A stretch of DNA of 64,000 bases, from assembly GCF_025642155.1 (NCBI RefSeq), contig NZ_CP106798.1, forward strand, positions 4,340,001-4,404,000, given 5' to 3'. Shown piece by piece: positions 1 through 64,000 of this stretch. Made by a program: the position numbers and the translations under genes. Positions within the stretch are counted from its first letter, which is position 1, and every line of letters starts with the position of its first letter. A model generated the notes under the pieces. The model made no database searches. It was not told the origin of the DNA and worked only from the letters and a program-made list of their open reading frames with translations. Origin of the DNA: Streptomyces sp. HUAS 15-9 (GTDB lineage: Bacteria; Actinomycetota; Actinomycetes; Streptomycetales; Streptomycetaceae).

Positions 1-231
1 GAGTCGATCCGCGCAACGGGTCTCAGGCCGATGAACAGGCACGACGTACACCTCTCGGTCGACCGCAAGACCGCGACCCGGGTCGGCGCCCGCCGCGGCC
101 GCCCCGTCGTGCTGGCCGTCGACGCGGGAGCCATGCACCGCGCCGGCCATGTCTTCCACGTCAGCGCGAACGGCGTGTGGCTGACGAAGGCCGTACCGCC
201 CGAGTACCTCCGCTTCTCGGAGCCGCACTGA
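1..231 (+). CDS. kptA: RNA 2'-phosphotransferase, C-terminal part (gene cut by window edge)
   Basis: The reading frame is open from base 1 and ends with TGA at 231, so only the last 76 residues or so are present. Family members (KptA/Tpt1) remove a splice-junction 2'-phosphate from RNA using NAD+, giving ADP-ribose 1'',2''-cyclic phosphate; the bacterial role is not settled. The visible part has family signatures: GLRPMNRHDVHLS, followed by a VLAVDAGAMHRAGHVFH stretch and the ending GVWLT-VPPEYL. The true start lies to the left of the window. I cannot judge operon context upstream. Identification rests on remembered family motifs. Confidence 0.85.
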   Translation, partial: ESIRATGLRPMNRHDVHLSVDRKTATRVGARRGRPVVLAVDAGAMHRAGHVFHVSANGVWLTKAVPPEYLRFSEPH

Positions 232-293
232 GCTTCTCCGAGCCACAGCCGTTCCGAGCCGTACTGCCACCCCCTTCCGGCATGATCAGTGGC

Positions 294-740
294 ATGGACC
301 ACTTGCCGACCACCGAGGCCGCCGTCACCGCGCTCCGTGCGATAGCCGCCGAATACGCGCGCGAGATCGAGGTGACCCACGACATCGGCGCCGACCGGAC
401 CTCGCGCCGCAGCGCGGCGGGCGTCGGCGTCACCACCGACCCGGACGGCTCACTGCCCCACGAGGCGTACGCCGACTTCGGCGGCCTGCCCCGGGTGAGC
501 GTGCGGCTCTTTCCCGAGGACGACGCGCTGATCACCGTCGAGGGCGTCGAGTGCCCCGACGTGCCGCGCGACGACGTGCCCGCCTTCCTCCGCTCGGTCT
601 TCGACGGCCTCGCACACGTCAAGGCCCGCCGCTTCCCGCCGAGCCGGTTCCTGATCGTTCCGCTGCCCGGCGACCGTACGGTCAAGGAGTATGTGCCGAC
701 GCTCGGCCTCACCCCGTGGCTGAGCAGCCGCGTACGGTGA
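294..740 (+). CDS. conserved hypothetical protein
   Basis: A 148-residue acidic, soluble protein with typical Streptomyces codon bias. I do not recognise a named domain. The frame is open back to 177, but the stretch before 282 overlaps the end of kptA and its translation looks non-coding. Starts at 282 (MISGMDHL) and 294 (MDHLPTTE) are both possible and neither has a strong Shine-Dalgarno; 294 is chosen because the predicted protein becomes regular there. The body ([16 protein letters not shown]..., [21 protein letters not shown]) suggests an alpha/beta fold without membrane segments. It lies 62 bp downstream of kptA on the same strand and 42 bp before the LLM oxidoreductase, so co-transcription is possible. 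No function is assigned. Confidence 0.6.
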
Positions 741-782
741 CCGTTTCGTCCCTGAACGCAGGGTGCCCTTAGTCTCGAACGC

Positions 783-1685
783 ATGAGTCTGCGCCTGAGC
801 ACCGTGATCCTCCCGTACCGCCGCTGGCACGAAGGCGGCCGTTCGGCCTGGACGCGTGCCGAGCAGCTCGGCTTCCACACCGCCTACACCTACGACCACC
901 TGACCTGGCGCGGCTTCCGCGACGGTCCGTGGTTCGGCGCGATCCCGACGCTGACCGCCGCCGCGGCCGCCACCGACCACCTCCGCCTGGGCACGCTGGT
1001 GACCTCGCCGAACTTCCGGCACCCGGTGACCCTCGCCAAGGAGCTGATCTCGCTCGACGACATCTCCGGCGGCCGGATCACGCTGGGCATCGGCGCGGGC
1101 GGCACCGGCTTCGACGCCACGGCGCTCGGCCAGGACCTGTGGAGTCCGCGCGAGCGCGCGGACCGCCTCGCCGAGTTCGTGCCGCTGCTGGACCGGCTGC
1201 TCACCGAGGACTCGGTGTCGTACGAGGGCGACTTCTACTCGGCGCACGAGGCGCACAACATCCCGGGCTGCGTGCAGCGCCCCCGGCTGCCCTTCGCGGT
1301 GGCCGCCACCGGCCCGCGCGGGCTGAAGCTCGCCGCGCGGTACGGGCAGGCGTGGGTGACCACCGGCGACCCGAAGCTGTACGAGAGCGGCACGCCGAAG
1401 GAGTCGGTCCGGGCGCTGCGCGGGCAGACCGAGAAGCTGGCCGACGCCTGCGCCGCGCTGGGGCGGAACGTGGCCGGCCTCGACAAGATCCTGCTCACCG
1501 GCTTCACCCCGGACCGGACCCGGCCACTGGAGTCCCTGGACGCGTTCGTGGACTTCGCGGGCCGGCACCGGGAGCTGGGCTTCACCGAGATCGTGCTCCA
1601 CTGGCCCATCCCCGACACGGACTTCGCCGTGGACCAGAAGGTCTTCGAGCAGATCGCCATGGAGGCCCCGGCACAACTGGACTGA
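783..1685 (+). CDS. LLM-class (luciferase-like) F420-dependent oxidoreductase
   Basis: A 300-residue protein covering a full bacterial luciferase-like monooxygenase domain (TIM barrel). Recognisable parts are the N-terminal [11 protein letters not shown], the [24 protein letters not shown] strand-helix unit, [17 protein letters not shown] (the most conserved LLM block) and the C-terminal [12 protein letters not shown]. In actinobacteria such proteins mostly use reduced cofactor F420 rather than FMNH2; the substrate cannot be read from sequence. The ATG at 783 is the natural start. Neighbours on both sides are on the same strand but functionally unrelated. Family confident, cofactor inferred, substrate unknown. 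Confidence 0.8.
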
Positions 1686-1792
1686 CCCGGCCCGGTGCCA
1701 CCCGGCCACATCGCCGTCGGCTACACGTCATCTGTGTCTCATCTGTGCGGGCTCTCGCACGGCCGTGCTGGCATATGCGCGAGAATGACCCG

Positions 1793-2701
1793 GTGACCTC
1801 AGCCACCGGAACGCCCGAGACCCCGGCCTCCCCCAAGCTCTCGACCGCGCTCGAGCAGGGCGGCAGTCCCGTCGTCCCGCCGCGGCTGATCGCCACCGAC
1901 CTCGACGGCACCCTGCTGCGTGACGACAAGTCGGTGTCCCCGCGCACGGTCGCCGCGCTGGCCGCCGCCGAGGAGGCGGGCATCGAGGTCTTCTTCGTGA
2001 CCGGCCGCCCGGCCCGCTGGATGGACGTGGTCAGCGACCACGTCCACGGCCATGGCCTGGCGATCTGCGGCAACGGCGCCGCCGTCGTCGACCTGCACGG
2101 CGGCCCCGGCACTCACCGGTTCGTGAAGGTGCGCGAACTGGCCCGGGAGAACGCCCTCGACGCCGTACGACTGCTGCGCGACGCGGCGCCGGGCACGGTG
2201 TACGCGGTCGAGCAGACGTACGGCTTCCACCAGGAACCGGCCTATCCGAAGCTGCACATGGAGATACCGGACAACCTCGCGCCTGCCGAGGAACTGCTGG
2301 CGTCCGACGGTCCGGGTGCCGCCGAACCGGTGATCAAGATCCTCGCCTATCACCCGGATCTCGACCCCGACGCGTTCCTCACCCTCGCCCGCCTCGCCGT
2401 CGGCGACCGTGCCAACGTGACCCGCTCCAGCCCCAGCGCGCTGCTGGAGATCAGCGGCCCCGGCGTCTCCAAGGCCAGCACCCTCGCCCTGTGCTGCGCC
2501 GAGCGCGGTATCTCGCACGAGGAGGTCGTCGCCTTCGGGGACATGCCCAACGACGTGGAGATGCTGACCTGGGCCGGTCAGTCGTACGCGATGGGCAACG
2601 CCCACCCGGACGTGCTCGCCGCGGCGTCGGGGCGGACGGTCGCCAACAACGAGGACGGGGTGGCCGTCGTCATCGAGCAGTTGCTGACGGCCCGGGCGTA
2701 G
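1793..2701 (+). CDS. HAD superfamily (Cof-type, subclass IIB) phosphatase
   Basis: About 302 residues. Motif I is ATDLDGTLLRDD, with Asp nucleophile and general acid; motif II is VFFVTGR; the C-terminal motif IV is VAFGDMPNDVEML (GDxxND), which binds Mg2+. These define a HAD hydrolase with a IIB cap, typically acting on sugar phosphates, phosphoglycolate-like or nucleotide-type monophosphates. The substrate is unknown. The start is uncertain: GTG 1793 (VTSATGTPETP) or ATG 1775; neither has a strong ribosome site. The larger open frame back to 929 is the shadow of the LLM gene. It converges on cydDC, whose stop is 45 bp away. Confidence 0.75.
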   Translation: MTSATGTPETPASPKLSTALEQGGSPVVPPRLIATDLDGTLLRDDKSVSPRTVAALAAAEEAGIEVFFVTGRPARWMDVVSDHVHGHGLAICGNGAAVVDLHGGPGTHRFVKVRELARENALDAVRLLRDAAPGTVYAVEQTYGFHQEPAYPKLHMEIPDNLAPAEELLASDGPGAAEPVIKILAYHPDLDPDAFLTLARLAVGDRANVTRSSPSALLEISGPGVSKASTLALCCAERGISHEEVVAFGDMPNDVEMLTWAGQSYAMGNAHPDVLAAASGRTVANNEDGVAVVIEQLLTARA

Positions 2702-2746
2702 CCCCATCGGGTGCCGCGGACGGGTCCGCCCGTACGACGGGCCGCG

Positions 2747-5700
2747 TCAGCGCACTCCAGCCGGCAGCTCCGCCTCGGCCTCCCGCTCCACCATGGTGCG
2801 CAACGGCCCGTCCATGGCAGCCAGTTCGGCGTACGGTCCGTGCTGCACCACGTGTCCCTCGTCCAGCACGATCACGTCGTCCACCGCGTCGAGTCCGGCG
2901 AGACGGTGGGTGATGAGCAGCGTCGTACGGCCTTCGGTGGCGGCCAGCAGATCGGCGGTGAGCGCGTCGGCGGTGGGCAGATCCAGGTGCTCGGCGGGCT
3001 CGTCGAGCACGAGGACCGGGAAGTCGGCGAGCAGCGCTCGGGCGAGCGCCAGCCGCTGCCGCTGTCCGCCGGACAGCCGCGCGCCGTGCTCGCCGACGAG
3101 CGTGTCGAGTCCGTCGGGCAGTCCGTCCGCCCAGTCGAGCAGCCGGGCCCGTGCCAGCGCGTCCCGCAGTTCCGCCTCGGTCGCGTCCTTCTTCGCGAGC
3201 AGCAGGTTCTCGCGCACGGAGCTGTCGAAGAGGTGCGCGTCCTGGGCACACAGCCCTACGAGCCGCCGTACGTCGTCGCCGTCCAGGGCGTGCGCGTCCA
3301 CGCCGGCCAGCGTGTAGGAGCCCGCGCTCGGGTCGAGGAATCGCAGCAGCACCTGGGCGAGGGTCGTCTTGCCGGACCCGGACGGCCCGACCACGGCGAC
3401 CCGGCGCCCTTCCTCCAGTGTCAGATCGAGCCCGGTGAGCGCCTCCCGGTGCTGCCCGGAGTACCGGGCGGCCAGCCCCTTCACCACGACCGGGAACGGT
3501 GACGCGGGCGCCTGGCGCGGCCGCTCCGGCTCCCATACGGGCTCGGGGGCGTCCAGGATCTCGTACACACGCTCCGCGCTCCGGCGCACCCGCTGCCGGT
3601 AGCGCACGGCGACCGGCAGCCCGAGCACGGCCTCGAAGGCGGCCAGCGGGATGAGGACGACCACGGCCATCGCCACCCCGTCCAGCCGGCCCGCGGCGAC
3701 GGCCTGGGCGCCCAGCAGGGCGGTGACCGCCACGGTCAGGCCGGAGATCAGCGCGGTGAGTCCATCGCCGAGCGCGGTGGCGGTGGCGGCGCGCGAGGCG
3801 ATCCGAGTGAGGGTGCCGTCGGCCCGCCGGGCCGCGTCGGTGCGGGCGGGCAGCGCGCCGGCGACCGTCAGTTCGGCGGTGCCGGTGAGCAGGTCGGTCA
3901 CTCGCGTCGCGAGGTCTCCGCGGGCGGGCGCCAGCCGTCGCTCGGCGCGCCGCGCCACGGCGCCGGTCAGCAGCGGTACGCCGATCCCGGCCGCGAGCAG
4001 TCCCGCGGCGAGCGCGGCTCCGGCCCCGGGCAGAAGCCAGGCGGTGAAGGCCACGGATCCGGCGGACACCGCCGTCGCGACCCCCGCGGGCAGCAGCCAG
4101 CGCAGCCAGTAGTCCTGCAGCGCGTCCACGTCGGCGACGAGCCGGGACAGCAGGTCGCCCCTGCGGGCGGTACGGAGCCCGGCGGGGGCCAGCCGCTCCA
4201 GCCGCCGGTACACGGCGACCCGGGTGTCGGCCAGCATCCGCAGTACGGCGTCGTGCGACACCAGCCGCTCCGCGTACCGGAACACGGCCCGCCCGATTCC
4301 GAAGGCCCGCGTCGCCGTCACGGCCACCATCAGATACAGCACGGGCGGCTGTTGCGAGGCACGCGAGATGAGCCACCCGGAGGTGGCCATCAGTCCGACG
4401 GCACAGCCGAGCGCCAGGCTCCCCAGCAGCAGCGCGAGGGCGAGGCGTCCACGCCGGGGGCCGGCGAGATCGCGGACACGGGCGAGGAGTTGCCCCTTGG
4501 ACCTCGTGAGGCCCGCTTCGGGCCCGTCCTCGGCAACACCCTCGGCCGGCACCGCCCCGACGGAGCGCACGTCCCGGGACCCGGCAACGGCGGAAGCGGG
4601 AGAGGCGGGGGCCACGGTGGCGGAGGGCTCGGCTGCCTCCAGCCGCACCACGCGGTCGGCGACGCCGAGCAACGCCGGCCGGTGCACGACCAGCAGGGCG
4701 GTCCGCCCCACCGCCAGCCGCCGCACCGCCGTCACGACCTCGGCCTCGGTCGCCCCGTCGAGCGCGGCCGTCGGCTCGTCCAGCAGCAGTACGGGCCGGT
4801 CGGCGAGGAACGCCCGGGCCAGCGCGAGCCGTTGCCGCTGCCCGGCGGAGAGCCCGGCCCCGTCCTCGCCGAGCACGGTCCCGGCCCCCTGGGGCAACGC
4901 GTCCACGAACTCCAGGGCCCCCGCGTCACGCAGCGCCCGGCGCACGGCGTCGTCGTCCGCGTCGGGACGCGCCAGCCGTACGTTCTCCGTGATCGTCCCG
5001 GCGTACAGATGCGGCCGCTGCGGCACCCAGGCGATGCGCGAGCGCCACCGCTCCAGGTCGATGTCGGCCAGATCGGCTCCCCCGATCCGCACCCGGCCCT
5101 CACTGGGCCGTACGAATCCGAGCAGGACGTTCAGCAGCGTCGACTTGCCCGCACCGCTCGGCCCGACCAGGGCGACGGTCTCTCCGGGTTCGACGGCGAA
5201 GGAGACGTCCGTGACGGCATCCGTGGACCGCCCGGGATACCGGACCGTCACGCCTTCGAAGGCGAGGGTCCCCCAGGGCACCGACCCGGTCCCGGACTCG
5301 GGTACCGGCGTCTCCAGTACGGCGAAGATCTCCTCGGCGGCGGCAAGTCCCTCCGCCGCCGCGTGGTACTGCGCTCCCACCTGGCGCAGCGGCAGATAGG
5401 CCTCGGGCGCCAGCACCAGGATGAGCAGTCCGATGTACAGGTCCATGTCGCCATGGACGAGCCGCATACCGATCGTCACCGCGACCAGCGCGACCGACAG
5501 CGTCGCGAGCAACTCCAGTGCGAAGGAGGAGAGGAAGGCGATCCGCAGGGTCCGCATGGTCGCCTGGCGGTACTCACCGGTGATTCGGCGGATGGAGTCG
5601 GCCTGCGCCTTGGCACGCCCGAACACCTTCAGGGTGGGCAGCCCCGCGACGACGTCCAGGAAGTGCCCCGAGAGCCGGGACAGCAGCCGCCACTGACGGT

Positions 5701-6268
5701 CCATCCGGGACTGAGTGGCCCAGCCGATCAGCACCATGAACAGAGGGATGAGCGGAAGGGTGCCGACGATGATCGCCGCCGACATCCAGTCCTCGGTGAC
5801 GATCCGCGCGAGCACCGCGGCCGGTACGACCACCGCGAGCCCCAACTGCGGCAGATAGCGCGAGAAGTAGTCGTCGAGGGCATCGACACCACGCGTGGCG
5901 AGGGTGACCAGCGAACCGGTCCGCTGTCCGCTCAGCCACCCGGGGCCCAGTGCCGCGGCGCGCGCCAGGAGGCGTCCGCGCAGCTCGGACTTGACGGCCG
6001 CACTCGCCCGGTGCGCGGCAAGCTCGGTGAGCCAGGAGACCAGCGCACGGCCAGCGGCGACGGCCACCAACAACACCAGGGGGGTGCGTAGTTCACTCGC
6101 CGACTGGCCGTGCTGGAAGGCGCCGACCACCACTTCGGCGATGAGCATGGCCTGGGCGATGACGAGTCCGGCGCCGAGGGCACCCAGGGCGACGACCGCC
6201 ACCAGGAAGAGTCGCGTGGCGCGGGCGTAGCGCAGCAGACGCGGATCGATCGGTTTCACGTGAAACAT
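2747..6268 (-). CDS. cydDC: fused CydD-CydC ABC transporter for cytochrome bd assembly
   Basis: A 1173-residue fusion of two complete ABC exporters (each membrane domain plus nucleotide-binding domain), the arrangement usual in actinobacteria. In E. coli CydDC exports cysteine/glutathione-type reductants and is needed for heme incorporation into cytochrome bd. The first half has Walker A GPSGAGKST near residue 369 and signature LSAGQRQ near 474; the second has GPSGSGKTT near 960 and LSGGQRQ near 1063. Linker residues of about 555-600 are low-complexity. The start codon ATG begins inside a parS site, so the protein starts MFHVKP. Third gene of cydA-cydB-cydDC, 63 bp after cydB; that gap holds the rest of the first parS site and a second complete one. 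Confidence 0.92.
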   Translation of the reverse strand: MFHVKPIDPRLLRYARATRLFLVAVVALGALGAGLVIAQAMLIAEVVVGAFQHGQSASELRTPLVLLVAVAAGRALVSWLTELAAHRASAAVKSELRGRLLARAAALGPGWLSGQRTGSLVTLATRGVDALDDYFSRYLPQLGLAVVVPAAVLARIVTEDWMSAAIIVGTLPLIPLFMVLIGWATQSRMDRQWRLLSRLSGHFLDVVAGLPTLKVFGRAKAQADSIRRITGEYRQATMRTLRIAFLSSFALELLATLSVALVAVTIGMRLVHGDMDLYIGLLILVLAPEAYLPLRQVGAQYHAAAEGLAAAEEIFAVLETPVPESGTGSVPWGTLAFEGVTVRYPGRSTDAVTDVSFAVEPGETVALVGPSGAGKSTLLNVLLGFVRPSEGRVRIGGADLADIDLERWRSRIAWVPQRPHLYAGTITENVRLARPDADDDAVRRALRDAGALEFVDALPQGAGTVLGEDGAGLSAGQRQRLALARAFLADRPVLLLDEPTAALDGATEAEVVTAVRRLAVGRTALLVVHRPALLGVADRVVRLEAAEPSATVAPASPASAVAGSRDVRSVGAVPAEGVAEDGPEAGLTRSKGQLLARVRDLAGPRRGRLALALLLGSLALGCAVGLMATSGWLISRASQQPPVLYLMVAVTATRAFGIGRAVFRYAERLVSHDAVLRMLADTRVAVYRRLERLAPAGLRTARRGDLLSRLVADVDALQDYWLRWLLPAGVATAVSAGSVAFTAWLLPGAGAALAAGLLAAGIGVPLLTGAVARRAERRLAPARGDLATRVTDLLTGTAELTVAGALPARTDAARRADGTLTRIASRAATATALGDGLTALISGLTVAVTALLGAQAVAAGRLDGVAMAVVVLIPLAAFEAVLGLPVAVRYRQRVRRSAERVYEILDAPEPVWEPERPRQAPASPFPVVVKGLAARYSGQHREALTGLDLTLEEGRRVAVVGPSGSGKTTLAQVLLRFLDPSAGSYTLAGVDAHALDGDDVRRLVGLCAQDAHLFDSSVRENLLLAKKDATEAELRDALARARLLDWADGLPDGLDTLVGEHGARLSGGQRQRLALARALLADFPVLVLDEPAEHLDLPTADALTADLLAATEGRTTLLITHRLAGLDAVDDVIVLDEGHVVQHGPYAELAAMDGPLRTMVEREAEAELPAGVR
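6253..6266. other. parS site, perfect GTTTCACGTGAAAC
   Basis: Exact match to the Streptomyces ParB-binding 14-mer. It overlaps the cydDC start codon, so the protein begins MFHVKP. The next perfect parS is 38 bp away centre to centre. Confidence 0.95.
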
Positions 6269-6290
6269 GCCCTTCGGTCCGAGGAGGGGT

Positions 6291-6304
6291 GTTTCACGTG
6301 AAAC
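6291..6304. other. parS site, perfect GTTTCACGTGAAAC
   Basis: Exact ParB-binding 14-mer in the cydB-cydDC gap. It forms a close pair with the site at 6253-6266, a possible nucleation point for ParB spreading. Confidence 0.95.
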
Positions 6305-6331
6305 ATGGTGAACACCCCTCCTGCCGCAGAC

Positions 6332-7336
6332 TCAGTGCGCGGGTTCGGCTATGTGCTGTGTGCCGATCCGCTTGCGAAACACCCAGTACGTCCAGCCCTG
6401 GTAGAGCAGCACGATCGGCGTGGCGATCCCTGCGCACCAGGTCATGATCTTCAAGGTGTACGGACTCGACGAGGCATTGGTGACCGTGAGGCTCCAGTCA
6501 CCGTTGAGCGAGGACGGCATGACGTTCGGGAAGAGCGACAGGAAGAGCATCGCCACGGCGGCCACGATCGTGACGCCGGACAGGGCGAACGACCATCCCT
6601 CACGGCCGGCCTGGTTGGCCACCAGGGCGGCGACCAGTGCGACGACCGCCACGATCATGGCCGCCAGGCTCTTGCCGTCACCGCTGTCGATCTGCGTCCA
6701 CAGCAGGAAGAACACTGCCAGCACGGCCGTGACGAGACCGACCCTCAGCGCGAGCTTCCGCGCCCGCTCCCGGATGTCCCCGACCGTCTTGAGCGCGGTG
6801 AACACCGCGCCGTGGAAGGTGAACAGCGTCAGCGTCACCAGGCCGCCGAGAAGCGCGTACGGGTTCAGCAGGTCCCACACGCTACCGACGTACTCGGCGT
6901 GCTCGTCGATCTTCACACCCCGCACGATGTTGCCGAAGGCCACACCCCACAGGAGGGCGGGGATCAGCGAGCTCCAGAAGATCGCGGTCTCCCAGTTGCG
7001 CTGCCAGTTCTCCTCGGGCCGCTTCGCCCGGTACTCGAAGGCGACACCCCGGACGATCAGGCTGACCAGGATGACCAGCAGCGGCAGATAGAAGCCGGAG
7101 AAGAGAGTGGCGTACCACTCGGGGAAGGCGGCGAAGGTCGCGCCACCTGCCGTGAGCAGCCACACCTCGTTACCGTCCCAGACAGGGCCGATGGTATTGA
7201 TCAACACCCGCTTCTCGGCCCGGTTCCGGGCGAGAAGCTTGGTGAGGATGCCGACCCCGAAGTCAAAACCCTCCAGGAAGAAGTAGCCGATCCACAGGAC
7301 GGCGATCAGGACGAACCAGACGTCGTGAAGTTCCAT
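6332..7336 (-). CDS. cydB: cytochrome bd ubiquinol/menaquinol oxidase subunit II
   Basis: A 334-residue polytopic membrane protein. The N-terminus MELHDVWFVLIAVLWIGYFFLEGFDFGVG is the conserved CydB opening, and GPVWDGNEVWLL follows near residue 50. CydB partners CydA in the high-affinity terminal oxidase that reduces O2 to water under low oxygen and does not pump protons. The start has a GGGAG ribosome site 7-8 bases upstream and lies 18 bp after the cydA stop, so the two are co-transcribed. Downstream, two perfect parS sites separate or overlap the start of cydDC. Regulation is most likely by Rex at the operator upstream of cydA. Confidence 0.95.
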   Translation of the reverse strand: MELHDVWFVLIAVLWIGYFFLEGFDFGVGILTKLLARNRAEKRVLINTIGPVWDGNEVWLLTAGGATFAAFPEWYATLFSGFYLPLLVILVSLIVRGVAFEYRAKRPEENWQRNWETAIFWSSLIPALLWGVAFGNIVRGVKIDEHAEYVGSVWDLLNPYALLGGLVTLTLFTFHGAVFTALKTVGDIRERARKLALRVGLVTAVLAVFFLLWTQIDSGDGKSLAAMIVAVVALVAALVANQAGREGWSFALSGVTIVAAVAMLFLSLFPNVMPSSLNGDWSLTVTNASSSPYTLKIMTWCAGIATPIVLLYQGWTYWVFRKRIGTQHIAEPAH

Positions 7337-7354
7337 GACTGCAGCTCCCTCGGC

Positions 7355-8863
7355 CTAGTACGAGAAGGCCATCGGCTTGTCGGCGTCACGGACATCGCCG
7401 CCGATCTTCGTGGGCGGGTTGAGGTCGGCCTCGGTGAGCTCGGGCGGGCCGGCCTTGACGTACTTCACCAGCAGCTTGACCTCGACCACGGCGAGGATCG
7501 CGTACAGCAGGGTGAGGACGGTCATCGAGGTGAGGACCTCGGCCTGGGAGACGCCGGGGGAGACCGCGTGGCGGGTCTGCAGGACGCCGTAGACGACCCA
7601 GGGCTGACGGCCCATCTCGGTGAAGATCCAGCCCCAGGAGTTGGCGATCAGCGGGAAGGCCAGGGTCCAGATCGCGATGCGCCAGGACCAGGTGGTGAGC
7701 TTCGGGCCGAGGGCCTTGTTCTTGAACAGGACCAGATGCGGCACTTCGTCTTCGCTCACCCGCAGGTGCTGCGGCAGCATGAACTTCTTCCGGGTCAGCC
7801 AGAGTCCGGCCAGACCGATGGCGAAGGACGCCATGCCGAAGCCGATCATCCAGCGGAAGGACCAGAAGGTGACGGGGATGTTCGGCCGGTAGTCACCGGG
7901 TCCGAACTTCTGCTGCTCGGACTTGTTGACATCGTTGATGCCGGGCACAAAGGAGCTGAAGTCGTCGTTCGCGAGGAAGGACAGCACGCCCGGCACCTCT
8001 ATCGCGACGGTGTTGTGGCCCTTCTCCACATCGCCGTACGCGAAGATCGAGAACGGTGCCGAGTCCTGACCGTCCCACAGCGCCTCGGCGGCGGCCATCT
8101 TCATCGGCTGCTGCCTGAACATGACCTTGCCGAGGGTGTCACCGCTGACCGCGGTGAGCAGACCGGCGATGACCACGGTGATCAGACCGAGCCGCAGCGA
8201 GGTCTTCATCTCCGTGATGTGCTTCTTGCGGGACAGGTGGTAGGCGGCGATGCCGACCATGAAGGCGCCGCCGGTCAGGAAGGCCGCGGAGAGCGTGTGG
8301 AAGGCCTGGGCCAGCGCGGTGTTCTGGGTCAGGACGTGCCAGAAGTCGGTGAGCTCGGCACGCCCCTTCGCCTTGTTGATCCGGTAACCGACGGGGTGCT
8401 GCATCCATGAGTTGGCCGCGAGGATGAAGTACGCCGACAGGAACGTGCCGATCGAGACCATCCAGATGCAGGCCAGGTGGATCTTCTTGGGCAACTTGTC
8501 CCAGCCGAAGATCCACAGACCTATGAAGGTGGACTCGAAGAAGAAGGCGATCAGGGCCTCGAAGGCCAGCGGTGCGCCGAAGATGTCACCGACGAAGCGT
8601 GAGTAGTCGGACCAGTTCATGCCGAACTGGAACTCCTGCACGATGCCGGTGACGACGCCCATCGCGATGTTGATCAGGAAGAGCTTGCCCCAGAACTTGG
8701 TCGCTCTGAGGTACTTCTCCTTTTCTGTGCGTACCCACGCCGTCTGCAGGCCGGCCGTGAGGGCCGCCAGCGAGATCGTCAAGGGCACGAACAGGAAGTG
8801 GTAGACGGTGGTGATGCCGAACTGCCAGCGCGCCAGTGTCTCCGGCGCCAAAGCCAAGTCCAC
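7355..8863 (-). CDS. cydA: cytochrome bd oxidase subunit I
   Basis: A 502-residue membrane protein with the heme-bearing features of CydA: an early His in ITTVYHF that matches the b595-ligand position, GIVQEFQFGMNWSDYSRFVGD, and the GRQPW signature (TEMGRQPWVVYG). The quinol-binding loop is the short, actinobacterial type. The GTG start at 8863 is preceded by AAGGAG at 9 bases; a longer frame to 8893 begins with TTG and would read through this ribosome site, so it was rejected. First gene of the cydA-cydB-cydDC operon. A perfect Rex operator lies 84-99 bp upstream of the start. Confidence 0.95.
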   Translation of the reverse strand: MDLALAPETLARWQFGITTVYHFLFVPLTISLAALTAGLQTAWVRTEKEKYLRATKFWGKLFLINIAMGVVTGIVQEFQFGMNWSDYSRFVGDIFGAPLAFEALIAFFFESTFIGLWIFGWDKLPKKIHLACIWMVSIGTFLSAYFILAANSWMQHPVGYRINKAKGRAELTDFWHVLTQNTALAQAFHTLSAAFLTGGAFMVGIAAYHLSRKKHITEMKTSLRLGLITVVIAGLLTAVSGDTLGKVMFRQQPMKMAAAEALWDGQDSAPFSIFAYGDVEKGHNTVAIEVPGVLSFLANDDFSSFVPGINDVNKSEQQKFGPGDYRPNIPVTFWSFRWMIGFGMASFAIGLAGLWLTRKKFMLPQHLRVSEDEVPHLVLFKNKALGPKLTTWSWRIAIWTLAFPLIANSWGWIFTEMGRQPWVVYGVLQTRHAVSPGVSQAEVLTSMTVLTLLYAILAVVEVKLLVKYVKAGPPELTEADLNPPTKIGGDVRDADKPMAFSY

Positions 8864-8946
8864 GTCGACAGTCTCCTTACATGCCGTGCTCAAGCGGCAG
8901 TTTGCCCCTTATGTCACACACATCAGCGGAGCAACCGGGACACGCT

Positions 8947-8962
8947 TGTGAACGCGTTCACA
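8947..8962. promoter_or_regulatory. Rex operator (redox sensor) upstream of cydA
   Basis: The sequence TGTGAACGCGTTCACA is a perfect 16-bp palindrome and matches the known Streptomyces Rex operator. Rex binds when the NADH/NAD+ ratio is low and releases when NADH rises, so the cyd operon would be induced under oxygen limitation. An outer inverted repeat (CTTGTGAA at 8945-8952 with TTCACAAG at 8963-8970) partly overlaps it, giving a third half-site. Confidence 0.9.
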
Positions 8963-9128
8963 TTCACAAGCAATTATGACGCATGGCCGTTCGACGTTGG
9001 AGGGGTGGGGGGTCCCTAAGCACAATCAGACGGATGCGGGCCGAAAAGGACCGGTGGGCCCATGGCACACAGGGGCTTCCCCTGTCGCTTCAATGGAATG
9101 TTGAATCCGGCGCATGCCGGGCGGCTCC

Positions 9129-9142
9129 GTTCCACGTGAAAC
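9129..9142. other. parS-like site, one mismatch
   Basis: GTTCCACGTGAAAC, differing from the consensus at position 4 only. Intergenic, between cydA and the aminotransferase gene. Probably a weaker ParB site. Confidence 0.6.
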
Positions 9143-9228
9143 GGACGCCCACCAGGGCATCGCACCCGGCACCGTCGCCTCTGGACGCAGGGCGACGTCC
9201 TCGCCCTCCCCTACGGCACCACGCCGAG

Positions 9229-9258
9229 CTCGCGAGGCGACGAATGCCGCCTCGCGAG
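9229..9258 (-). terminator. intrinsic terminator of the aminotransferase gene
   Basis: A perfect 11-bp inverted repeat (9229-9239 with 9248-9258) and an 8-nt loop, starting 31 bp after the stop codon on the minus strand. As usual in Streptomyces there is no long T-tract. Confidence 0.65.
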
Positions 9259-9288
9259 TTCGTGGACGAGCAGAGCGGTAGGGCTTCC

Positions 9289-10368
9289 TCAGAGCTCCTT
9301 GCGGAACGCTTCCGCCACCTTCACGAAGATGTCGTTCGCCTCGTGCTCCCCGACCGTCACCCGCACACCCTCGCCGGGGAACGGTCGGACCACGATGCCA
9401 TGCTGCTCGCAGGCAGCGGCGAAGGCGGCCGTCTGCTCTCCCAGCCGCAGCCAGACGAAGTTGGCCTGGGTCTCGGGCACCGTCCAGCCCTGGGCGCGCA
9501 GCGCCTCGACCACACGCTGACGCTCGCACACCAGCGAGCCGACCCGGCCGAGCAGTTCGTCCTCGGCTCGCAGCGAGGCGATCGCCGCCTCCTGCGCGAG
9601 CTGGCTCACACCGAACGGCACGGCCGTCTTGCGCAGCGCCGCCGCCACCGGCTCATGCGCGATCGCGAACCCGACGCGCAGCCCGGCGAGTCCATAGGCC
9701 TTCGAGAACGTACGCAGGACACAGACGTTGGGCCGGCCACGGTAGAGCTCAGCACCGTCCGGCACCTCCGGGTCGCGGATGAACTCCCGGTAGGCCTCGT
9801 CCAGCACCACCAGGACATCACGGGGCACCCGGTCGAGGAACCGCTCCAGCTCGGCCCGCCGTACGACCGTGCCTGTCGGGTTGTTGGGGTTGCAGACGAA
9901 AATCAGCCGGGTCCGGTCGGTGATAGCGTCCGCCATCGCGTCCAGGTCGTGCACATCGCCCGGCGTGAGCGGCACCCGTACCGATCGCGCACCGCTGATC
10001 TGCGTGATGATCGGGTACGCCTCGAAGGACCGCCAGGCGTAGATGACCTCGTCACCGGGGCCGCTGGTGGCCTGGAGCAGCTGCTGGGCGACGCCGACGG
10101 AGCCGGTGCCGGTGGCCAGATGGGAGAGCGGGACGTCGAAGCGCTCCGACAGCTCGTCCATCAGCCCGCCGCACGCCATGTCCGGGTAGCGGTTGAAGTT
10201 CGCGGCGGCCGCGGTCACCGACTCCATGACCCCGGGCAGCGGAGGGTAGGGGTTCTCGTTGGAGGACAGCTTGTAGGCGACCGGACCGTCGGCCGCGGCG
10301 GGCTTGCCCGGCTTGTAGGTGGGGATACCCTCCAGCTCGGCGCGCAGCCTCGGGCTCGTCTCGCTCAC
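9289..10368 (-). CDS. hisC: histidinol-phosphate / aromatic amino acid aminotransferase (HisC family)
   Basis: A 359-residue fold-type I PLP aminotransferase. Visible family features are [15 protein letters not shown] at the N-terminus, [11 protein letters not shown] (cofactor Asn/Asp region), [10 protein letters not shown], and [14 protein letters not shown], where the Lys (about residue 221) should form the PLP Schiff base. It is isolated from other his genes, and Streptomyces have a separate hisC in the his operon, so this second copy probably serves phenylalanine/tyrosine transamination; sequence alone does not decide. GTG at 10368 is chosen because of the GAGGAGG ribosome site 6-7 bases upstream; the upstream extension has non-protein-like composition. 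Divergent from the LacI gene. Confidence 0.85.
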
Positions 10369-10807
10369 CGCAGTCCTCCTCGCGACCCCCGGCGGCCCGT
10401 GCGCGCCGCCGGCTTCCAATACTGCTCACCCTATGAGGATTCGGCGCTCCTGCGTACAGGTGAGGAGCGACGGGAATGAGTGAGGCGTAAACCACATCAG
10501 CCCCACCCGCATCAGGGGCATCACCGCATGAAGATGTACGAAACGGGGGGCGCGTCGCACATATATCTACGCGCCGGTGGCTCGCGCCGTGGCGCGCATC
10601 GCTCGTCAAGGTGAGTTGAGACCTCTTCGAAACATCGGGCCCTTGGCAGGCCCATGCGCGCCGACAAGTCACGTCTTGCCATTGGATCGTTCAACTGACT
10701 TTCTTTCTAAGGCAGTTGACCCCTTATGACCATGCAGAAACGTGCCTGTCAACGCGTGCATATGCGTCCGCACTACCCCACCGCCTGAGCCCTACTATCG
10801 GCTCGCC
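10369..10807. other. divergent promoter region, aminotransferase / LacI regulator
   Basis: 439 bp with no credible gene. The part next to the regulator is unusually AT-rich for this genome (about 10670-10745) and holds the inverted repeat TCAACTG (10691-10697) and CAGTTGA (10713-10719), separated by 15 nt. This may be an operator of the LacI-type protein or another regulator. Promoters for both divergent genes should be here. Confidence 0.45.
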
Positions 10808-11920
10808 ATGACAGCAGCAGGGAAGCACCAGGTGAGCCGCGCGGAAACCTCACGTCGAGGCAGTCGGCCGGGTCGAGCAGGCATCAGAGACGTCGCCGCC
10901 GCCGCCGGGGTCTCCATCACGACCGTGTCCGACGCCCTCAACGGCAAGGGCCGGCTCCCGGACGCCACCCGGCGCCATGTCCGCGAGGTCGCCGATCGGC
11001 TGGGGTACCGCCCCTCGGCCGCCGCCCGCACGCTCCGTACCGGCAAGTCGGGGCTCATCGGCCTGACCGTGACGACGTACGGGGATGAACCTTTCACCTT
11101 CACCGAGTTCGCGTACTTCGCCGAAATGGCCCGCGCCGCGACCTCGGCCGCACTCGCCCGCGGCTACGCCCTGGTGATCCTGCCCGCGACCTCGCGCCAC
11201 GACGTGTGGTCGAACGTCGCCCTGGACGGCACGGTCGTCATCGACCCCTCCGACCAGGACCCGGTGGTCAGCGAGCTGGTCCGGCAGGGCCTGCCGGTCG
11301 TCTCCGACGGCCGCCCGGTCGGTTCGCTCCCGGTCACGGCATGGGTCGACAACGATCACGAGGCCGCCGTACTCGGCATCCTCGACCATCTCGCCGACGC
11401 GGGCGCCCGCCGGATCGGGCTGCTCACGGGGACGACGACGGACACGTACACCCATCTGTCGACCACCGCGTATCTGCACTGGTGCGAACGGGTCGGCCAG
11501 GACCCGGTGTACGAGGCCTACCCGGCGCACGACCCGTGTGCCGGCGCCGTCGCCGCCGACCGGCTGCTGGCCCGCCCCGACCGCCCCGACGCGGTCTACG
11601 GCCTCTTCGACCCCAACGGCACCGACCTGCTGGCCGCCGCCCGCCGCTACGGTCTGCGCGTCCCGGACGATCTGCTGCTGGTGTGCTGCAGCGAGTCCAC
11701 GGTGTACGCCAACACCGAGCCGCCCATCACCACGCTCTCCCTCAAGCCCCGACGCATCGGCACGGCCGTGGTCCAGCTCCTCATCGACGCCATCGAGGGA
11801 GTCGACTCGGAGCACCCGGTCGAGCAGGTGATACCGACCGAACTGATCGTGCGCACCTCGTCCCAGCGCCGTTCGCCGCGGACGACGGTCAGCCCTCCGC
11901 GAATGCCGGAGGAGAAGTAG
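10808..11920 (+). CDS. LacI family transcriptional regulator
   Basis: A 370-residue protein. The LacI helix-turn-helix is at about residues 27-75: GIRDVAAAAGVSITTVSDALNGKGRL, then DATRRHVREVADRLGYRPSAAARTLRTG (hinge helix). A periplasmic-binding-protein-like ligand domain follows to about residue 345, with a basic/proline-rich tail. The N-terminal 25 residues before the HTH are extra and basic. The ATG at 10808 lacks a clear ribosome site. No sugar operon is adjacent, so the regulon cannot be inferred from context; its Streptomyces counterpart at this locus is an orphan regulator. A hairpin terminator follows at 11938-11961. Confidence 0.85.
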   Translation: MTAAGKHQVSRAETSRRGSRPGRAGIRDVAAAAGVSITTVSDALNGKGRLPDATRRHVREVADRLGYRPSAAARTLRTGKSGLIGLTVTTYGDEPFTFTEFAYFAEMARAATSAALARGYALVILPATSRHDVWSNVALDGTVVIDPSDQDPVVSELVRQGLPVVSDGRPVGSLPVTAWVDNDHEAAVLGILDHLADAGARRIGLLTGTTTDTYTHLSTTAYLHWCERVGQDPVYEAYPAHDPCAGAVAADRLLARPDRPDAVYGLFDPNGTDLLAAARRYGLRVPDDLLLVCCSESTVYANTEPPITTLSLKPRRIGTAVVQLLIDAIEGVDSEHPVEQVIPTELIVRTSSQRRSPRTTVSPPRMPEEK

Positions 11921-11937
11921 CCACCACCGGGCCGGCG

Positions 11938-11961
11938 GGCCGGGCTCATGGAAGCCCGGCC
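11938..11961 (+). terminator. terminator of the LacI-type gene
   Basis: A 9-bp perfect inverted repeat (11938-11946 with 11953-11961) and a 6-nt loop, 18 bp after the stop codon. Confidence 0.55.
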
Positions 11962-12361
11962 GACCCTCGGGTGGGGGCAGCGGCAACGGGGGTCCGGCGG
12001 TCACGAGCCCATCACACCTTCCGGGCCCGACTCGACAGCCGCCCGCGGGGAGTCATCGGCTCGACGGCAGCGATCGTCCGCGTCACAACAGTGGGTCGTC
12101 GGTGTGCGACAGCGGGTCGTCAGCCTGACGCCAGGAGGTCGTCCGCTCGGTGCCAGGGGTTCTTCAGGCTGCCATCGGAAGGTGAAAGCCCTGCCCAAAC
12201 GGGGCGAAAGCCGCGTTGAACTGGAGTCTTGCTCCGATTCACCACCCCTGGGTCATCACATGGCGCGATCCGCATTCCTATGATGGGCCCACGACACCGC
12301 GGGCCGCTGCGACCAGGCAGTCCGAACCGGTGCAGATGCGGCGCGATGGTGGAGGGGTCTG
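11962..12361. other. gene-free interval before the metallophosphatase
   Basis: 400 bp in which short frames lack codon bias. I looked for a tRNA (T-loop GGTTCGA type) and saw none. It presumably holds the promoter of the metallophosphatase gene; no clear -10/-35 pair stands out. Confidence 0.5.
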
Positions 12362-13438
12362 ATGACTCAGGGGGCCGGTCAGGGACCCGAGGTGGAGCGG
12401 ACGGCGACGTTGCGCGACTTCCGGGTACCCGGGTACGTCCATGAGACCGGTCCGTATGCCCACAGCGCCCGCCCCGGCAACACCGTCGCCCCCGTGGACG
12501 AGGGCTACCCGGAGGGGTACTCGCCCACCCAGCGCGACCTGCCCGTCATCAACCGGGGCGACACGCTCCAGGTGCCCGTCGACCCGGCGCCCGCGCCGGC
12601 CCCGCGGCAGACCACCGGCACGGGCCCGCTGTATGTCGTCGGGGACGTGCACGGCTATCTCGACGACCTGATCACCGCCCTGAGGGAGAAGGACCTGATC
12701 GACTCGGCCGGCCAGTGGTGCGCGGGCACCGCCCGGCTGTGGTTCCTCGGCGACTTCACCGACCGCGGCCCGGACGGCATCGGCGTCATCGACCTGGTGA
12801 TGCGGCTGTCCGCGGAGGCCGCCGCGGCCGGCGGCTACTGCAAGGCGCTCATGGGCAACCACGAACTCCTGCTGCTCGGCGCCAAGCGGTTCGGCGACAC
12901 CCCCGTCAACTCCGGCGCGGGCACCGCCACCTTCCAGGCGGCCTGGCTGCTCAACGGCGGCCAGAAGACCGACATGGACCGCCTCCAGGACCACCATCTG
13001 CAGTGGATGGCCCGCCTCGACGCCGTCGAGGAGGTCGACGGCTATCTGCTCGTCCACTCCGACACCACCGCCTACCTGGACTACGGCGACTCGATCGAGG
13101 CGGTCAACGACACGGTCCGCGAGACGCTCACGCGCAACGACGCGGACGAATGCTGGGACCTGTTCCGCAAGTTCACCAAGCGCTTCTCCTTCCGCGACGA
13201 GGGCGGCGCCGACGCCGTGCGCTCCCTCCTCGATACGTACGGCGGCACGCGCATCGTTCACGGCCACAGCCCCATTCCGTACCTGCTGGGCGAGGTCGGG
13301 TCCGAGGACGGCGAGGAGGATGCCGGTCCCGTGGTCGAAGGACCGCACGTCTACGCCGACGGCCTGGCCATCGCCATGGACGGCGGCGTGACCATGGCCG
13401 GAAAGCTGCTGGTCCAGCAACTTCCCCTGGATAACTGA
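12362..13438 (+). CDS. calcineurin-like metallophosphoesterase
   Basis: A 358-residue protein with the complete metallophosphatase motif set: GDVHGYLDDL, GDFTDRGPDG, GNHE, a late LVHSD, and GTRIVHGHSP. These ligate two metal ions as in PPP-type and diadenosine-tetraphosphatase-like enzymes. The first 75 residues are Pro-rich and lack a signal peptide, so it is cytosolic. The ATG start has GGAGGGG 8 bases upstream. It is a single-gene unit by spacing. Substrate unknown (protein phosphate, Ap4A or another phosphodiester are possible). Confidence 0.85.
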   Translation: MTQGAGQGPEVERTATLRDFRVPGYVHETGPYAHSARPGNTVAPVDEGYPEGYSPTQRDLPVINRGDTLQVPVDPAPAPAPRQTTGTGPLYVVGDVHGYLDDLITALREKDLIDSAGQWCAGTARLWFLGDFTDRGPDGIGVIDLVMRLSAEAAAAGGYCKALMGNHELLLLGAKRFGDTPVNSGAGTATFQAAWLLNGGQKTDMDRLQDHHLQWMARLDAVEEVDGYLLVHSDTTAYLDYGDSIEAVNDTVRETLTRNDADECWDLFRKFTKRFSFRDEGGADAVRSLLDTYGGTRIVHGHSPIPYLLGEVGSEDGEEDAGPVVEGPHVYADGLAIAMDGGVTMAGKLLVQQLPLDN

Positions 13439-13619
13439 GCGTTCGACGGGCAAGCGTCCCCCGACGGCGTACATGCAGGCCAGCACCCAATTTCTGGCAA
13501 CCCCCTGTCACCGCGTGCCGTCGCGGCTCTACCATCGGCTTATCCGTAGCAGGCTCCCCTCCGTTTCTGCCCGACGGCTCGCCGGCGTGCGAGCCCCAAG
13601 CCCTACGGAGCATCGGGGG

Positions 13620-14489
13620 ATGCACATGAACAGCGTTCCGCAGCACCTGCACAGCGAGGACCGCCAGGAATACGAGCGGATCCTCGATGAGGCGCTGCGC
13701 TCCGCACCACACCGCCCGGAACTGGCCGCTGTGGGACAGCGGCTGAACACCGAACAGCTGCGCACCATGGCGCTGAACGCCACCACACTCATCACGGCGG
13801 CCGCGGCGACCGAGTACCAGCACTATGTGAAGGTCCGCGAGGAACTGCGCCAACCGGCGTCGTCCACCCCGTCGTCCAGCGGTGAATCCGGCTCCGGTGA
13901 GCCGGGCGCCGCGGGCGCGATGGGGCTCGCCACCACCCTCGGCGAGGCCGCCGAGACCACCGGCGCGGGCGCCGTCGCCGTCGTCGCGGTCCTCGCCCCC
14001 GTCCTCGCCGGAACCGCCGCGGCGATATTCCTGCTCGTCGGCTACATCCTGAAGATGCTCGACCCCGAGCCGGCATTCGCCCAGACCATGCTGACCGCGG
14101 GATGGGTGTTCGGCGCCATGACCGCGGCCGCGATCCTCGTCGCCGCGGTCGGGCTGCTGCTCACCGCGCTGCGCAACAGCCCCTCGCTGGACGCCGGGGC
14201 CTACGGCGAGGCGAACGGGGAGGTGACCCGGGCCAGGGAAGCCTGGCGAGAAGCCCTCCTGGAACGCGGCATCCTCCCCTTCCTCCAGGAAGCCCTCGCC
14301 AACCCCGGCACGACCGCGCTGCACCGCACGGCCCCTCCGGCACCGACCAGCCGCATGCCGCGCCTCGGCTACGACCGCCCGGGCTTCAGCAGCCCCGACG
14401 ACGGCAGCACCCCGGGCCCACGCCCGAGCTTCACCAGCCCGGACTACACGAGCCCGGACTTCGGAGGCCCGGAACACCAGCCGGAATAG
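13620..14489 (+). CDS. membrane protein of unknown function
   Basis: About 289 residues. An N-terminal helical soluble region (about 1-100: SEDRQEYERILDEALRSAPH...) is followed by two hydrophobic segments (around residues 117-147 and 160-186: VAVVAVLAPVLAG..., VFGAMTAAAILVA...). A second soluble part follows, then a Ser/Pro/Asp-rich tail with a repeated F-x-S-P-D pattern (FSSPDD, FTSPDY, TSPDF). ATG 13620 has GGAG at 8 bases; ATG 13626 is also possible. No named domain recognised. It converges on thiC, and a strong terminator separates them. Confidence 0.65.
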   Translation: MHMNSVPQHLHSEDRQEYERILDEALRSAPHRPELAAVGQRLNTEQLRTMALNATTLITAAAATEYQHYVKVREELRQPASSTPSSSGESGSGEPGAAGAMGLATTLGEAAETTGAGAVAVVAVLAPVLAGTAAAIFLLVGYILKMLDPEPAFAQTMLTAGWVFGAMTAAAILVAAVGLLLTALRNSPSLDAGAYGEANGEVTRAREAWREALLERGILPFLQEALANPGTTALHRTAPPAPTSRMPRLGYDRPGFSSPDDGSTPGPRPSFTSPDYTSPDFGGPEHQPE

Positions 14490-14490
14490 C

Positions 14491-14524
14491 CCCGGCCTGC
14501 GCCCCCGACGGGGCGCAGGCCGGG
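14491..14524. terminator. bidirectional terminator between membrane-protein gene and thiC
   Basis: A perfect 15-bp inverted repeat (14491-14505 with 14510-14524) with loop CGAC, between two convergent genes. Confidence 0.8.
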
Positions 14525-14550
14525 CAACCGGCGACGGAACAACCGCCGGA

Positions 14551-16347
<1,797 letters not shown>

Positions 16348-16410
16348 CTACGCCGGCATTACCCGGTAACAGGTTCAGCGGTCGACGCAGCGATTTCCGT
16401 CTCGGCCGGC

Positions 16411-16424
16411 GTTTCCTGTGAAAC
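16411..16424. other. degenerate parS-like site, two mismatches
   Basis: GTTTCCTGTGAAAC; the outer half-sites match parS but the two central bases differ. Lies in the variable arm of the TPP riboswitch, 22 bp centre to centre from the next site. Confidence 0.35.
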
Positions 16425-16432
16425 ATCACTCA

Positions 16433-16446
16433 GTTCCACGTGAAAC
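16433..16446. other. parS-like site, one mismatch, inside the TPP riboswitch
   Basis: GTTCCACGTGAAAC, one base from the consensus and the same variant as at 9129. It lies in the DNA encoding the P3a arm of the thiC riboswitch. Confidence 0.6.
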
Positions 16447-16579
16447 ATCGCGAATACGGAGGTCAGCGCCCTCTCAGCCCGGTGCTCCGAGCTCCCGCGT
16501 GTGCAAAGGTGCCTCCACGCTAGCGTCAATTCGGTCGCGGTGAACAGAGGGCCCCTACCGTTCTTGCAATGATCTGGCG

Positions 16580-18073
16580 GTGACCACGACACAGCAGTAC
16601 CCCTACCCGCCGCCCGAGCCGCCGCGCCGACCCGGCCCCGGACAGCGCGGCGGACACGACCACGAGCGCCACGGTGCCAGCGATGAGCACGGCCACGGGT
16701 CCGGCCATGGACAGGCCCCGGGACACGGGCACGGTGCCGGAAACAGCGGCGGCCACGGCCACTCGCACAGCCACAGCCATGGCCCCGCCGCGCCCGTCTC
16801 CCAGCATCTGCGCAAGGTCATCGCGGCGATCCTGATCCCGTTCACCGCGGCGGTCGTGGTCGGACTCGTCGTGCTCTGGCCCGGTGGAGCCCCGCCGCAC
16901 CAGCGCACGGGAGTCGGCTTCGACCGGCAGACGCAGCAGGCCACGGTCACCGTGGTCGTCGAGGTGAGCTGCAAGTCGGTGAACGCCTCGGGGCAGGCGC
17001 CGACGGGCGACACCCCCACCGCAAGGGATAATTCCGCCCAGAAGGAGGAGAACAGCACCTGCAAGAAGGCGACGATCCAGGTCGACACCGGCAAGGACAA
17101 GGGCCGTACGTTCACGGAGATCGTGCAGCCGGACCAGTCACGGCAGTTGCACGAGGGCGAGAAGGTTGTGGTCGCCTACGAGCCCTCGGCACCCAAGGAG
17201 CTGCAGTACTCGGTCGCCGATGTGGACCGGAAGTTCCCGATGGCGCTGCTGGCCGGCATCTTCGCGCTCGCCGTCGTGGTGGTGGGCCGATTGCGCGGCG
17301 TCATGGCGCTGGTCGCGCTGGCCGTCAGCTTCCTGGTGCTGACCCTCTTCATCCTGCCCGCGATCCTGCAGGGCTCGAACCCACTCGTCGTGGCGGTGGT
17401 CGGGTCGAGCGCCATCATGCTGATCGCGCTCTATATGTGCCACGGTCTGTCGGCCCGCACATCGGTCGCGGTGCTCGGCACGCTGGTGTCGCTTCTGCTG
17501 ATCGGCATCCTGGGCTCGGAGTTCATCGACTGGGCCGCGCTGACGGGCAACACCGACGACAACACCGGTCTCATCCATGGCCTGTATCCGTCGATCGACA
17601 TGAGCGGTCTGCTGCTGGCCGGCGTCATCATCGGTTCACTCGGCGTCCTGGACGACGTGACCGTGACCCAGACCTCGGCCGTGTGGGAACTGCACGAGGC
17701 CAATCCGTCGATGGGCTGGCGCGGACTGTACCGGGCGGGGATCCGCATCGGCCGTGACCACATCGCGTCCGTCGTCAACACGCTCGTACTCGCCTATGCC
17801 GGTGCCGCGCTGCCGCTGCTGCTGCTCTTCTCGATCGCGCAGAGCAGCGTGACGAGCGTCGCCAACAGCGAACTGGTGGCGGAGGAGATAGTGCGCACCC
17901 TGGTGGGCTCGATCGGCCTGGTCGCCTCGGTGCCGGTCACCACGGCCCTGGCCGCCCTCGTGGTGTCGGCCGACAGGCCGGGACAGGGGGCAGGGAAGGC
18001 GGGGGCGGGGAAGCCTGCCGAGGTCCCGTCCGCCGCGGCGCGCGGTGGACGGGGCCGGCGCCGCAAGAGGTGA
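16580..18073 (+). CDS. YibE/F family polytopic membrane protein with His-rich N-terminus
   Basis: A 497-residue protein. Residues 1-70 form a cytosolic or exposed Pro/Gly/His-rich tail with repeated HG and HS dipeptides (HGHGAG, GHGHSHSHSHG), which could bind metal. A first membrane segment is at about 80-98, then an extracytoplasmic domain with two cysteines (about residues 134-175), then seven or so membrane helices from about 215 onward. The FPMALLAGIFALAVVVVGRLRG and DDVTVTQTSAVWEL regions are typical of YibE/F proteins. GTG at 16580 is the only reasonable start. Biochemical function of the family is unknown. Divergent from thiC. Confidence 0.8.
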   Translation: MTTTQQYPYPPPEPPRRPGPGQRGGHDHERHGASDEHGHGSGHGQAPGHGHGAGNSGGHGHSHSHSHGPAAPVSQHLRKVIAAILIPFTAAVVVGLVVLWPGGAPPHQRTGVGFDRQTQQATVTVVVEVSCKSVNASGQAPTGDTPTARDNSAQKEENSTCKKATIQVDTGKDKGRTFTEIVQPDQSRQLHEGEKVVVAYEPSAPKELQYSVADVDRKFPMALLAGIFALAVVVVGRLRGVMALVALAVSFLVLTLFILPAILQGSNPLVVAVVGSSAIMLIALYMCHGLSARTSVAVLGTLVSLLLIGILGSEFIDWAALTGNTDDNTGLIHGLYPSIDMSGLLLAGVIIGSLGVLDDVTVTQTSAVWELHEANPSMGWRGLYRAGIRIGRDHIASVVNTLVLAYAGAALPLLLLFSIAQSSVTSVANSELVAEEIVRTLVGSIGLVASVPVTTALAALVVSADRPGQGAGKAGAGKPAEVPSAAARGGRGRRRKR

Positions 18074-18137
18074 CGCTCCGGCAGAACCGGTGACCTATGA
18101 GGTGAGCCGACGACCTACGAGGAGAAGCGTTACTGCA

Positions 18138-18163
18138 GCGCCCCGCACGCCATCGTGGGGCGC
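18138..18163. terminator. possible terminator between YibE/F gene and ssgA
   Basis: A 7-bp GC-only inverted repeat (18138-18144 with 18157-18163) with a 12-nt loop, located between convergent genes. Weak. Confidence 0.4.
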
Positions 18164-18186
18164 CTCGCCCGCCATGCCGTAGCGCG

Positions 18187-18624
18187 TCAGCCGGCGCTCT
18201 GTTCCTCGGCCAGGATGCGGTCCAGGGCCTCGTCGAGATGGGCGTCGAAGTCGGCGAGCGCCCCCTCCTGGCCGAGCGGCACCAGCTTGTCCGTACGGTC
18301 GAGGAAGGCCACGAGCGGCGGCGCCGAGGACCGGAACACCGCCTGGTCGCCACCGACCTGAAGGCGGATCAGCACCTCCCCCAGCACGTCCGTATCGGCG
18401 GGCGCGATGTGCACATCACCGTCCCCGCACGGCCGGCCCACCCCGTCGATCAGCAGCTCGCGCCCGAAGGCCCATGTCACCGGGGCATCACCGGGCAGAT
18501 GGAAGGTCAGCCGTACGGCGTAGGGGTCACAGGTCTCGTAACGCAACTCCACCGGAATGCGAAAGGAGAGCTCCTCGGACACGAGGAAGCTCATCATGAC
18601 CTCTGCCTGTACGGACTCGCGCAT
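18187..18624 (-). CDS. ssgA: sporulation-specific cell division activator SsgA
   Basis: A 145-residue SsgA-like protein, a family found only in morphologically complex actinobacteria. The sequence opens with MRESVQAEVMMSFLVSEELS and has the LPGDAPVTWAFGREL and LVAFLDRTDKLVPLGQE blocks of true SsgA. SsgA marks sites of septation and germination and promotes sporulation-specific division with SsgB and FtsZ. It acts in the cytoplasm at the membrane. The ATG at 18624 is clear. ssgR lies directly upstream on the same strand, 97 bp away, as in S. coelicolor, where SsgR is needed for ssgA transcription. Confidence 0.95.
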   Translation of the reverse strand: MRESVQAEVMMSFLVSEELSFRIPVELRYETCDPYAVRLTFHLPGDAPVTWAFGRELLIDGVGRPCGDGDVHIAPADTDVLGEVLIRLQVGGDQAVFRSSAPPLVAFLDRTDKLVPLGQEGALADFDAHLDEALDRILAEEQSAG

Positions 18625-18721
18625 CGCCTACCCCGTCTTATGACACCGACCGGCCGGATTGATTCCTTGACGCTGGTCAAATCTTGCAGAAAGTACATGT
18701 GAGATCACAAGGAGTGAGTTT

Positions 18722-19582
18722 TCAGATACTGATAGAGATCGCCAGTGTCCCCAGGTGCTGTCCGACCTCGGCCTGCAGTTGCCGGGCCGCGGGCAGCAGC
18801 CGGTCCGCCTGGTGGGCGGGCAGGGAAAGGGCCATCGTGGCCGCCGTGGTACCGACCGTGATCGGGATCGCCGCGCAGACCGTCCCCAGCGCGTACTCCT
18901 GCCGCTCCGTCACCGGCTCCATCCGGCGCATCCGGTCCAGACGCCGCAGCAGGCTCTGACTGTCGCGCACGGTGTACGGGGTGAGGGGCAGCACCGGGTA
19001 GCGGTCGAGGTGGTCGCGGCGCGCATCCTCGTCAACCTGGGACAGCAGACACTGCCCGATCGCGTGCGCGTGCCCGGTTTCCCGGAAGTCGGCCCACTCC
19101 TCGACCGCCGGGGTGCTCGGGGTGTCGGAGACGCACATGACCTCGATCTCGCCGTCCCGGTACATCGCGTAGTACACCGGCACACCGATGGAATCGCGCC
19201 ATTGCGCGAGCGCGGCCGCGACCGCGCTGCGACGTTTCTGCTGGGCTCCGCTGCTGCCCAGCCGCTCGGCCGCCTCTCCGAGGAAGAACAGGCCCTTGTC
19301 ACGGCGGAGATAGCCCTCGTGCACGAGGGTGCGCAGCAGGTGATACGCCGTCGGGAGCGCCAGGCCGGTCTCGCGGGCCAGTTGCTTGGCGGGAGCGCCG
19401 TACTCGTGCTCGGCGACCGTCTCCAGCAGCCGCATCGCCCGTTGCACGGATCCGATGAGGGTCGCGGAGTGCGGCTGTTCGGGCACCGCCGCGGAGGTCG
19501 GCCGCTGCGCGGGGGGTGTGGAGGAGCGCGGCTGTGCGGGGGGTGCGTGCGGTACTGCGGGTGCGGTGTCAGCCGTGGCCAA
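18722..19582 (-). CDS. ssgR: IclR-family activator of ssgA
   Basis: An IclR-type regulator: an N-terminal winged HTH (SVQRAMRLLETVAEHEYGAPAKQLARETGLALPTAYHLLRTLVHEGYLRRD) followed by the effector-binding IclR domain (GVPVYYAMYRDGEIEVMCVSD..., AIGQCLLSQ). The start is doubtful. A TTG at 19582 has a GGGAG ribosome site at 7 nt and gives 286 residues with a Pro/Ala-rich lead. A GTG at 19486 gives 254 residues, closer to known SsgR, but no ribosome site is visible there. Position next to ssgA supports the name. Confidence 0.88.
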   Translation of the reverse strand: MATADTAPAVPHAPPAQPRSSTPPAQRPTSAAVPEQPHSATLIGSVQRAMRLLETVAEHEYGAPAKQLARETGLALPTAYHLLRTLVHEGYLRRDKGLFFLGEAAERLGSSGAQQKRRSAVAAALAQWRDSIGVPVYYAMYRDGEIEVMCVSDTPSTPAVEEWADFRETGHAHAIGQCLLSQVDEDARRDHLDRYPVLPLTPYTVRDSQSLLRRLDRMRRMEPVTERQEYALGTVCAAIPITVGTTAATMALSLPAHQADRLLPAARQLQAEVGQHLGTLAISISI

Positions 19583-19778
19583 GGGTCACTCCCGAAGCGC
19601 GAGGGGGCAGCCCGTGCGGAGGAACACGGGTGGGGTGTACGCCGCCCGCGGGGCTGGGCCCCGCGTCGAATTCCGGACTTTAACGGCCCGCCACCGCTGT
19701 CAGACGGCCTGCCCGGAAAACTTCCCTCGCCCGAGGGAACAGGCGATTCCTGTTACCGCCACCCGTTTCCCACGGCCC

Positions 19779-19991
19779 TCACCAGTCGCTGCGCGACGAG
19801 GAACCCGATATGAACTTCCGCACGACGTAGATCAGTCCGCCGACCAGAGCGACGAAGATCAGAACCTTGAAGAGCAGGTAGACCACGAATCCGACCACGC
19901 TGGCTATCAGCCCGCCGAACACGACCAGGGCGATGACCGGCACCGCGATCCACTTCACCCACCACGGCAGTCCCGTGAAGATCTCTCGCAT
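19779..19991 (-). CDS. small DUF5326-like membrane protein
   Basis: 70 residues with two hydrophobic segments (about 9-36 and 40-58) and a short Ser/Arg-rich tail ending SSSRSDW. It opens MREIFTGLPWWVKWIAVPVIAL, the pattern of the small actinobacterial DUF5326 proteins. Function unknown. ATG at 19991 is followed upstream by a purine-rich ribosome site (AGGACGAGGG). Stands alone. Confidence 0.75.
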   Translation of the reverse strand: MREIFTGLPWWVKWIAVPVIALVVFGGLIASVVGFVVYLLFKVLIFVALVGGLIYVVRKFISGSSSRSDW

Positions 19992-20096
19992 TGCCCTCGT
20001 CCTTTGCAGTCTTGTGCGTTCTCGAAGTCCTGCACTCGATGCTAGAGCCGCCAGGGGGTCCGGCGGGGGCCTCGCACCCCTTGTCCTCCCCTGACC

Positions 20097-20138
20097 GTTC
20101 CCCTAGGGAACCCTGAGGCGCGGGATCAGGCCTCAGGG
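20097..20138 (-). terminator. hairpins at the end of the cupin gene
   Basis: An inverted repeat CCCTGAGGC (20111-20119) with GCCTCAGGG (20130-20138) spans the cupin stop codon (20126-20128). A second small palindrome (GTTCCC with GGGAAC, 20097-20111) follows. Together they probably end the cupin transcript. Confidence 0.45.
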
Positions 20139-20443
20139 GGAGAGAAGAGCACCAGGACCCTCAGATCCTCGCTGATGTGGTGGAACTTGTGGGCCACCCC
20201 GGCCGGCACGTACACCACGCTGCCGCGCGCGACCTGGGTCGTCTCCATGCCCACCGTGATCGACGCACGGCCGCTCACGACGAAGTACACCTCGTCCTGG
20301 TTGTGGGGCTTCTGAGGGTCGTGCTCGCCCGCGTTGAGGGCGTACAGACCGACCGACATGTTGCGTTCCCGCAGAAACTGGAGGTAGGCACCCTCGTTGG
20401 CGGCACGCTCCGCCTCCAGTTCATCCAACCGGAATGCCTTCAT
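20126..20443 (-). CDS. single-domain cupin protein
   Basis: A 105-residue cupin. The two cupin motifs are visible: HDPQKPHNQDEVYFVVSGRASI (metal-ligand His and Glu) and GSVVYVPAGVAHKFHHISED (GxxxxxPxxxxHxF with the third ligand His). Such small cupins bind a metal and may be isomerases, dioxygenases or binding proteins; the function cannot be told. It diverges from the holin-like gene, whose ATG is 59 bp away, so the two share a short promoter region. Confidence 0.8.
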   Translation of the reverse strand: MKAFRLDELEAERAANEGAYLQFLRERNMSVGLYALNAGEHDPQKPHNQDEVYFVVSGRASITVGMETTQVARGSVVYVPAGVAHKFHHISEDLRVLVLFSPPEA

Positions 20444-20502
20444 CGCACTTGCCCGCCCTTGCTCACTGCTCAGATCCGGTCACGTCTGCCACGATCAGAC
20501 AC

Positions 20503-20883
20503 ATGAAGAATTTCGTAGTCAAGACGATCGCCAACGCCGGGGCCCTGGCGGTCGCCGTGTGGCTGCTCGACAAGATCACTCTGACCGGTGACAGCACGGG
20601 CAAGAAAATCGGCACGCTGATAGTGGTCGCCCTGCTCTTCGGCCTGGTGAACTGGCTGGTCAAGCCGATCGTGAAGGTCCTGACCTTCCCGCTGTTCATC
20701 CTGACCCTCGGCCTGATCACCCTGGTGGTCAACGCGCTGATGCTGCTGCTGACCTCGTGGCTGTGCGGCAAGCTCGACCTGAGCTTCCACGTGGACGGCT
20801 TCTGGACCGCCGTCCTCGGCGGCCTGATCATCTCGATCGTCTCCTGGGCACTGAACGTCGTCCTGCCCGACGGCAAGGACTGA
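20503..20883 (+). CDS. phage-holin-family (Pfam Phage_holin_4_2 type) membrane protein
   Basis: 126 residues and four hydrophobic segments (about 8-24, 38-56, 65-90, 98-118), with the conserved LFGLVNWLVKPIVKVLTFPLFILTLG core. Despite the family name these are ordinary chromosomal membrane proteins of unknown function in actinobacteria; no prophage genes are nearby. The ATG at 20503 is chosen because the preceding 23 codons lack protein-like composition. ptpA follows 5 bp after the stop, so the two are co-transcribed. Confidence 0.75.
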   Translation: MKNFVVKTIANAGALAVAVWLLDKITLTGDSTGKKIGTLIVVALLFGLVNWLVKPIVKVLTFPLFILTLGLITLVVNALMLLLTSWLCGKLDLSFHVDGFWTAVLGGLIISIVSWALNVVLPDGKD

Positions 20884-20888
20884 CCCCG

Positions 20889-21380
20889 ATGGCGTACCGC
20901 GTCTGCTTCGTCTGCACCGGCAACATCTGCCGGTCCCCGATGGCCGAATTCGTCTTCCGCGCGCGCGTGGCCGAGGCCGACCTGACAGACCTGGTCGAGA
21001 TCGACAGCGCCGGCACCGGCGACTGGCACGAGGGCGAGGGCGCGGACCCGCGCACCGTCTCCGTCCTGGAGGAGCACGGCTACGACACCGATCACACGGC
21101 CCGCCAGTTCCGGGCCTCGTGGTTCTCGCACCTCGACCTCGTGATCGCCCTCGACGCCGGCCACCTCAAGGCCCTGCGCCGTCTGGCGCCCACGGAGGAG
21201 GACACACTCAAGGTGCGGCTGCTCCGCTCGTACGACCCCGCCGCAGGCGACGACCTCGATGTACCGGACCCGTACTACGGGGGTACGAGCGGCTTCGAGG
21301 AGTGTCTTGAGATGGTGGAGGCGGCGAGCACGGGTCTGCTCGCCGCGGTGCGCGAGCAGGTGGAGGGACGGGTGGCATGA
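20889..21380 (+). CDS. ptpA: low-molecular-weight protein-tyrosine phosphatase
   Basis: 163 residues. The P-loop is C9-T-G-N-I-C-R15-S (CX5R), at the N-terminus as in all LMW-PTPs, and the general acid loop VPDPYYGG is near residue 127. S. coelicolor PtpA at this locus dephosphorylates tyrosine-phosphorylated proteins, and its overexpression alters antibiotic production. Its stop codon overlaps the start of the next gene by 4 nt (ATGA), indicating translational coupling with the PLP enzyme gene. Confidence 0.92.
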   Translation: MAYRVCFVCTGNICRSPMAEFVFRARVAEADLTDLVEIDSAGTGDWHEGEGADPRTVSVLEEHGYDTDHTARQFRASWFSHLDLVIALDAGHLKALRRLAPTEEDTLKVRLLRSYDPAAGDDLDVPDPYYGGTSGFEECLEMVEAASTGLLAAVREQVEGRVA

Positions 21381-22525
21381 GCGATTCCGCGACCGACGAC
21401 GGCCGTACGGGGGACGGCACACGTGCGGTGCGCGCCGGGCTGCCCGAACCGGTCAAGCACGAACCGACCCTGCCCGGTCCGGTCTTCGCCGCGCACTTCC
21501 ATCTGCCGGGCGAGGTGACGGGTCCGTACGCCTACGGGCGTGACGACAATCCGACGTGGACCCTGCTGGAGCAGGCCATCGGCGAGTTGGAGGCGCCCGG
21601 GCAGGACTGCGTCGAGACCCTTGTGTTCGCCTCCGGCATGGCGGCCATCTCCGCGGTGCTGTTCTCCCAGCTGCGCGCCGGGGACGCCGTGGTGCTGCCG
21701 AGCGACGGCTACCAGGTGCTGCCCATGGTCCGCGCCCAGCTGGAGGCCTACGGCATCGAGGTACGTACCGCGCCCACCGGCGACGACGCCCAGCTGGAGG
21801 TTCTGGACGGGGCGAACCTGCTGTGGATCGAGTCCCCGTCCAACCCGGGCCTCGACGTGTGCGACATCCGGCGGCTCGCCGAGGCGGCACATGCGCGTGG
21901 CGCCCTGGTCGCCGTCGACAACACCCTGGCCACGCCCCTCGGGCAGCGGCCGCTGGAGCTGGGCGCCGACTTCGCCGTGGCCAGCGGCACCAAGCAGCTC
22001 ACCGGGCACGGGGACATCCTCCTGGGGTATGTCGCCGGCCACGACGCCGAGGCCATGGCCGCCGTACGCCGCTGGCGCAAGATCGTCGGGGCGATCGCCG
22101 GACCCATGGAGGCCTGGCTGGCGCACCGCTCCATCGCCACGCTCCAGCTGCGCGCGGACCGGCAGAACGCCACCGCCCTCACGCTCGCGCGGGCATTGCG
22201 CGAGCGGCCCGAGGTGACCGGGCTGCGCTATCCCGGTCTGCCCGACGACCCCTCGTACAAGACCGCCTCGCGCCAGATGCGGCGCTATGGGTGCGTGGTC
22301 TCCTTCACGCTGCCCACGCGCGCGCGTGCCGAGCGTTTTCTCCAAGCGCTGCGGCTCGTGGACGACGCGACGAGCTTCGGCGGGGTGCGGTCCACCGCCG
22401 AGCGGCGGCGGCGCTGGGCTGGGGATCCGGTGCCGGAGGGCTTCATCCGGCTGTCGGTCGGTGCCGAGGACGCCGAGGATCTGGTGGCGGACGTGCTCCG
22501 GGCGCTCGACGCATCGGCGGACTGA
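21377..22525 (+). CDS. cystathionine gamma-lyase / PLP-dependent Cys/Met metabolism enzyme
   Basis: A 382-residue fold-type I PLP enzyme of the Cys/Met metabolism family. Seen features: YAYGRDDNPTW (phosphate-binding YxR-type region), ASGMAAISAVL, LWIESPSNPGLDVCDI, VDNTLATPLGQRPLELGAD, and the Schiff-base Lys in SGTKQLTGHGD (about residue 205). The C-terminus ends with the family FIRLSVGAEDAEDLVADVLRAL. Gamma-lyase versus gamma-synthase cannot be settled from motifs; the lack of other methionine genes nearby and homology memory favour lyase. Translationally coupled to ptpA. A strong terminator follows. Confidence 0.8.
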   Translation: MSDSATDDGRTGDGTRAVRAGLPEPVKHEPTLPGPVFAAHFHLPGEVTGPYAYGRDDNPTWTLLEQAIGELEAPGQDCVETLVFASGMAAISAVLFSQLRAGDAVVLPSDGYQVLPMVRAQLEAYGIEVRTAPTGDDAQLEVLDGANLLWIESPSNPGLDVCDIRRLAEAAHARGALVAVDNTLATPLGQRPLELGADFAVASGTKQLTGHGDILLGYVAGHDAEAMAAVRRWRKIVGAIAGPMEAWLAHRSIATLQLRADRQNATALTLARALRERPEVTGLRYPGLPDDPSYKTASRQMRRYGCVVSFTLPTRARAERFLQALRLVDDATSFGGVRSTAERRRRWAGDPVPEGFIRLSVGAEDAEDLVADVLRALDASAD

Positions 22526-22566
22526 CCGGTTCGGGGACGCCCGCCCGGGGTCCGGCTACGTACAAC

Positions 22567-22605
22567 GGACGGTCCGAGCCTCCCCCCTCGTGGCTCGGAC
22601 CGTCC
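22567..22605 (+). terminator. terminator after the ptpA operon
   Basis: A perfect 14-bp inverted repeat (22567-22580 with 22592-22605) and an 11-nt loop, 42 bp after the stop of the PLP enzyme gene. Confidence 0.8.
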
Positions 22606-22753
22606 CCGGTTCTGCGCGCGAAGAACCGCGCGAACAAGGCTAGTTGACTCTGTGTCAGTGTCCAATCACCGTAGCGACAGAGACCTATCGACTTATTTAT
22701 AGTTGGGCCCTGCCTGGGGGCCGGAGAAGGGCAGGGAAAGGGGAGGGCGCGCC

Positions 22754-23659
22754 ATGGATCTGGCCTTGCTGCGCACTTTCGTGACCGTGCACCGGGCAGG
22801 CTCCTTCACCCGCGCCGCCGCCCTGCTCGGCCTCTCGCAGCCGGCCGTCACCTCACAGATCCGCACCCTGGAAAGACAGCTGGGGCGCCCGCTGTTCCTG
22901 CGGCAGGCCCGCGGAGTGACTCCGACGACCATCGGCGACGAACTCGCCCACAAGGCCGCGCCGCACCTCGACGCCCTGGTGGAGATCACCGAGACGGGAC
23001 TCGACGACGAGTTCTCGCTGCGCACCCTGCATCTGGCCGGTCCGCCCGAGTTCACCGCGGAGCGCGCACTGCCCGTCCTCACGGAGCTCACCGGCGAGGA
23101 CGGCCAGGGTTTCGCGCTGCGCGCCTCCTTCGGGAACGCGGAGGAGACCCTGGAGGGGCTGGCCGCCGGACATCATGATCTGGCCATCAGTACGGCCCGT
23201 CCGCGCGGCGCGCTGCTCACGGCGACTGCGCTCTGCGACGAGGAGCACGTACTGGTCGCGGCGCCGCGCTGGGCCGTGGAGATCGGCTCCGGGGTGCTGC
23301 GCCGCAAGGGCGCACCCGCCCTGGAGAACCTGCCCGTCGTCGAGGTCCATGAGTCGCTGCCCTTCGTCTCCCGCTACTGGGCCTCCGTCTTCGACTCCCG
23401 CCCGGCCGCCTCGGGCACCGTCATCGTCCCCGATCTGCGTGCCGTCCTCGCATGCGCGATCGCGGGCGCGGGGCTCGCGGTGCTTCCGCGCTATCTGTGC
23501 GCGACCGCCCTCGGCCTCGGGGAGGTCGTCGCACTCCACGATCCCGCGGTGCCGCCCCTGCGCACGTACTTCCTGGTGGTACGCACCGGCACGCTCGCCA
23601 TGCCGCATGTCGCGCGGGCGTACGAGTGGCTCCAGCGAGCGGCCACGGACTGGGGCTGA
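22754..23659 (+). CDS. LysR family transcriptional regulator
   Basis: 301 residues. The winged HTH is at 1-60: MDLALLRTFVTVHRAGSFTRAAALLGLSQPAVTSQIRTLERQLGRPLFLRQARGV is the canonical LysR start. A LysR substrate-binding domain fills residues 90-295. The region just upstream (22645-22700) is AT-rich for this genome, fitting a promoter or operator. The ATG at 22754 is set by the family start; the purine-rich GGGAGGG lies 8-14 nt upstream. No divergent target gene is present, so the regulon is unknown. Confidence 0.88.
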   Translation: MDLALLRTFVTVHRAGSFTRAAALLGLSQPAVTSQIRTLERQLGRPLFLRQARGVTPTTIGDELAHKAAPHLDALVEITETGLDDEFSLRTLHLAGPPEFTAERALPVLTELTGEDGQGFALRASFGNAEETLEGLAAGHHDLAISTARPRGALLTATALCDEEHVLVAAPRWAVEIGSGVLRRKGAPALENLPVVEVHESLPFVSRYWASVFDSRPAASGTVIVPDLRAVLACAIAGAGLAVLPRYLCATALGLGEVVALHDPAVPPLRTYFLVVRTGTLAMPHVARAYEWLQRAATDWG

Positions 23660-23712
23660 GCGTCCCCGGCGCGCGGATCACGCCACGCGATGGGACGGTG
23701 GCAGTTTGTGAT

Positions 23713-23726
23713 GTTTCACGTGGAAC
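23713..23726. other. parS-like site, one mismatch
   Basis: GTTTCACGTGGAAC, differing at position 11 only; it lies 22 bp upstream of the NUDIX start codon. Confidence 0.6.
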
Positions 23727-23747
23727 CAGCCGGGCCACATTTCCTCC

Positions 23748-24230
23748 ATGACCGTCCGACCCGTGGTCAAGCGCACCGCCCGTGCCGTCCTCCTGGACGG
23801 CGATGACCTCATCCTGATCAAGCGCACCAAGCCCGGTGTCGATCCCTACTGGGTCACTCCCGGTGGCGGGGTCGAGCCGGAGGACCCGACCGTCGTCGAC
23901 GCCCTGCACCGCGAGGTGTACGAGGAGCTCGGCGCCAAGATCACCGATGTGGTGCCCTGCTTCGTGGACACCGTGGAGCACATCGGTGAGGACGGTGGCG
24001 CGACCGGCGTGAAGGTGCAGCACTTCTTCGTCTGTCGGCTGGAGTCCATGGACCCGGCCCTGCGCCATGGCCCCGAAGTGGAGGAGCCAGCCGGCGAGTA
24101 CGAGATCGTCCGCGTGCCGTTCACCCGGGTCGGCATCGCCTCGGTCCATCTCGTGCCACTGTCGCTGCGGCACTATCTGGACGGCAATATCGAAGGCGTA
24201 CGCGCCATGCACGCCCCCGACCTCGGCTGA
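23748..24230 (+). CDS. NUDIX hydrolase
   Basis: 160 residues with one NUDIX domain. The NUDIX box reads GGGVEPEDPTVVDALHREVYEELGA (23 residue box at about 42-66), matching Gx5Ex7REUxEExGU with all metal-binding Glu residues present. Substrates of the family are nucleoside diphosphates linked to another group; here unknown. The ATG start is preceded by a poor ribosome site. A one-mismatch parS site lies directly upstream and a perfect parS directly downstream. Confidence 0.85.
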   Translation: MTVRPVVKRTARAVLLDGDDLILIKRTKPGVDPYWVTPGGGVEPEDPTVVDALHREVYEELGAKITDVVPCFVDTVEHIGEDGGATGVKVQHFFVCRLESMDPALRHGPEVEEPAGEYEIVRVPFTRVGIASVHLVPLSLRHYLDGNIEGVRAMHAPDLG

Positions 24231-24282
24231 CCATGAGCGTCCATCGTGTCTCATGGGCGTCGAAGCTCATCGGGTCCCCCAT

Positions 24283-24296
24283 GTTTCACGTGAAAC
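24283..24296. other. parS site, perfect GTTTCACGTGAAAC
   Basis: Exact ParB site in the gap between the NUDIX gene and the double GNAT gene. A perfect DnaA box follows 9 bp later. Confidence 0.95.
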
Positions 24297-24304
24297 AACC
24301 CGCC

Positions 24305-24313
24305 TTGTCCACA
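24305..24313 (+). other. DnaA box TTGTCCACA
   Basis: Exact match to the preferred Streptomyces DnaA box. Single box, next to a perfect parS. It may be chance, but the pairing is worth noting. Confidence 0.5.
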
Positions 24314-24405
24314 CGTTGTACGGATGGCCACGGCATGGCCAAAAGCACATGCGTCCCCCCGAATCAGGTGGACGTCAGGGGTGCCGGTCGGACAGCCTGA
24401 CCTGC

Positions 24406-25272
24406 GTGCCGACTCCTTCCCTCGCCGCTCTGCCCATCCGCCGACTGACGCCTCGCGATCTCACCGCCTGCGCCGATCTGTCAGAAAACCGGGGGTGGCC
24501 CCGCGAGGAACACAAGTGGGGATTCCTCCTCACGGCCGGGAAGGGCCACGGCATCGACGACCCCGACGGTGGCCTTGTCGCCGCCTACGTCGTCACGGAG
24601 TACGGCCCCGGGGACCGGCCGGATCTTGCGGGCATCGGCATGGTGCTGGTCGCCGAGAGGCACGCCCGCCAGGGCGTCGGACGCCGGCTGATGTGCCACG
24701 TGATGTCGACGATGGGAACCACCCCGCTCACGCTTCATGCGACGCCGTACGGCCGGCCCCTGTACGAAGAGCTCGGCTTCAAGGTCACCGGGCGGGCGGA
24801 GATGCTCCGGGGACACTTCACGCCGGGCGGGCCGGAGCCTCGGGTGGTGACGCGCTCGGCCACCGCCGAGGACCTCGGCTCGATCCTCCGGCTCGACGAA
24901 GAGGTGTTCGGCGCCGATCGCACGCACCTCATCACGCGCCTGCCCGCCTTCGCCGACCAGCTGCGCGTCGCCGAGGAAAACGGCCGGATCGTCGGATACA
25001 CGGCCGCCTGGCCCAACATGGACACCCATGTCGTCGGCCCGCTGATCGCCCATGACACGGAGACCGCGAAGGCTCTGCTCACCTCGCTCGCCGCCCGCAC
25101 GGAGCGTCCGCTCCGCATCGACATCGACGTACGGCACGAGGAGCTTGTGGCCTGGGCGCAGGAGCGCGGGCTGCAGTCCGTGTCCTCCAACGCCGTCATG
25201 ACGTACGGCATCACGGAACTGCCCGGGGACTGGACCCGGCGGTTCGCTCCGGTGACGGTCGCGGCAGGCTGA
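24406..25272 (+). CDS. tandem-domain GNAT N-acetyltransferase
   Basis: 288 residues from GTG 24406. The N-terminal half carries a GNAT acetyl-CoA loop, IGMVLVAERHARQGVGRRLM (about residues 78-97), and YEELGF near 125. The C-terminal half (about residues 145-285: RSATAEDLGSILRLDEEVFGADRTHLITRL...) resembles the second acetyltransferase-like domain often fused in such proteins. The substrate is unknown. The open frame extends upstream to 24067, but that part overlaps the NUDIX gene and runs through parS (read VSRET), so the GTG start is preferred; its ribosome site is weak. Confidence 0.75.
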   Translation: MPTPSLAALPIRRLTPRDLTACADLSENRGWPREEHKWGFLLTAGKGHGIDDPDGGLVAAYVVTEYGPGDRPDLAGIGMVLVAERHARQGVGRRLMCHVMSTMGTTPLTLHATPYGRPLYEELGFKVTGRAEMLRGHFTPGGPEPRVVTRSATAEDLGSILRLDEEVFGADRTHLITRLPAFADQLRVAEENGRIVGYTAAWPNMDTHVVGPLIAHDTETAKALLTSLAARTERPLRIDIDVRHEELVAWAQERGLQSVSSNAVMTYGITELPGDWTRRFAPVTVAAG

Positions 25273-25288
25273 GAAACGCTCGTACGTA

Positions 25289-25332
25289 CGGCACGGCCGG
25301 CTCCCGCCGTGTGGTGGGAGCCGGCCGTGCCG
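25289..25332. terminator. bidirectional terminator
   Basis: A perfect 17-bp inverted repeat (25289-25305 with 25316-25332) with a 10-nt loop, between the convergent GNAT and HbpS-like genes. Confidence 0.85.
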
Positions 25333-25348
25333 CGGGGAACACGCTGGA

Positions 25349-25768
25349 TCAGGCAAGCGTCTCCACGGCGGCGAGCGCGAAACCGTGGTCCTGCTCCGGC
25401 GCACCGCCGACGACGCCTATCGCACCGATCAGACGGCCGTCGCGGTGGACCGGGATACCACCCGCGATGAACAGCAGCGGCCGGTCGAGCGCGGTGGGCA
25501 GCGTGTGGAACGGGCCGCCGGGCTGGACGGCGTCGACGAGGTCCGCGGTGGGGGCGTTCAGCTGGAGCGCCGTGTAGGCGTTGCGGGTGCTGGTCTCCCC
25601 GGAGATCAGCACGGCCCGGTCGTCGCGCCGGAAGGCGAGCAGATCACCGCCCGCGTCCAGGACGGTGACCCTGACGGTGACTCCGGCGGCCTCCGCCGCG
25701 CGGCGGACCTCGGTGATGAGGGTCTCGGCGTCGTGGGTGGTGAGCGGGGCGACGGCGGTGGTGCTCAT
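25349..25768 (-). CDS. GlcG/HbpS-like (heme-degrading/heme-binding fold) protein
   Basis: 139 residues, one GlcG/HbpS domain: AETLITEVRRAAEAAGVTVRVTVLDAGGDLLAFRRDD, then GGIPVHRDGRLIGAIGVVGGAPEQD. HbpS of Streptomyces is a secreted heme-binding octamer; this copy has no signal peptide and should be cytosolic. The ATG at 25768 has GGAGAAAC nearby. The MFS exporter gene ends 53 bp upstream on the same strand, so both may be one transcript under MarR control. Confidence 0.8.
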   Translation of the reverse strand: MSTTAVAPLTTHDAETLITEVRRAAEAAGVTVRVTVLDAGGDLLAFRRDDRAVLISGETSTRNAYTALQLNAPTADLVDAVQPGGPFHTLPTALDRPLLFIAGGIPVHRDGRLIGAIGVVGGAPEQDHGFALAAVETLA

Positions 25769-25821
25769 GAGGTGTTTCTCCTTGGGGTACTGCGGGGGTC
25801 GGGCTCGGTGTGGGGTGCGGC

Positions 25822-27030
25822 TCAGTGGTGGACGGCCGTCCGCTGTGCGGCAGGTGCGCCGCCCGCCACCACAGCGGAGGGCCCGCTGTCGCGGCGCTCC
25901 AGGGCCGCAGAGAGGACGGCGAGGACCAACGCGGCTGCGGCAAGAGCGGCGCCGACCCAGTTGGGGGCGGTGTATCCGAAGCCCGCGGCAATCACCATGC
26001 CGCCGAGCCAGGCGGACAGCGCGTTGCCGAGGTTGAAGGCGCCGATGTTCACGGCGGAGGCCAGGGTGGGCGCACCGTGCGCCTGGTCGAGGACGCGCTT
26101 CTGCAGCGGCGGGACGGTCGCGAAGCCCAGGGCGCCGATGAGGGCGATGGTCACGGCTGCCGCGATCTTGTTGTGCGCGGTGAGCGTGAAGAGGGCGAGC
26201 ACGACGGCCAGGGCGCCCAGGGAGACGTACAGCATGGGCATCAGCGCGCGGTCGGCGAACCTGCCGCCGACGAGGTTGCCGCCGACCATGCCGAGGCCGA
26301 AGAGGACCAGCAGCCAGGTGACGGAGCCGTCGGCGAAGCCGGCGGCATGGGTCATCATCGGCGCGATGTACGTGATGGCCGCGAAGACGCCGCCGAAGCC
26401 GAGGACGGTCATCACCATGGCGAGCAGGACCTGGGCGTTCTTGAAGGCGGCCAGTTCGTGGCGCAGGTGCACACCGTCCGGCTTGGGCAGCTCCGGTACC
26501 AGCCTGGCGATGCCGGCCAGGCCAACGACGCCGAGGGCGGCGACGATCCCGAAAGTCACGCGCCAGCCGACGTGCTGGCCGACAAGCGTGCCCAGCGGGA
26601 CACCGACGACGTTGGCGACCGTCAGGCCGGTGAACATCATCGCGATGGCTCCGGCCTTCTTGTCCGGGGCCACCAGATCGGCCGCGACGACCGAGCCGAT
26701 GCCGAAGAAGGCTCCGTGGGCGAGCGAGGCGATCACCCGTCCGATCAGCATGACGGCGAAGGCGGGGGCGAGGGCGGACACCAGGTTTCCGGCGATGAAC
26801 AGGCCCATCAGCAGCATCAGCATCCGCTTGCGCGAGACCTTGGTGCCGAGCGCGGTCATCAGCGGAGCGCCGATCACCACACCGAGCGCGTAGCCCGTGA
26901 CGAGCAGGCCCGCAGTGGGGATGGAGACGCCGAAGTCACCCGCGACCTCGGGCAGCAAGCCCATGATCACGAACTCGGTCGTTCCGATTCCGAAGGCCCC
27001 GATCGCGAGGGCCAGGAGCGCGAGAGGCAT
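25822..27030 (-). CDS. MFS transporter (DHA1 drug/arabinose-efflux type)
   Basis: 402 residues with 12 predicted membrane helices. It opens MPLALLALAIGAFGIGTTEFVIMGLLPEVA, the signature of the DHA1 AraJ/YdhP-like branch; the helix 2-3 loop GAPLMTALGTKVSRKRML is the MFS motif A region. The substrate is unknown. The start at 27030 is fixed by the family N-terminus; the upstream open frame to 27420 is the shadow of marR. It is divergent from a MarR gene, a common arrangement in which MarR represses the exporter. Confidence 0.85.
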   Translation of the reverse strand: MPLALLALAIGAFGIGTTEFVIMGLLPEVAGDFGVSIPTAGLLVTGYALGVVIGAPLMTALGTKVSRKRMLMLLMGLFIAGNLVSALAPAFAVMLIGRVIASLAHGAFFGIGSVVAADLVAPDKKAGAIAMMFTGLTVANVVGVPLGTLVGQHVGWRVTFGIVAALGVVGLAGIARLVPELPKPDGVHLRHELAAFKNAQVLLAMVMTVLGFGGVFAAITYIAPMMTHAAGFADGSVTWLLVLFGLGMVGGNLVGGRFADRALMPMLYVSLGALAVVLALFTLTAHNKIAAAVTIALIGALGFATVPPLQKRVLDQAHGAPTLASAVNIGAFNLGNALSAWLGGMVIAAGFGYTAPNWVGAALAAAALVLAVLSAALERRDSGPSAVVAGGAPAAQRTAVHH

Positions 27031-27086
27031 GTGGGGGTATACCCTTCCCAGATGATTGCAGTAGCGCTTTGCGTGTGTCCACAATA

Positions 27087-27111
27087 GTTGCAGACGCGGG
27101 CTATATGCAAC
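27087..27111. promoter_or_regulatory. candidate MarR operator between MFS and marR genes
   Basis: The inverted repeat GTTGCA (27087-27092) and TGCAAC (27106-27111) lies midway between the divergent genes in an AT-rich stretch; a further TTGCA half-site is at about 27056-27060. Position and symmetry fit a shared operator. Confidence 0.5.
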
Positions 27112-27175
27112 AGCGGGCTGTCGCGGAGTTGCCCTATCCTGGGATTCAGCCGCTCCGGGACGGAGGAGAACGCCC

Positions 27176-27634
27176 ATGACAGCGACGGACCCCACGCTCA
27201 CCGCCCTCGCCCAGGGCTGGTGTGCCCTCTCCCTGCTGCACGGGAGGATCGAGGCCCACATCGAGCGGGCCCTGCAGGTGAAGCACGATCTGAGCGTGCG
27301 CGAGTACTCCCTGCTGGACGTGCTCAGCCGGCAGCACGACGGCGAAGGTGGGCATCTGCAGATGAAGCAGGTCGCCGACGCGGTCGTCCTCAGCCAGAGC
27401 GCCACCACCCGGCTTGTCACGCGCCTGGAGGACCGCGGGCTCCTCGAGCGTTATCTGTGCCCCACCGACCGCCGTGGCATCTACACGAACGTCACTGAAG
27501 CGGGCCTGAAGCTGCTCGAAGAGGCGCGTCCGACCAATGACTCCGCCCTGCGTGAGGCCCTTGACGAGGCGGCCAGGAACCCGGAGCTCACCCCGCTGGT
27601 ACGGGTGGTCGAGTCGTTGAGCGTGCCCGCATAG
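27176..27634 (+). CDS. MarR family transcriptional regulator
   Basis: 152 residues, a winged-helix MarR protein: LSVREYSLLDVLSRQHDGEGGHLQMKQVADAVVLSQSATTRLVTRLEDRGLLERYLCPTDRRGIYTNVTEAG is the DNA-binding core, with the DRRG wing at about residues 97-101. The start has GGAGGAGAA 8 nt upstream. It is divergent from the MFS gene and overlaps no other gene; the GNAT gene begins 10 bp after its stop, so the two share a transcript. Confidence 0.88.
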   Translation: MTATDPTLTALAQGWCALSLLHGRIEAHIERALQVKHDLSVREYSLLDVLSRQHDGEGGHLQMKQVADAVVLSQSATTRLVTRLEDRGLLERYLCPTDRRGIYTNVTEAGLKLLEEARPTNDSALREALDEAARNPELTPLVRVVESLSVPA

Positions 27635-27643
27635 GGTGCGGGC

Positions 27644-28096
27644 ATGGGAGACCTCGAGATACGCCCCGTAATCGCCGACGACATCCCGGCCGTCGTCGGC
27701 ATGCTCGCCGACGACCCACTGGGGGCACGGCGCGAGTCACCGGACGACCTGGCCCCGTATCTGACCGCGCTGGAGCGGCTCTCCGCCGACCCGAACCAGC
27801 GGGTGGTCGTAGCCGTGCGCGAGGGTCGCGTCATCGGCACGCTCCAGCTCACCCTGATTCCCGGGCTGTCCCGGCGCGGTGCCACCCGGTCGATCATCGA
27901 GGCGGTTCGCATCCACGCGGACGAGCGCGGCAGCGGTCTGGGCACCCAGCTGATCCAGTGGGCGATCGACAAATCCCGCGACCAGGGCTGCCAGTTGGTG
28001 CAGCTGACCTCCGACGTCAGCCGCACCGACGCCCACCGCTTCTACGAGCGACTCGGCTTCACGGCCTCACATCTGGGCTTCAAGCTCCAGCTCTGA
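27644..28096 (+). CDS. GNAT family N-acetyltransferase
   Basis: 150 residues with one complete GNAT domain. The acetyl-CoA loop reads IHADERGSGLGTQLIQWAID (about residues 87-106), and HRFYERLGF near 130 is the usual C-terminal element. Substrate unknown. It begins 10 bp after marR and ends before a 38-bp palindrome that combines terminator and parS. Confidence 0.85.
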   Translation: MGDLEIRPVIADDIPAVVGMLADDPLGARRESPDDLAPYLTALERLSADPNQRVVVAVREGRVIGTLQLTLIPGLSRRGATRSIIEAVRIHADERGSGLGTQLIQWAIDKSRDQGCQLVQLTSDVSRTDAHRFYERLGFTASHLGFKLQL

Positions 28097-28104
28097 CAGA
28101 CACA

Positions 28105-28142
28105 AGGAGGTGGCCTGTTTCACGTGAAACAGGCCACCTCCT
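28105..28142. terminator. parS-centred 38-bp palindrome acting as bidirectional terminator
   Basis: A perfect 38-bp palindrome centred on a perfect parS. The arms outside the 14-mer are 12 bp each (AGGAGGTGGCCT and its complement). It lies between the ends of convergent genes, so the RNA of either strand can fold into a long hairpin. Confidence 0.8.
28117..28130. other. parS site, perfect GTTTCACGTGAAAC
   Basis: Exact ParB site forming the centre of the 38-bp palindrome at 28105-28142. Confidence 0.95.
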
Positions 28143-28154
28143 GTACGGGACTCT

Positions 28155-29540
28155 CTAGCCGATCCCGCGCCACCCCTCCGGATCCACCCCACCGGGCACC
28201 GGAGCCCCCTCCTCGTACGGCTGCCGCGTGAACACGAACGACCCGAGGTCGAGATGGCTCTCCGCCCCGTCCGGGCGCCGTAGGGGCCGCAGAAGCTCTC
28301 CGGCGTAGTAGCCCTCCAGGCCCGTCCAAGTGCCGTCGCCGTTGGCCCGGAAGCGTGACCGTCGGCCGTTGTCGGACAGCGGCCCGAGCGAAATGAGCCC
28401 ATCAGCCGTCACCCGCAGGGCGAAGGCCTGCGTGCCCCAGTACCACTGGCCCGCCAACTCCACCACGGACGGGTCGGCTTCTCTCAACGGCCGCCACGGC
28501 TCCGGGATCCGTGGCTCGGCCTCGGCGACGATGCGGACGAGATCGGCACCCACCGCGGACAGCACCGGGCCGGAGGTGCAGTTCGCCAGCACCACGGCCG
28601 CGACATCGTCCGCCACGCTGATCATGAGGTTCGCCAGGAAGCCCGGCAGCGAACCCGAGTGCCCCACCAGCAGCCGCCCGTGGCGGTGCTGGATCTGCAG
28701 GCCGAGTCCGTAGGCGGCGCCGTCCGCCACATCCGCGGCCTCGGCGGGTGCGGCCGGCATACGCATCTCCCGTACGGACTCGGCGCTCAGCACCCGGTCG
28801 TCCCCCGCGGCCAGGAAGGCGGCGAACCGCGCCAGGTCGCCCGAGGTGGACCAGAGCTGTCCAGCCGGAGCCATTCTCCCGAGATCCTCGGCGGGCTCAG
28901 GAAGCAGCACATCGGCCCACGGATGCACGGCCCAGCCACCCGCATACGGCGCCTGGGGCTGCACACTTGTCCGGCTCAGGCCCAGAGGTTCGAGGATCTC
29001 GCGCCGCAGGACGTCCTCCCAGGGAGCGCCCCTCAGCTCCTCCACCAGCGCGCCCAGCAGCGTGTAGCCGGGGTTCGAGTAGTGGTGACGGCGGCCGACG
29101 GGGTGCAGGAAGGGCTGCTCACCGAGCACGTCGGCGAGTTCGGGGCGCAGCGACCCGGGTGTGCGCTCCCACCACGGCCCGGGCGACTCCGCGGCCAGCC
29201 CGCCGGTGTGGGCGAGCAGTTCGGCCACGGTGGCCTCCCCCACGCCGGTGCCCGGCAGATGCTTCTCGAGGGGGTCACCGAGGTCGAGCAGTCCCTCGTC
29301 GCGCAGCCGCAGCACGAGGACGGCGGTGAAGGTCTTGGTGATCGAGCCGATCCGGTACTGCACGTTCTCGTCCGGGGCGTGCCCGTCCACCGAGGTCCGC
29401 GCACCGTGCCACACGGCCCTGCCGTCCCTCACCACAGCCGCCACCAGCGACGGCGCCCGCCCTTCCGCCTGTGCCTCGGCGATCCGGTGCAGCAGCGCTC
29501 GTCGCGTACCGGGGAGCAGCTCTTCCTGCGATGTCGTCAT
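28155..29540 (-). CDS. serine hydrolase, beta-lactamase/DD-peptidase-like (class C fold)
   Basis: 461 residues. The SxxK motif is S-I-T-K in RIGSITKTF (about residue 90), the YxN motif is YSNPGY (about 150), and LLVGHSGSLPGF (about 305) takes the place of the HxG/KTG motif. An N-terminal catalytic domain of about 340 residues is followed by a beta-rich C-terminal domain of about 110 residues. No signal peptide is present, so it is probably a cytosolic esterase or peptidase rather than a resistance enzyme. The ATG start is at 29540. It ends 12 bp from the parS-terminator palindrome. Confidence 0.82.
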   Translation of the reverse strand: MTTSQEELLPGTRRALLHRIAEAQAEGRAPSLVAAVVRDGRAVWHGARTSVDGHAPDENVQYRIGSITKTFTAVLVLRLRDEGLLDLGDPLEKHLPGTGVGEATVAELLAHTGGLAAESPGPWWERTPGSLRPELADVLGEQPFLHPVGRRHHYSNPGYTLLGALVEELRGAPWEDVLRREILEPLGLSRTSVQPQAPYAGGWAVHPWADVLLPEPAEDLGRMAPAGQLWSTSGDLARFAAFLAAGDDRVLSAESVREMRMPAAPAEAADVADGAAYGLGLQIQHRHGRLLVGHSGSLPGFLANLMISVADDVAAVVLANCTSGPVLSAVGADLVRIVAEAEPRIPEPWRPLREADPSVVELAGQWYWGTQAFALRVTADGLISLGPLSDNGRRSRFRANGDGTWTGLEGYYAGELLRPLRRPDGAESHLDLGSFVFTRQPYEEGAPVPGGVDPEGWRGIG

Positions 29541-29584
29541 GAGCCCAGTCCATCCGGTGCGGCGCTGTGCGTCGAGTTCATTTC

Positions 29585-31063
29585 TCAGGTCTGGGCCATG
29601 TCGACGAACCGCGAGTAGTGACCCTGGAAGGCCACCGTGATCGTCGCGGTCGGGCCGTTACGGTGCTTGGCGACGATCAGGTCGGCCTCGCCCGCGCGCG
29701 GGGACTCCTTCTCGTACGCGTCCTCGCGGTGCAGCAGGATGACCATGTCGGCGTCCTGCTCGATGGAGCCGGACTCACGCAGGTCGGAGACCATCGGCTT
29801 CTTGTCGGTGCGCTGTTCGGGGCCACGGTTCAGCTGGGAGAGCGCGATGACCGGGACCTCCAGCTCCTTGGCGAGGAGCTTGAGGTTACGGGACATGTCC
29901 GAGACCTCCTGCTGACGGCTCTCGGCACGCTTGGAGCCGCCGGACTGCATCAGCTGGAGGTAGTCGATGACGACGAGTTTGAGGTCGTTGCGCTGTTTCA
30001 GACGGCGGCACTTGGCGCGGATCTCCATCATCGACAGGTTCGGGGAGTCGTCGATGTAGAGGGGGGCCGCGGAGACGTCCGGCATACGGCGGGCCAGTCG
30101 TGTCCAGTCCTCGTCGGTCATGGTGCCCGAGCGCATGTGGTGCAGGGCGACACGGGCCTCGGCGGACAGCAGACGCATCGCGATCTCGTTGCGGCCCATT
30201 TCGAGCGAGAAGATGACGCTCGGCAGGTTGTGCTTGATCGAGGCGGCTCGGGCGAAGTCCAGCGCGAGCGTCGACTTACCCATGGCGGGGCGGGCCGCGA
30301 TGACGATCATCTGGCCCGGGTGCAGCCCGTTCGTCAGCGAGTCGAAGTCCGTGAAGCCGGTGGGCACACCGGTCATCTCACCGCTGCGCGAGCCGATGGC
30401 CTCGATCTCGTCGAGGGCACCCTCCATGATGTCGCCGAGGGGCAGGTAGTCCTCGCTGGTGCGCTGCTCGGTGACGGCGTAGATCTCGGCCTGGGCGCGG
30501 TTGACGATCTCGTCGACATCGTCGTCGGCCGCGTATCCCATCTGGGTGATGCGAGTGCCGGCCTCGACCAGGCGGCGCAGTACGGCCCGCTCGTGGACGA
30601 TCTCCGCGTAGTACTCGGCGTTGGCCGCCGTCGGCACGGTCTGGACGAGCGTGTGCAGATACGAGGCGCCGCCGACCTTGTTGATCTCGCCGCGCTTGGT
30701 GAGTTCGGCGGCGATCGTGATGGGGTCGGCCGGCTCGCCCTTGGCATAGACGTCGAGGATCGCGGTGTAGATCGTCTCGTGGGCGGGCTTGTAGAAGTCA
30801 TGGCCCTTGAGGACCTCGACGACGTCCGCGATGGCGTCCTTGGACAGCAGCATGCCGCCGAGGACGGACTGCTCGGCGTCGAGATCCTGTGGCGGCACCC
30901 GCTCGAAGGCCGAGCCGCCGCCGTCCCACTCGCCGTTCTCCCGGCCCCGGTCGTGCTGCTCGTCACGGCTCCGGCCGCCGTCCCCGCGCCGACGGGAGGC
31001 CGGCAGACGATCACTGGGACCGCTGTCGGCCCACGGGTCGTCCAAGGGCTCGGAAATGCTCAC
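29585..31063 (-). CDS. dnaB: replicative DNA helicase
   Basis: 492 residues. The N-terminal DnaB domain (about 48-160: PPQDLDAEQSVLGGMLL...) is followed by the RecA-like ATPase with Walker A ARPAMGKST (about 256-264), Walker B LVVIDYLQLM, and QLNRGPEQR. DnaB is the hexameric helicase at the fork. The first 45 residues are a charged disordered extension seen in Streptomyces. The GTG at 31063 has GGAGGTGG 7 nt upstream; the longer frame to 31372 is rejected. No intein. It runs with the fork and has a DnaA-box cluster upstream. Confidence 0.97.
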   Translation of the reverse strand: MSISEPLDDPWADSGPSDRLPASRRRGDGGRSRDEQHDRGRENGEWDGGGSAFERVPPQDLDAEQSVLGGMLLSKDAIADVVEVLKGHDFYKPAHETIYTAILDVYAKGEPADPITIAAELTKRGEINKVGGASYLHTLVQTVPTAANAEYYAEIVHERAVLRRLVEAGTRITQMGYAADDDVDEIVNRAQAEIYAVTEQRTSEDYLPLGDIMEGALDEIEAIGSRSGEMTGVPTGFTDFDSLTNGLHPGQMIVIAARPAMGKSTLALDFARAASIKHNLPSVIFSLEMGRNEIAMRLLSAEARVALHHMRSGTMTDEDWTRLARRMPDVSAAPLYIDDSPNLSMMEIRAKCRRLKQRNDLKLVVIDYLQLMQSGGSKRAESRQQEVSDMSRNLKLLAKELEVPVIALSQLNRGPEQRTDKKPMVSDLRESGSIEQDADMVILLHREDAYEKESPRAGEADLIVAKHRNGPTATITVAFQGHYSRFVDMAQT

Positions 31064-31522
31064 CGAGCCACCTCCTCCCGTCCGCCCAGCGGACCTCGCC
31101 GTGCCCCTCATTTCTACGGCACGACACTGACAGTTGAGAGGCCCAACTCCGGTTCCGTCGCGTCGGATTTGTGACGTTTCCGAGGTCGGCGGACCGAGCG
31201 GGCGCCGGACCACGTTAGGCCTGTCGGCACCGTCAGCCAATCTGGTTATCCACAGGCCATGTGGACGACGGCCCGGATGCTGTGGAGAAACTGGCAAAAC
31301 CTGTGCACGACCCGGTGGACAGCCCTGTGAACAAGCCCTCGATCCCCCTAGAGAAATCGCTCTGACCTGCAAGGTTGTCGTCCACCGGCTGTGCAGAAGA
31401 AAAACTTCTCCGGTCGGATCAAGATCGGTTCGAACGGTGCGCGAGCCTACGCGACGTCAGACGGGAGGTAAGGACTGGAAAGCATTTGCACCTCTTACCT
31501 GTGGACGATTAGATTAGTGCCC
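31064..31522. promoter_or_regulatory. dnaB / MATE divergent region with DnaA-box cluster
   Basis: 459 bp without a gene. It holds four boxes that fit the Streptomyces DnaA consensus: TTATCCACA at 31246-31254 (plus), TCGTCCACA at 31260-31268 (minus), TTCTCCACA at 31281-31289 (minus) and TCGTCCACA at 31500-31508 (minus). Five one-mismatch boxes lie between them (31302, 31314, 31326, 31378, 31390). The last full box is 14 bp before the MATE ATG. This is not oriC, which lies beyond the right edge. Confidence 0.75.
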
Positions 31523-32860
31523 ATGCCACTGGCTCCCGCGACCCCCAGGCCCACCCGACGGCGGCACGACCGCGAGATCGTCGCGCTGGCCGTCCCGGCC
31601 TTCGGCGCACTCGTCGCCGAGCCGCTGTTCGTCATGGCCGACAGTGCGATCGTCGGCCATCTCGGCACCGCCCAGCTCGCCGGCCTCGGTGTGGCCTCGG
31701 CCCTCCTCACAACCGCCGTGAGCGTCTTCGTCTTCCTCGCCTACGCCACCACGGCCGCCGTCGCGCGCCGCGTCGGCGCGGGCGACCTCCAGGCGGCCAT
31801 ACGCCAGGGCATGGACGGCATCTGGCTGGCGCTCCTGCTCGGAGCCGCAGTCATCGCCGCCGTCCTGCCCCTGGCGCCCGGTCTCGTGTCCCTCTTCGGC
31901 GCATCGCACACCGCCGCTCCCTACGCGACGACCTATCTGCGCATCTCGGCCCTGGGCATCCCCGCGATGCTGGTCGTGCTCGCCTCGACCGGGGTGCTGC
32001 GCGGGCTCCAGGACACCCGGACCCCGCTGTATGTCGCCGTCGCGGGCTTCGTCGCCAATGCCGTCCTCAACGTCGGACTCGTCTACGGCGTCGGACTCGG
32101 CATCGCCGGCTCCGCCTGGGGAACCGTCATCGCCCAGTGCGGCATGGCGATGGTCTATCTCGCCGTGGTGGTCCGGGGCGCCCGTAAGCACGGAGCGTCC
32201 CTGCGCCCCGATGCCGCGGGCATCAGAGCCTCCGCACAGGCCGGTGCCCCCTTGCTCGTCCGTACGCTGTCGCTGCGGGCGATTCTTATGATCGCCACGG
32301 CCGTCGCGGCCCGCCTCAGTGACGCCGACATGGCCGCCCACCAGATCATCCTGTCCCTGTGGAGCCTGCTGGCCTTCGCTCTCGACGCCATCGCGATCGC
32401 GGGTCAGGCCATCATCGGGCGCTGTCTCGGCGCCGATGACGCCCAGGGCGCCCGAGAGGCGTCCCGCCGCATGGTCCAGTGGGGCATCACCACCGGTGTC
32501 GTACTGGGCCTGCTCGTGGTGGCCGCCCGGCCGCTGTTCCTCCCGTTGTTCACCAGCGACTCCGTGGTGAAGGGCGCGGCGCTGCCCGCACTGCTGATGG
32601 TGGCCCTCTCCCAGCCCGTCTGCGGGATCGTCTTCGTCCTGGACGGTGTCCTGATGGGCGCCGGGGACGGGCCCTATCTGGCCTGGGCCATGGTGGTGAC
32701 CTTGGCGGTGTTCACCCCGGCCGCGCTGCTCGTCCCCGCGCTGGGCGGTGGCCTCACCGCACTCTGGGCGGCCATGACGCTCATGATGACGGTCAGGATG
32801 CTGACCCTCTGGCTGCGCGCCCGTTCGGGCCGGTGGATCGTGACGGGTGCGACGCGCTGA
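31523..32860 (+). CDS. MATE family (DinF-like) efflux transporter
   Basis: 445 residues and 12 hydrophobic segments. DREIVALAVPAFGALVAEPLFVMADSAIVGHLG at the N-terminus and the AHQI motif (DMAAHQIILSLWSL) mid-protein define the DinF-like MATE group, Na+ or H+ driven exporters. The start is at ATG 31523 (or GTG 31517). No ribosome site is visible, and a TAGATT hexamer lies 7 bp upstream of the ATG, so the transcript may be leaderless. A DnaA box overlaps the presumed promoter. A perfect parS begins 2 bp after the stop. Confidence 0.85.
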   Translation: MPLAPATPRPTRRRHDREIVALAVPAFGALVAEPLFVMADSAIVGHLGTAQLAGLGVASALLTTAVSVFVFLAYATTAAVARRVGAGDLQAAIRQGMDGIWLALLLGAAVIAAVLPLAPGLVSLFGASHTAAPYATTYLRISALGIPAMLVVLASTGVLRGLQDTRTPLYVAVAGFVANAVLNVGLVYGVGLGIAGSAWGTVIAQCGMAMVYLAVVVRGARKHGASLRPDAAGIRASAQAGAPLLVRTLSLRAILMIATAVAARLSDADMAAHQIILSLWSLLAFALDAIAIAGQAIIGRCLGADDAQGAREASRRMVQWGITTGVVLGLLVVAARPLFLPLFTSDSVVKGAALPALLMVALSQPVCGIVFVLDGVLMGAGDGPYLAWAMVVTLAVFTPAALLVPALGGGLTALWAAMTLMMTVRMLTLWLRARSGRWIVTGATR

Positions 32861-32862
32861 CC

Positions 32863-32876
32863 GTTTCACGTGAAAC
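32863..32876. other. parS site, perfect GTTTCACGTGAAAC
   Basis: Exact ParB site 2 bp after the MATE stop codon, in the convergent gap before the rplI terminator. Confidence 0.95.
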
Positions 32877-32921
32877 ATGCAGCGCCCGGCACGCAGCCGT
32901 GCCGACACCGCACGCGAAGGA

Positions 32922-32953
32922 AGAGGGGCCGCCCCGTAGGAGGCGGCCCCTCT
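32922..32953. terminator. terminator of the rpsF-ssb-rpsR-rplI operon
   Basis: A perfect 12-bp inverted repeat (32922-32933 with 32942-32953) with an 8-nt loop, between convergent rplI and the MATE gene. Confidence 0.75.
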
Positions 32954-32977
32954 CAGCTGATCAAGCTGAGCGCAGCG

Positions 32978-33424
32978 TCACGCCGCGACGACCTCGATGC
33001 TGACCTTGGCGGCAACCTCGGGGTGCAGACGCACGGACGTCTCGTGCGCGCCCAGCGTCTTGATCGGCGCGCCGAGCTCGATGCGGCGCTTGTCGACCTC
33101 GGGGCCACCGGAAGCCTTGATCGCGGAAGCGATGTCGGCCGGGGTGACGGAACCGAAGAGACGACCGGCGTCGCCGGAGCGGACGGCCAGACGGACCTTG
33201 ACACCCTCGAGCTGGGCCTTCACAGCGTTGGCCTGCTCGATGGTCTGGATCTCGTGGATCTTGCGGGCGCGGCGGATCTGCGCCACGTCCTGCTCGCCAC
33301 CCTTGGTCCAGCGGATAGCGAACTTCCGCGGGATGAGGTAGTTGCGAGCGTAACCGTCCTTGACGTCGACGACGTCGCCGGCGGCGCCGAGGCCGGAGAC
33401 CTCGTGGGTGAGGATGATCTTCAT
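32978..33424 (-). CDS. rplI: 50S ribosomal protein L9
   Basis: 148 residues, the normal L9 length. It opens [36 protein letters not shown], the conserved L9 N-terminal domain that binds 23S rRNA; a long connecting helix and the C-terminal domain ([14 protein letters not shown]) follow. Last gene of rpsF-ssb-rpsR-rplI, 18 bp after rpsR. Confidence 0.97.
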
Positions 33425-33442
33425 GTGTCGGTCACCCTTCCC

Positions 33443-33679
33443 TTATCGCGCGGTGGACGTGTAGGGCAGCAGCGCCATCTCACGGCTGTTCTTGACGGCC
33501 GTGGCGACGTCACGCTGGTGCTGCGTGCAGTTGCCGGTCACGCGGCGGGCACGGATCTTGCCGCGGTCGGAAATGAACTTCCGCAGCATGTTCGTGTCCT
33601 TGTAGTCCACGTACGTGACCTTGTCCTTGCAGAAAGCGCAGACCTTCTTCTTCGGCTTGCGCACAGGCGGCTTCGCCAT
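33443..33679 (-). CDS. rpsR: 30S ribosomal protein S18, zinc-binding (C+) form
   Basis: 78 residues. The core ([37 protein letters not shown]) is S18. C14-A-F-C17 near the N-terminus with Cys/His in GNCTQH makes this the zinc-ribbon C+ paralogue. Streptomyces usually keep a C- copy elsewhere that Zur turns on when zinc is scarce; this operon copy is then the zinc-replete form. It sits between ssb and rplI. Confidence 0.95.
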
Positions 33680-33736
33680 GGTGTTTCTCCTGTGTGATCA
33701 AGAAGTTTGGGTACGACCCGCCCTCGGTCCGAAGAC

Positions 33737-34318
33737 CTAGAAGGGGGGCTCGTCCGAGTAGCCGCCACCGCCGCCGCCGGAGTTTCCACCCCAGCCGCCG
33801 CCACCCTGGCTGCCACCGGCGGGAGCGCCGGTCGCCCACGGGTCGTCGGCAGGAGCGCCGCCGCCCTGCTGGCCGCCGCCGGAGTTTCCACCCCAGCCGC
33901 CGCCACTCTGGCCGCCACCGCCGCCGTAACCGCCCTGGCCACCGCGAGCGCCACCGGAGGTCTTGGTGACCTTGGCCGTGGCGTTGCGCAGGCTGGCGCC
34001 GACTTCCTCGACGTCCAGTTCGTAGACCGTGCGCTTGACGCCCTCACGGTCCTCGTAGGACCGCTGCTTCAGTCGGCCCTGCACGATGACGCGCATGCCT
34101 CGCTGGAGCGACTCGGCGACGTTCTCCGCCGCCTGACGCCAGACCGAGCAGGTCAGGAAGAGGCTTTCGCCGTCCTTCCACTCGTTCGTCTGACGGTCGA
34201 AGGTGCGGGGAGTGGACGCGACGCGGAACTTCGCGACCGCCGCACCGGACGGGGTGAAGCGCAGCTCGGGGTCGTCGACAAGATTGCCGACGACCGTGAT
34301 GACGGTCTCGCCTGCCAT
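33737..34318 (-). CDS. ssb: single-stranded DNA-binding protein
   Basis: 193 residues. The OB fold occupies about 1-110 ([38 protein letters not shown]...). A Gly/Gln-rich flexible tail follows, ending in the acidic tip DEPPF that recruits partner proteins. The tail contains two copies of [11 protein letters not shown] encoded by a perfect 35-bp direct repeat (33770-33804 and 33872-33906). Position between rpsF and rpsR marks it as the essential SsbA-type copy. Confidence 0.96.
33770..33906. repeat. 35-bp direct repeat inside the ssb tail
   Basis: Identical 35-bp copies at 33770-33804 and 33872-33906, 102 bp apart and in frame, each encoding a [11 protein letters not shown] unit. Recombination between them would delete 34 codons without a frameshift, so the tail length can vary. 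Confidence 0.8.
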
Positions 34319-34395
34319 GGGGAACCTCTCGGCGGGTTTGCTCTGGCTGCTTGGTTGCTGCTACTCGAATTCCGAGATCAGCTGAGCGGGAGGGC

Positions 34396-34686
34396 TCAGT
34401 GGGTCTCGGGGCGGAGGACCTTGGTCCGGAGGACCGACTCGTTCAGGTTCATCTGGCGGTCGAGCTCCTTGACGACCGCAGGCTCGGCCTGCAGGTCGAT
34501 GACCGAGTAGATGCCCTCGGGCTTCTTCTTGATCTCGTACGCGAGACGACGACGGCCCCAGGTGTCGACCTTCTCCACCTTGCCGTTGCCCTCACGGACG
34601 ACGGAGAGGAAGTTCTCGATCAGGGGGGCGACAGCGCGCTCCTCCAGATCGGGGTCGAGGATGACCATCACCTCGTAGTGACGCAT
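34396..34686 (-). CDS. rpsF: 30S ribosomal protein S6
   Basis: 96 residues, standard S6 length: [67 protein letters not shown]6 pairs with S18 on 16S rRNA. The ATG at 34686 has AAAGGAGGTGG 7 nt upstream, a very strong ribosome site. First gene of the operon; the ssb gap is 77 bp. The 5' leader contains hairpins that may form the S6:S18 autoregulatory element. Confidence 0.97.
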
Positions 34687-34706
34687 GTGGAACCCACCTC
34701 CTTTGG

Positions 34707-34817
34707 ACTCAGCGGCCACGGTCGTTCCGTGGCAGGAGGGTTGTGATGCGTACGCAACAGTGTCTGTCAGTAAAACAGCCGCCACTGACAATCGGAGGCT
34801 CCCGCCGGGAGCCTCCG
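34707..34817 (-). promoter_or_regulatory. rpsF leader with hairpins (candidate S6:S18 control element)
   Basis: Reading the minus strand, GCCACGG and CCGTGGC (loop AACGA; about 34715-34733) form a stem that ends in CCGCTGAG, just before the ribosome site. Upstream is an 11-bp stem with a 3-nt loop (34793-34817), and the inverted repeat TGTCAGT (34765-34771)/ACTGACA (34784-34790) lies between them. Many bacteria have an S6:S18-binding leader with conserved CCG bases; the fit here is suggestive only. Confidence 0.35.
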
Positions 34818-34962
34818 CGGTGGCCTGGGCAGACACCGGTGCAGACGGTACAGAGTACCCGCACACCGGCTTCCGGTTGAAATCCGGCCGGGGGGACCGC
34901 CAATCTGTACACGTCGGGTGTGTATGGCGCTACGATGCGCCGCCTTCCGCAGGAGGTGCCCC

Positions 34963-35277
34963 ATGGCACAGCAGGTATTGCGACCCAACACCGCCGGATC
35001 CTTCCTCGCGACGGACGGCAAACCTCATCCCCTCCAGGACGCGCTGACCGTGGTGACGCTGGTCCTGGGTGTGACGTCCTTCGTCACGGCGATGTTCGAC
35101 AACCTCCACCTGATCAGCTCCTGGACGGGCCTGGTGGGGATCATCACCGGCGCCTACGGCCAGTGGATCTCGGAGACCACACGTGAGCGCCTCGGTCTGA
35201 TCCTGGGTCTCGGTGCCTCGGCCGTCGGTTTCTACCTGGGAATGGCGCACGGCGGACTGTTCGGCGGGCTCGGATGA
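34963..35277 (+). CDS. small membrane protein of unknown function
   Basis: 104 residues with three hydrophobic segments (about 27-46, 50-70, 80-100: LTVVTLVLGVTSFVTAMF, WTGLVGIITGAYGQW, LGLILGLGASAVGFYLGMA). The start at 34963 is fixed by the ribosome site AGGAGG 8 nt upstream. TACGAT at 34930-34935 may be its -10 box. Conserved next to rpsF in Streptomyces. No function known. Confidence 0.75.
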   Translation: MAQQVLRPNTAGSFLATDGKPHPLQDALTVVTLVLGVTSFVTAMFDNLHLISSWTGLVGIITGAYGQWISETTRERLGLILGLGASAVGFYLGMAHGGLFGGLG

Positions 35278-35460
35278 CCGTCCGGACGCCGTTCCTCGAA
35301 CATCCGTAGAACATCCCTGACCACCCTCGGCGCGCGACAGGCCGGGGCGAAGGACCCGTGCGCCCAGTCGGGGCGCCCGCAAGGCGCAGTAGGCTTCGGC
35401 GCGAGAGCCGGAGCCCCTGTACCCATGGGGAGACACACCAGCCCGAGGAGCGCCCCCGAC

Positions 35461-36582
35461 ATGAGCCTGACCCTGAGGACCATCAGCCGCGAACAGCATC
35501 TGGCATACATCCAGAGCCTGCCGGCGGCGAGCCACATGCAGGTCCCGGCCTGGGCCGATGTCAAGGCGGAGTGGCGGTCCGAGAGCCTCGGCTGGTTCGA
35601 CGACCGCACCGGCGAGATGGTCGGCACGGGTCTGGTCCTCTACCGCCAGCTGCCCAAGATCAAGCGCTACCTCGCCTACCTTCCCGAGGGGCCGGTCATC
35701 AACTGGTTCGCGCCGAATCTGGACGACTGGATCCAGCCGATGCTGGCCCACCTCAAGCAGCAGGGCGCCTTCTCCGTGAAGATGGGCCCGCCGGTGATCA
35801 TCCGGCGCTGGGAGGCCCCTTCCATCAAGCAGGGCATCCAGGACCCGGACGTGAAGCGCCTGCGTGACATCGAGGCCGACTTCATCGAGCCGCGCGCTTT
35901 CGAGGTGGCCGACAAGCTGCGCCGTATGGGCTGGCAGCAGGGCGAGGACGGCGGGGCCGGCTTCGGGGACGTCCAGCCGCGTTACGTCTACCAGGTGCCG
36001 CTGGCCAACCGCTCCCTGGAAGAGGTCCACAAGAACTTCAACCAGCTGTGGCGCCGCAACATCAAGAAGGCGGAGAAGGCCGGCGTCGAGGTCGTCCAGG
36101 GTGGCTACCAGGACCTCGAGGAGTGGCAGCGGCTGTACGAGATCACGGCCGTGCGCGACCACTTCCGGCCCCGCCCGCTGTCGTACTTCCAGCGCATGTG
36201 GACGGCCCTCAACAGCGAGGACCCCAACCGCATGCGGCTCTACTTCGCCCGCCACAACGGCGTGAACCTCTCCGCGGCGACCATGCTGATCGTCGGCGGG
36301 CACGTCTGGTACTCCTACGGCGCCTCCGACAACATCGGCCGTGAGGTCCGGCCGTCGAACGCGATGCAGTGGCGGATGCTGCGCGACGCCTACGCGCTCG
36401 GCGCGACGGTCTACGACCTGCGCGGCATCTCCGACTCGCTGGACGAGACCGACCACCTCTTCGGCCTGATCCAGTTCAAGGTGGGCACCGGCGGGCAGGC
36501 CGCCGAATACCTCGGCGAATGGGACTTCCCGCTGAACAAGCTGCTCCACAAGGCTCTCGACATCTACATGTCACGTCGCTGA
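35461..36582 (+). CDS. femX: FemX-like aminoacyltransferase for peptidoglycan branch formation
   Basis: 373 residues, a FemABX peptidyltransferase (two GNAT-like halves). Seen: HMQVPAWADVKAEWRSE, VYQVPLANRSLEEVHKNFNQLWRRNIKKAEKAGVEV, and MRLYFARHNGVNLSAATMLIVGGHVWYSYGASD. Fem enzymes transfer an amino acid from aminoacyl-tRNA to the stem peptide of lipid-linked precursor in the cytoplasm. In S. coelicolor the Fem protein of this locus is FemX, which adds the single Gly branch to ordinary D-Ala-ending precursors. The ATG at 35461 follows GAGG at 14 nt. The alanine-racemase-like gene follows at 65 bp. Confidence 0.9.
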   Translation: MSLTLRTISREQHLAYIQSLPAASHMQVPAWADVKAEWRSESLGWFDDRTGEMVGTGLVLYRQLPKIKRYLAYLPEGPVINWFAPNLDDWIQPMLAHLKQQGAFSVKMGPPVIIRRWEAPSIKQGIQDPDVKRLRDIEADFIEPRAFEVADKLRRMGWQQGEDGGAGFGDVQPRYVYQVPLANRSLEEVHKNFNQLWRRNIKKAEKAGVEVVQGGYQDLEEWQRLYEITAVRDHFRPRPLSYFQRMWTALNSEDPNRMRLYFARHNGVNLSAATMLIVGGHVWYSYGASDNIGREVRPSNAMQWRMLRDAYALGATVYDLRGISDSLDETDHLFGLIQFKVGTGGQAAEYLGEWDFPLNKLLHKALDIYMSRR

Positions 36583-36647
36583 TGTCCCGTTCGGTGCTTC
36601 CATACCTCTGACACCCCGCAGCCACGAGAAAGGTTCCAGGTCCGGCC

Positions 36648-37679
36648 ATGGCGCTCACGCTCTACGTCGACACCGCGCGCTGGCGTGCGCACCACAAGCA
36701 CGTGCAGGAGCAGTTCCCGGGGCTCGTCCCGGTCTGCAAGGGCAACGGCTACGGCTTCGGGCACGAACGCCTGGCCGAGGAGGCCACACGCCTGGGCTCG
36801 GACATCCTCGCCGTCGGTACGACGTACGAGGCCGCGCGCATAAAGGACTGGTTCGGCGGTGACCTGCTGGTGCTGACGCCGTACCGGCGGGGCGAGGAGC
36901 CCGTACCGCTGCCCGACCGGGTCATCCGCTCGGTGTCGTCCATCGACGGCGTGTACGGCCTCGTGGGCGCCCGTGTGGTCATCGAGGTGATGTCCACGAT
37001 GAAGCGGCACGGCATCAGCGAGCAGGACCTGCCGCAGCTGCACTCCGCCATCGAGAACATCCGGCTGGAGGGCTTCGCCATCCATCTGCCGCTGGACCGC
37101 ACCGACGGCTCGGACGCCGTCGAGGAGGTCATCGGCTGGATGGACCGGTTGCGCGCGGCCCGGCTGCCGCTGCACACGATGTTCGTCAGCCACCTCAAGG
37201 CCGACGAACTCGCCCGGCTCCAGCAGCAGTTCCCGCAGACCCGCTTCCGCGCCCGGATCGGCACGCGGCTGTGGCTGGGGGACCACGAGGCCACCGAGTA
37301 CCGCGGGGCGGTCCTGGACGTCACGCGCGTCGCCAAGGGGGACCGGTTCGGCTACCGCCAGCAGAAGGCGGCCTCCGACGGCTTCCTGGTGGTCGTGGCA
37401 GGCGGTACGTCGCACGGGGTGGGCCTGGAGGCCCCGAAGGCGCTGCACGGCGTCATGCCGCGCGCCAAGGGCGTCGCACGGGCCGGCCTGGCGACCGTGA
37501 ACCGGAACCTTTCTCCGTTCGTCTGGGACGGCAAGCAGCGCTGGTTCGCCGAGCCGCCGCACATGCAGGTGTCGATCCTGTTCGTGCCGGCGGACGCGTC
37601 CGAGCCGAAGGTCGGTGAGGAGCTGGTGGCCCATCTGCGGCACACCACCACGCAGTTCGACCGGCTCGTGGACCGGTGA
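36648..37679 (+). CDS. alanine racemase-fold PLP protein (divergent)
   Basis: 343 residues. The PLP-binding segment is VPVCKGNGYGFG (Lys about residue 29) where normal alanine racemases have VKANAYGHG; the barrel continues with EGFAIHLPL and RARIGTRLWLGD. Length is slightly short of a typical Alr (about 370-390), and the canonical C-terminal domain is altered. Downstream of femX, it may supply or modify D-amino acids for the wall, but classical alanine racemase activity is doubtful. The start ATG at 36648 follows GAAAGG at 13 nt. Confidence 0.75.
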   Translation: MALTLYVDTARWRAHHKHVQEQFPGLVPVCKGNGYGFGHERLAEEATRLGSDILAVGTTYEAARIKDWFGGDLLVLTPYRRGEEPVPLPDRVIRSVSSIDGVYGLVGARVVIEVMSTMKRHGISEQDLPQLHSAIENIRLEGFAIHLPLDRTDGSDAVEEVIGWMDRLRAARLPLHTMFVSHLKADELARLQQQFPQTRFRARIGTRLWLGDHEATEYRGAVLDVTRVAKGDRFGYRQQKAASDGFLVVVAGGTSHGVGLEAPKALHGVMPRAKGVARAGLATVNRNLSPFVWDGKQRWFAEPPHMQVSILFVPADASEPKVGEELVAHLRHTTTQFDRLVDR

Positions 37680-37697
37680 GCGGCCCACGAACAGCCG

Positions 37698-37732
37698 AAA
37701 GGCCGTACACGGGAGTTCCGTGTACGGCCTTT
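37698..37732. terminator. bidirectional terminator
   Basis: A perfect 15-bp inverted repeat (37698-37712 with 37718-37732), loop GAGTT, with an A-tract on one side and a T-tract on the other; between convergent genes. Confidence 0.85.
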
Positions 37733-37780
37733 TCCGTGCCCGCCGCCCCCGCGTGACGCGGGCGTCCGGGACCTGTTCGC

Positions 37781-39289
37781 TCAGAGCGAACGACCTGGCG
37801 GAGGTTCCGCCTCCGGGCTGCCCCACCCCACCTGAGGAGCGTCGAAATGGGCGGCGTGCCGCGGGGGATGGGCCGCGGCGCCGAGCACGAAGACGTCCGG
37901 CGCGCCGTCGAGCACGCCGCCCGAGGGGTCGTCGTCACCGGCGCGGCGCACCACGTCCCGCTCCGGCATGAGGATGTCCCGTACGACCACGGCGCACAGG
38001 TACAGCGTGCCCAGCAGATGCACCGCGATCGCCCATTGGTATCCATGGGTCGGCAGTCCCTTGTGGGCGTCTCCGCTGGTCGTGTACGCCAGGTACATCC
38101 AGATCCCGAGGAAGTACGCCACCTCGCACGCCTGCCAGATCAGGAAGTCACGCCACTTGGGCCGGGCCAGTGCGGCCAGCGGCACCAGCCACAGCACGTA
38201 CTGCGGCGAGTAGACCTTGTTGGTCAGGATGAAGGCCGCCACGATCAGGAAGGCGAGCTGGGCGAAGCGCGGGCGGCGCGGAGCGGTGAAGGTGAGCACC
38301 GCGATTCCCGCGCAGCACAGCAGCATCAGCAGAGTGGCGAGCGTGTTGACCGTGTCGGTGCTGGGCGGGCTGGTCGAGTTCTGGGCCCAGATCAGCCAGA
38401 AGGAGCCGAAGTCGACCCCCCGCTCCTGGCTGAACGTGTAGAACTTCGACCAGCCCTCGAAGGCGAACGCCATCACCGGCAGGTTCACGGCCAGCCAGGC
38501 GACCGTCGCCCCGCCCAGGGCCACGCCGAAGTCCCGCCACTTGCCCGCGCGCCAGCACAGCACGAGCAGCGCGCCGAGCAGCAGGACGGGATAGAGCTTG
38601 GCGGCCGTGGCGAGCCCCAGCAGGACGCCGAACGCGAAGGAGCGGCCCCGCGACCACATCAGCATCGCCGCGGCCGTCAGAGCGACCGCCAGCAGGTCCC
38701 AGTTGATGGTGGCGGTGAGCGCGAAGGCGGGCGCCAGGGCGACCAGCAGGCCGTCCCAGGGGCGCCGGGCGTGCGTACGGCTCACGCAGACGGCGATGAC
38801 GGCGGCGCACACCATCAGCATCCCGGCGTTGACGAACCAGTACACCTGCTCCTGGTGCTGGAGGCTGCCGCTGCCGGGGGTGAGCCAGGCGGCCACCTCC
38901 ATGAACACTCCGGTCAGGACCGGGTACTCCAGGTACTCCATGTCGCCCTGGAGCTTGTCGAAGTACGGCACGAGCCCGTCGGCGAAGCCGCGCCCCTGGT
39001 AGAGGTGCGGGATGTCCGAGTAGCAGGCGTGCGTGTACTGCGAACTGGCGCCGAAGAACCAGGCGCCGTCGTAGCAGGGCGCCTTCTGGACCAGGCCGAG
39101 GGCGAACATGCCGATCGCCACCAGCACCACGACCCGTACCGGGGTCCACCAGGTCGTTCCGAGCAGGGCGTACCGCCCGACGGGGCCGCCGATCAGCTCA
39201 CTGCCGGCCGCGGCGACCTCGTCCTCCCTGGTCGGCCGCACCGGATCCGGCTCGTGCACGCTCGTGGGCGTCGTTTCTGCACTGGGCAT
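37781..39289 (-). CDS. GT87-type (DUF2029) polyprenyl-sugar-dependent glycosyltransferase
   Basis: About 502 residues and 10 or more membrane helices. Family blocks visible: YDGAWFFGASSQYTHACYSDIPHLYQGRGF (acidic first loop), YPVLTGVFMEVAAW, GLATAAKLYPVLLLGALLVL, and NKVYSPQYVLWLVPL. Mycobacterial relatives are alpha-mannosyltransferases that use polyprenyl-phosphate mannose for lipomannan and arabinogalactan assembly; here the acceptor is unknown. ATG 39289 is preferred over 39298 because of ribosome-site spacing; a longer frame to 39403 runs through parS (VSRET). Transcribed after the PBP gene, so probably the same operon. Confidence 0.78.
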   Translation of the reverse strand: MPSAETTPTSVHEPDPVRPTREDEVAAAGSELIGGPVGRYALLGTTWWTPVRVVVLVAIGMFALGLVQKAPCYDGAWFFGASSQYTHACYSDIPHLYQGRGFADGLVPYFDKLQGDMEYLEYPVLTGVFMEVAAWLTPGSGSLQHQEQVYWFVNAGMLMVCAAVIAVCVSRTHARRPWDGLLVALAPAFALTATINWDLLAVALTAAAMLMWSRGRSFAFGVLLGLATAAKLYPVLLLGALLVLCWRAGKWRDFGVALGGATVAWLAVNLPVMAFAFEGWSKFYTFSQERGVDFGSFWLIWAQNSTSPPSTDTVNTLATLLMLLCCAGIAVLTFTAPRRPRFAQLAFLIVAAFILTNKVYSPQYVLWLVPLAALARPKWRDFLIWQACEVAYFLGIWMYLAYTTSGDAHKGLPTHGYQWAIAVHLLGTLYLCAVVVRDILMPERDVVRRAGDDDPSGGVLDGAPDVFVLGAAAHPPRHAAHFDAPQVGWGSPEAEPPPGRSL

Positions 39290-39362
39290 GGGGCACATCC
39301 TGCCGTACGTGTCCAGCAGTACGCCGAAGGCCGCCGCACCTCGTGAGGTACGGCGGCCCCGT

Positions 39363-39376
39363 GTTTCACGTGAAAC
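39363..39376. other. parS site, perfect GTTTCACGTGAAAC
   Basis: Exact ParB site between the PBP stop (39420) and the GT87 start (39289), in the leader of the latter. Confidence 0.95.
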
Positions 39377-39419
39377 ACCCTCGGCGGGCGAAATGATCAC
39401 CAACCGGACGTTTCACCGA

Positions 39420-42044
39420 CTAGCCTGTCGACCCTCCGAAGAACCCTCCGTTGCCGTTGCCTCTGGTACTGCCGGTACCCGACGTGTCCGTGGGAGTCGG
39501 CGATGTGGTCACCCCACCGTCCGTGCCGCCGGTGGCCCCGCCAGTGGTGGTGCCGCAGTTGAACTTGAACCTGCAGGTCTCGGTCGCGGAGGGGGACGGC
39601 AGGGTGGCCGTCTCGCTGGGCGTCTCGCTGGGCGTCTCGCTCGGGGTCTCGCTCGGAGTGATGGTGACCGACGGGGTCGGGGAGGGAGCGCCCGCCTCGT
39701 CCGCGACCTCGCCGATCTTGGTGGCCTCCGGGAAGCCGGGGTCGCTGGCGTTCTTCAGTGCTTCCTTCATGTACTCGGTCCACACCAAGGTCGGAATGTC
39801 ACCACCGTGGATGGACGCGACACCGGCCGTGCCGTTCATGGAGAGCAGTTCGTGGTCCTTCGGGTTCTCGCGGAACATGGCGACCGACGTCGACAGCTGC
39901 CGGGTGTAGCCGACGAACCAGGCCGACTTGTTGCTGTCGGTGGTACCGGTCTTGCCCGCCGCCGTACGGCCCAGGGCCTTGGCGTTCTGACCCGTACCGT
40001 TCTGGATGACGTTCTGCAGCACGTCGGTGACGTTGTTCGCGATGTCCGACGGCATCGCCTGCGAGGACTTCGGCTTGGTGAAGCTCCCCGTGTCCCGCCC
40101 GTTCTTCTTGACCTTGGTCACCGAGTACGGGTCCGTCTGCCTGCCGGAGGCGGCGAAGGTCGCGTAGGCGTCGGCCATGCGGACCGCACTGGGGGTCGAG
40201 GTACCGATGGCGAACGACGGGTTGAGGTTCTGCGACATGCTCTGGGGCAGGATGCCGGCGGCCTTGGCGACGTCTCGTACGTGCGTCATTCCCACGTCCA
40301 CGCCGAGCTGCACGAACGGCGTGTTGATGGACTGCTCCATCGCCTTGCGCAGGGTGATGTAGCCCCAGCGGTGGTCGCTCTCGTTGTTCTGGTAGAAGAC
40401 CGAGTTGTCCTTGTTCAGCACATAGGAGCCGTCCTGCTGCCTGACCTTGAGGTGGTCATTGCCGTTGTACTTGCTCAGCGGCGAGATTCCCTGGGGGTTC
40501 GTCTTGTACGTGCCGTACTGCATGGCCGCCGCGAGGACGAACGGCTTCCATGTCGAACCGACGGGGACACCCGAGGTGTCGGCGTTGTTGGTGAAATGGT
40601 TGTGTTCGTAACCCGCACCGCCGTACAGCGCGACGATCGCGCCGTCATTGGGCACCACCGAGGCCGCACCGAACTGGACGTACTTGTCCTTCTCGCGCGT
40701 CTTCGGGTCGAGCCGCTGCTTCTCGATCTTCTTGACGGCCGCGCTCAGGGCGTCGACCTTGTCCTTCTTGAACGTCGTGTAGATCTGGTAGCCGCCCTGG
40801 TCGAATTCCTTCTCCGAGATGTCGGAGTGCGCCAGGACGTACTTCTTCGCCGTGTCGGCCAGGTAGCTGATCTGGCCGGTCATGCCCTTGGTCGCCTTGC
40901 GGCCCTGAGGCTTCGGATACGACTTGATGGCTTCCTGGTACTGCTGGTCGGTGATGTGCTTGTCCTTGTGCATCTCGCCGAGAATCCAGCTCCAGCGCGC
41001 CTCGGAGCGCTTGCGGTTCGCGTCGGGGTTCGCCGCGGGGTCGATGTCCGAGTTTCCGGCCGGGTCGTAGTACGTCGGGCCCTTGAGCAGCGCGGCGAGG
41101 AAGGCGCACTGACTCGGCTGGAGTTTGACCGCGTCCACGTCGAAGTAGGTGCGCGCGGCCGCCTGGATGCCGTACGCGCCACGACCGTAGTACGAGGTGT
41201 TCAGATAGCCCTGCAGGATCTGCTGCTTGGAGAGCTTCGTGCCCACCTTGATGGAGATGAACATCTCCTTGAACTTCCTGGACAGCGTCTGGTCCTGGCT
41301 CAGGTAGGTGTTCTTGACGAACTGCTGGGTGATCGTCGAGCCACCCTGCGTCTGACCACCGCTGGCCATGTTGGCCAGGGCGCGGGCGATGCCCATGGGG
41401 TCGACGCCCGAGTCCTGGTAGAAGCTCTTGTTCTCGGCCGAGATCACCGCCCACTGCATGGCGTCGGGGATCTGGTCGATCGTGACGTTCTGCCGGTTCG
41501 CGCCCGTGCCGGTGGCGACCATCTGCGAGCCGTCGGCCCAGTAGTAGACGTTGTTCTGGGACTTGGCCGCGTCGTTCTCATTGGGGATGGAGACCATCGC
41601 GTAGCCGACGCCGACCATGGCCACCAGGCTGCCGACGAAGCCGATGAACATCCCGGAGACGAGCTTCCAGGAGGGCACCCAGCGGTGCCACCCGTCCTTG
41701 TCGTAGCGCGGGTAGTCGATGAACCGCTTCTTGGCGGGCATCGGACGGCCTCTTCCGCGCCCCGGCCCGCCCGGGCCGCCGCGTCGGCCACCCGGACCCT
41801 CGTCGACCGCTCTGCGGCGGCCTCCCGTGCTTCTCTGCGCCGCCCGACGGGCCTCGGCACGGCTGCCGTAGGGGCGCTCCTCGGCTCTGGCCCCATAGGC
41901 ACCGGACCCATAGGAGTCGGAAGGGGACCCGGTGGCGCCTCGCGGTGCCGCGCGGCGGCCGGAGGACGAGCCGGACTGGCCGCGTCGGGCCGCGGCACGT
42001 CCGCCTCCCTGCGGCGGCGGCGGTTTGCGACGGTGCTCGCTCAT
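39420..42044 (-). CDS. bifunctional class A penicillin-binding protein
   Basis: 874 residues. The N-terminus (1-130) is a basic, Gly/Arg/Pro-rich cytosolic tail; one membrane anchor follows (about 135-160: LVSGMFIGFVGSLVAMVGVGYAMV). The GT51 glycosyltransferase has ENKSFYQDSGVD and GGSTITQQFVKN. The transpeptidase has SxxK (GSTWKPF), SIN and KTG (AAGKTGTTD). It polymerises and cross-links peptidoglycan outside the membrane. The C-terminus has a Ser/Glu/Thr/Pro repeat and a Gly-rich end with two Cys. ATG 42044 has GAGGAG 11 nt upstream. Confidence 0.93.
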   Translation of the reverse strand: MSEHRRKPPPPQGGGRAAARRGQSGSSSGRRAAPRGATGSPSDSYGSGAYGARAEERPYGSRAEARRAAQRSTGGRRRAVDEGPGGRRGGPGGPGRGRGRPMPAKKRFIDYPRYDKDGWHRWVPSWKLVSGMFIGFVGSLVAMVGVGYAMVSIPNENDAAKSQNNVYYWADGSQMVATGTGANRQNVTIDQIPDAMQWAVISAENKSFYQDSGVDPMGIARALANMASGGQTQGGSTITQQFVKNTYLSQDQTLSRKFKEMFISIKVGTKLSKQQILQGYLNTSYYGRGAYGIQAAARTYFDVDAVKLQPSQCAFLAALLKGPTYYDPAGNSDIDPAANPDANRKRSEARWSWILGEMHKDKHITDQQYQEAIKSYPKPQGRKATKGMTGQISYLADTAKKYVLAHSDISEKEFDQGGYQIYTTFKKDKVDALSAAVKKIEKQRLDPKTREKDKYVQFGAASVVPNDGAIVALYGGAGYEHNHFTNNADTSGVPVGSTWKPFVLAAAMQYGTYKTNPQGISPLSKYNGNDHLKVRQQDGSYVLNKDNSVFYQNNESDHRWGYITLRKAMEQSINTPFVQLGVDVGMTHVRDVAKAAGILPQSMSQNLNPSFAIGTSTPSAVRMADAYATFAASGRQTDPYSVTKVKKNGRDTGSFTKPKSSQAMPSDIANNVTDVLQNVIQNGTGQNAKALGRTAAGKTGTTDSNKSAWFVGYTRQLSTSVAMFRENPKDHELLSMNGTAGVASIHGGDIPTLVWTEYMKEALKNASDPGFPEATKIGEVADEAGAPSPTPSVTITPSETPSETPSETPSETATLPSPSATETCRFKFNCGTTTGGATGGTDGGVTTSPTPTDTSGTGSTRGNGNGGFFGGSTG
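39610..39657. repeat. 12-bp tandem repeat in the PBP tail
   Basis: Four copies of a 12-bp unit (GTCTCGCTGGGC with small changes) encode the repeated S-E-T-P of the PBP C-terminal tail. A site for copy-number variation in frame. Confidence 0.8.
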
Positions 42045-42397
42045 CGAACGACTACTCCTCGGGCAGGCGCACCCTTGCGCGCCTGGAAAAGGCGGCTGGT
42101 TTCCGGTCCCCCCGAAGTACGGATGTGGTCGGTTTTGCATTCACCCGTACTGCACCGAGGACGTGGACGCTCCCCAGACGTCACTTGGTTCCCGGCGGTG
42201 TGCATGCCGCACAGACTACGCACCGCCAAAACCTGCTTTTACGGATATTCATCACAAATCAGGCAACTTGCCTCCTGCGAATCGGTGATGTGATCCCGTT
42301 CACCGCCCCCCCTCTTGTCGCATGCGGAAGGCCGTTCTATCGTGCTGATGTATCGAGTCGATACATCAGCGAGAGATAAGGACGAGAGGAGGCGACG
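42045..42397. promoter_or_regulatory. PBP / padR divergent region
   Basis: 353 bp without a credible gene. It holds the promoter of the PBP gene (minus) and of padR (plus). The stretch 42230-42260 is AT-rich for this genome. The PadR operator is at 42344-42370. Confidence 0.55.
42344..42370. promoter_or_regulatory. PadR-type operator, 27-bp palindrome
   Basis: Perfect inverted repeat with 13-bp arms (GCTGATGTATCGA and its complement) around one central base, 27 bp before the padR start. The ATGTAT...ATACAT core resembles known PadR sites; autoregulation is likely. Confidence 0.75.
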
Positions 42398-43081
42398 ATG
42401 AGCCGGCGTTCCGGCATCCTCGAGTTCGCCGTACTCGGCCTGCTCCGCGAGTCTCCGATGCATGGCTACGAGCTGCGCAAACGACTCAACACGTCATTGG
42501 GTGTGTTCCGTGCGTTCAGCTACGGGACGCTCTATCCCTGCCTCAAGACGCTGGTCGCCAACGGCTGGTTGATCGAGGAGCCGGGCAGCACCCACGAGGA
42601 CGCCCTGGCCGCTCCCCTCGCGGGACGCCGTGCCAAGATCGTCTACCGGTTGACGGCGGAAGGTAAGGAGCACTTCGAGGAGCTGCTCTCGCAGACCGGC
42701 CCCGACGCGTATGAGGACGAGCACTTCGCCGCCCGGTTCGCGTTCTTCGGACAGACGTCACGCGACGTGCGCATGCGCGTACTGGAGGGCCGTCGCAGTC
42801 GGCTTGAGGAGCGCCTGGAGAAGATGCGCGCCTCGCTGGCCCGTACCCGGGAGCGACTCGACGACTACACGCTTGAGCTCCAGCGCCACGGGATGGAGTC
42901 CGTGGAGCGCGAAGTGCGCTGGCTGAACGAGCTCATCGAGAGCGAGCGGGCCGGGCGGGACCTCAGGGGTTCCGCGTCCGGGGGGCCCGCTCAGCAGGAC
43001 ACATCATTTGGAGCGACGGGCGGCCTGCCCCGTCCCGGGGACACCCCCGGGACGGATACGCCCGACGACACCGCCACGTGA
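42398..43081 (+). CDS. PadR family transcriptional regulator
   Basis: 227 residues. The PadR winged HTH is at about 5-95 ([53 protein letters not shown]...). A long helical C-terminal dimerisation region follows (about 110-185) and a Gly/Thr/Asp-rich tail. The ATG has GAGGAGG 6-8 nt upstream. ino1 starts 43 bp after its stop, as in other Streptomyces, so it may control ino1; its own operator lies upstream. Confidence 0.9.
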
Positions 43082-43124
43082 AGCCCACGCAGGGCCTCAC
43101 TCGTACACACAGGGAGCAACCGGA

Positions 43125-44207
43125 ATGGGTTCGGTTCGCGTAGCCATCGTCGGCGTGGGCAACTGCGCCGCGTCGCTGGTGCAGGGAGTCGAGTACTACA
43201 AGGACGCCGACCCGGCGTCGAAGGTCCCCGGCCTGATGCACGTGCAGTTCGGCGAGTACCACGTCCGTGACGTGGAGTTCGTCGCCGCCTTCGACGTCGA
43301 CGCGAAGAAGGTCGGCCTCGACCTCGCGGACGCCATCGGCGCCTCCGAGAACAACACCATCAAGATCTGCGACGTGCCCAACACCGGTGTCACCGTCCAG
43401 CGCGGCCACACCCTCGACGGTCTCGGCAAGTACTACCGCCTGACCATCGAGGAGTCCGAGGCCGAGCCGGTCGACGTCGTCCAGATCCTGAAGGACAAGC
43501 AGGTCGACGTTCTCGTCTGCTACCTGCCCGTCGGTTCCGAGGACGCGGCGAAGTTCTACGCCCAGTGCGCCATCGACGCCAAGGTCGCCTTCGTCAACGC
43601 CCTCCCGGTCTTCATCGCCGGCACCAAGGAGTGGGCGGACAAGTTCACCGAGGCGGGCGTCCCGATCGTCGGTGACGACATCAAGTCGCAGGTCGGCGCC
43701 ACCATCACGCACCGCGTCATGGCGAAGCTGTTCGAGGACCGGGGTGTCGTCCTGGACCGCACGATGCAGCTGAACGTCGGCGGCAACATGGACTTCAAGA
43801 ACATGCTCGAGCGCGAGCGCCTGGAGTCCAAGAAGATCTCCAAGACGCAGGCCGTCACCTCCCAGATCCCCGACCGGGAGCTCGGCGAGAAGAACGTCCA
43901 CATCGGCCCGTCCGACTACGTGGCCTGGCTCGACGACCGCAAGTGGGCGTACGTCCGCCTCGAGGGCCGTGCCTTCGGTGACGTCCCGCTGAACCTGGAG
44001 TACAAGCTCGAGGTCTGGGACTCCCCGAACTCCGCGGGTGTCATCATCGACGCTCTGCGTGCCGCGAAGATCGCCAAGGACCGCGGGATCGGCGGCCCGA
44101 TCCTCTCCGCGTCCTCGTACTTCATGAAGTCCCCGCCGGTCCAGTACTTCGACGACGAGGCCCGCGAGAACGTCGAGAAGTTCATCCGCGGCGACGTCGA
44201 GCGCTGA
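43125..44207 (+). CDS. ino1: inositol-3-phosphate synthase
   Basis: 360 residues. It converts glucose 6-phosphate to 1L-myo-inositol 1(3)-phosphate with NAD+, the first step to phosphatidylinositol and mycothiol in actinobacteria. Seen: [20 protein letters not shown] (Rossmann), [16 protein letters not shown] and [26 protein letters not shown] (catalytic Lys region), and the [18 protein letters not shown] block. ATG 43125 follows AGGGAG at 9 nt; the longer frame to 43008 overlaps padR. A strong terminator ends the unit. Confidence 0.96.
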
Positions 44208-44245
44208 GACGGGCGCTCGACCGAGAACGCTCCTGCCAGGGCTGT

Positions 44246-44279
44246 GAGGGTCCCCGGGTTTCCAGCCCCGGGGACCCTC
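44246..44279 (+). terminator. terminator after ino1
   Basis: A perfect 12-bp inverted repeat (44246-44257 with 44268-44279) with a 10-nt loop, 38 bp after the ino1 stop. Confidence 0.8.
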
Positions 44280-44302
44280 CCGCATGTGTGAGGCTGTGCC
44301 CC

Positions 44303-45565
44303 ATGCCCGTCGTTCGCGACCTGCGCGTCCTGCTCCGCTTCCGGAACTTCCGGCGCCTGCTCGCCGTACGCCTGCTCTCCCAGTGCGCCGACGGGGTCTA
44401 TCAGGTCGCGCTCGCCACGTACGTCGTCTTCTCCCCGGAGAAACAGACCTCGGCCACCGCGATCGCCTCGGCGATGGCCGTGCTGCTGCTCCCGTACTCG
44501 CTCGTCGGCCCCTTCGCGGGCGTCCTGCTGGACCACTGGCGGCGCCGTCAGGTCTTCGTGTACGGCAACCTGTTGCGCGCCGTGCTGGCGGCGGGCACGG
44601 CCGTCCTGATGGTCAGCCAGGTGCCGGACTGGCTGTTCTACGTCTCCGCGCTGTGCGTCACGGCCGTCAACCGCTTCGTTCTCGCCGGACTCTCCGCCTC
44701 CCTGCCGCGGGTGGTCGACACCGAGCGCCTGGTGATGGCCAACTCCGTCTCCCCGACCGCCGGAACGCTCGCCGCGACCGCCGGCGGCGGTCTCGCCTTC
44801 CTCGTACGGCTGGTGGTGTCGGACTCGGACGCCGCGGTGGTCCTGCTGGGCGCCGCCCTCTACCTGTGTGCGTCCCTCGCCTCGCTGACCATGGCTCCCG
44901 GACTGCTCGGCCCCGACCGCGACCATGAACTTCCGCACCTGGGCGCGGCGCTTGTGGGCACCGCGCGGGAACTGCTGGCGGCCGTACGGCATCTGGCCGC
45001 GCCGCAGCGCCGGGAGGCCGTCTGGGCACTGCTCACGATGACGCTGATGCGCTTCTGCTACGGCGCGCTGCTGGTCATGGTGCTGATGCTGTGCCGGTAC
45101 GCCCTCTCCTCCACCCCGCAGGGCGGACTCCGCCTGCTGGGGCTCGCGTTGGGGATGTCCGGTGCCGGCTTCTTCGCGGCGGCCCTGGTGACGCCCTGGG
45201 CGGCCGGACGGCTAGGCCCCGGGCGCTGGATCGCCGTGTGTGCCGCGACGGCCGCGGTCCTGGAACCGGCCCTCGGACTGCCCTTCGCCACCGTCCCCAT
45301 GCTGATCGCGGCCTTCGTCCTGGGACTGACCACCCAGGGGGCGAAAATCGCCACGGACACGATCGTGCAGTCCTGCGTCGAGGACGGCTTCCGTGGCCGG
45401 ATCTTCTCCGTTTACGACGTTCTGTTCAACGTCGCCTTCGTCGGCGCCGCCGGGGCAGCCGCCTTGATGCTCCCGCCGGACGGCCGCTCCCCGGTCCTGG
45501 TGGTCACGGTCGCCGTCATCTACGGAGCGGTTGCTGTGGCTATGGGCCGCTTTGAGCGCCGGTAA
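44303..45565 (+). CDS. MFS transporter
   Basis: 420 residues and 12 likely membrane helices. It opens MPVVRDLRVLLRFRNFRRLLAVRLLSQCADGVYQVALATYVVF, close to the enterobactin-exporter-like/DHA3 branch; LVGPFAGVLLDHWRRRQVFV is MFS motif A. Substrate unknown. ATG 44303 is chosen over GTG 44288 because there is no ribosome site for the latter; the terminator before it implies its own promoter or read-through from ino1. Confidence 0.8.
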   Translation: MPVVRDLRVLLRFRNFRRLLAVRLLSQCADGVYQVALATYVVFSPEKQTSATAIASAMAVLLLPYSLVGPFAGVLLDHWRRRQVFVYGNLLRAVLAAGTAVLMVSQVPDWLFYVSALCVTAVNRFVLAGLSASLPRVVDTERLVMANSVSPTAGTLAATAGGGLAFLVRLVVSDSDAAVVLLGAALYLCASLASLTMAPGLLGPDRDHELPHLGAALVGTARELLAAVRHLAAPQRREAVWALLTMTLMRFCYGALLVMVLMLCRYALSSTPQGGLRLLGLALGMSGAGFFAAALVTPWAAGRLGPGRWIAVCAATAAVLEPALGLPFATVPMLIAAFVLGLTTQGAKIATDTIVQSCVEDGFRGRIFSVYDVLFNVAFVGAAGAAALMLPPDGRSPVLVVTVAVIYGAVAVAMGRFERR

Positions 45566-45646
45566 GTGTCACATCAAAGAAACAGAGGGGCCCTGGGTTA
45601 CAGGGTTGTCAGTGGGAACCGCTAACTTACGTGGGTCTTACCTCGC

Positions 45647-45688
45647 GCCATGCGCACCCATGTTCCAGCCATGCGCACCCACGTTCTA
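45647..45688. repeat. 21-bp tandem direct repeat in a 5' leader
   Basis: Two adjacent 21-bp copies (45647-45667 and 45668-45688, 19 of 21 bases identical, beginning GCCATGCGCACCCA) end 13 bp before the GTG of the next gene. Each copy has an ATG in another frame. A regulator site or leader structure is possible. Confidence 0.6.
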
Positions 45689-45701
45689 GGGGGACCCCCA
45701 A

Positions 45702-46148
45702 GTGACTACTCCGCCGCCCCAGGGCCAGAACCCGTTCGCACAGGGCCAGGCCCCGTACCCGCCGCAGCCGGGAGCGCCGCAGGCGGGCGCGCCGTACGCT
45801 CCGGTGCCCCCACAGCAGCCGAAGCGCAGCGTCAGGCAGTACCTGCGCATAGGCGGCATCATCGTCGGCCTCATCGTCGTTGCCGGCGGCTGGTACCTCA
45901 ACCACAACAACGACGACGCCAAGAAGCTGGCTGTCGGGGACTGCCTGACGAACAACGGAACCGACAGCGATGTGAAGGTCAAGCAGCTGGACTGCAGCGA
46001 CCCGAAGGCGGACTACAAGGTCCTCAAGAAGGACGGCAGCACCAGCGTGTCCACGATCGCCTGCCAGTCCGTCAAGGGAACGACCGCTGCCCTTGAGTGG
46101 AAGGAAGGCAGCGACTCGTTCGTTCTCTGCCTCGGAGACAACAAGTAG
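45702..46148 (+). CDS. LppU-like anchored extracytoplasmic protein
   Basis: 148 residues. A Pro/Gln/Gly-rich cytosolic N-terminus (1-40), one membrane segment (about 47-66: YLRIGGIIVGLIVVAGGWYL), then a small extracytoplasmic domain with four cysteines (GDCLTN, LDCSDP, IACQSV, FVLCLG), likely two disulfides. It resembles actinobacterial LppU/SCO3897-type proteins of unknown role. The GTG start has AGGGGG 9 nt upstream. Two parS palindromes follow the stop. Confidence 0.72.
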   Translation: MTTPPPQGQNPFAQGQAPYPPQPGAPQAGAPYAPVPPQQPKRSVRQYLRIGGIIVGLIVVAGGWYLNHNNDDAKKLAVGDCLTNNGTDSDVKVKQLDCSDPKADYKVLKKDGSTSVSTIACQSVKGTTAALEWKEGSDSFVLCLGDNK

Positions 46149-46160
46149 CGGTCAAGCGTG

Positions 46161-46198
46161 CTGTGGGGGGATGTTTCACGTGAAACATCCCCCCACAG
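46161..46198. terminator. parS-centred 38-bp palindrome, bidirectional terminator
   Basis: A perfect 38-bp palindrome centred on parS, with 12-bp arms outside the 14-mer (CTGTGGGGGGAT and complement), 13 bp after the stop of the LppU-like gene; cca converges from the other side. Confidence 0.8.
46173..46186. other. parS site, perfect GTTTCACGTGAAAC
   Basis: Exact ParB site at the centre of the 46161-46198 palindrome; paired with the site 46 bp to the right. Confidence 0.95.
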
Positions 46199-46209
46199 TC
46201 CACTCGGCC

Positions 46210-46241
46210 CGGGGTCATGTTTCACGTGAAACATGACCCCG
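46210..46241. terminator. parS-centred 32-bp palindrome, terminator of cca
   Basis: A perfect 32-bp palindrome around a second parS (arms CGGGGTCAT and complement), 11 bp after the cca stop on the minus strand. Confidence 0.75.
46219..46232. other. parS site, perfect GTTTCACGTGAAAC
   Basis: Exact ParB site at the centre of the 46210-46241 palindrome. Confidence 0.95.
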
Positions 46242-46251
46242 TTCGGCGATC

Positions 46252-47718
46252 TCAGCCCTGCTCGGCCCACCACTCCTTGAGTGCCGTCACCGCCGTGTCG
46301 TACTCCATCGGACCGTGCTCCAGGCGGAGCTCCAGCATGTGCTTGTAGGCCTTGCCCACCGTCGGGCCCGGTCCTACGCCCAGGATTTCCATGATCTGGT
46401 TGCCGTCGAGGTCCGGGCGGATCGAGTCGAGCTGCTCCTGCTCCTGGAGCTGGGCAATGCGCTCCTCCAGGCCGTCGTACGCCCGGGACAGTGCGGCGGC
46501 CTTGCGCTTGTTGCGGGTGGTGCAGTCGGAGCGGGTCAGTTTGTGGAGCCGGTCGAGAAGCGGTCCCGCGTCGCGGACGTAGCGGCGGACCGCGGAGTCC
46601 GTCCACTCACCGGTGCCATAGCCATGGAAGCGCAGGTGGAGTTCGACCAGACGCGAGACGTCCTTCACCAGCTCATTGGAGTACTTGAGGGCCGTCATGC
46701 GCTTCTTGGTCATCTTCGCTCCGACCACCTCGTGGTGATGGAACGAGACTCGGCCGTCCTTCTCGAAACGGCGCGTGCGCGGCTTGCCGATGTCGTGCAG
46801 CAGGGCGGCCAGGCGGAGGGTCAGGTCAGGACCGGCCTCCTCCAGGGCCATCGCCTGCTCCAGGACGATCAGCGTGTGCTCGTAGACGTCCTTGTGCCGA
46901 TGGTGCTCGTCACGCTCCAGGCGCAGCGCGGGCAGCTCCGGCAGGACGTGGTCGGCCAGACCGGTGTCGACCAGAAGCCTGAGGCCCTTGCGCGGGTACG
47001 CGGACAGGATCAGCTTGTTCAGCTCGTCCCGGACCCGCTCCGCCGACACGATCTCGAGGCGGCCGGACATGTCCTTCATCGCCGTGACGACCTCGGGGGC
47101 GACCTCGAAGTCCAGCTGGGCGGCGAAGCGCGCGGCGCGCATCATCCGCAGCGGATCGTCCGAGAAGGAGTCCTCGGGCGTGCCCGGGGTGCGCAGCACC
47201 CGTGACGCGAGGTCCTCGAGCCCGCCGTGCGGGTCGATGAACTCCTTCTCCGGCAACGCCACGGCCATCGCGTTCACCGTGAAGTCACGCCGGACGAGGT
47301 CCTCCTCGATGGAGTCGCCGTACGACACCTCGGGCTTGCGCGAGGTCCGGTCGTACGCCTCCGACCGGTAGGTGGTCACCTCGATCTGAAAGCACCGATC
47401 AGCGTCTCCGACGCGGGCATCCTTCTGCGCCCCCACCGTGCCGAAGGCGATCCCGACCTCCCATACGGCGTCCGCCCACGGCCGCACGATCTTCAGTACG
47501 TCCTCGGGACGGGCATCGGTGGTGAAGTCCAGGTCGTTGCCGAGCCGGCCGAGCAGCGCATCGCGGACCGAGCCGCCGACCAGGGCGAGCGAGAACCCGG
47601 CCTCATGGAAACGGCGGGCCAGGTCGTCGGCGACGGGGGCCACCCGCAGCAGCTCGCTCACCGCGCGCTGCTGCACCTGGTTCAGGGCATTGGGACTGTC
47701 TTCGTTGGCGTTCGGCAC
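46252..47718 (-). CDS. cca: CCA tRNA nucleotidyltransferase (PcnA family) with HD domain
   Basis: 488 residues. The nucleotidyltransferase head has LVGGSVRDALLG, DLDFTTDARPEDV (the catalytic Asp pair), RRDFTVNAMA and DDPLRMMRAARFAAQL. An HD domain (LLHDIGKPRTRR, with VSFHHHEVVG) follows at about 285-400. It adds or repairs the CCA end of tRNA. The GTG at 47718 (VPNANEDSP) is the usual Streptomyces start; the frame continues to 48141 without protein-like sequence. Divergent from the DUF6049 gene by 257 bp. Confidence 0.94.
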   Translation of the reverse strand: MPNANEDSPNALNQVQQRAVSELLRVAPVADDLARRFHEAGFSLALVGGSVRDALLGRLGNDLDFTTDARPEDVLKIVRPWADAVWEVGIAFGTVGAQKDARVGDADRCFQIEVTTYRSEAYDRTSRKPEVSYGDSIEEDLVRRDFTVNAMAVALPEKEFIDPHGGLEDLASRVLRTPGTPEDSFSDDPLRMMRAARFAAQLDFEVAPEVVTAMKDMSGRLEIVSAERVRDELNKLILSAYPRKGLRLLVDTGLADHVLPELPALRLERDEHHRHKDVYEHTLIVLEQAMALEEAGPDLTLRLAALLHDIGKPRTRRFEKDGRVSFHHHEVVGAKMTKKRMTALKYSNELVKDVSRLVELHLRFHGYGTGEWTDSAVRRYVRDAGPLLDRLHKLTRSDCTTRNKRKAAALSRAYDGLEERIAQLQEQEQLDSIRPDLDGNQIMEILGVGPGPTVGKAYKHMLELRLEHGPMEYDTAVTALKEWWAEQG

Positions 47719-47975
47719 AACAAAAGAGGGTACGTGGCCCGGACGGCCGGGAGCGCCCCCATTAAACGCCCGCGAACATCTACCGCGATAAGGGTCACAG
47801 GCTCCGCTCCTATTACGTACATCCACTCTCCGCTTAATAAAGGGCATACGGGATTTGTCACCCAGGTCCTCGATCTTGTGGAGCGGACCGCGGCACTTCC
47901 CCTCAGCGCACCTCGTTACCATGCGGGGACGCACATTCCGACGACCACTGACGACGACGAGGGACGGACGAGCGC

Positions 47976-50339
47976 GTGGCCGAGGCGGCAGACTTCCAGG
48001 GGATGAGTCCCTCACCTGCCCGCCGGTGGCTGAGGCGCACCGGGGCACTGCTCGCCGGGGCGCCTCTGCTGGCCGGTCTGCTCCAGCTGCCCGCCGCGAC
48101 ACCCGCCCGGGCCGCCTCCTCGGACGTGGTGTCCGTCTCACTGGACTCGCTCAGCCCCAGCGTCCCGACGGACGGGGACACGCTGACCGTGTCCGGCACG
48201 GTGACGAACAACGGCAAGCAGTCGGTCACCGGCGCCCACGTGGGCCTGCGCGTGGGGCCTGAGCTGACCATCCGCTCGGCCATCGACAGCGCCGCCGACC
48301 GGTCCGACAGCCTCCAGACCTCCGTCGGCTCCGAGGTCGGCGGCAAGTACGTCGCGAAGTTCGCCAAGCTCCCCCCGCACGTCGCCCAGCACTTCAGCAT
48401 CGCCGTACCGGTCGACAAGCTCGACCTCGGCAGGGACGGTGTCTACGAGCTCGGCGTCTCGCTCTCCGGCCAGACCTCGGCGCAGCCCTGGGAGCAGGTG
48501 CTCGGCATCCAGCGGACGTTCCTGCCGTGGCAGCCGGACGAGGCCGACACCAAGACGAAGACGACGTTCCTGTGGCCGCTGATCTCCACCGTCCACATGA
48601 CGGCGAGGACAGGCGCCGGCGAACAGCAGACGCCGGTCTTCCTCAACGACGACCTGGCCACGGACATCGCGCCGGGCGGCCGCCTGGCCCAGATGCTGGC
48701 CCTCGGCAAGGACCTCGACGTCACCTGGGTGATCGACCCCGACCTGCTCGCCTCCGTGGACGCGATGACGCGCAGCTACCGCATCCAGGGCGACGACGGC
48801 ACCACCACGGCCGGCACGCACCAGGCAGTCGCCAAGCAGTGGCTCGCCGACCTGCAGAAGGCCGTGGTGGACAAGGAGGTCGTCGCGCTGCCCTTCGCGG
48901 ACCCGGACCTGGCCTCCCTCGCCCACAACGGCACGAGCGTCACCGGCTCGCTGAGCCACCTCAAGGACGCCACGGACGTCATCATGAACACGGTGGAGCC
49001 GATCCTCCATGTGAAGCCGACCACTGACTTCGCCTGGCCCGTGAACGGCGCCGTCGACCCGTCGATCATCAAGGTCGCCACCTCCGCGGGCGCCGACAAG
49101 GTGATCGCCCGCAGCGACAGCCTCCAGGAGACCGGCGGCCTCACCTACGCGCCGTCCGCGGCCCGTCCGATCGGCGGCGGCACCACGGCGGTGGTCGCGG
49201 ACTCACGGCTGTCCAGGGCGTTCGAGGGCGATCTGACGAAGGCGGACTCGGCCACGCTCGCCGTCCAGGAGTACCTGGCCCAGAGCCTGGCCCTGCACGT
49301 CCAGACGGACAGACAGCGCAGCGTCGTCGTCGCCCCGCAGCGCATGCCGTCCTCGAGCCAGGCCCAGGCGATGGCCCAGGCGATCGGGGCCCTCCAGGAG
49401 GCCAACTGGGTCCAGACCCAGGACCTCACCGCCGCCGCCAAGGCCAAACCCGACCCGAGCGCCACCACAAGGATCCCGTCGACGTCCGCGTACCCCTCCT
49501 CGCTGCGCAGGCAGGAACTGCCCCGGTCGGTGTTCGAACAGATCGCGCGCACACAGGACAAGCTCGACAACTTCCAGGTGATCCTCACCGACCCGTCCCG
49601 GGTGGCGACCCCCTTCGGGCGGGCCATAGACCGTGGGATGTCCACGTCATGGCGAGGCCGTACCGTCGGGGCGGACCACTTCCGGGCCGGCGTGGAGGCA
49701 TGGCTCGACGAGCTCACCGACCAGGTCAAGCTGATCGACAAGTCCCCGACCAAGCTCTCCGGCCGCAGCGCCACCATCCCGGTGACCGTGCAGAACAACC
49801 TGGTGCAGGGCGTCGAGCACCTGGTCCTGCGGCTGACCTCGACCAATCCCACCCGCCTCAAGATCGGCGGCGAGGCGTACCAGGAGCAGCGCGTCGCGGT
49901 GTCCGGAGGGCACAGCCAGTCCGTGAAGTTCACCACGTCCGCCAACGCCAACGGCCAGGGGACCGTGATCGCCCAGCTGTACACCGAGGACGGCCAGGAG
50001 TACGGCAACGCGGTCAGCTTCGATGTGAAGGTCACCGAGGTCACGCCCACCGTGATGCTGGTCATCGGCGGCGGTGTCCTGCTGCTTGTCCTCGCCGGCT
50101 TCCGGATGTACACCCAGCGCAAGCGCGCGGCCGCCAAGGAGGCCGAAGAGGACGGCCCCGAGGACGCGGGCAAGGACGCCGACGGTCCCGAGAACCCCGA
50201 AGGCCCTGAAGACCGTCTTCAGGAGGAGTCCGACGCCCGCTGCGGGGCAGACGACCCGGAGCAGCCGAGTGACCCGACACCGGACACCGCACCGGAAAGC
50301 GCCGACCCGTCCGGGACGGGTGAGAGAGTGGACCGTTGA
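47976..50339 (+). CDS. DUF6049 family exported membrane-anchored protein
   Basis: 787 residues. A signal peptide lies at about 15-47 (RRWLRRTGALLAGAPLLAGLLQL..., cleavage after ATPARA). A large extracytoplasmic region follows, with a beta-sandwich start (LTVSGTVTNNGKQSVTG) and late Ig-like part (GRSATIPVTVQNNLVQGVEHLVLRL). One C-terminal membrane helix (about 690-712: VMLVIGGGVLLLVLAGFRM) and an acidic tail end it. A counterpart lies in Mycobacterium upstream of mviN. It is 46 bp before murJ, in line with a role in the MurJ complex; function not established. Confidence 0.8.
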   Translation: MAEAADFQGMSPSPARRWLRRTGALLAGAPLLAGLLQLPAATPARAASSDVVSVSLDSLSPSVPTDGDTLTVSGTVTNNGKQSVTGAHVGLRVGPELTIRSAIDSAADRSDSLQTSVGSEVGGKYVAKFAKLPPHVAQHFSIAVPVDKLDLGRDGVYELGVSLSGQTSAQPWEQVLGIQRTFLPWQPDEADTKTKTTFLWPLISTVHMTARTGAGEQQTPVFLNDDLATDIAPGGRLAQMLALGKDLDVTWVIDPDLLASVDAMTRSYRIQGDDGTTTAGTHQAVAKQWLADLQKAVVDKEVVALPFADPDLASLAHNGTSVTGSLSHLKDATDVIMNTVEPILHVKPTTDFAWPVNGAVDPSIIKVATSAGADKVIARSDSLQETGGLTYAPSAARPIGGGTTAVVADSRLSRAFEGDLTKADSATLAVQEYLAQSLALHVQTDRQRSVVVAPQRMPSSSQAQAMAQAIGALQEANWVQTQDLTAAAKAKPDPSATTRIPSTSAYPSSLRRQELPRSVFEQIARTQDKLDNFQVILTDPSRVATPFGRAIDRGMSTSWRGRTVGADHFRAGVEAWLDELTDQVKLIDKSPTKLSGRSATIPVTVQNNLVQGVEHLVLRLTSTNPTRLKIGGEAYQEQRVAVSGGHSQSVKFTTSANANGQGTVIAQLYTEDGQEYGNAVSFDVKVTEVTPTVMLVIGGGVLLLVLAGFRMYTQRKRAAAKEAEEDGPEDAGKDADGPENPEGPEDRLQEESDARCGADDPEQPSDPTPDTAPESADPSGTGERVDR

Positions 50340-50385
50340 GCGATGTCGTGGCCGGTGGGCCCGGGGACGATGAGGTGGGGTAACC

Positions 50386-52728
50386 ATGAACGCGCCGTAC
50401 GAGGGTGACCGTGGCCAGGCCGCGGCCGGCTCGGGCTACCCCGAGCCGCCGCCCGAGCCCGGCCAGGTGCCGCCGCAGCCCGCAGCGGACATGTACCTCC
50501 AGGACGCCTACGACCAGGACCCCTACCGGGCACAGGACCTCTCCGCCCAGGACCCGGTCGCCGAGGCGCTCTACGACCGTGCCTCGCACCCTCCGCCGCC
50601 CCCGGGCACGTACGAGGCGCAGCAGCCGCTGTACTCCCAGCCGGCCCAGTCCCCGTACGCCCCCGACCCCCACGTGTGGGCCCAGACCCCCGCGCCGGAG
50701 CCGGAGCGCCCGGCGCAGTACATGCCGTACGGCGACAACCCCCGCACGACTCAGTTCGTGGGCGTGGACGACCTCGTCACGCACTCCGGCGAGGAGCACC
50801 ACGAGCCGGACGCCTTCGCACATCTCTTCCGGGACCAGCAGCAGGGCGGCGGGCACCCCGCCATGGGGTCCCCGGCCGTTCCGGGCCCGGCCGCACCGGG
50901 CGTCGGCCCGGGCCCTGTGGGGCCGTACGCGGCGACCCCGCAGCATCCTGCCGCCGCCCCCCAGTACCCCGCCGCCCCGCACGCCGCGGCCGCCCACCCC
51001 GCCGCGCCTCATGCCGCCGGGGCACCCGCTCCGGCATCCGCCGGGGCCGCCGCTCCCGGCGCCGACTCCGCTTCCGCCGCGCCTGCCGCGAAGAAGGGCG
51101 GGCGGGCCTCGGGCCTGCTGAAGTCCAGCGCCGTAATGGCGGCGGGCACGATGGTCTCCCGGCTCACCGGCTTCGTCCGCTCCGCGCTCATCGTCTCCGC
51201 ACTGGGCGTCGGCCTGCTCGGCGACACATTCCAGGTCGCCTACCAGCTGCCGACGATGATCTACATCCTGACCGTCGGCGGCGGCCTCAACTCGGTCTTC
51301 GTGCCGCAGCTCGTCCGCGCCATGAAGGAGGACGAGGACGGCGGCGAGGCGTACGCCAACCGGCTGCTCACGCTGGTGATGGTGGCGCTGGGCGCCCTCA
51401 CGGGCCTCGCGATCGTGGCCGCCCCGGTCCTGATCCGGCTGCTGTCCGACTCGGTCGCCAGCGACCCGGCGGCCAATGAGGTCGGCGTCACCTTCGTCCG
51501 CTACTTCCTGCCCTCGATCTTCTTCATGGGCATCCACGTGGTGATGGGTCAGATCCTCAACGCCCGTGGGAAGTTCGGCGCGATGATGTGGACCCCGGTC
51601 CTCAACAACATCGTCATCATCGTCACGCTCGGCATGTTCATCTGGGTGTACGGCAGCGCCGCCAACTCCGGAATGACGGTCACGAGCATCCCGCCGGAGG
51701 GGCAGCGGCTGCTCGGCATCGGCGTACTGCTCGGCCTCGTCGTCCAGGCCCTGGCGATGATCCCGTACCTGCGGGAGACCGGCTTCCGGCTGCGGCTGCG
51801 CTTCGACTGGCGCGGGCACGGCCTCGGCAAGGCGGCCACGCTCGCCAAGTGGACCATCCTGTTCGTCCTCGCCAACCAGGCGGGCGCGCTCGTCGTCTCC
51901 CAGCTGTCCACCGCGGCCGGCAAGGCCTCGCCCGTCGACGGCACCGGCTTCGCCGCCTACGCCAACGCCCAGCTGATCTGGGGCCTGCCGCAGGCCATCA
52001 TCACGGTCTCGCTGATGGCGGCCCTGCTGCCGCGCATCTCGCGCTCGGCCTCCGAGGACGACGCGGGCGCGGTCCGCGACGACATCTCGCAGGGTCTGCG
52101 GACGACCGCCGTGGCGATCGTGCCCATCGCGTTCGGCTTCCTGGCCCTCGGCATCCCGATGTGCACGCTGATCTTCGGCTCCTCGGGCACCAGCGAGGCC
52201 ACCAACATGGGGTACATGCTGATGGCCTTCGGCCTCGGCCTGGTCCCGTACTCCGTGCAGTACGTCGTCCTGCGCGCCTTCTACGCCTACGAGGACACCC
52301 GCACACCGTTCTACAACACGGTGATCGTGGCCGCGGTCAACGCGGGAGCCTCGGTGCTCTGTTACTTCCTCCTCCCGGCCCGCTGGGCGGTCATCGGCAT
52401 GGCCGCCTCCTACGGCCTCGCCTACGCGATCGGCGTAGGGGTTGCCTGGAAGCGGCTGCGGAAGCGGTTGGGCGGCGATCTGGACGGCTCTCGCGTACTG
52501 CGGACGTACGCGCGTCTGTGCATCGCCTCGGTGCCGGCGGCGCTGCTCAGCGGCGCGGCCTGCTACGGGATCGGACACACCCTCGGCCAGGGCGTCGTCG
52601 GCTCGTTCGCCGCACTCCTGGCGGGCGGTGCCGTACTGCTCGGGATCTTCTTCGTCGCTGCCCGGCGTATGCGCATCGAGGAGCTCAACTCCCTCGTCGG
52701 CATGGTGCGCGGGCGTCTGGGGCGCTGA
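50386..52728 (+). CDS. murJ: lipid II flippase
   Basis: 780 residues. Residues 1-245 are a Pro/Ala/Gln-rich cytosolic tail, then 14 or so membrane helices. MurJ features: SSAVMAAGTMVSRLTGFVRSALIVSALG (first helix, with Arg in the cavity), GGGLNSVFVPQLVRAM, and FYAYEDTRTPFYNTVIVAAVN. It moves lipid II across the membrane. In M. tuberculosis the homologue MviN is fused to a pseudokinase; here the kinase-like part is the next gene, 118 bp on. The ATG has GGGGTAA only as ribosome site. Confidence 0.93.
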   Translation: MNAPYEGDRGQAAAGSGYPEPPPEPGQVPPQPAADMYLQDAYDQDPYRAQDLSAQDPVAEALYDRASHPPPPPGTYEAQQPLYSQPAQSPYAPDPHVWAQTPAPEPERPAQYMPYGDNPRTTQFVGVDDLVTHSGEEHHEPDAFAHLFRDQQQGGGHPAMGSPAVPGPAAPGVGPGPVGPYAATPQHPAAAPQYPAAPHAAAAHPAAPHAAGAPAPASAGAAAPGADSASAAPAAKKGGRASGLLKSSAVMAAGTMVSRLTGFVRSALIVSALGVGLLGDTFQVAYQLPTMIYILTVGGGLNSVFVPQLVRAMKEDEDGGEAYANRLLTLVMVALGALTGLAIVAAPVLIRLLSDSVASDPAANEVGVTFVRYFLPSIFFMGIHVVMGQILNARGKFGAMMWTPVLNNIVIIVTLGMFIWVYGSAANSGMTVTSIPPEGQRLLGIGVLLGLVVQALAMIPYLRETGFRLRLRFDWRGHGLGKAATLAKWTILFVLANQAGALVVSQLSTAAGKASPVDGTGFAAYANAQLIWGLPQAIITVSLMAALLPRISRSASEDDAGAVRDDISQGLRTTAVAIVPIAFGFLALGIPMCTLIFGSSGTSEATNMGYMLMAFGLGLVPYSVQYVVLRAFYAYEDTRTPFYNTVIVAAVNAGASVLCYFLLPARWAVIGMAASYGLAYAIGVGVAWKRLRKRLGGDLDGSRVLRTYARLCIASVPAALLSGAACYGIGHTLGQGVVGSFAALLAGGAVLLGIFFVAARRMRIEELNSLVGMVRGRLGR

Positions 52729-52846
52729 AGAGGGGGTACGCGCACAACCATCGTCCGCCGCCGCGTGTCGTGCATAGCGGCGGACTGTGGGCACAATTGG
52801 TTTCGGCGTCGGACAGCGTGCAACGGATGGGGAGGCAGGGACGACG

Positions 52847-54544
52847 GTGGCGGAACGGAGCACGGCTGCCGTCGACGTGGCAGACAACAGCGGTGACGAG
52901 CCGCTGACCGCCAAGGCGGACCAGTCCACGGCCGACGGGGTGGCCCAGAACCCGGAGCTGGACACGGACAGCAACGAGGCACAGGGGAGCGGCGGGACCG
53001 ATGGTGGTCCCGGGAAGGCAGCACCTTCCGAACTGCACAGCGGTCACAAACTCGCCAGGCGTTACCGCCTGGAGGAGTGCGTCACCCGTCTGGACGGATT
53101 CAGCAGCTGGAGAGCGGTCGACGAGAAACTCCGCCGCGCCGTCGGCGTCCATATCCTGCCCGCGGACCACGCACGAGCCCGCTCGGTGCTGGCCGCGGCC
53201 CGTTCAGCCGCACTGCTCGGCGATCCCCGCTTCGTCCAAGTCCTGGACGCGGTCGAGGAGAACGACCTCGTCTATGTCGTGCACGAGTGGCTGCCCGATG
53301 CCACGGAGCTGGGCACCCTGCTCTCCGCCGGGCCGTTGGAGCCGCACGACGCCTACCAGATGGTCAGCCAGGTGTCCTCCGCCATGGCGGCCGCTCACCG
53401 CGAGGGCCTCGCCCATCTGCGCCTCAACCCGAACGCCGTACTGCGCGCCTCCACCGGCCAGTGGCGCATCCGGGGGCTCGCCGTGAACGCCGCGCTGCGC
53501 GGCATCAGCTCCGACACCCCGCAGCGCACCGACACCGAGTCGATCGGCGCCCTGCTGTACGCGGCGCTGACCCAGCGGTGGCCCTACGAGAACGACGCGT
53601 ACGGCCTGTCCGGGCTGCCCAAGGACATCGGCCTCATCGCGCCCGACCAGGTGCGCGCGGGCGTCCACCGGGGCCTGTCCGAGCTCTCCATGCGCGCGCT
53701 CGTCAACGACGGTGCCACCGCCTCCCGGCACGAGTCCGCGTGCACCACGCCCGAGGAGCTGGTGAAGGCAATCGGCGAGATGCCCCGCATCCGCCCGCCG
53801 GAGCCCGCGTTCACCGCACCACCCGAGTACCAGCGCACGACGTACCAGCAGGGCACGTACGGCCGTCCGGCCGCGCATCCCGGCGTCACCCAGCCGCTCA
53901 CGACGCCGCCGCCCCCACTGCAGAGCCGCACCGGCAAGGCCCTGAAGTGGGCGGTGTCCGCCCTCCTCATCGCGGCCCTGGGCCTGGGCAGCTGGCAGCT
54001 CGCGGACGCCCTGATGGACCAGAGCGGCAAGTCCGAGGACACGCCGAGCTCACAGTCGACGGACGACGGCGACAAGGGCCCGAAGAAGCCGACGTCCGGC
54101 ACTCCCATCCCCATCAAGGGCGCTCGCGACTTCGACCCGTTCAGCGACCAGACCGAGAAGCCGGCCGACATAGGGAAGGTCTACGACAGCAGCACGACCT
54201 CTTACTGGCAGACGGACTTCTATCTGAGTCCGAAGTTCGGCAACCTGAAGCCAGGCGTCGGTGTCATCCTCGACCTCGGCAAGGTCCAGCAGGTCGGAAA
54301 GGTGACGGTCACCTTCGTCGGGCAGACTTCGGTCGAACTCCGTGCCGCTGGTGCGGACGCGGGTTCGGAGCCGACGTCTTTCGACGCCTACACCAAGACG
54401 GCCGACGGCTCGGGTACGACGGTCGTGCTCCAGCCCGGCAAGTCCCTCAAGACTCGGTACCTTCTGGTGTGGTTGACCAAGCTGCCCGCGGACAATGAGG
54501 GCCACTGGCGGGGCAGAGTGGCGGACATCAAGGTGACCAGCTGA
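52847..54544 (+). CDS. pseudokinase with extracytoplasmic domain (MviN C-terminal counterpart)
   Basis: 565 residues. A Ser/Thr-kinase-like domain fills about 60-320, but the beta-3 Lys is lost (VGVHILP), HRDxKxxN is replaced by HLRLNPNAV, and there is no DFG, so it should not phosphorylate. A membrane helix is at about 363-383 (KWAVSALLIAALGLGSWQL). The C-terminus (about 425-565) is a beta-sandwich like a discoidin/galactose-binding fold (TTSYWQTDFY..., GVGVILDLGKVQQVGKVTVTFVG). In M. tuberculosis the same domains follow MurJ in one protein and bind the FHA protein FhaA when phosphorylated by PknB. GTG 52847 has GGAGG at 11 nt. Confidence 0.85.
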   Translation: MAERSTAAVDVADNSGDEPLTAKADQSTADGVAQNPELDTDSNEAQGSGGTDGGPGKAAPSELHSGHKLARRYRLEECVTRLDGFSSWRAVDEKLRRAVGVHILPADHARARSVLAAARSAALLGDPRFVQVLDAVEENDLVYVVHEWLPDATELGTLLSAGPLEPHDAYQMVSQVSSAMAAAHREGLAHLRLNPNAVLRASTGQWRIRGLAVNAALRGISSDTPQRTDTESIGALLYAALTQRWPYENDAYGLSGLPKDIGLIAPDQVRAGVHRGLSELSMRALVNDGATASRHESACTTPEELVKAIGEMPRIRPPEPAFTAPPEYQRTTYQQGTYGRPAAHPGVTQPLTTPPPPLQSRTGKALKWAVSALLIAALGLGSWQLADALMDQSGKSEDTPSSQSTDDGDKGPKKPTSGTPIPIKGARDFDPFSDQTEKPADIGKVYDSSTTSYWQTDFYLSPKFGNLKPGVGVILDLGKVQQVGKVTVTFVGQTSVELRAAGADAGSEPTSFDAYTKTADGSGTTVVLQPGKSLKTRYLLVWLTKLPADNEGHWRGRVADIKVTS

Positions 54545-54566
54545 GGTCTCCACTCGGGAGGGGTAG

Positions 54567-55289
54567 ATGGCGGAAGGCGCCGGATACGACGGAGTGAGCG
54601 ACCAGGACCTGCTCGCCCGCCATGTGGAAGGCGACCCCGATGCCTTCGGTGAGATCGTGCGGCGGCACCGGGACCGGCTCTGGGCGGTCGCGCTGCGGAC
54701 GCTGGGGGACCGTGAGGAGGCCGCTGACGCGGTCCAGGACGCCCTGGTGTCCGCCTACCGGGCCGCGCACACCTTCCGGGGGCAGTCGGCCGTCACGACC
54801 TGGCTGCATCGCATCACCGTGAACGCCTGCCTGGACCGTGCCCGCAAGGCGGCCTCCCGGAAGACCGCTCCCGTCGACGACACCGAGCGCCTGGAACAGC
54901 TCCTCGAGCCGCACGAGTCGGCCTCGGCGCCGGCCGAGCGGAACGACCTGCACCGCCAGCTCCTCGAAGCCCTCGGCACACTTCCCCACGAGCAGCGTGC
55001 GGCCCTCGTCCTGGTGGACATGCAGGGCTACCCCGTGGCGGAGGCGGCCCGCATCCTCGATGTGCCGACCGGAACGGTGAAAAGCCGCTGCGCTCGGGGT
55101 AGAGCAAGGCTGCTGCCACTGCTCTCCCATCTCAGGCCGGAAAACGCCGCCGACGGGACAGAGCCGGGCTCGGGACGGAACCGGGCGCCGGGGACTTCCG
55201 TCCCACCGGCAGCGGGACCTCAGAACAGAGGTCCACACACCGGACCGAGCGATTCAGCCGCAGTGAAGGGCGGAGGTGGGCGAGCGTGA
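54567..55289 (+). CDS. sigM: ECF sigma factor SigM
   Basis: 240 residues. Region 2 is at about 18-85 (DPDAFGEIVRRHRDRLWAVALRTLGDREEAADAVQDALVSAYR...), region 4 at about 125-180 (LLEALGTLPHEQRAALVLVDMQGYPVAEAARILDVPTGTVKSRCARGRARL). A Gly/Pro-rich tail of 50 residues follows. The genomic position between murJ/pseudokinase and anti-sigma-trxBA matches sigM of mycobacteria. The start has GGGAGGGG at 9 nt. The stop overlaps the anti-sigma start (GTGA), so the pair is translationally coupled. Confidence 0.9.
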   Translation: MAEGAGYDGVSDQDLLARHVEGDPDAFGEIVRRHRDRLWAVALRTLGDREEAADAVQDALVSAYRAAHTFRGQSAVTTWLHRITVNACLDRARKAASRKTAPVDDTERLEQLLEPHESASAPAERNDLHRQLLEALGTLPHEQRAALVLVDMQGYPVAEAARILDVPTGTVKSRCARGRARLLPLLSHLRPENAADGTEPGSGRNRAPGTSVPPAAGPQNRGPHTGPSDSAAVKGGGGRA

Positions 55290-56206
55290 CTTCCACGACG
55301 GACACAACCGGGCACCCGGACGTCGCCGAGATCTCCGACCTCACCGAAGGTCTGCTCCCGCCCACACGGACCGCGGACGTACGGCGCCATCTGGACGAGT
55401 GCGAACTGTGCACGGACGTCTTCACCTCGCTGGAGGAGATCCGGGGCCTCCTGGGCACGCTGCCGGGCCCGGTGCGGATGCCCGACGACGTCGCCGGGCG
55501 TATCGATGCCGCCCTCGCCGCGGAAGCCCTGCTGCAGGCCACCGCCGCCGGGTCCGCGGACACGCCGGTCCTGGTCTCCGCCTCCCCCGAGCTGTCGGAC
55601 GAGGACGCCGAGGCGCCTGTTTCACGTGAAACATCGGCACCGGTGGACCGGCCCGCCGGACGCCCCCATGCGGCGACCGGCCCGGGCCGCAAGGACCGCG
55701 GACGCGGCCGGCGTCGCCGGACGGTCGTCCTGGGAGCCGTCTTCACCGCTGCCCTGCTGGGGGCCGGTTCTCTCTTCCTGGAGTCGCTGGGCAACGACCA
55801 GCCGACCACCGCGGCGCACGACGCCTTCTCCAGCGGAAGCCTCAAGGGCCAGGTGACGGATCTGCTCACCACGAAGAAGGGCCTGCCGCACGGCTCCGGG
55901 AGCCAGAAGCCCCGGCTGGGGATCCAGTCGGAGACCGAGACACCCGGGTCGACCGCCAAGACCCTCATCCAGCCGCAGATCCCGGTCCCCGGCTGTGTGC
56001 GGCAGGGCATCAACAACACCGGCGCCGTCCTGGGCGCCCAGAAGGGGACATACGAGGGAACGGATGCCTATCTCGTCATCCTGCCCGACGCGGGCGACAA
56101 CACACGGGTGACGGCATACGTCGTCGACGCAACCTGTATGAAGATGAGCAAGGAGGCGGCCACCCCCGGCAAGGTCCTTCTGACGCAGTCCTTCGCGCGT
56201 CCCTGA
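55286..56206 (+). CDS. membrane-anchored zinc-finger anti-sigma factor
   Basis: 306 residues. An N-terminal anti-sigma zinc-binding motif H35-x3-C39-x2-C42 (RRHLDECELC) lies in the helical ASD. A Pro/Ala linker contains a perfect parS read in frame as VSRET (about residues 112-116). One membrane helix follows (about 148-170: TVVLGAVFTAALLGAGSLF), then an extracytoplasmic domain with two Cys (VPGCVRQG, DATCMKM). It should hold SigM at the membrane until a signal, probably redox or envelope stress. Coupled to sigM by a 4-nt overlap. Confidence 0.85.
   Translation: MTSTTDTTGHPDVAEISDLTEGLLPPTRTADVRRHLDECELCTDVFTSLEEIRGLLGTLPGPVRMPDDVAGRIDAALAAEALLQATAAGSADTPVLVSASPELSDEDAEAPVSRETSAPVDRPAGRPHAATGPGRKDRGRGRRRRTVVLGAVFTAALLGAGSLFLESLGNDQPTTAAHDAFSSGSLKGQVTDLLTTKKGLPHGSGSQKPRLGIQSETETPGSTAKTLIQPQIPVPGCVRQGINNTGAVLGAQKGTYEGTDAYLVILPDAGDNTRVTAYVVDATCMKMSKEAATPGKVLLTQSFARP
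55619..55632. other. parS site, perfect, inside the anti-sigma gene
   Basis: Exact GTTTCACGTGAAAC, in frame as V-S-R-E-T in the linker between the zinc-binding domain and the membrane helix. Confidence 0.95.
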
Positions 56207-56278
56207 GCGACCGTTCTTCGTCTCGGCCCAGCGTGGTGAATCCCTACCCATGTGGCATCCCGTGTGCCCGGACACACC

Positions 56279-56306
56279 GGGAATGCGGGACCCTTAGGAT
56301 CCGTTG
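56279..56306 (+). promoter_or_regulatory. sigma-R promoter of trxBA
   Basis: GGGAAT (56279-56284), 18-bp spacer, GTTG (56303-56306): an exact match to the Streptomyces sigma-R consensus. It ends 70 bp before the trxB start. Disulfide stress frees sigma-R from RsrA and turns on the thioredoxin system. Confidence 0.9.
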
Positions 56307-56375
56307 GGTGGGGTGAGGGTCCCGAAATGGCTCCCACCGGTCGACTGAGACAGACCAGAGACGAGGAATCAAGCC

Positions 56376-57344
56376 GTGAGCGACGTCCGTAACGTGATCA
56401 TCATCGGCTCCGGGCCCGCCGGGTACACGGCGGCGCTGTACACCGCGCGGGCGTCGCTGAAGCCCCTGGTGTTCGAGGGTGCCGTCACCGCGGGCGGTGC
56501 GCTGATGAACACGACCGAGGTGGAGAACTTCCCCGGCTTCCGCGACGGGATCATGGGCCCCGATCTCATGGACAACATGCGCGCCCAGGCCGAGCGCTTC
56601 GGCGCCGAGCTCATCCCGGACGACATCGTCTCCGTCGACCTGAGCGGTGAGATCAAGACCGTCACGGACACCGCGGGCACCGTCCACCAGGCCAAGGCCG
56701 TCATCGTCACCACCGGCTCCCAGCACCGCAAGCTCGGCCTGCCCAACGAGGACGCCCTCTCCGGCCGTGGTGTCTCATGGTGCGCCACCTGTGACGGGTT
56801 CTTCTTCAAGGACCAGGACATCGCAGTGATCGGCGGCGGTGACACCGCGATGGAGGAGGCCACCTTCCTGTCGCGCTTCGCCAAGTCCGTGACGATCGTG
56901 CACCGCCGGGACAGCCTGCGCGCCTCCAAGGCGATGCAGGAGCGTGCCTTCGCCGACCCGAAGATCAAGTTTGCCTGGCACAGCGAGGTCGCCGAGATCC
57001 AGGGCGACCAGAAGCTCTCCGGCCTCAAGCTCCGCAACGTCAAGACCGGCGAGCTCTCGGACCTGGCGGTGACGGGTCTGTTCATCGCGATCGGCCACGA
57101 CCCGCGCACCGAGCTGTTCAAGGGCCAGCTGGACCTCGACGAGGAGGGCTACCTTAAGGTCGACTCGCCCTCCACCCGGACGAACCTGACGGGCGTCTTC
57201 GCCGCGGGTGACGTGGTCGACCACACCTACCGTCAGGCGATCACCGCGGCCGGCACCGGCTGCTCCGCCGCTCTCGACGCCGAGCGTTTCCTCGCCGCCC
57301 TCGCGGACGGTGAGAAGGCCGAGCCCGAGAAGACCTCCGCCTGA
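56376..57344 (+). CDS. trxB: thioredoxin reductase
   Basis: 322 residues, a low-Mr flavoprotein. The FAD-binding [16 protein letters not shown] is at the N-terminus, the redox-active C136-A-T-C139 in the NADPH domain, [17 protein letters not shown] binds NADPH, and [16 protein letters not shown] binds FAD near the end. It passes electrons from NADPH to thioredoxin. The GTG has GAGGAA at 9 nt. trxA follows 44 bp later; sigma-R promoter upstream. Confidence 0.96.
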
Positions 57345-57388
57345 TTCCCCTTCCCGCCCCACCGCACGATCAAGTTAAGGAGCCCGCC

Positions 57389-57721
57389 GTGGCCGGCACC
57401 CTGAAGAATGTGACCGACGACTCCTTCGAGCAGGACGTCCTCAAGAGCGACAAGCCCGTCCTGGTGGACTTCTGGGCCGCCTGGTGCGGACCGTGCCGCC
57501 AGATCGCGCCGTCCCTCGAGGCGATCGCCGCCGAGCACGGCGACAAGATCGAAGTCGTCAAGCTCAACATCGACGAGAACCCGGCTACGGCCGCCAAGTA
57601 CGGCGTCATGTCCATCCCGACCCTGAACGTCTACCAGAACGGCGAGGTCGCCAGGACGATCGTCGGTGCGAAGCCGAAGGCCGCGATCGTCCGCGACCTT
57701 GAGGACTTCATCGCCGAGTAG
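57389..57721 (+). CDS. trxA: thioredoxin
   Basis: 110 residues with the thioredoxin fold. Active site W-C33-G-P-C36-R, the cis-Pro in [12 protein letters not shown]. Cytosolic disulfide reductant for many proteins, reduced by TrxB. The GTG has TAAGGAG 8 nt upstream. Co-transcribed with trxB; a parS site and a hairpin terminator follow. Confidence 0.96.
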
Positions 57722-57750
57722 TCGGCAGGGCCGTCGAGGCGACGGCGGAT

Positions 57751-57764
57751 GTTTCACGTGAAAC
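57751..57764. other. parS site, perfect GTTTCACGTGAAAC
   Basis: Exact ParB site 29 bp after the trxA stop, next to the terminator. Confidence 0.95.
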
Positions 57765-57765
57765 A

Positions 57766-57799
57766 CGAATGGGCCAGCCCGGAAGGGCCGGCCCATTCG
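57766..57799. terminator. bidirectional terminator, trxA / GNAT
   Basis: A 15-bp inverted repeat with one mismatch (57766-57780 with 57785-57799), loop GGAA, between convergent genes. Confidence 0.75.
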
Positions 57800-57815
57800 G
57801 CGTTTCCAGCGGGTC

Positions 57816-58433
57816 TCAGAGCGGCCGCAGCACGGGTTCCTTCTGTACGGCCCCCAGCAGCCGGTCGATGGCGAGCTCCACGTCTTCCTTCCAGGAGAGC
57901 GTGGACCGCAGTTCCAGCCGCAGCCGCGGATGGATGGGGTGCTGCCGGACCGTCTTGAAACCCACGGCCAGAAGGTGGTCGGCGGGCAGGACACAGGCCG
58001 GCTCCTTCCAGCGCGCGTCACCGAAGGCCTCGATCGCCTTGAAGCCGCGTCGCAGCAGATCCTTGGCGACCGTCTGGACCATCACTCTGCCGAGCCCCTG
58101 CCCCTGATAGCCGGGCAGGATGAAGCCGGTGATCAACTGCACGGCGTCCGGGGAGACAGGGCTCGTGGGGAACGCCGTGGAGCGGGGAACGTAGGCGGGC
58201 GGAGCGTAGAGCACAAAGCCGACCGGTGCGTCGTCGACGTAGACCACGCGGCCGCAGGACCCCCAGTCCAGCAGGACGGCGGAGATCCAGGCCTCCTTCT
58301 CCATGGCGGGGGTGCCCGCCCTTACCGCGGCCTCACCGCTGACGGGGTCCAACTCCCAGAAGACACACGCCCGACAGCGCTGGGGAAGGTCCTGAAGGTT
58401 GTCCAGCGTGAGTGGTACGAGCCGACGCCCCAT
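57816..58433 (-). CDS. GNAT family N-acetyltransferase
   Basis: 205 residues. MGRRLVPLTLDNLQDLPQRCRACVFWELDP at the N-terminus holds two Cys (CRAC) typical of this actinobacterial group; the acetyl-CoA loop is PGYQGQGLGRVMVQTVAKDLL (about residues 108-128). The ATG at 58433 has GAGGAA 9 nt upstream; the frame to 58595 lacks protein-like composition. It lies where Mycobacterium has genes between trxC and parB. Substrate unknown. Confidence 0.82.
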   Translation of the reverse strand: MGRRLVPLTLDNLQDLPQRCRACVFWELDPVSGEAAVRAGTPAMEKEAWISAVLLDWGSCGRVVYVDDAPVGFVLYAPPAYVPRSTAFPTSPVSPDAVQLITGFILPGYQGQGLGRVMVQTVAKDLLRRGFKAIEAFGDARWKEPACVLPADHLLAVGFKTVRQHPIHPRLRLELRSTLSWKEDVELAIDRLLGAVQKEPVLRPL

Positions 58434-58579
58434 GAAGGCTGTTCCTCGCTTTCTTCGCCCGCGGCATCGCAAGCGGCTGTCAGAGCGCTGCGTTCCCTGA
58501 GCAGACTGCCGACGAAACCGCCGACCGCGCCCAAGCCCAGGCCCGCGCTCACCAGTCCGGTACGGCTCATCATTCGCAT
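58322..58579 (-). CDS. small putative membrane protein overlapping the GNAT gene
   Basis: An 85-residue frame from ATG 58579, which has a strong ribosome site (GGAGG, 8 nt spacing). The first 45 codons have normal G/C-ending bias and encode one hydrophobic segment (MSRTGLVSAGLGLGAVGGFVGSLL). The last 37 codons overlap the start of the GNAT gene in another frame and look less protein-like. Either a short real gene coupled to the GNAT gene or a chance frame; not in any family I know. Confidence 0.4.
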   Translation of the reverse strand: MRMMSRTGLVSAGLGLGAVGGFVGSLLRERSALTAACDAAGEESEEQPSWGVGSYHSRWTTFRTFPSAVGRVSSGSWTPSAVRPR

Positions 58580-58678
58580 GGCCCCCGCCTCCCACTCAGA
58601 GGTGCTGCCAGGTGGACGCGCCAAACCCGATCGCATCGTATCCACGATGCGATTGCATCGATAGCGCCTGAAAGCAAA

Positions 58679-58757
58679 GAGCGGATCGTGTTCCGGTACG
58701 CACCGGACACCATCCGCTCAGCTGCCTGAACAAGCGGCCCCCGGCCAAGGAGGGCCG
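58679..58757 (-). terminator. hairpins after parB
   Basis: An imperfect long inverted repeat at about 58679-58720 (GAGCGGAT with ATCCGCTC at its ends) and a GC-rich stem near 58734-58757 (GCGGCCC with GGGCCGC) lie downstream of the parB stop on the minus strand. Probable end of the parAB transcript. Confidence 0.5.
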
Positions 58758-58765
58758 CCCGGGGA

Positions 58766-59866
58766 TCAGTCCTCCGCCTCCTCGGACAGATCGTCCTGGA
58801 CGCCCCGCTGCAGGACCGGCCCCTCGCCCGGGGCGAGCGTGCCGAGGATCCGCTCAAGGTCATCCATCGAGGCGAACTCGACGGTGATCTTACCCTTCTT
58901 CTGGCCCAGGTCGACCTTCACCCGCGTCTCGAAACGGTCCGACAGACGCGTCGCGAGATCGCTCAGTGCCGGGGAGACCCGGGCACCGGCACGCGGTCCC
59001 TTGGCCCGCTGTGTCGTCTGGGGCCGCGATCCCATGAGGGTCACGATCTCCTCCACGGCCCGCACCGAGAGCCCCTCGGCCACGATCCGGTGGGCCAGGC
59101 GGTCCTGCTCCTCCGAATCCTCGACGGACAGCAGTGCGCGGGCATGTCCGGCGGAGAGGACTCCGGCGGCGACCCGGCGCTGGACCGCGGGGGAAAGCTT
59201 CAGCAGACGCAGGGTGTTGGAGACCTGCGGACGGGAGCGCCCGATGCGGTCCGCCAGCTGGTCGTGCGTGCAGTTGAAGTCCTTCAGCAACTGGTCGTAG
59301 GCAGCGGCTTCTTCCAGCGGGTTCAGCTGGGCTCGGTGCAGGTTCTCCAGCAGCGCGTCCAGGAGGAGCTTCTCGTCCTCCGTGGCCCGCACGATCGCCG
59401 GGATCGCCTCGAGGCCGGCCTCACGGCAGGCACGCCAGCGCCGCTCACCCATGATGAGTTCATAGCGGGCGGGGCCGAGCTGCCGTACGACGACGGGCTG
59501 GAGGAGACCGACCTCCTTGATGGAGGTGACCAGTTCCTTCAGCGCCTCTTCGTCGAAGACCTCACGCGGCTGGCGCGGGTTCGGTGTGATGGACTCGAGG
59601 GGGATCTCGGCGAAGTGGGCGCCCACCGGAGGCGCGGGCGTCTCCGCGAAGCCGTTCATCGCCGGCTCCTCGGTTTCATGTGAAACGGGCGGCAGCGTGG
59701 CCACCTTCGCCGCGGCCACCCCACGGTCGCTCGACAGCACCGGAACCGCTGCGGGGGACGCGGGAGCCGCACCACCCAACGCGGTCTGGGCCGGTGTCCT
59801 CTCCGTCGGGGCAGCGGGAATCAGTGCGCCGAGTCCACGGCCCAGACCCCTCCGTCGCTCGCTCAC
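58766..59866 (-). CDS. parB: chromosome-partitioning protein ParB
   Basis: 366 residues, a CTP-dependent DNA clamp that loads at parS. The N-terminal [10 protein letters not shown] motif contacts ParA; the ParB/CTPase domain has [29 protein letters not shown] and the GERRWRA box; the HTH ([24 protein letters not shown]) reads parS; the C-terminal dimer domain follows [21 protein letters not shown]. The linker (about residue 61) contains VSHET, encoded by a one-mismatch parS. The GTG overlaps the parA stop (GTGA) with GGAGGGG as ribosome site. Confidence 0.97.
59673..59686. other. parS-like site, one mismatch, inside parB
   Basis: GTTTCATGTGAAAC, changed at position 7, read in frame in parB as V-S-H-E-T. 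Confidence 0.55.
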
Positions 59867-60936
59867 TGGATCCCCTCCACCATGCTCGGGTTGTTCTGGG
59901 CGCCGATGTGGGCCTGCGTCGGGTCATAGCTGACACCGACACCCTTCAGCGCGATTTCTCGGGCGGCCTCCAGATAGGAGAGGGCACCGCTCGATCCTGG
60001 ATCGTATGTCAGCACCGTCTGCCCATAGCTGGGCGCCTCGGAGATACGGACCGACCGGGGAATGCTAGTGCGCAGCACCTCATCACCAAAGTGGCTGCGC
60101 ACCTCGTCCGCGACCTGGGAGGCGAGACGCGTCCGGCCGTCGTACATGGTGAGCAGGATCGTCGATACATGCAGGGCGGGGTTGAGGTGGCCCCGCACCA
60201 GGTCGACGTTGCGCAGCAGCTGCCCCAGGCCCTCCAGCGCGTAGTACTCGCACTGGATCGGGATCAGGACCTCCTGTCCCGCGACCAGAGCATTGACCGT
60301 GAGCAGACCGAGAGACGGCGGGCAGTCGATGAGGATGTAGTCCAGCGGCTGCTCGTATGCCTGGATCGCACGCTGCAGCCTGCTCTCCCGCGCCACGAGG
60401 GACACCAGCTCGATCTCCGCACCGGCGAGATCGATCGTGGCGGGGGCGCAGAAGAGCCCCTCCACATCGGGGACCGGCTGCACGACATCCGCGAGAGGCT
60501 TGCTCTCGACCAGCACGTCGTAGATGGAAGGAACATCGGCGTGATGGTCGATCCCCAGCGCAGTGGACGCATTGCCCTGTGGGTCGAGGTCGATCACCAG
60601 GACGCGGCCGCCATGCAGGGCCAGTGAAGCGGCAAGATTGACGGTCGTCGTCGTCTTGCCCACACCGCCCTTCTGGTTGGCAACGACCACGACCCGGGTC
60701 TGCTCCGGTCGTGGCAGTCCTTCGCCGGCGCGGCCCAAAGCCTCCACCGCCAGCTGGGCAGCACGACCGATCGGAGTGTCGTCCATAGGAGGCGGTGTTT
60801 CACGTGAAACATCCGCCCCCATCGACTCGGTACGGGGACCGGGGACCGGATCGGTCATCGGTCCCGCGATGTTGGCGTCGGACCGCAAGGATTCACTCTC
60901 CTCGACTTCAGGCTCGCAATGAACAGAGCCTCCCAT
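59863..60936 (-). CDS. parA: chromosome-partitioning ATPase ParA
   Basis: 357 residues from ATG 60936. The deviant Walker [15 protein letters not shown] is at about 85-98, [13 protein letters not shown] follows, then [15 protein letters not shown] (Walker B). ParA polymerises along the hypha and positions ParB-oriC complexes before sporulation septation. The N-terminal 70 residues are acidic and include VSRET from an embedded parS. The frame is open to 61329, but the upstream part lies over DnaA boxes and another parS and is probably leader; start not certain. Confidence 0.95.
60797..60810. other. parS site, perfect, inside parA
   Basis: Exact GTTTCACGTGAAAC, read as V-S-R-E-T in the parA N-terminal extension. 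Confidence 0.95.
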
Positions 60937-61201
60937 GTCTTCGGGGTCGCGAACCAGTGAGGCCTGTTGTTCTGTGGAGAAATCCACCTCTGTGGACAAC
61001 TCCGATGCCTCTCCGAGTGAACCGAGAGGCCTGCGGTCGCGGGGTTCGGCCGCCGCGCGGCCGCGACTGATGATGCCGTGCAACAGTGAGCGACGTTTCA
61101 CGTGAAACACGATGCACAGCGGCCGCGGCCGGGCCCTCACGACACTCCGGCACGCATGGGTCTGGCAGCTTGTGTGGAGTACGTCTCGTCCACAGGACGG
61201 A
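60937..61201. promoter_or_regulatory. parA upstream region with parS and DnaA boxes
   Basis: 265 bp between rsmG and parA. It contains a perfect parS (61095-61108), DnaA boxes TTCTCCACA (60973-60981, minus) and TTGTCCACA (60991-60999, minus), and TCGTCCACA (61186-61194, plus). The parAB promoters should be here; in S. coelicolor one is constitutive and one sporulation-induced. Confidence 0.65.
61095..61108. other. parS site, perfect GTTTCACGTGAAAC
   Basis: Exact ParB site 160 bp upstream of the parA start, in the presumed parAB promoter region; candidate for autoregulation. Confidence 0.95.
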
Positions 61202-61918
61202 TCAGCGCCGTCGGCGTGCCCGCCCCGTACGGGCGGCCTTCGCCCGCTTCGCCGCGAACCGCACCCCGCCGGGACTCTCCCCGACCTCGACCCGCACCAC
61301 CGTGGACAGCGGGTCCACGACGCCTTCACCCACGTGGAGCACGGACGTCTCCACCGCCCCGAGCTTGCTCAGCGCGGTGGCCGCGCTCTTGAGCTCCTCC
61401 TCGGCGGTGTCACCCTTCAGGGCAAGCATCTCGCCGTACGGCCGCAGCAGCGGGATGCCCCAGGTGGCCAGCCGGTCCAGCGGAGCCACGGCCCGTGCCG
61501 TCACCACATGGACCGGTGGCAGCGTGCCCATGACCTCCTCGGCACGGCCACGCACGACGGTGACGTGATCAAGACCCAGGAGCTCGACAACCTCGGTGAG
61601 GAAGGTCGTACGCCGCAGCAGCGGCTCCAGAAGCGTGATCTTCAGGTCCTCCCGGACAAGCGCCAGGGGAATGCCCGGAAGCCCCGCGCCCGAGCCGACG
61701 TCGCACACCGTCACCCCCTCGGGGACGACTTCCGAGAGCACCGCACAGTTCAGCAGGTGGCGCTCCCACAGGCGGGGCACTTCCCGCGGGCCGATCAGAC
61801 CACGCTGCACGCCCGCCTCGGCGAGCAGTTCCGCGTAGCGGACCGCATCGGCGAAGCGATGACCAAACACCTCCCGCGCCTGTTCGGGCGCAGGGGGGAG
61901 CTCCGCTGCCTCCGTCAC
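61202..61918 (-). CDS. rsmG: 16S rRNA (guanine-N7) methyltransferase
   Basis: 238 residues. The SAM-binding loop VCDVGSGAGLPGIPLAL is at about 70-86, with RHLLNCAVLSEVV before it and VTARAVAPLDRLATW (catalytic region) later. It methylates G527 (E. coli numbering) of 16S rRNA; loss gives low-level streptomycin resistance and raises antibiotic output in Streptomyces. A basic tail (KRAKAARTGRARRRR) ends it. GTG start at 61918. Confidence 0.95.
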   Translation of the reverse strand: MTEAAELPPAPEQAREVFGHRFADAVRYAELLAEAGVQRGLIGPREVPRLWERHLLNCAVLSEVVPEGVTVCDVGSGAGLPGIPLALVREDLKITLLEPLLRRTTFLTEVVELLGLDHVTVVRGRAEEVMGTLPPVHVVTARAVAPLDRLATWGIPLLRPYGEMLALKGDTAEEELKSAATALSKLGAVETSVLHVGEGVVDPLSTVVRVEVGESPGGVRFAAKRAKAARTGRARRRR

Positions 61919-61988
61919 GGGGACCGTCCTTCCGTACAGCGCCGGCGCACCGAGCGCCGGCCACCAGAACTATCAGGCTGACAAAGTT

Positions 61989-62017
61989 CGGCCCCGTCTG
62001 CGCAACAGACGGGGCCG
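61989..62017 (-). terminator. terminator after jag
   Basis: A perfect 12-bp inverted repeat (61989-62000 with 62006-62017) and a 5-nt loop between jag and rsmG, so rsmG may need its own promoter. Confidence 0.75.
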
Positions 62018-62035
62018 GTGGAATGGTGAGACCGA

Positions 62036-62548
62036 TCAGGCGGGCAGCACGACGACGAAGCGCTGCGGCTCCTCGCCCTCCGACTCGCTGCGCAGCCCCG
62101 CGGCCTTGACCGCGTCGTGCACGACCTTGCGCTCGAACGGGGTCATCGGCTTGAGCTTCACGGGCTCGCCGGAGCTCTTGACCTCGGCGGCGGCCTTGGC
62201 ACCCAGCTCGGAGAGCTCGGCGCGCTTCTTGGCACGGTAGCCCGCGATGTCCAGCATCAGCCGGCTGCGGTCCCCGGTCTCCCGGTGCACGGCCAGTCGG
62301 GTCAGCTCCTGCAGAGCCTCCAGCACCTCGCCGTCCCGGCCGACCAGCTTCTGCAGGTCGCGGCTGCCCGCGTCGCTGATGATCGACACGGAGGCGCGGT
62401 CGGCCTCGACGTCCATGTCGATATCGCCGTCGAGATCGGCGATGTCCAGCAGACCCTCGAGGTAGTCCGCCGCGATCTCGCCCTCCTGCTCCAGGCGGGT
62501 CAGGGTGTCTGCACCCTCGGCAGCGGCGGAGGTGGTGCCTTCCGTCAC
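62036..62548 (-). CDS. jag: Jag / KhpB-like RNA-binding protein (KH-II and R3H domains)
   Basis: 170 residues. A KH-like domain at about 45-105 (DVEADRASVSIISDAGSRDLQKLVGRDGEVLEALQELTRLAV) is followed by an R3H domain (MTPFERKVVHDAV, with RxxxH). Gene order next to yidC is universal. It probably binds mRNA or acts in the envelope with YidC. Start 15 bp after the yidC stop. Confidence 0.92.
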   Translation of the reverse strand: MTEGTTSAAAEGADTLTRLEQEGEIAADYLEGLLDIADLDGDIDMDVEADRASVSIISDAGSRDLQKLVGRDGEVLEALQELTRLAVHRETGDRSRLMLDIAGYRAKKRAELSELGAKAAAEVKSSGEPVKLKPMTPFERKVVHDAVKAAGLRSESEGEEPQRFVVVLPA

Positions 62549-62563
62549 GGGATGGACTCCTTC

Positions 62564-63823
62564 TTACTTCTTGGACGGGGACTTGGGCCGCTGCGGACCC
62601 TTGCGCTGACCGGACTGGGCCTTGCTGCGGTTCCCGGTGCCGGGCTTCGGGTCCTGCTTGGCGGCGGGCTTGGCGTCCTGCGGCTCGTCGGACTTCTCCA
62701 GCGAGGTGGTCGGCGTGGGGTCGTCGGCCTGCTTCGGGCCGCCGGACTGCCGCTGCGCCTTCGACTGGCGCTTGGGCTGCTGGCGCCGGGGAGCGGCGGT
62801 CGTACCGTCCTCGGACACAGCGGCGGCCGGGCTCTCGCTCTTCACCACGGTGCCGTCGGCCTCGGCGGCGAGGCCCGCCTTGCTCAGGGCGTTGATGAAC
62901 TTGCGCTCGAACTCGTTGCGGTCACGGCCCTTGGCGACAATCGCCTTGACGATGGTCTTCTCGCTGCGGCGACGGGTCTTGCCGTGGCTCGTCACGTGCT
63001 TGGTCAGACGCTCCAGGTAGGCGGCCTGGGCCTTGGAACCCGGGGTCGGGTTGTTGTGGATGACGTACATCTGCTGGCCCATGGTCCACACGTTGGTGGT
63101 CAGCCAGTAAACGAGGACACCGACCGGAAAGTTGATGCCGAAGACAGCGAACATGACCGGGAAGACGTACATCAGCATCTTCTGCTGCTGCATGAACGGT
63201 GTCTTCACCGTCGTGTCGACGTTCTTCGTCATCAGCTGACGCTGCGTGTAGAACTGCGACGCCGACATCAGGACGATCATGATCGCGGTGACGACCCGGA
63301 CGTCGGTGATGGAGGCACCGAGCGACTCAACCTTCGCCGCACCGTCCGTGAACTTCGCGGCCAGCGGAGCACCGAAGATGTGCGCCTTCTGCGCGCTCTC
63401 CAGGAGACTCTGGTTGATGACACCGATGGTCTGGCCCGACGCGATGCCGTTGAGCACGTGGTACAGGGCGAAGAAGAACGGGGACTGCGCCAGGATGGGA
63501 AGGCACGAGGAGAGCGGGTTGGTACCCGACTCCTTGTACAGCTTCATCATCTCTTCGGACTGACGCTGCTTGTCGTTCTTGTAGCGCTCCTGGATCTTCT
63601 TCATCTCGGGCTGGAGCGTCTGCATGGCCCGGGTCGCCTTGATCTGCTTCACGAACAGCGGGATCAGGCAGATACGGATCAGGATCACCAGGGACACGAT
63701 GGACAGGCCCCAGGCCCAGCCGGTGTCAGGGCCGAAGATGGCGCCGTACACCGTGTGGAACTGGACGATGACCCAGGAGACGGGTGTGGTGATGAAGCTG
63801 AAGAGGCTGGCAATCGTGTCCAC
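62564..63823 (-). CDS. yidC: membrane protein insertase YidC/Oxa1
   Basis: 419 residues. Without the large P1 loop of Proteobacteria (short Gram-positive type). Membrane segments: about 5-28, 38-58, a cytosolic hairpin loop ([42 protein letters not shown]), then 110-130, 180-200, 215-235. A basic, Gln/Lys-rich tail of about 140 residues follows ([12 protein letters not shown]..., ending RPKSPSKK), which can contact ribosomes. The GTG has AAGGAG 8 nt upstream, inside the end of yidD. Confidence 0.96.
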
Positions 63824-63826
63824 TAA

Positions 63827-64000
63827 TCATGCTCCTTGGGCATGGGACGAGGTCTCTGCGGCCGGGCTCGAAGGGGGCTCGGAAGGGAGCTTCCCGTCGA
63901 TGGCCGGTTCGGCGGCGGAGGGCCCGCCCCTGCGTGCGCGCCAGGCGCCGCGCAGCATTTCGTGCCACCGCGGTCGCTTGCGCGGCGGAACATGGTCCAC
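63827..64000 (-). CDS. yidD: YidD membrane-insertion efficiency factor, C-terminal part (cut by window edge)
   Basis: The minus frame is open from base 64000 and ends with TGA at 63827-63829, giving the last 57 residues: [16 protein letters not shown] then a Ser/Pro/Ala-rich tail. Streptomyces YidD has [10 protein letters not shown] after its Cys-rich core, which lies outside the window. It stops 3 bp before yidC. The larger open frame 63726-63968 is a shadow. Confidence 0.8.

Follow-up and report, generated by a model that had tools for sequence, protein, structure and literature searches.

Why would a sequence resembling parS, the chromosomal site of the partition protein ParB, lie inside the leader of a thiamine gene, and for what is it kept there? 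The initial annotation had suggested that a partition site was placed in the insertion-tolerant variable arm of the thiC TPP riboswitch. We compared this leader with its counterparts in related genomes and with other parS sites of the window (the whole 64,000-nucleotide stretch of DNA analysed) and of neighbouring loci. Many Streptomyces carry a parS in the P3a arm of thiC whose transcript appears to act as the hairpin of that arm, one short sequence thereby seemingly doing two jobs.

The predicted thiC aptamer and the parS sites of the window

The features on which the analysis draws are the following.

14551..16335, minus strand: thiC (Radical SAM ThiC, PF01964), from the open reading frame and Pfam
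16328..16508, minus strand: predicted TPP aptamer (THI element) in the thiC leader, RF00059 at 41.1 bits, E 6.9e-7
16375..16471, minus strand: stretch between GGGCTGAGA and ACCTG that holds the P3a arm; counterpart extracted in 223 of 223 leaders
16456..16459, minus strand: 5' strand of the P3a base helix (CCGT), read from the sequence; counterpart columns 99.5% paired
16398..16401, minus strand: 3' strand of the P3a base helix (ACGG), read from the sequence; counterpart columns 99.5% paired
16433..16446, minus strand: site 1, putative parS, GTTTCACGTGGAAC in the thiC sense, one mismatch
16411..16424, minus strand: site 2, GTTTCACAGGAAAC in the thiC sense, two mismatches to parS; pairs with site 1 at 12 of its 14 positions
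16580..18073, plus strand: YibE/F-like neighbour (PF07907, from Pfam), joined with thiC for the tree
58766..59866, minus strand: ParB partition protein, open reading frame with TIGR00180 at 204.9 bits

The aptamer lies upstream of a thiamin gene, as identified by the ThiC family match, and its sequence GTAGGGA directly precedes the thiC start codon. Because of this position, the riboswitch is likely to act by direct masking of the ribosome site. The covariance match, obtained by the leader scan that the initial annotation had called for, spans all 105 model positions and includes the core blocks, but its score falls short of the curated cut-off of 54.3 bits, and a scan of the window at the Rfam gathering threshold does not list the thiC aptamer. 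The match leaves 77 nt of the variable arm unaligned, and this long arm is probably the reason for the low score; the leader would then be a case of a long P3a arm that pushes a riboswitch below the Rfam cut-off. In the available text of PMC2258182, P3a is described as an optional stem-loop beside the conserved UGAGA, found in 552 sequences of that study; it corresponds here to the arm that separates UGAGA from P2. The base-helix pairing given above was measured over 37 distinct arms, each 106 nt long.

Both parS-like sites lie inside the P3a arm with their starts 22 bp apart, as the initial annotation had described them. Site 1 (GTTCCACGTGAAAC on the plus strand) is one mismatch from the parS sequence GTTTCACGTGAAAC, and site 2 (GTTTCCTGTGAAAC on the plus strand) is two mismatches from it. 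The window holds 17 parS matches at up to three mismatches, compared with 0.95 in shuffled sequence (largest shuffle 4). A whole-genome scan gave 21 sites at up to one mismatch, all inside C1:4326388-4531810. Site 1 is therefore a member of a cluster of about 205 kb, presumably the oriC-proximal one.

Several of the other sites have particular surroundings. A one-mismatch parS, GTTTCATGTGAAAC, at 59673-59686 falls within the parB open reading frame. Two perfect parS, at 6253-6266 and 6291-6304, border the predicted start codons of two divergently oriented reading frames (2747-6268, minus strand; 6305-8410, plus strand), the second of which had no Pfam match at 1e-5. Perfect parS commonly occur in close pairs, with a few tens of bases between them (for example, in genomes G225, G157 and G349). 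The window also contains the Scr3920 small RNA at 22564-22689 on the minus strand (149.4 bits).

Occurrence and conservation of site 1

We assembled 223 thiC leaders, comprising that of the window, 22 records (21 Streptomyces and 1 Kitasatospora) and 200 further loci from 199 other genomes of the genus, one genome contributing two. We excluded 58 of 80 retrieved loci, which belong to other genera. An RF00059 search over 392 genomes, cut to its best matches, did not enter the thiC counts.

A parS at up to one mismatch is present in the P3a arm of 100 of the 223 leaders and in none of 22,300 shuffled arms. Together with the excess of sites in the window, this count led us to reject a chance origin of the sites. 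The other 123 arms contain no parS even at up to four mismatches, and the distribution is bimodal, with no arm in the set having a best site of two, three or four mismatches. Some leaders almost lack the arm, the shortest being 27-34 nt, and P3a is therefore dispensable. Among other TPP riboswitches, none of the 30 loci examined carries a parS at up to one mismatch. A further thiC with a TPP leader, on a 146-kb contig of one genome (L190, at G025:C3), has an arm without parS.

A tree of thiC joined with its YibE/F neighbour could be built for 163 of the 223 rows, the other 60 having too little sequence. The presence of parS, in 78 of these rows, requires three changes on the tree, compared with a mean of 54.5 and a minimum of 43 in 200 shuffles of the labels. 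The parS-bearing rows form three clades of 72, 4 and 2, with the site in every row, and the remaining 85 rows, outside these clades, have no parS in the arm. In the large clade (support 0.94) site 1 is conserved in 72 of 72 leaders. In the comparison of many leaders, which the initial annotation had proposed as a check, the site is fixed in one large clade and missing from more than half of the leaders. Arms with a single site have a near-identical frame of 71-74 nt (one of 81 nt), including those of the two small clades. Because the small groups share this frame, one old gain followed by losses, or exchange between lineages, is as possible as three gains.

We aligned site 1 in 71 leaders of the large clade, excluding one with a shifted offset. 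Ten of its 14 positions are without change, and the variation is confined to positions 8 (9 changes), 9 (2), 11 (12) and 4 (1), never two at once. The adjacent spacer columns 17-20 change 8, 17, 15 and 15 times, 55 in total. One GTTTCAC half is invariant across the clade, with the exception of a single leader. Of the 72 first sites, 5 match parS perfectly, 67 have one mismatch and none has two. Permuting the columns gives a mean of 14.0 of 72 rows with two or more mismatches (minimum 8), and of 6,000 simulations on the tree, the 224 retained because their frequencies matched all contained double variants.

The same limit is seen at control parS sites outside the arm. In 139 neighbouring loci, sites with 0, 1, 2 and 3 mismatches number 163, 87, 4 and 37, compared with 0, 0, 4 and 25 in shuffles (140 x 20 kb). 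Two-mismatch matches in these loci are thus no commoner than in shuffled sequence, and site 2 sits at that level. Because the arm has no two-mismatch first site and the controls behave alike, the arm stays within the mismatch limit characteristic of parS at these loci. This comparison supports the initial annotation in placing a parS in the P3a arm; the site is under selection and kept by a whole clade, and ParB would presumably load there.

A contrary reading is that the arm sites are decayed parS, kept as an RNA hairpin only and no longer used by ParB. It could draw on the scarcity of perfect sites, which make up 15 of 100 arm first sites compared with 164 of 253 control sites, and on the variants at positions 8 and 9, which are nearly missing from control parS (2 of 253). 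However, neither positions 6 and 7 of the loop nor the stem pairs 1-14, 2-13, 3-12 and 5-10 vary in the 71 leaders, with no compensatory swap, and slow decay would give best sites of two to four mismatches, which no arm contains. We regard decay as very improbable.

The one-mismatch form accounts for 85 of the 100 arm first sites and 89 of the 253 control sites, and the arm sites may therefore bind ParB less well than the controls. This could look like a tuned affinity if ParB at the leader acted as a roadblock that regulates thiC and couples thiamine synthesis to segregation, in line with the suggestion of the initial annotation that bound ParB could slow transcription there, and the site does lie within the presumed transcribed leader. 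Yet a preference for one mismatch is not special to the arm, as 63 of the 65 loci with the control site corresponding to window position 23713 show one mismatch there, which weakens this preference as a sign of tuning; moreover, the 123 leaders without the site still have thiC and the riboswitch core. Regulation of thiC by ParB is accordingly an improbable account of the site. The 23713-23726 parS precedes a plus-strand NUDIX gene and is nearly fixed as GTTTCACGTGGAAC, in 62 of 65 assigned loci. The variant GTTTCACATGAAAC occurs 32 times in the 100 parS-bearing arms (for example, L114, L128 and L199) and once among the 253 control sites, an excess that is explained by neither a DNA nor an RNA role.

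Site 2 and pairing in the transcript

Site 2 follows different rules. The 67 arms of at least 89 nt include 56 with a partner segment that pairs with site 1 at 11 or more of 14 positions, compared with 84 of 3,350 shuffled tails, the partner in each arm being the segment chosen for best pairing. The starts of site 1 and its partner are separated by 17-34 nt. Only 12 of the 67 are within one mismatch of parS, and because the other 55 are beyond it, we rejected the possibility of two ParB sites of equal rank. The two-site description of the initial annotation is thus upheld for site 1, which behaves as parS, and needs revision for site 2, which is mostly not parS and looks like the segment with which the site 1 transcript pairs.

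In the 37 distinct arms of 106 nt, sites 1 and 2 are opposed in one long helix. Over all 24 columns this helix is 83.3% paired, with 82 A.C cells, compared with at most 49% when the strands are slid by one to three columns; its four central pairs are mostly unformed (A.C or other in most rows). Where both partners of a pair vary, 200 of 222 cells hold a standard pair, compared with a mean of 185.7 and a maximum of 197 in 2,000 column shuffles, a statistic that does not remove relatedness. Pair 36-62 is AT in 20 arms, GC in 10, GT in 6, AG in 1 and AC in none, and pair 40-58 is AT in 17, GT in 10, GC in 10 and AC in none. Across the 67 long arms the key pair is likewise AT in 26, GC in 22, GT in 16 and other in 3, and never AC. 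In the arms with C at the fourth position of site 2, the hairpin of site 2 itself is broken (pair 62-69, CA in 10) and the G of site 1 is paired (GC in 10), which indicates that the long helix is favoured over the site 2 hairpin. Leader L126 has the mirror change, in which position 4 of site 1 is C and the partner has G. Comparison of the leaders thus shows not only the conservation and one-mismatch limit of site 1 but also the predicted pairing and its compensation.

Complementarity of this kind need not come from selection on RNA. Template-switch correction between inverted repeats yields compensatory-looking changes, and the two sites are close together; on this account DNA-level repair would make them complementary. 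Such repair should leave G.T and A.C equally frequent on the sense strand, whereas the tree events in the long helix outside its centre number 24 for G.U and 6 for A.C, or 24 to 2 once end pair 45-53, whose pairing is doubtful, is omitted. This excess points to the sense transcript, and we consider template switching a most improbable source of the pairing. For the site 2 hairpin alone, the G.U bias is not significant (12 to 7, p 0.36).

Alifold draws an arm helix in all four arm classes tried, and the minimum-energy fold of the window leader includes the site 1-site 2 hairpin; as a single sequence, the whole fold of that leader is no better than those of shuffles (z -0.78), which makes single-sequence folding uninformative here. 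In the 33 one-site arms the parS pairs with itself, and 26 of these have at least four contiguous standard pairs flanking it.

These observations suggest a mechanism. Selection on the DNA would keep site 1 as a chromosomal parS in the apex of P3a, and the transcript of the palindromic site would fold on itself to form the P3a stem. Because the palindrome would itself make this stem, a parS need not disturb the aptamer. In many leaders of the large clade, which have a longer arm, the partner and the parS transcript would pair into a rod, and the partner could dispense with ParB recognition provided that pairing holds. RNA structure is, we infer, what the pairing of sites 1 and 2 is kept for. 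We assign a probability of about 0.7 to this explanation as a whole, a DNA-selected parS doubling as the P3a stem with a pairing partner in long arms, on the strength of sequence comparison. The alternative in the initial annotation, an insertion that the riboswitch tolerates, holds insofar as P3a does tolerate insertions; the parS seems to be more than that, because its palindrome supplies the P3a helix.

The control sites bear on how much of this could arise from selection on the DNA alone, with the parS merely tolerated by the riboswitch and the RNA pairing a by-product of the palindrome. P3a is optional, as the shortest arms attest, and control parS vary on one side too. The one-sided variants of site 1 number 12 events at position 11 and 1 at position 4. 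On the window plus strand, changes at positions 4 and 11 number 6 and 0 at the control site corresponding to window 9129, and 1 and 3 at the one corresponding to 23713 (control sites were assigned to orthologues by flanking sequence, 138 of 250 being unassignable). We have therefore downgraded one-sided variation as proof of RNA selection. Read in the NUDIX sense, the variant at the 23713-like site is again the G.U form, at a single site.

Control parS also lie in inverted repeats. Among the 250 parS of the 139 control loci, 23 are flanked by five or more contiguous pairs, compared with 0.19% of 27,800 random positions. Of the 15 other window sites at up to one mismatch, three tip perfect inverted repeats with 9 to 12 further pairs, and these directly follow stop codons within gaps of convergent genes.

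28105..28142, no strand assigned: parS-tipped inverted repeat after the stop of a GNAT gene, between convergent genes; 12 contiguous flank pairs
46161..46198, no strand assigned: parS-tipped inverted repeat after the stop of a small plus-strand frame (identified by eye); 12 contiguous flank pairs
46210..46241, no strand assigned: parS-tipped inverted repeat after the stop of the CCA tRNA nucleotidyltransferase gene (minus strand); 9 contiguous flank pairs

It is possible that the three repeats are parS-tipped terminators; a simple scan for T-run terminators called none at them. The repeats at control parS count in favour of a by-product. Against a by-product stands site 2, which is mostly no longer a parS (12 of 67 within one mismatch) yet pairs with site 1 in a compensatory manner, with A.C rare outside the centre of the helix. 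On balance, selection on the DNA alone seems unlikely, and we prefer the reading in which the parS also serves as the P3a stem.

A tentative extension is that Streptomyces parS are often double-coded, loading ParB as DNA and tipping functional hairpins as RNA, in the P3a arm and in terminators between convergent genes. The centromere would then consist partly of transcribed RNA structures, and ParB loading at thiC and control of a thiamine gene would reside in one sequence.

Comparison with known systems

If the proposed explanation is true, the thiC arm illustrates one way in which a bacterium can accommodate a dozen centromere sites or more where genes are densely packed, with the palindrome as a permitted RNA helix, and it offers a case, open to testing, in which selection for DNA-protein binding and for RNA structure acts simultaneously on one short sequence. 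Titles and the opening parts of abstracts on parS and ParB, riboswitches, terminators and Streptomyces thiC, a body of literature in which subscription papers are mostly not covered, contain no description that we found of a parS within a riboswitch. According to the available parts of these reports, nearly all ParB peaks in S. venezuelae lie on parS (PMC4852455), 17 parS are bound in that species (PMC12511625, which names the deposited ChIP-seq data set E-MTAB-14547) and S. coelicolor ParB shifts parS DNA in gels (PMC12207404); the word thiC does not occur in the main text of the last report, as available.

The thiC site resembles the chromosomal parS of the Streptomyces ParABS system in sequence, in its place in the oriC-proximal cluster and in the mismatch limit that it shares with neighbouring sites. 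It differs in lying within a folded, conserved regulatory RNA, whose helix it seems to supply, and in being mostly of the one-mismatch form, although one control site is likewise. With the half-parS sites of Pseudomonas aeruginosa, as described in the available text of PMC10419367, it has in common the GTTTCAC half that is nearly invariant in the large clade, but here the other half is also within one mismatch in 72 of 72 first sites. The leader agrees with the TPP riboswitch RF00059 in its thiC context and the position of P3a between UGAGA and P2, and it has the core blocks, although at a sub-cut-off score; it departs from the typical member in this score and in a P3a that seems to be built from a predicted binding site for a DNA-binding protein. 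The parts are known, and, as far as the titles and abstract openings covered go, their combination is new.
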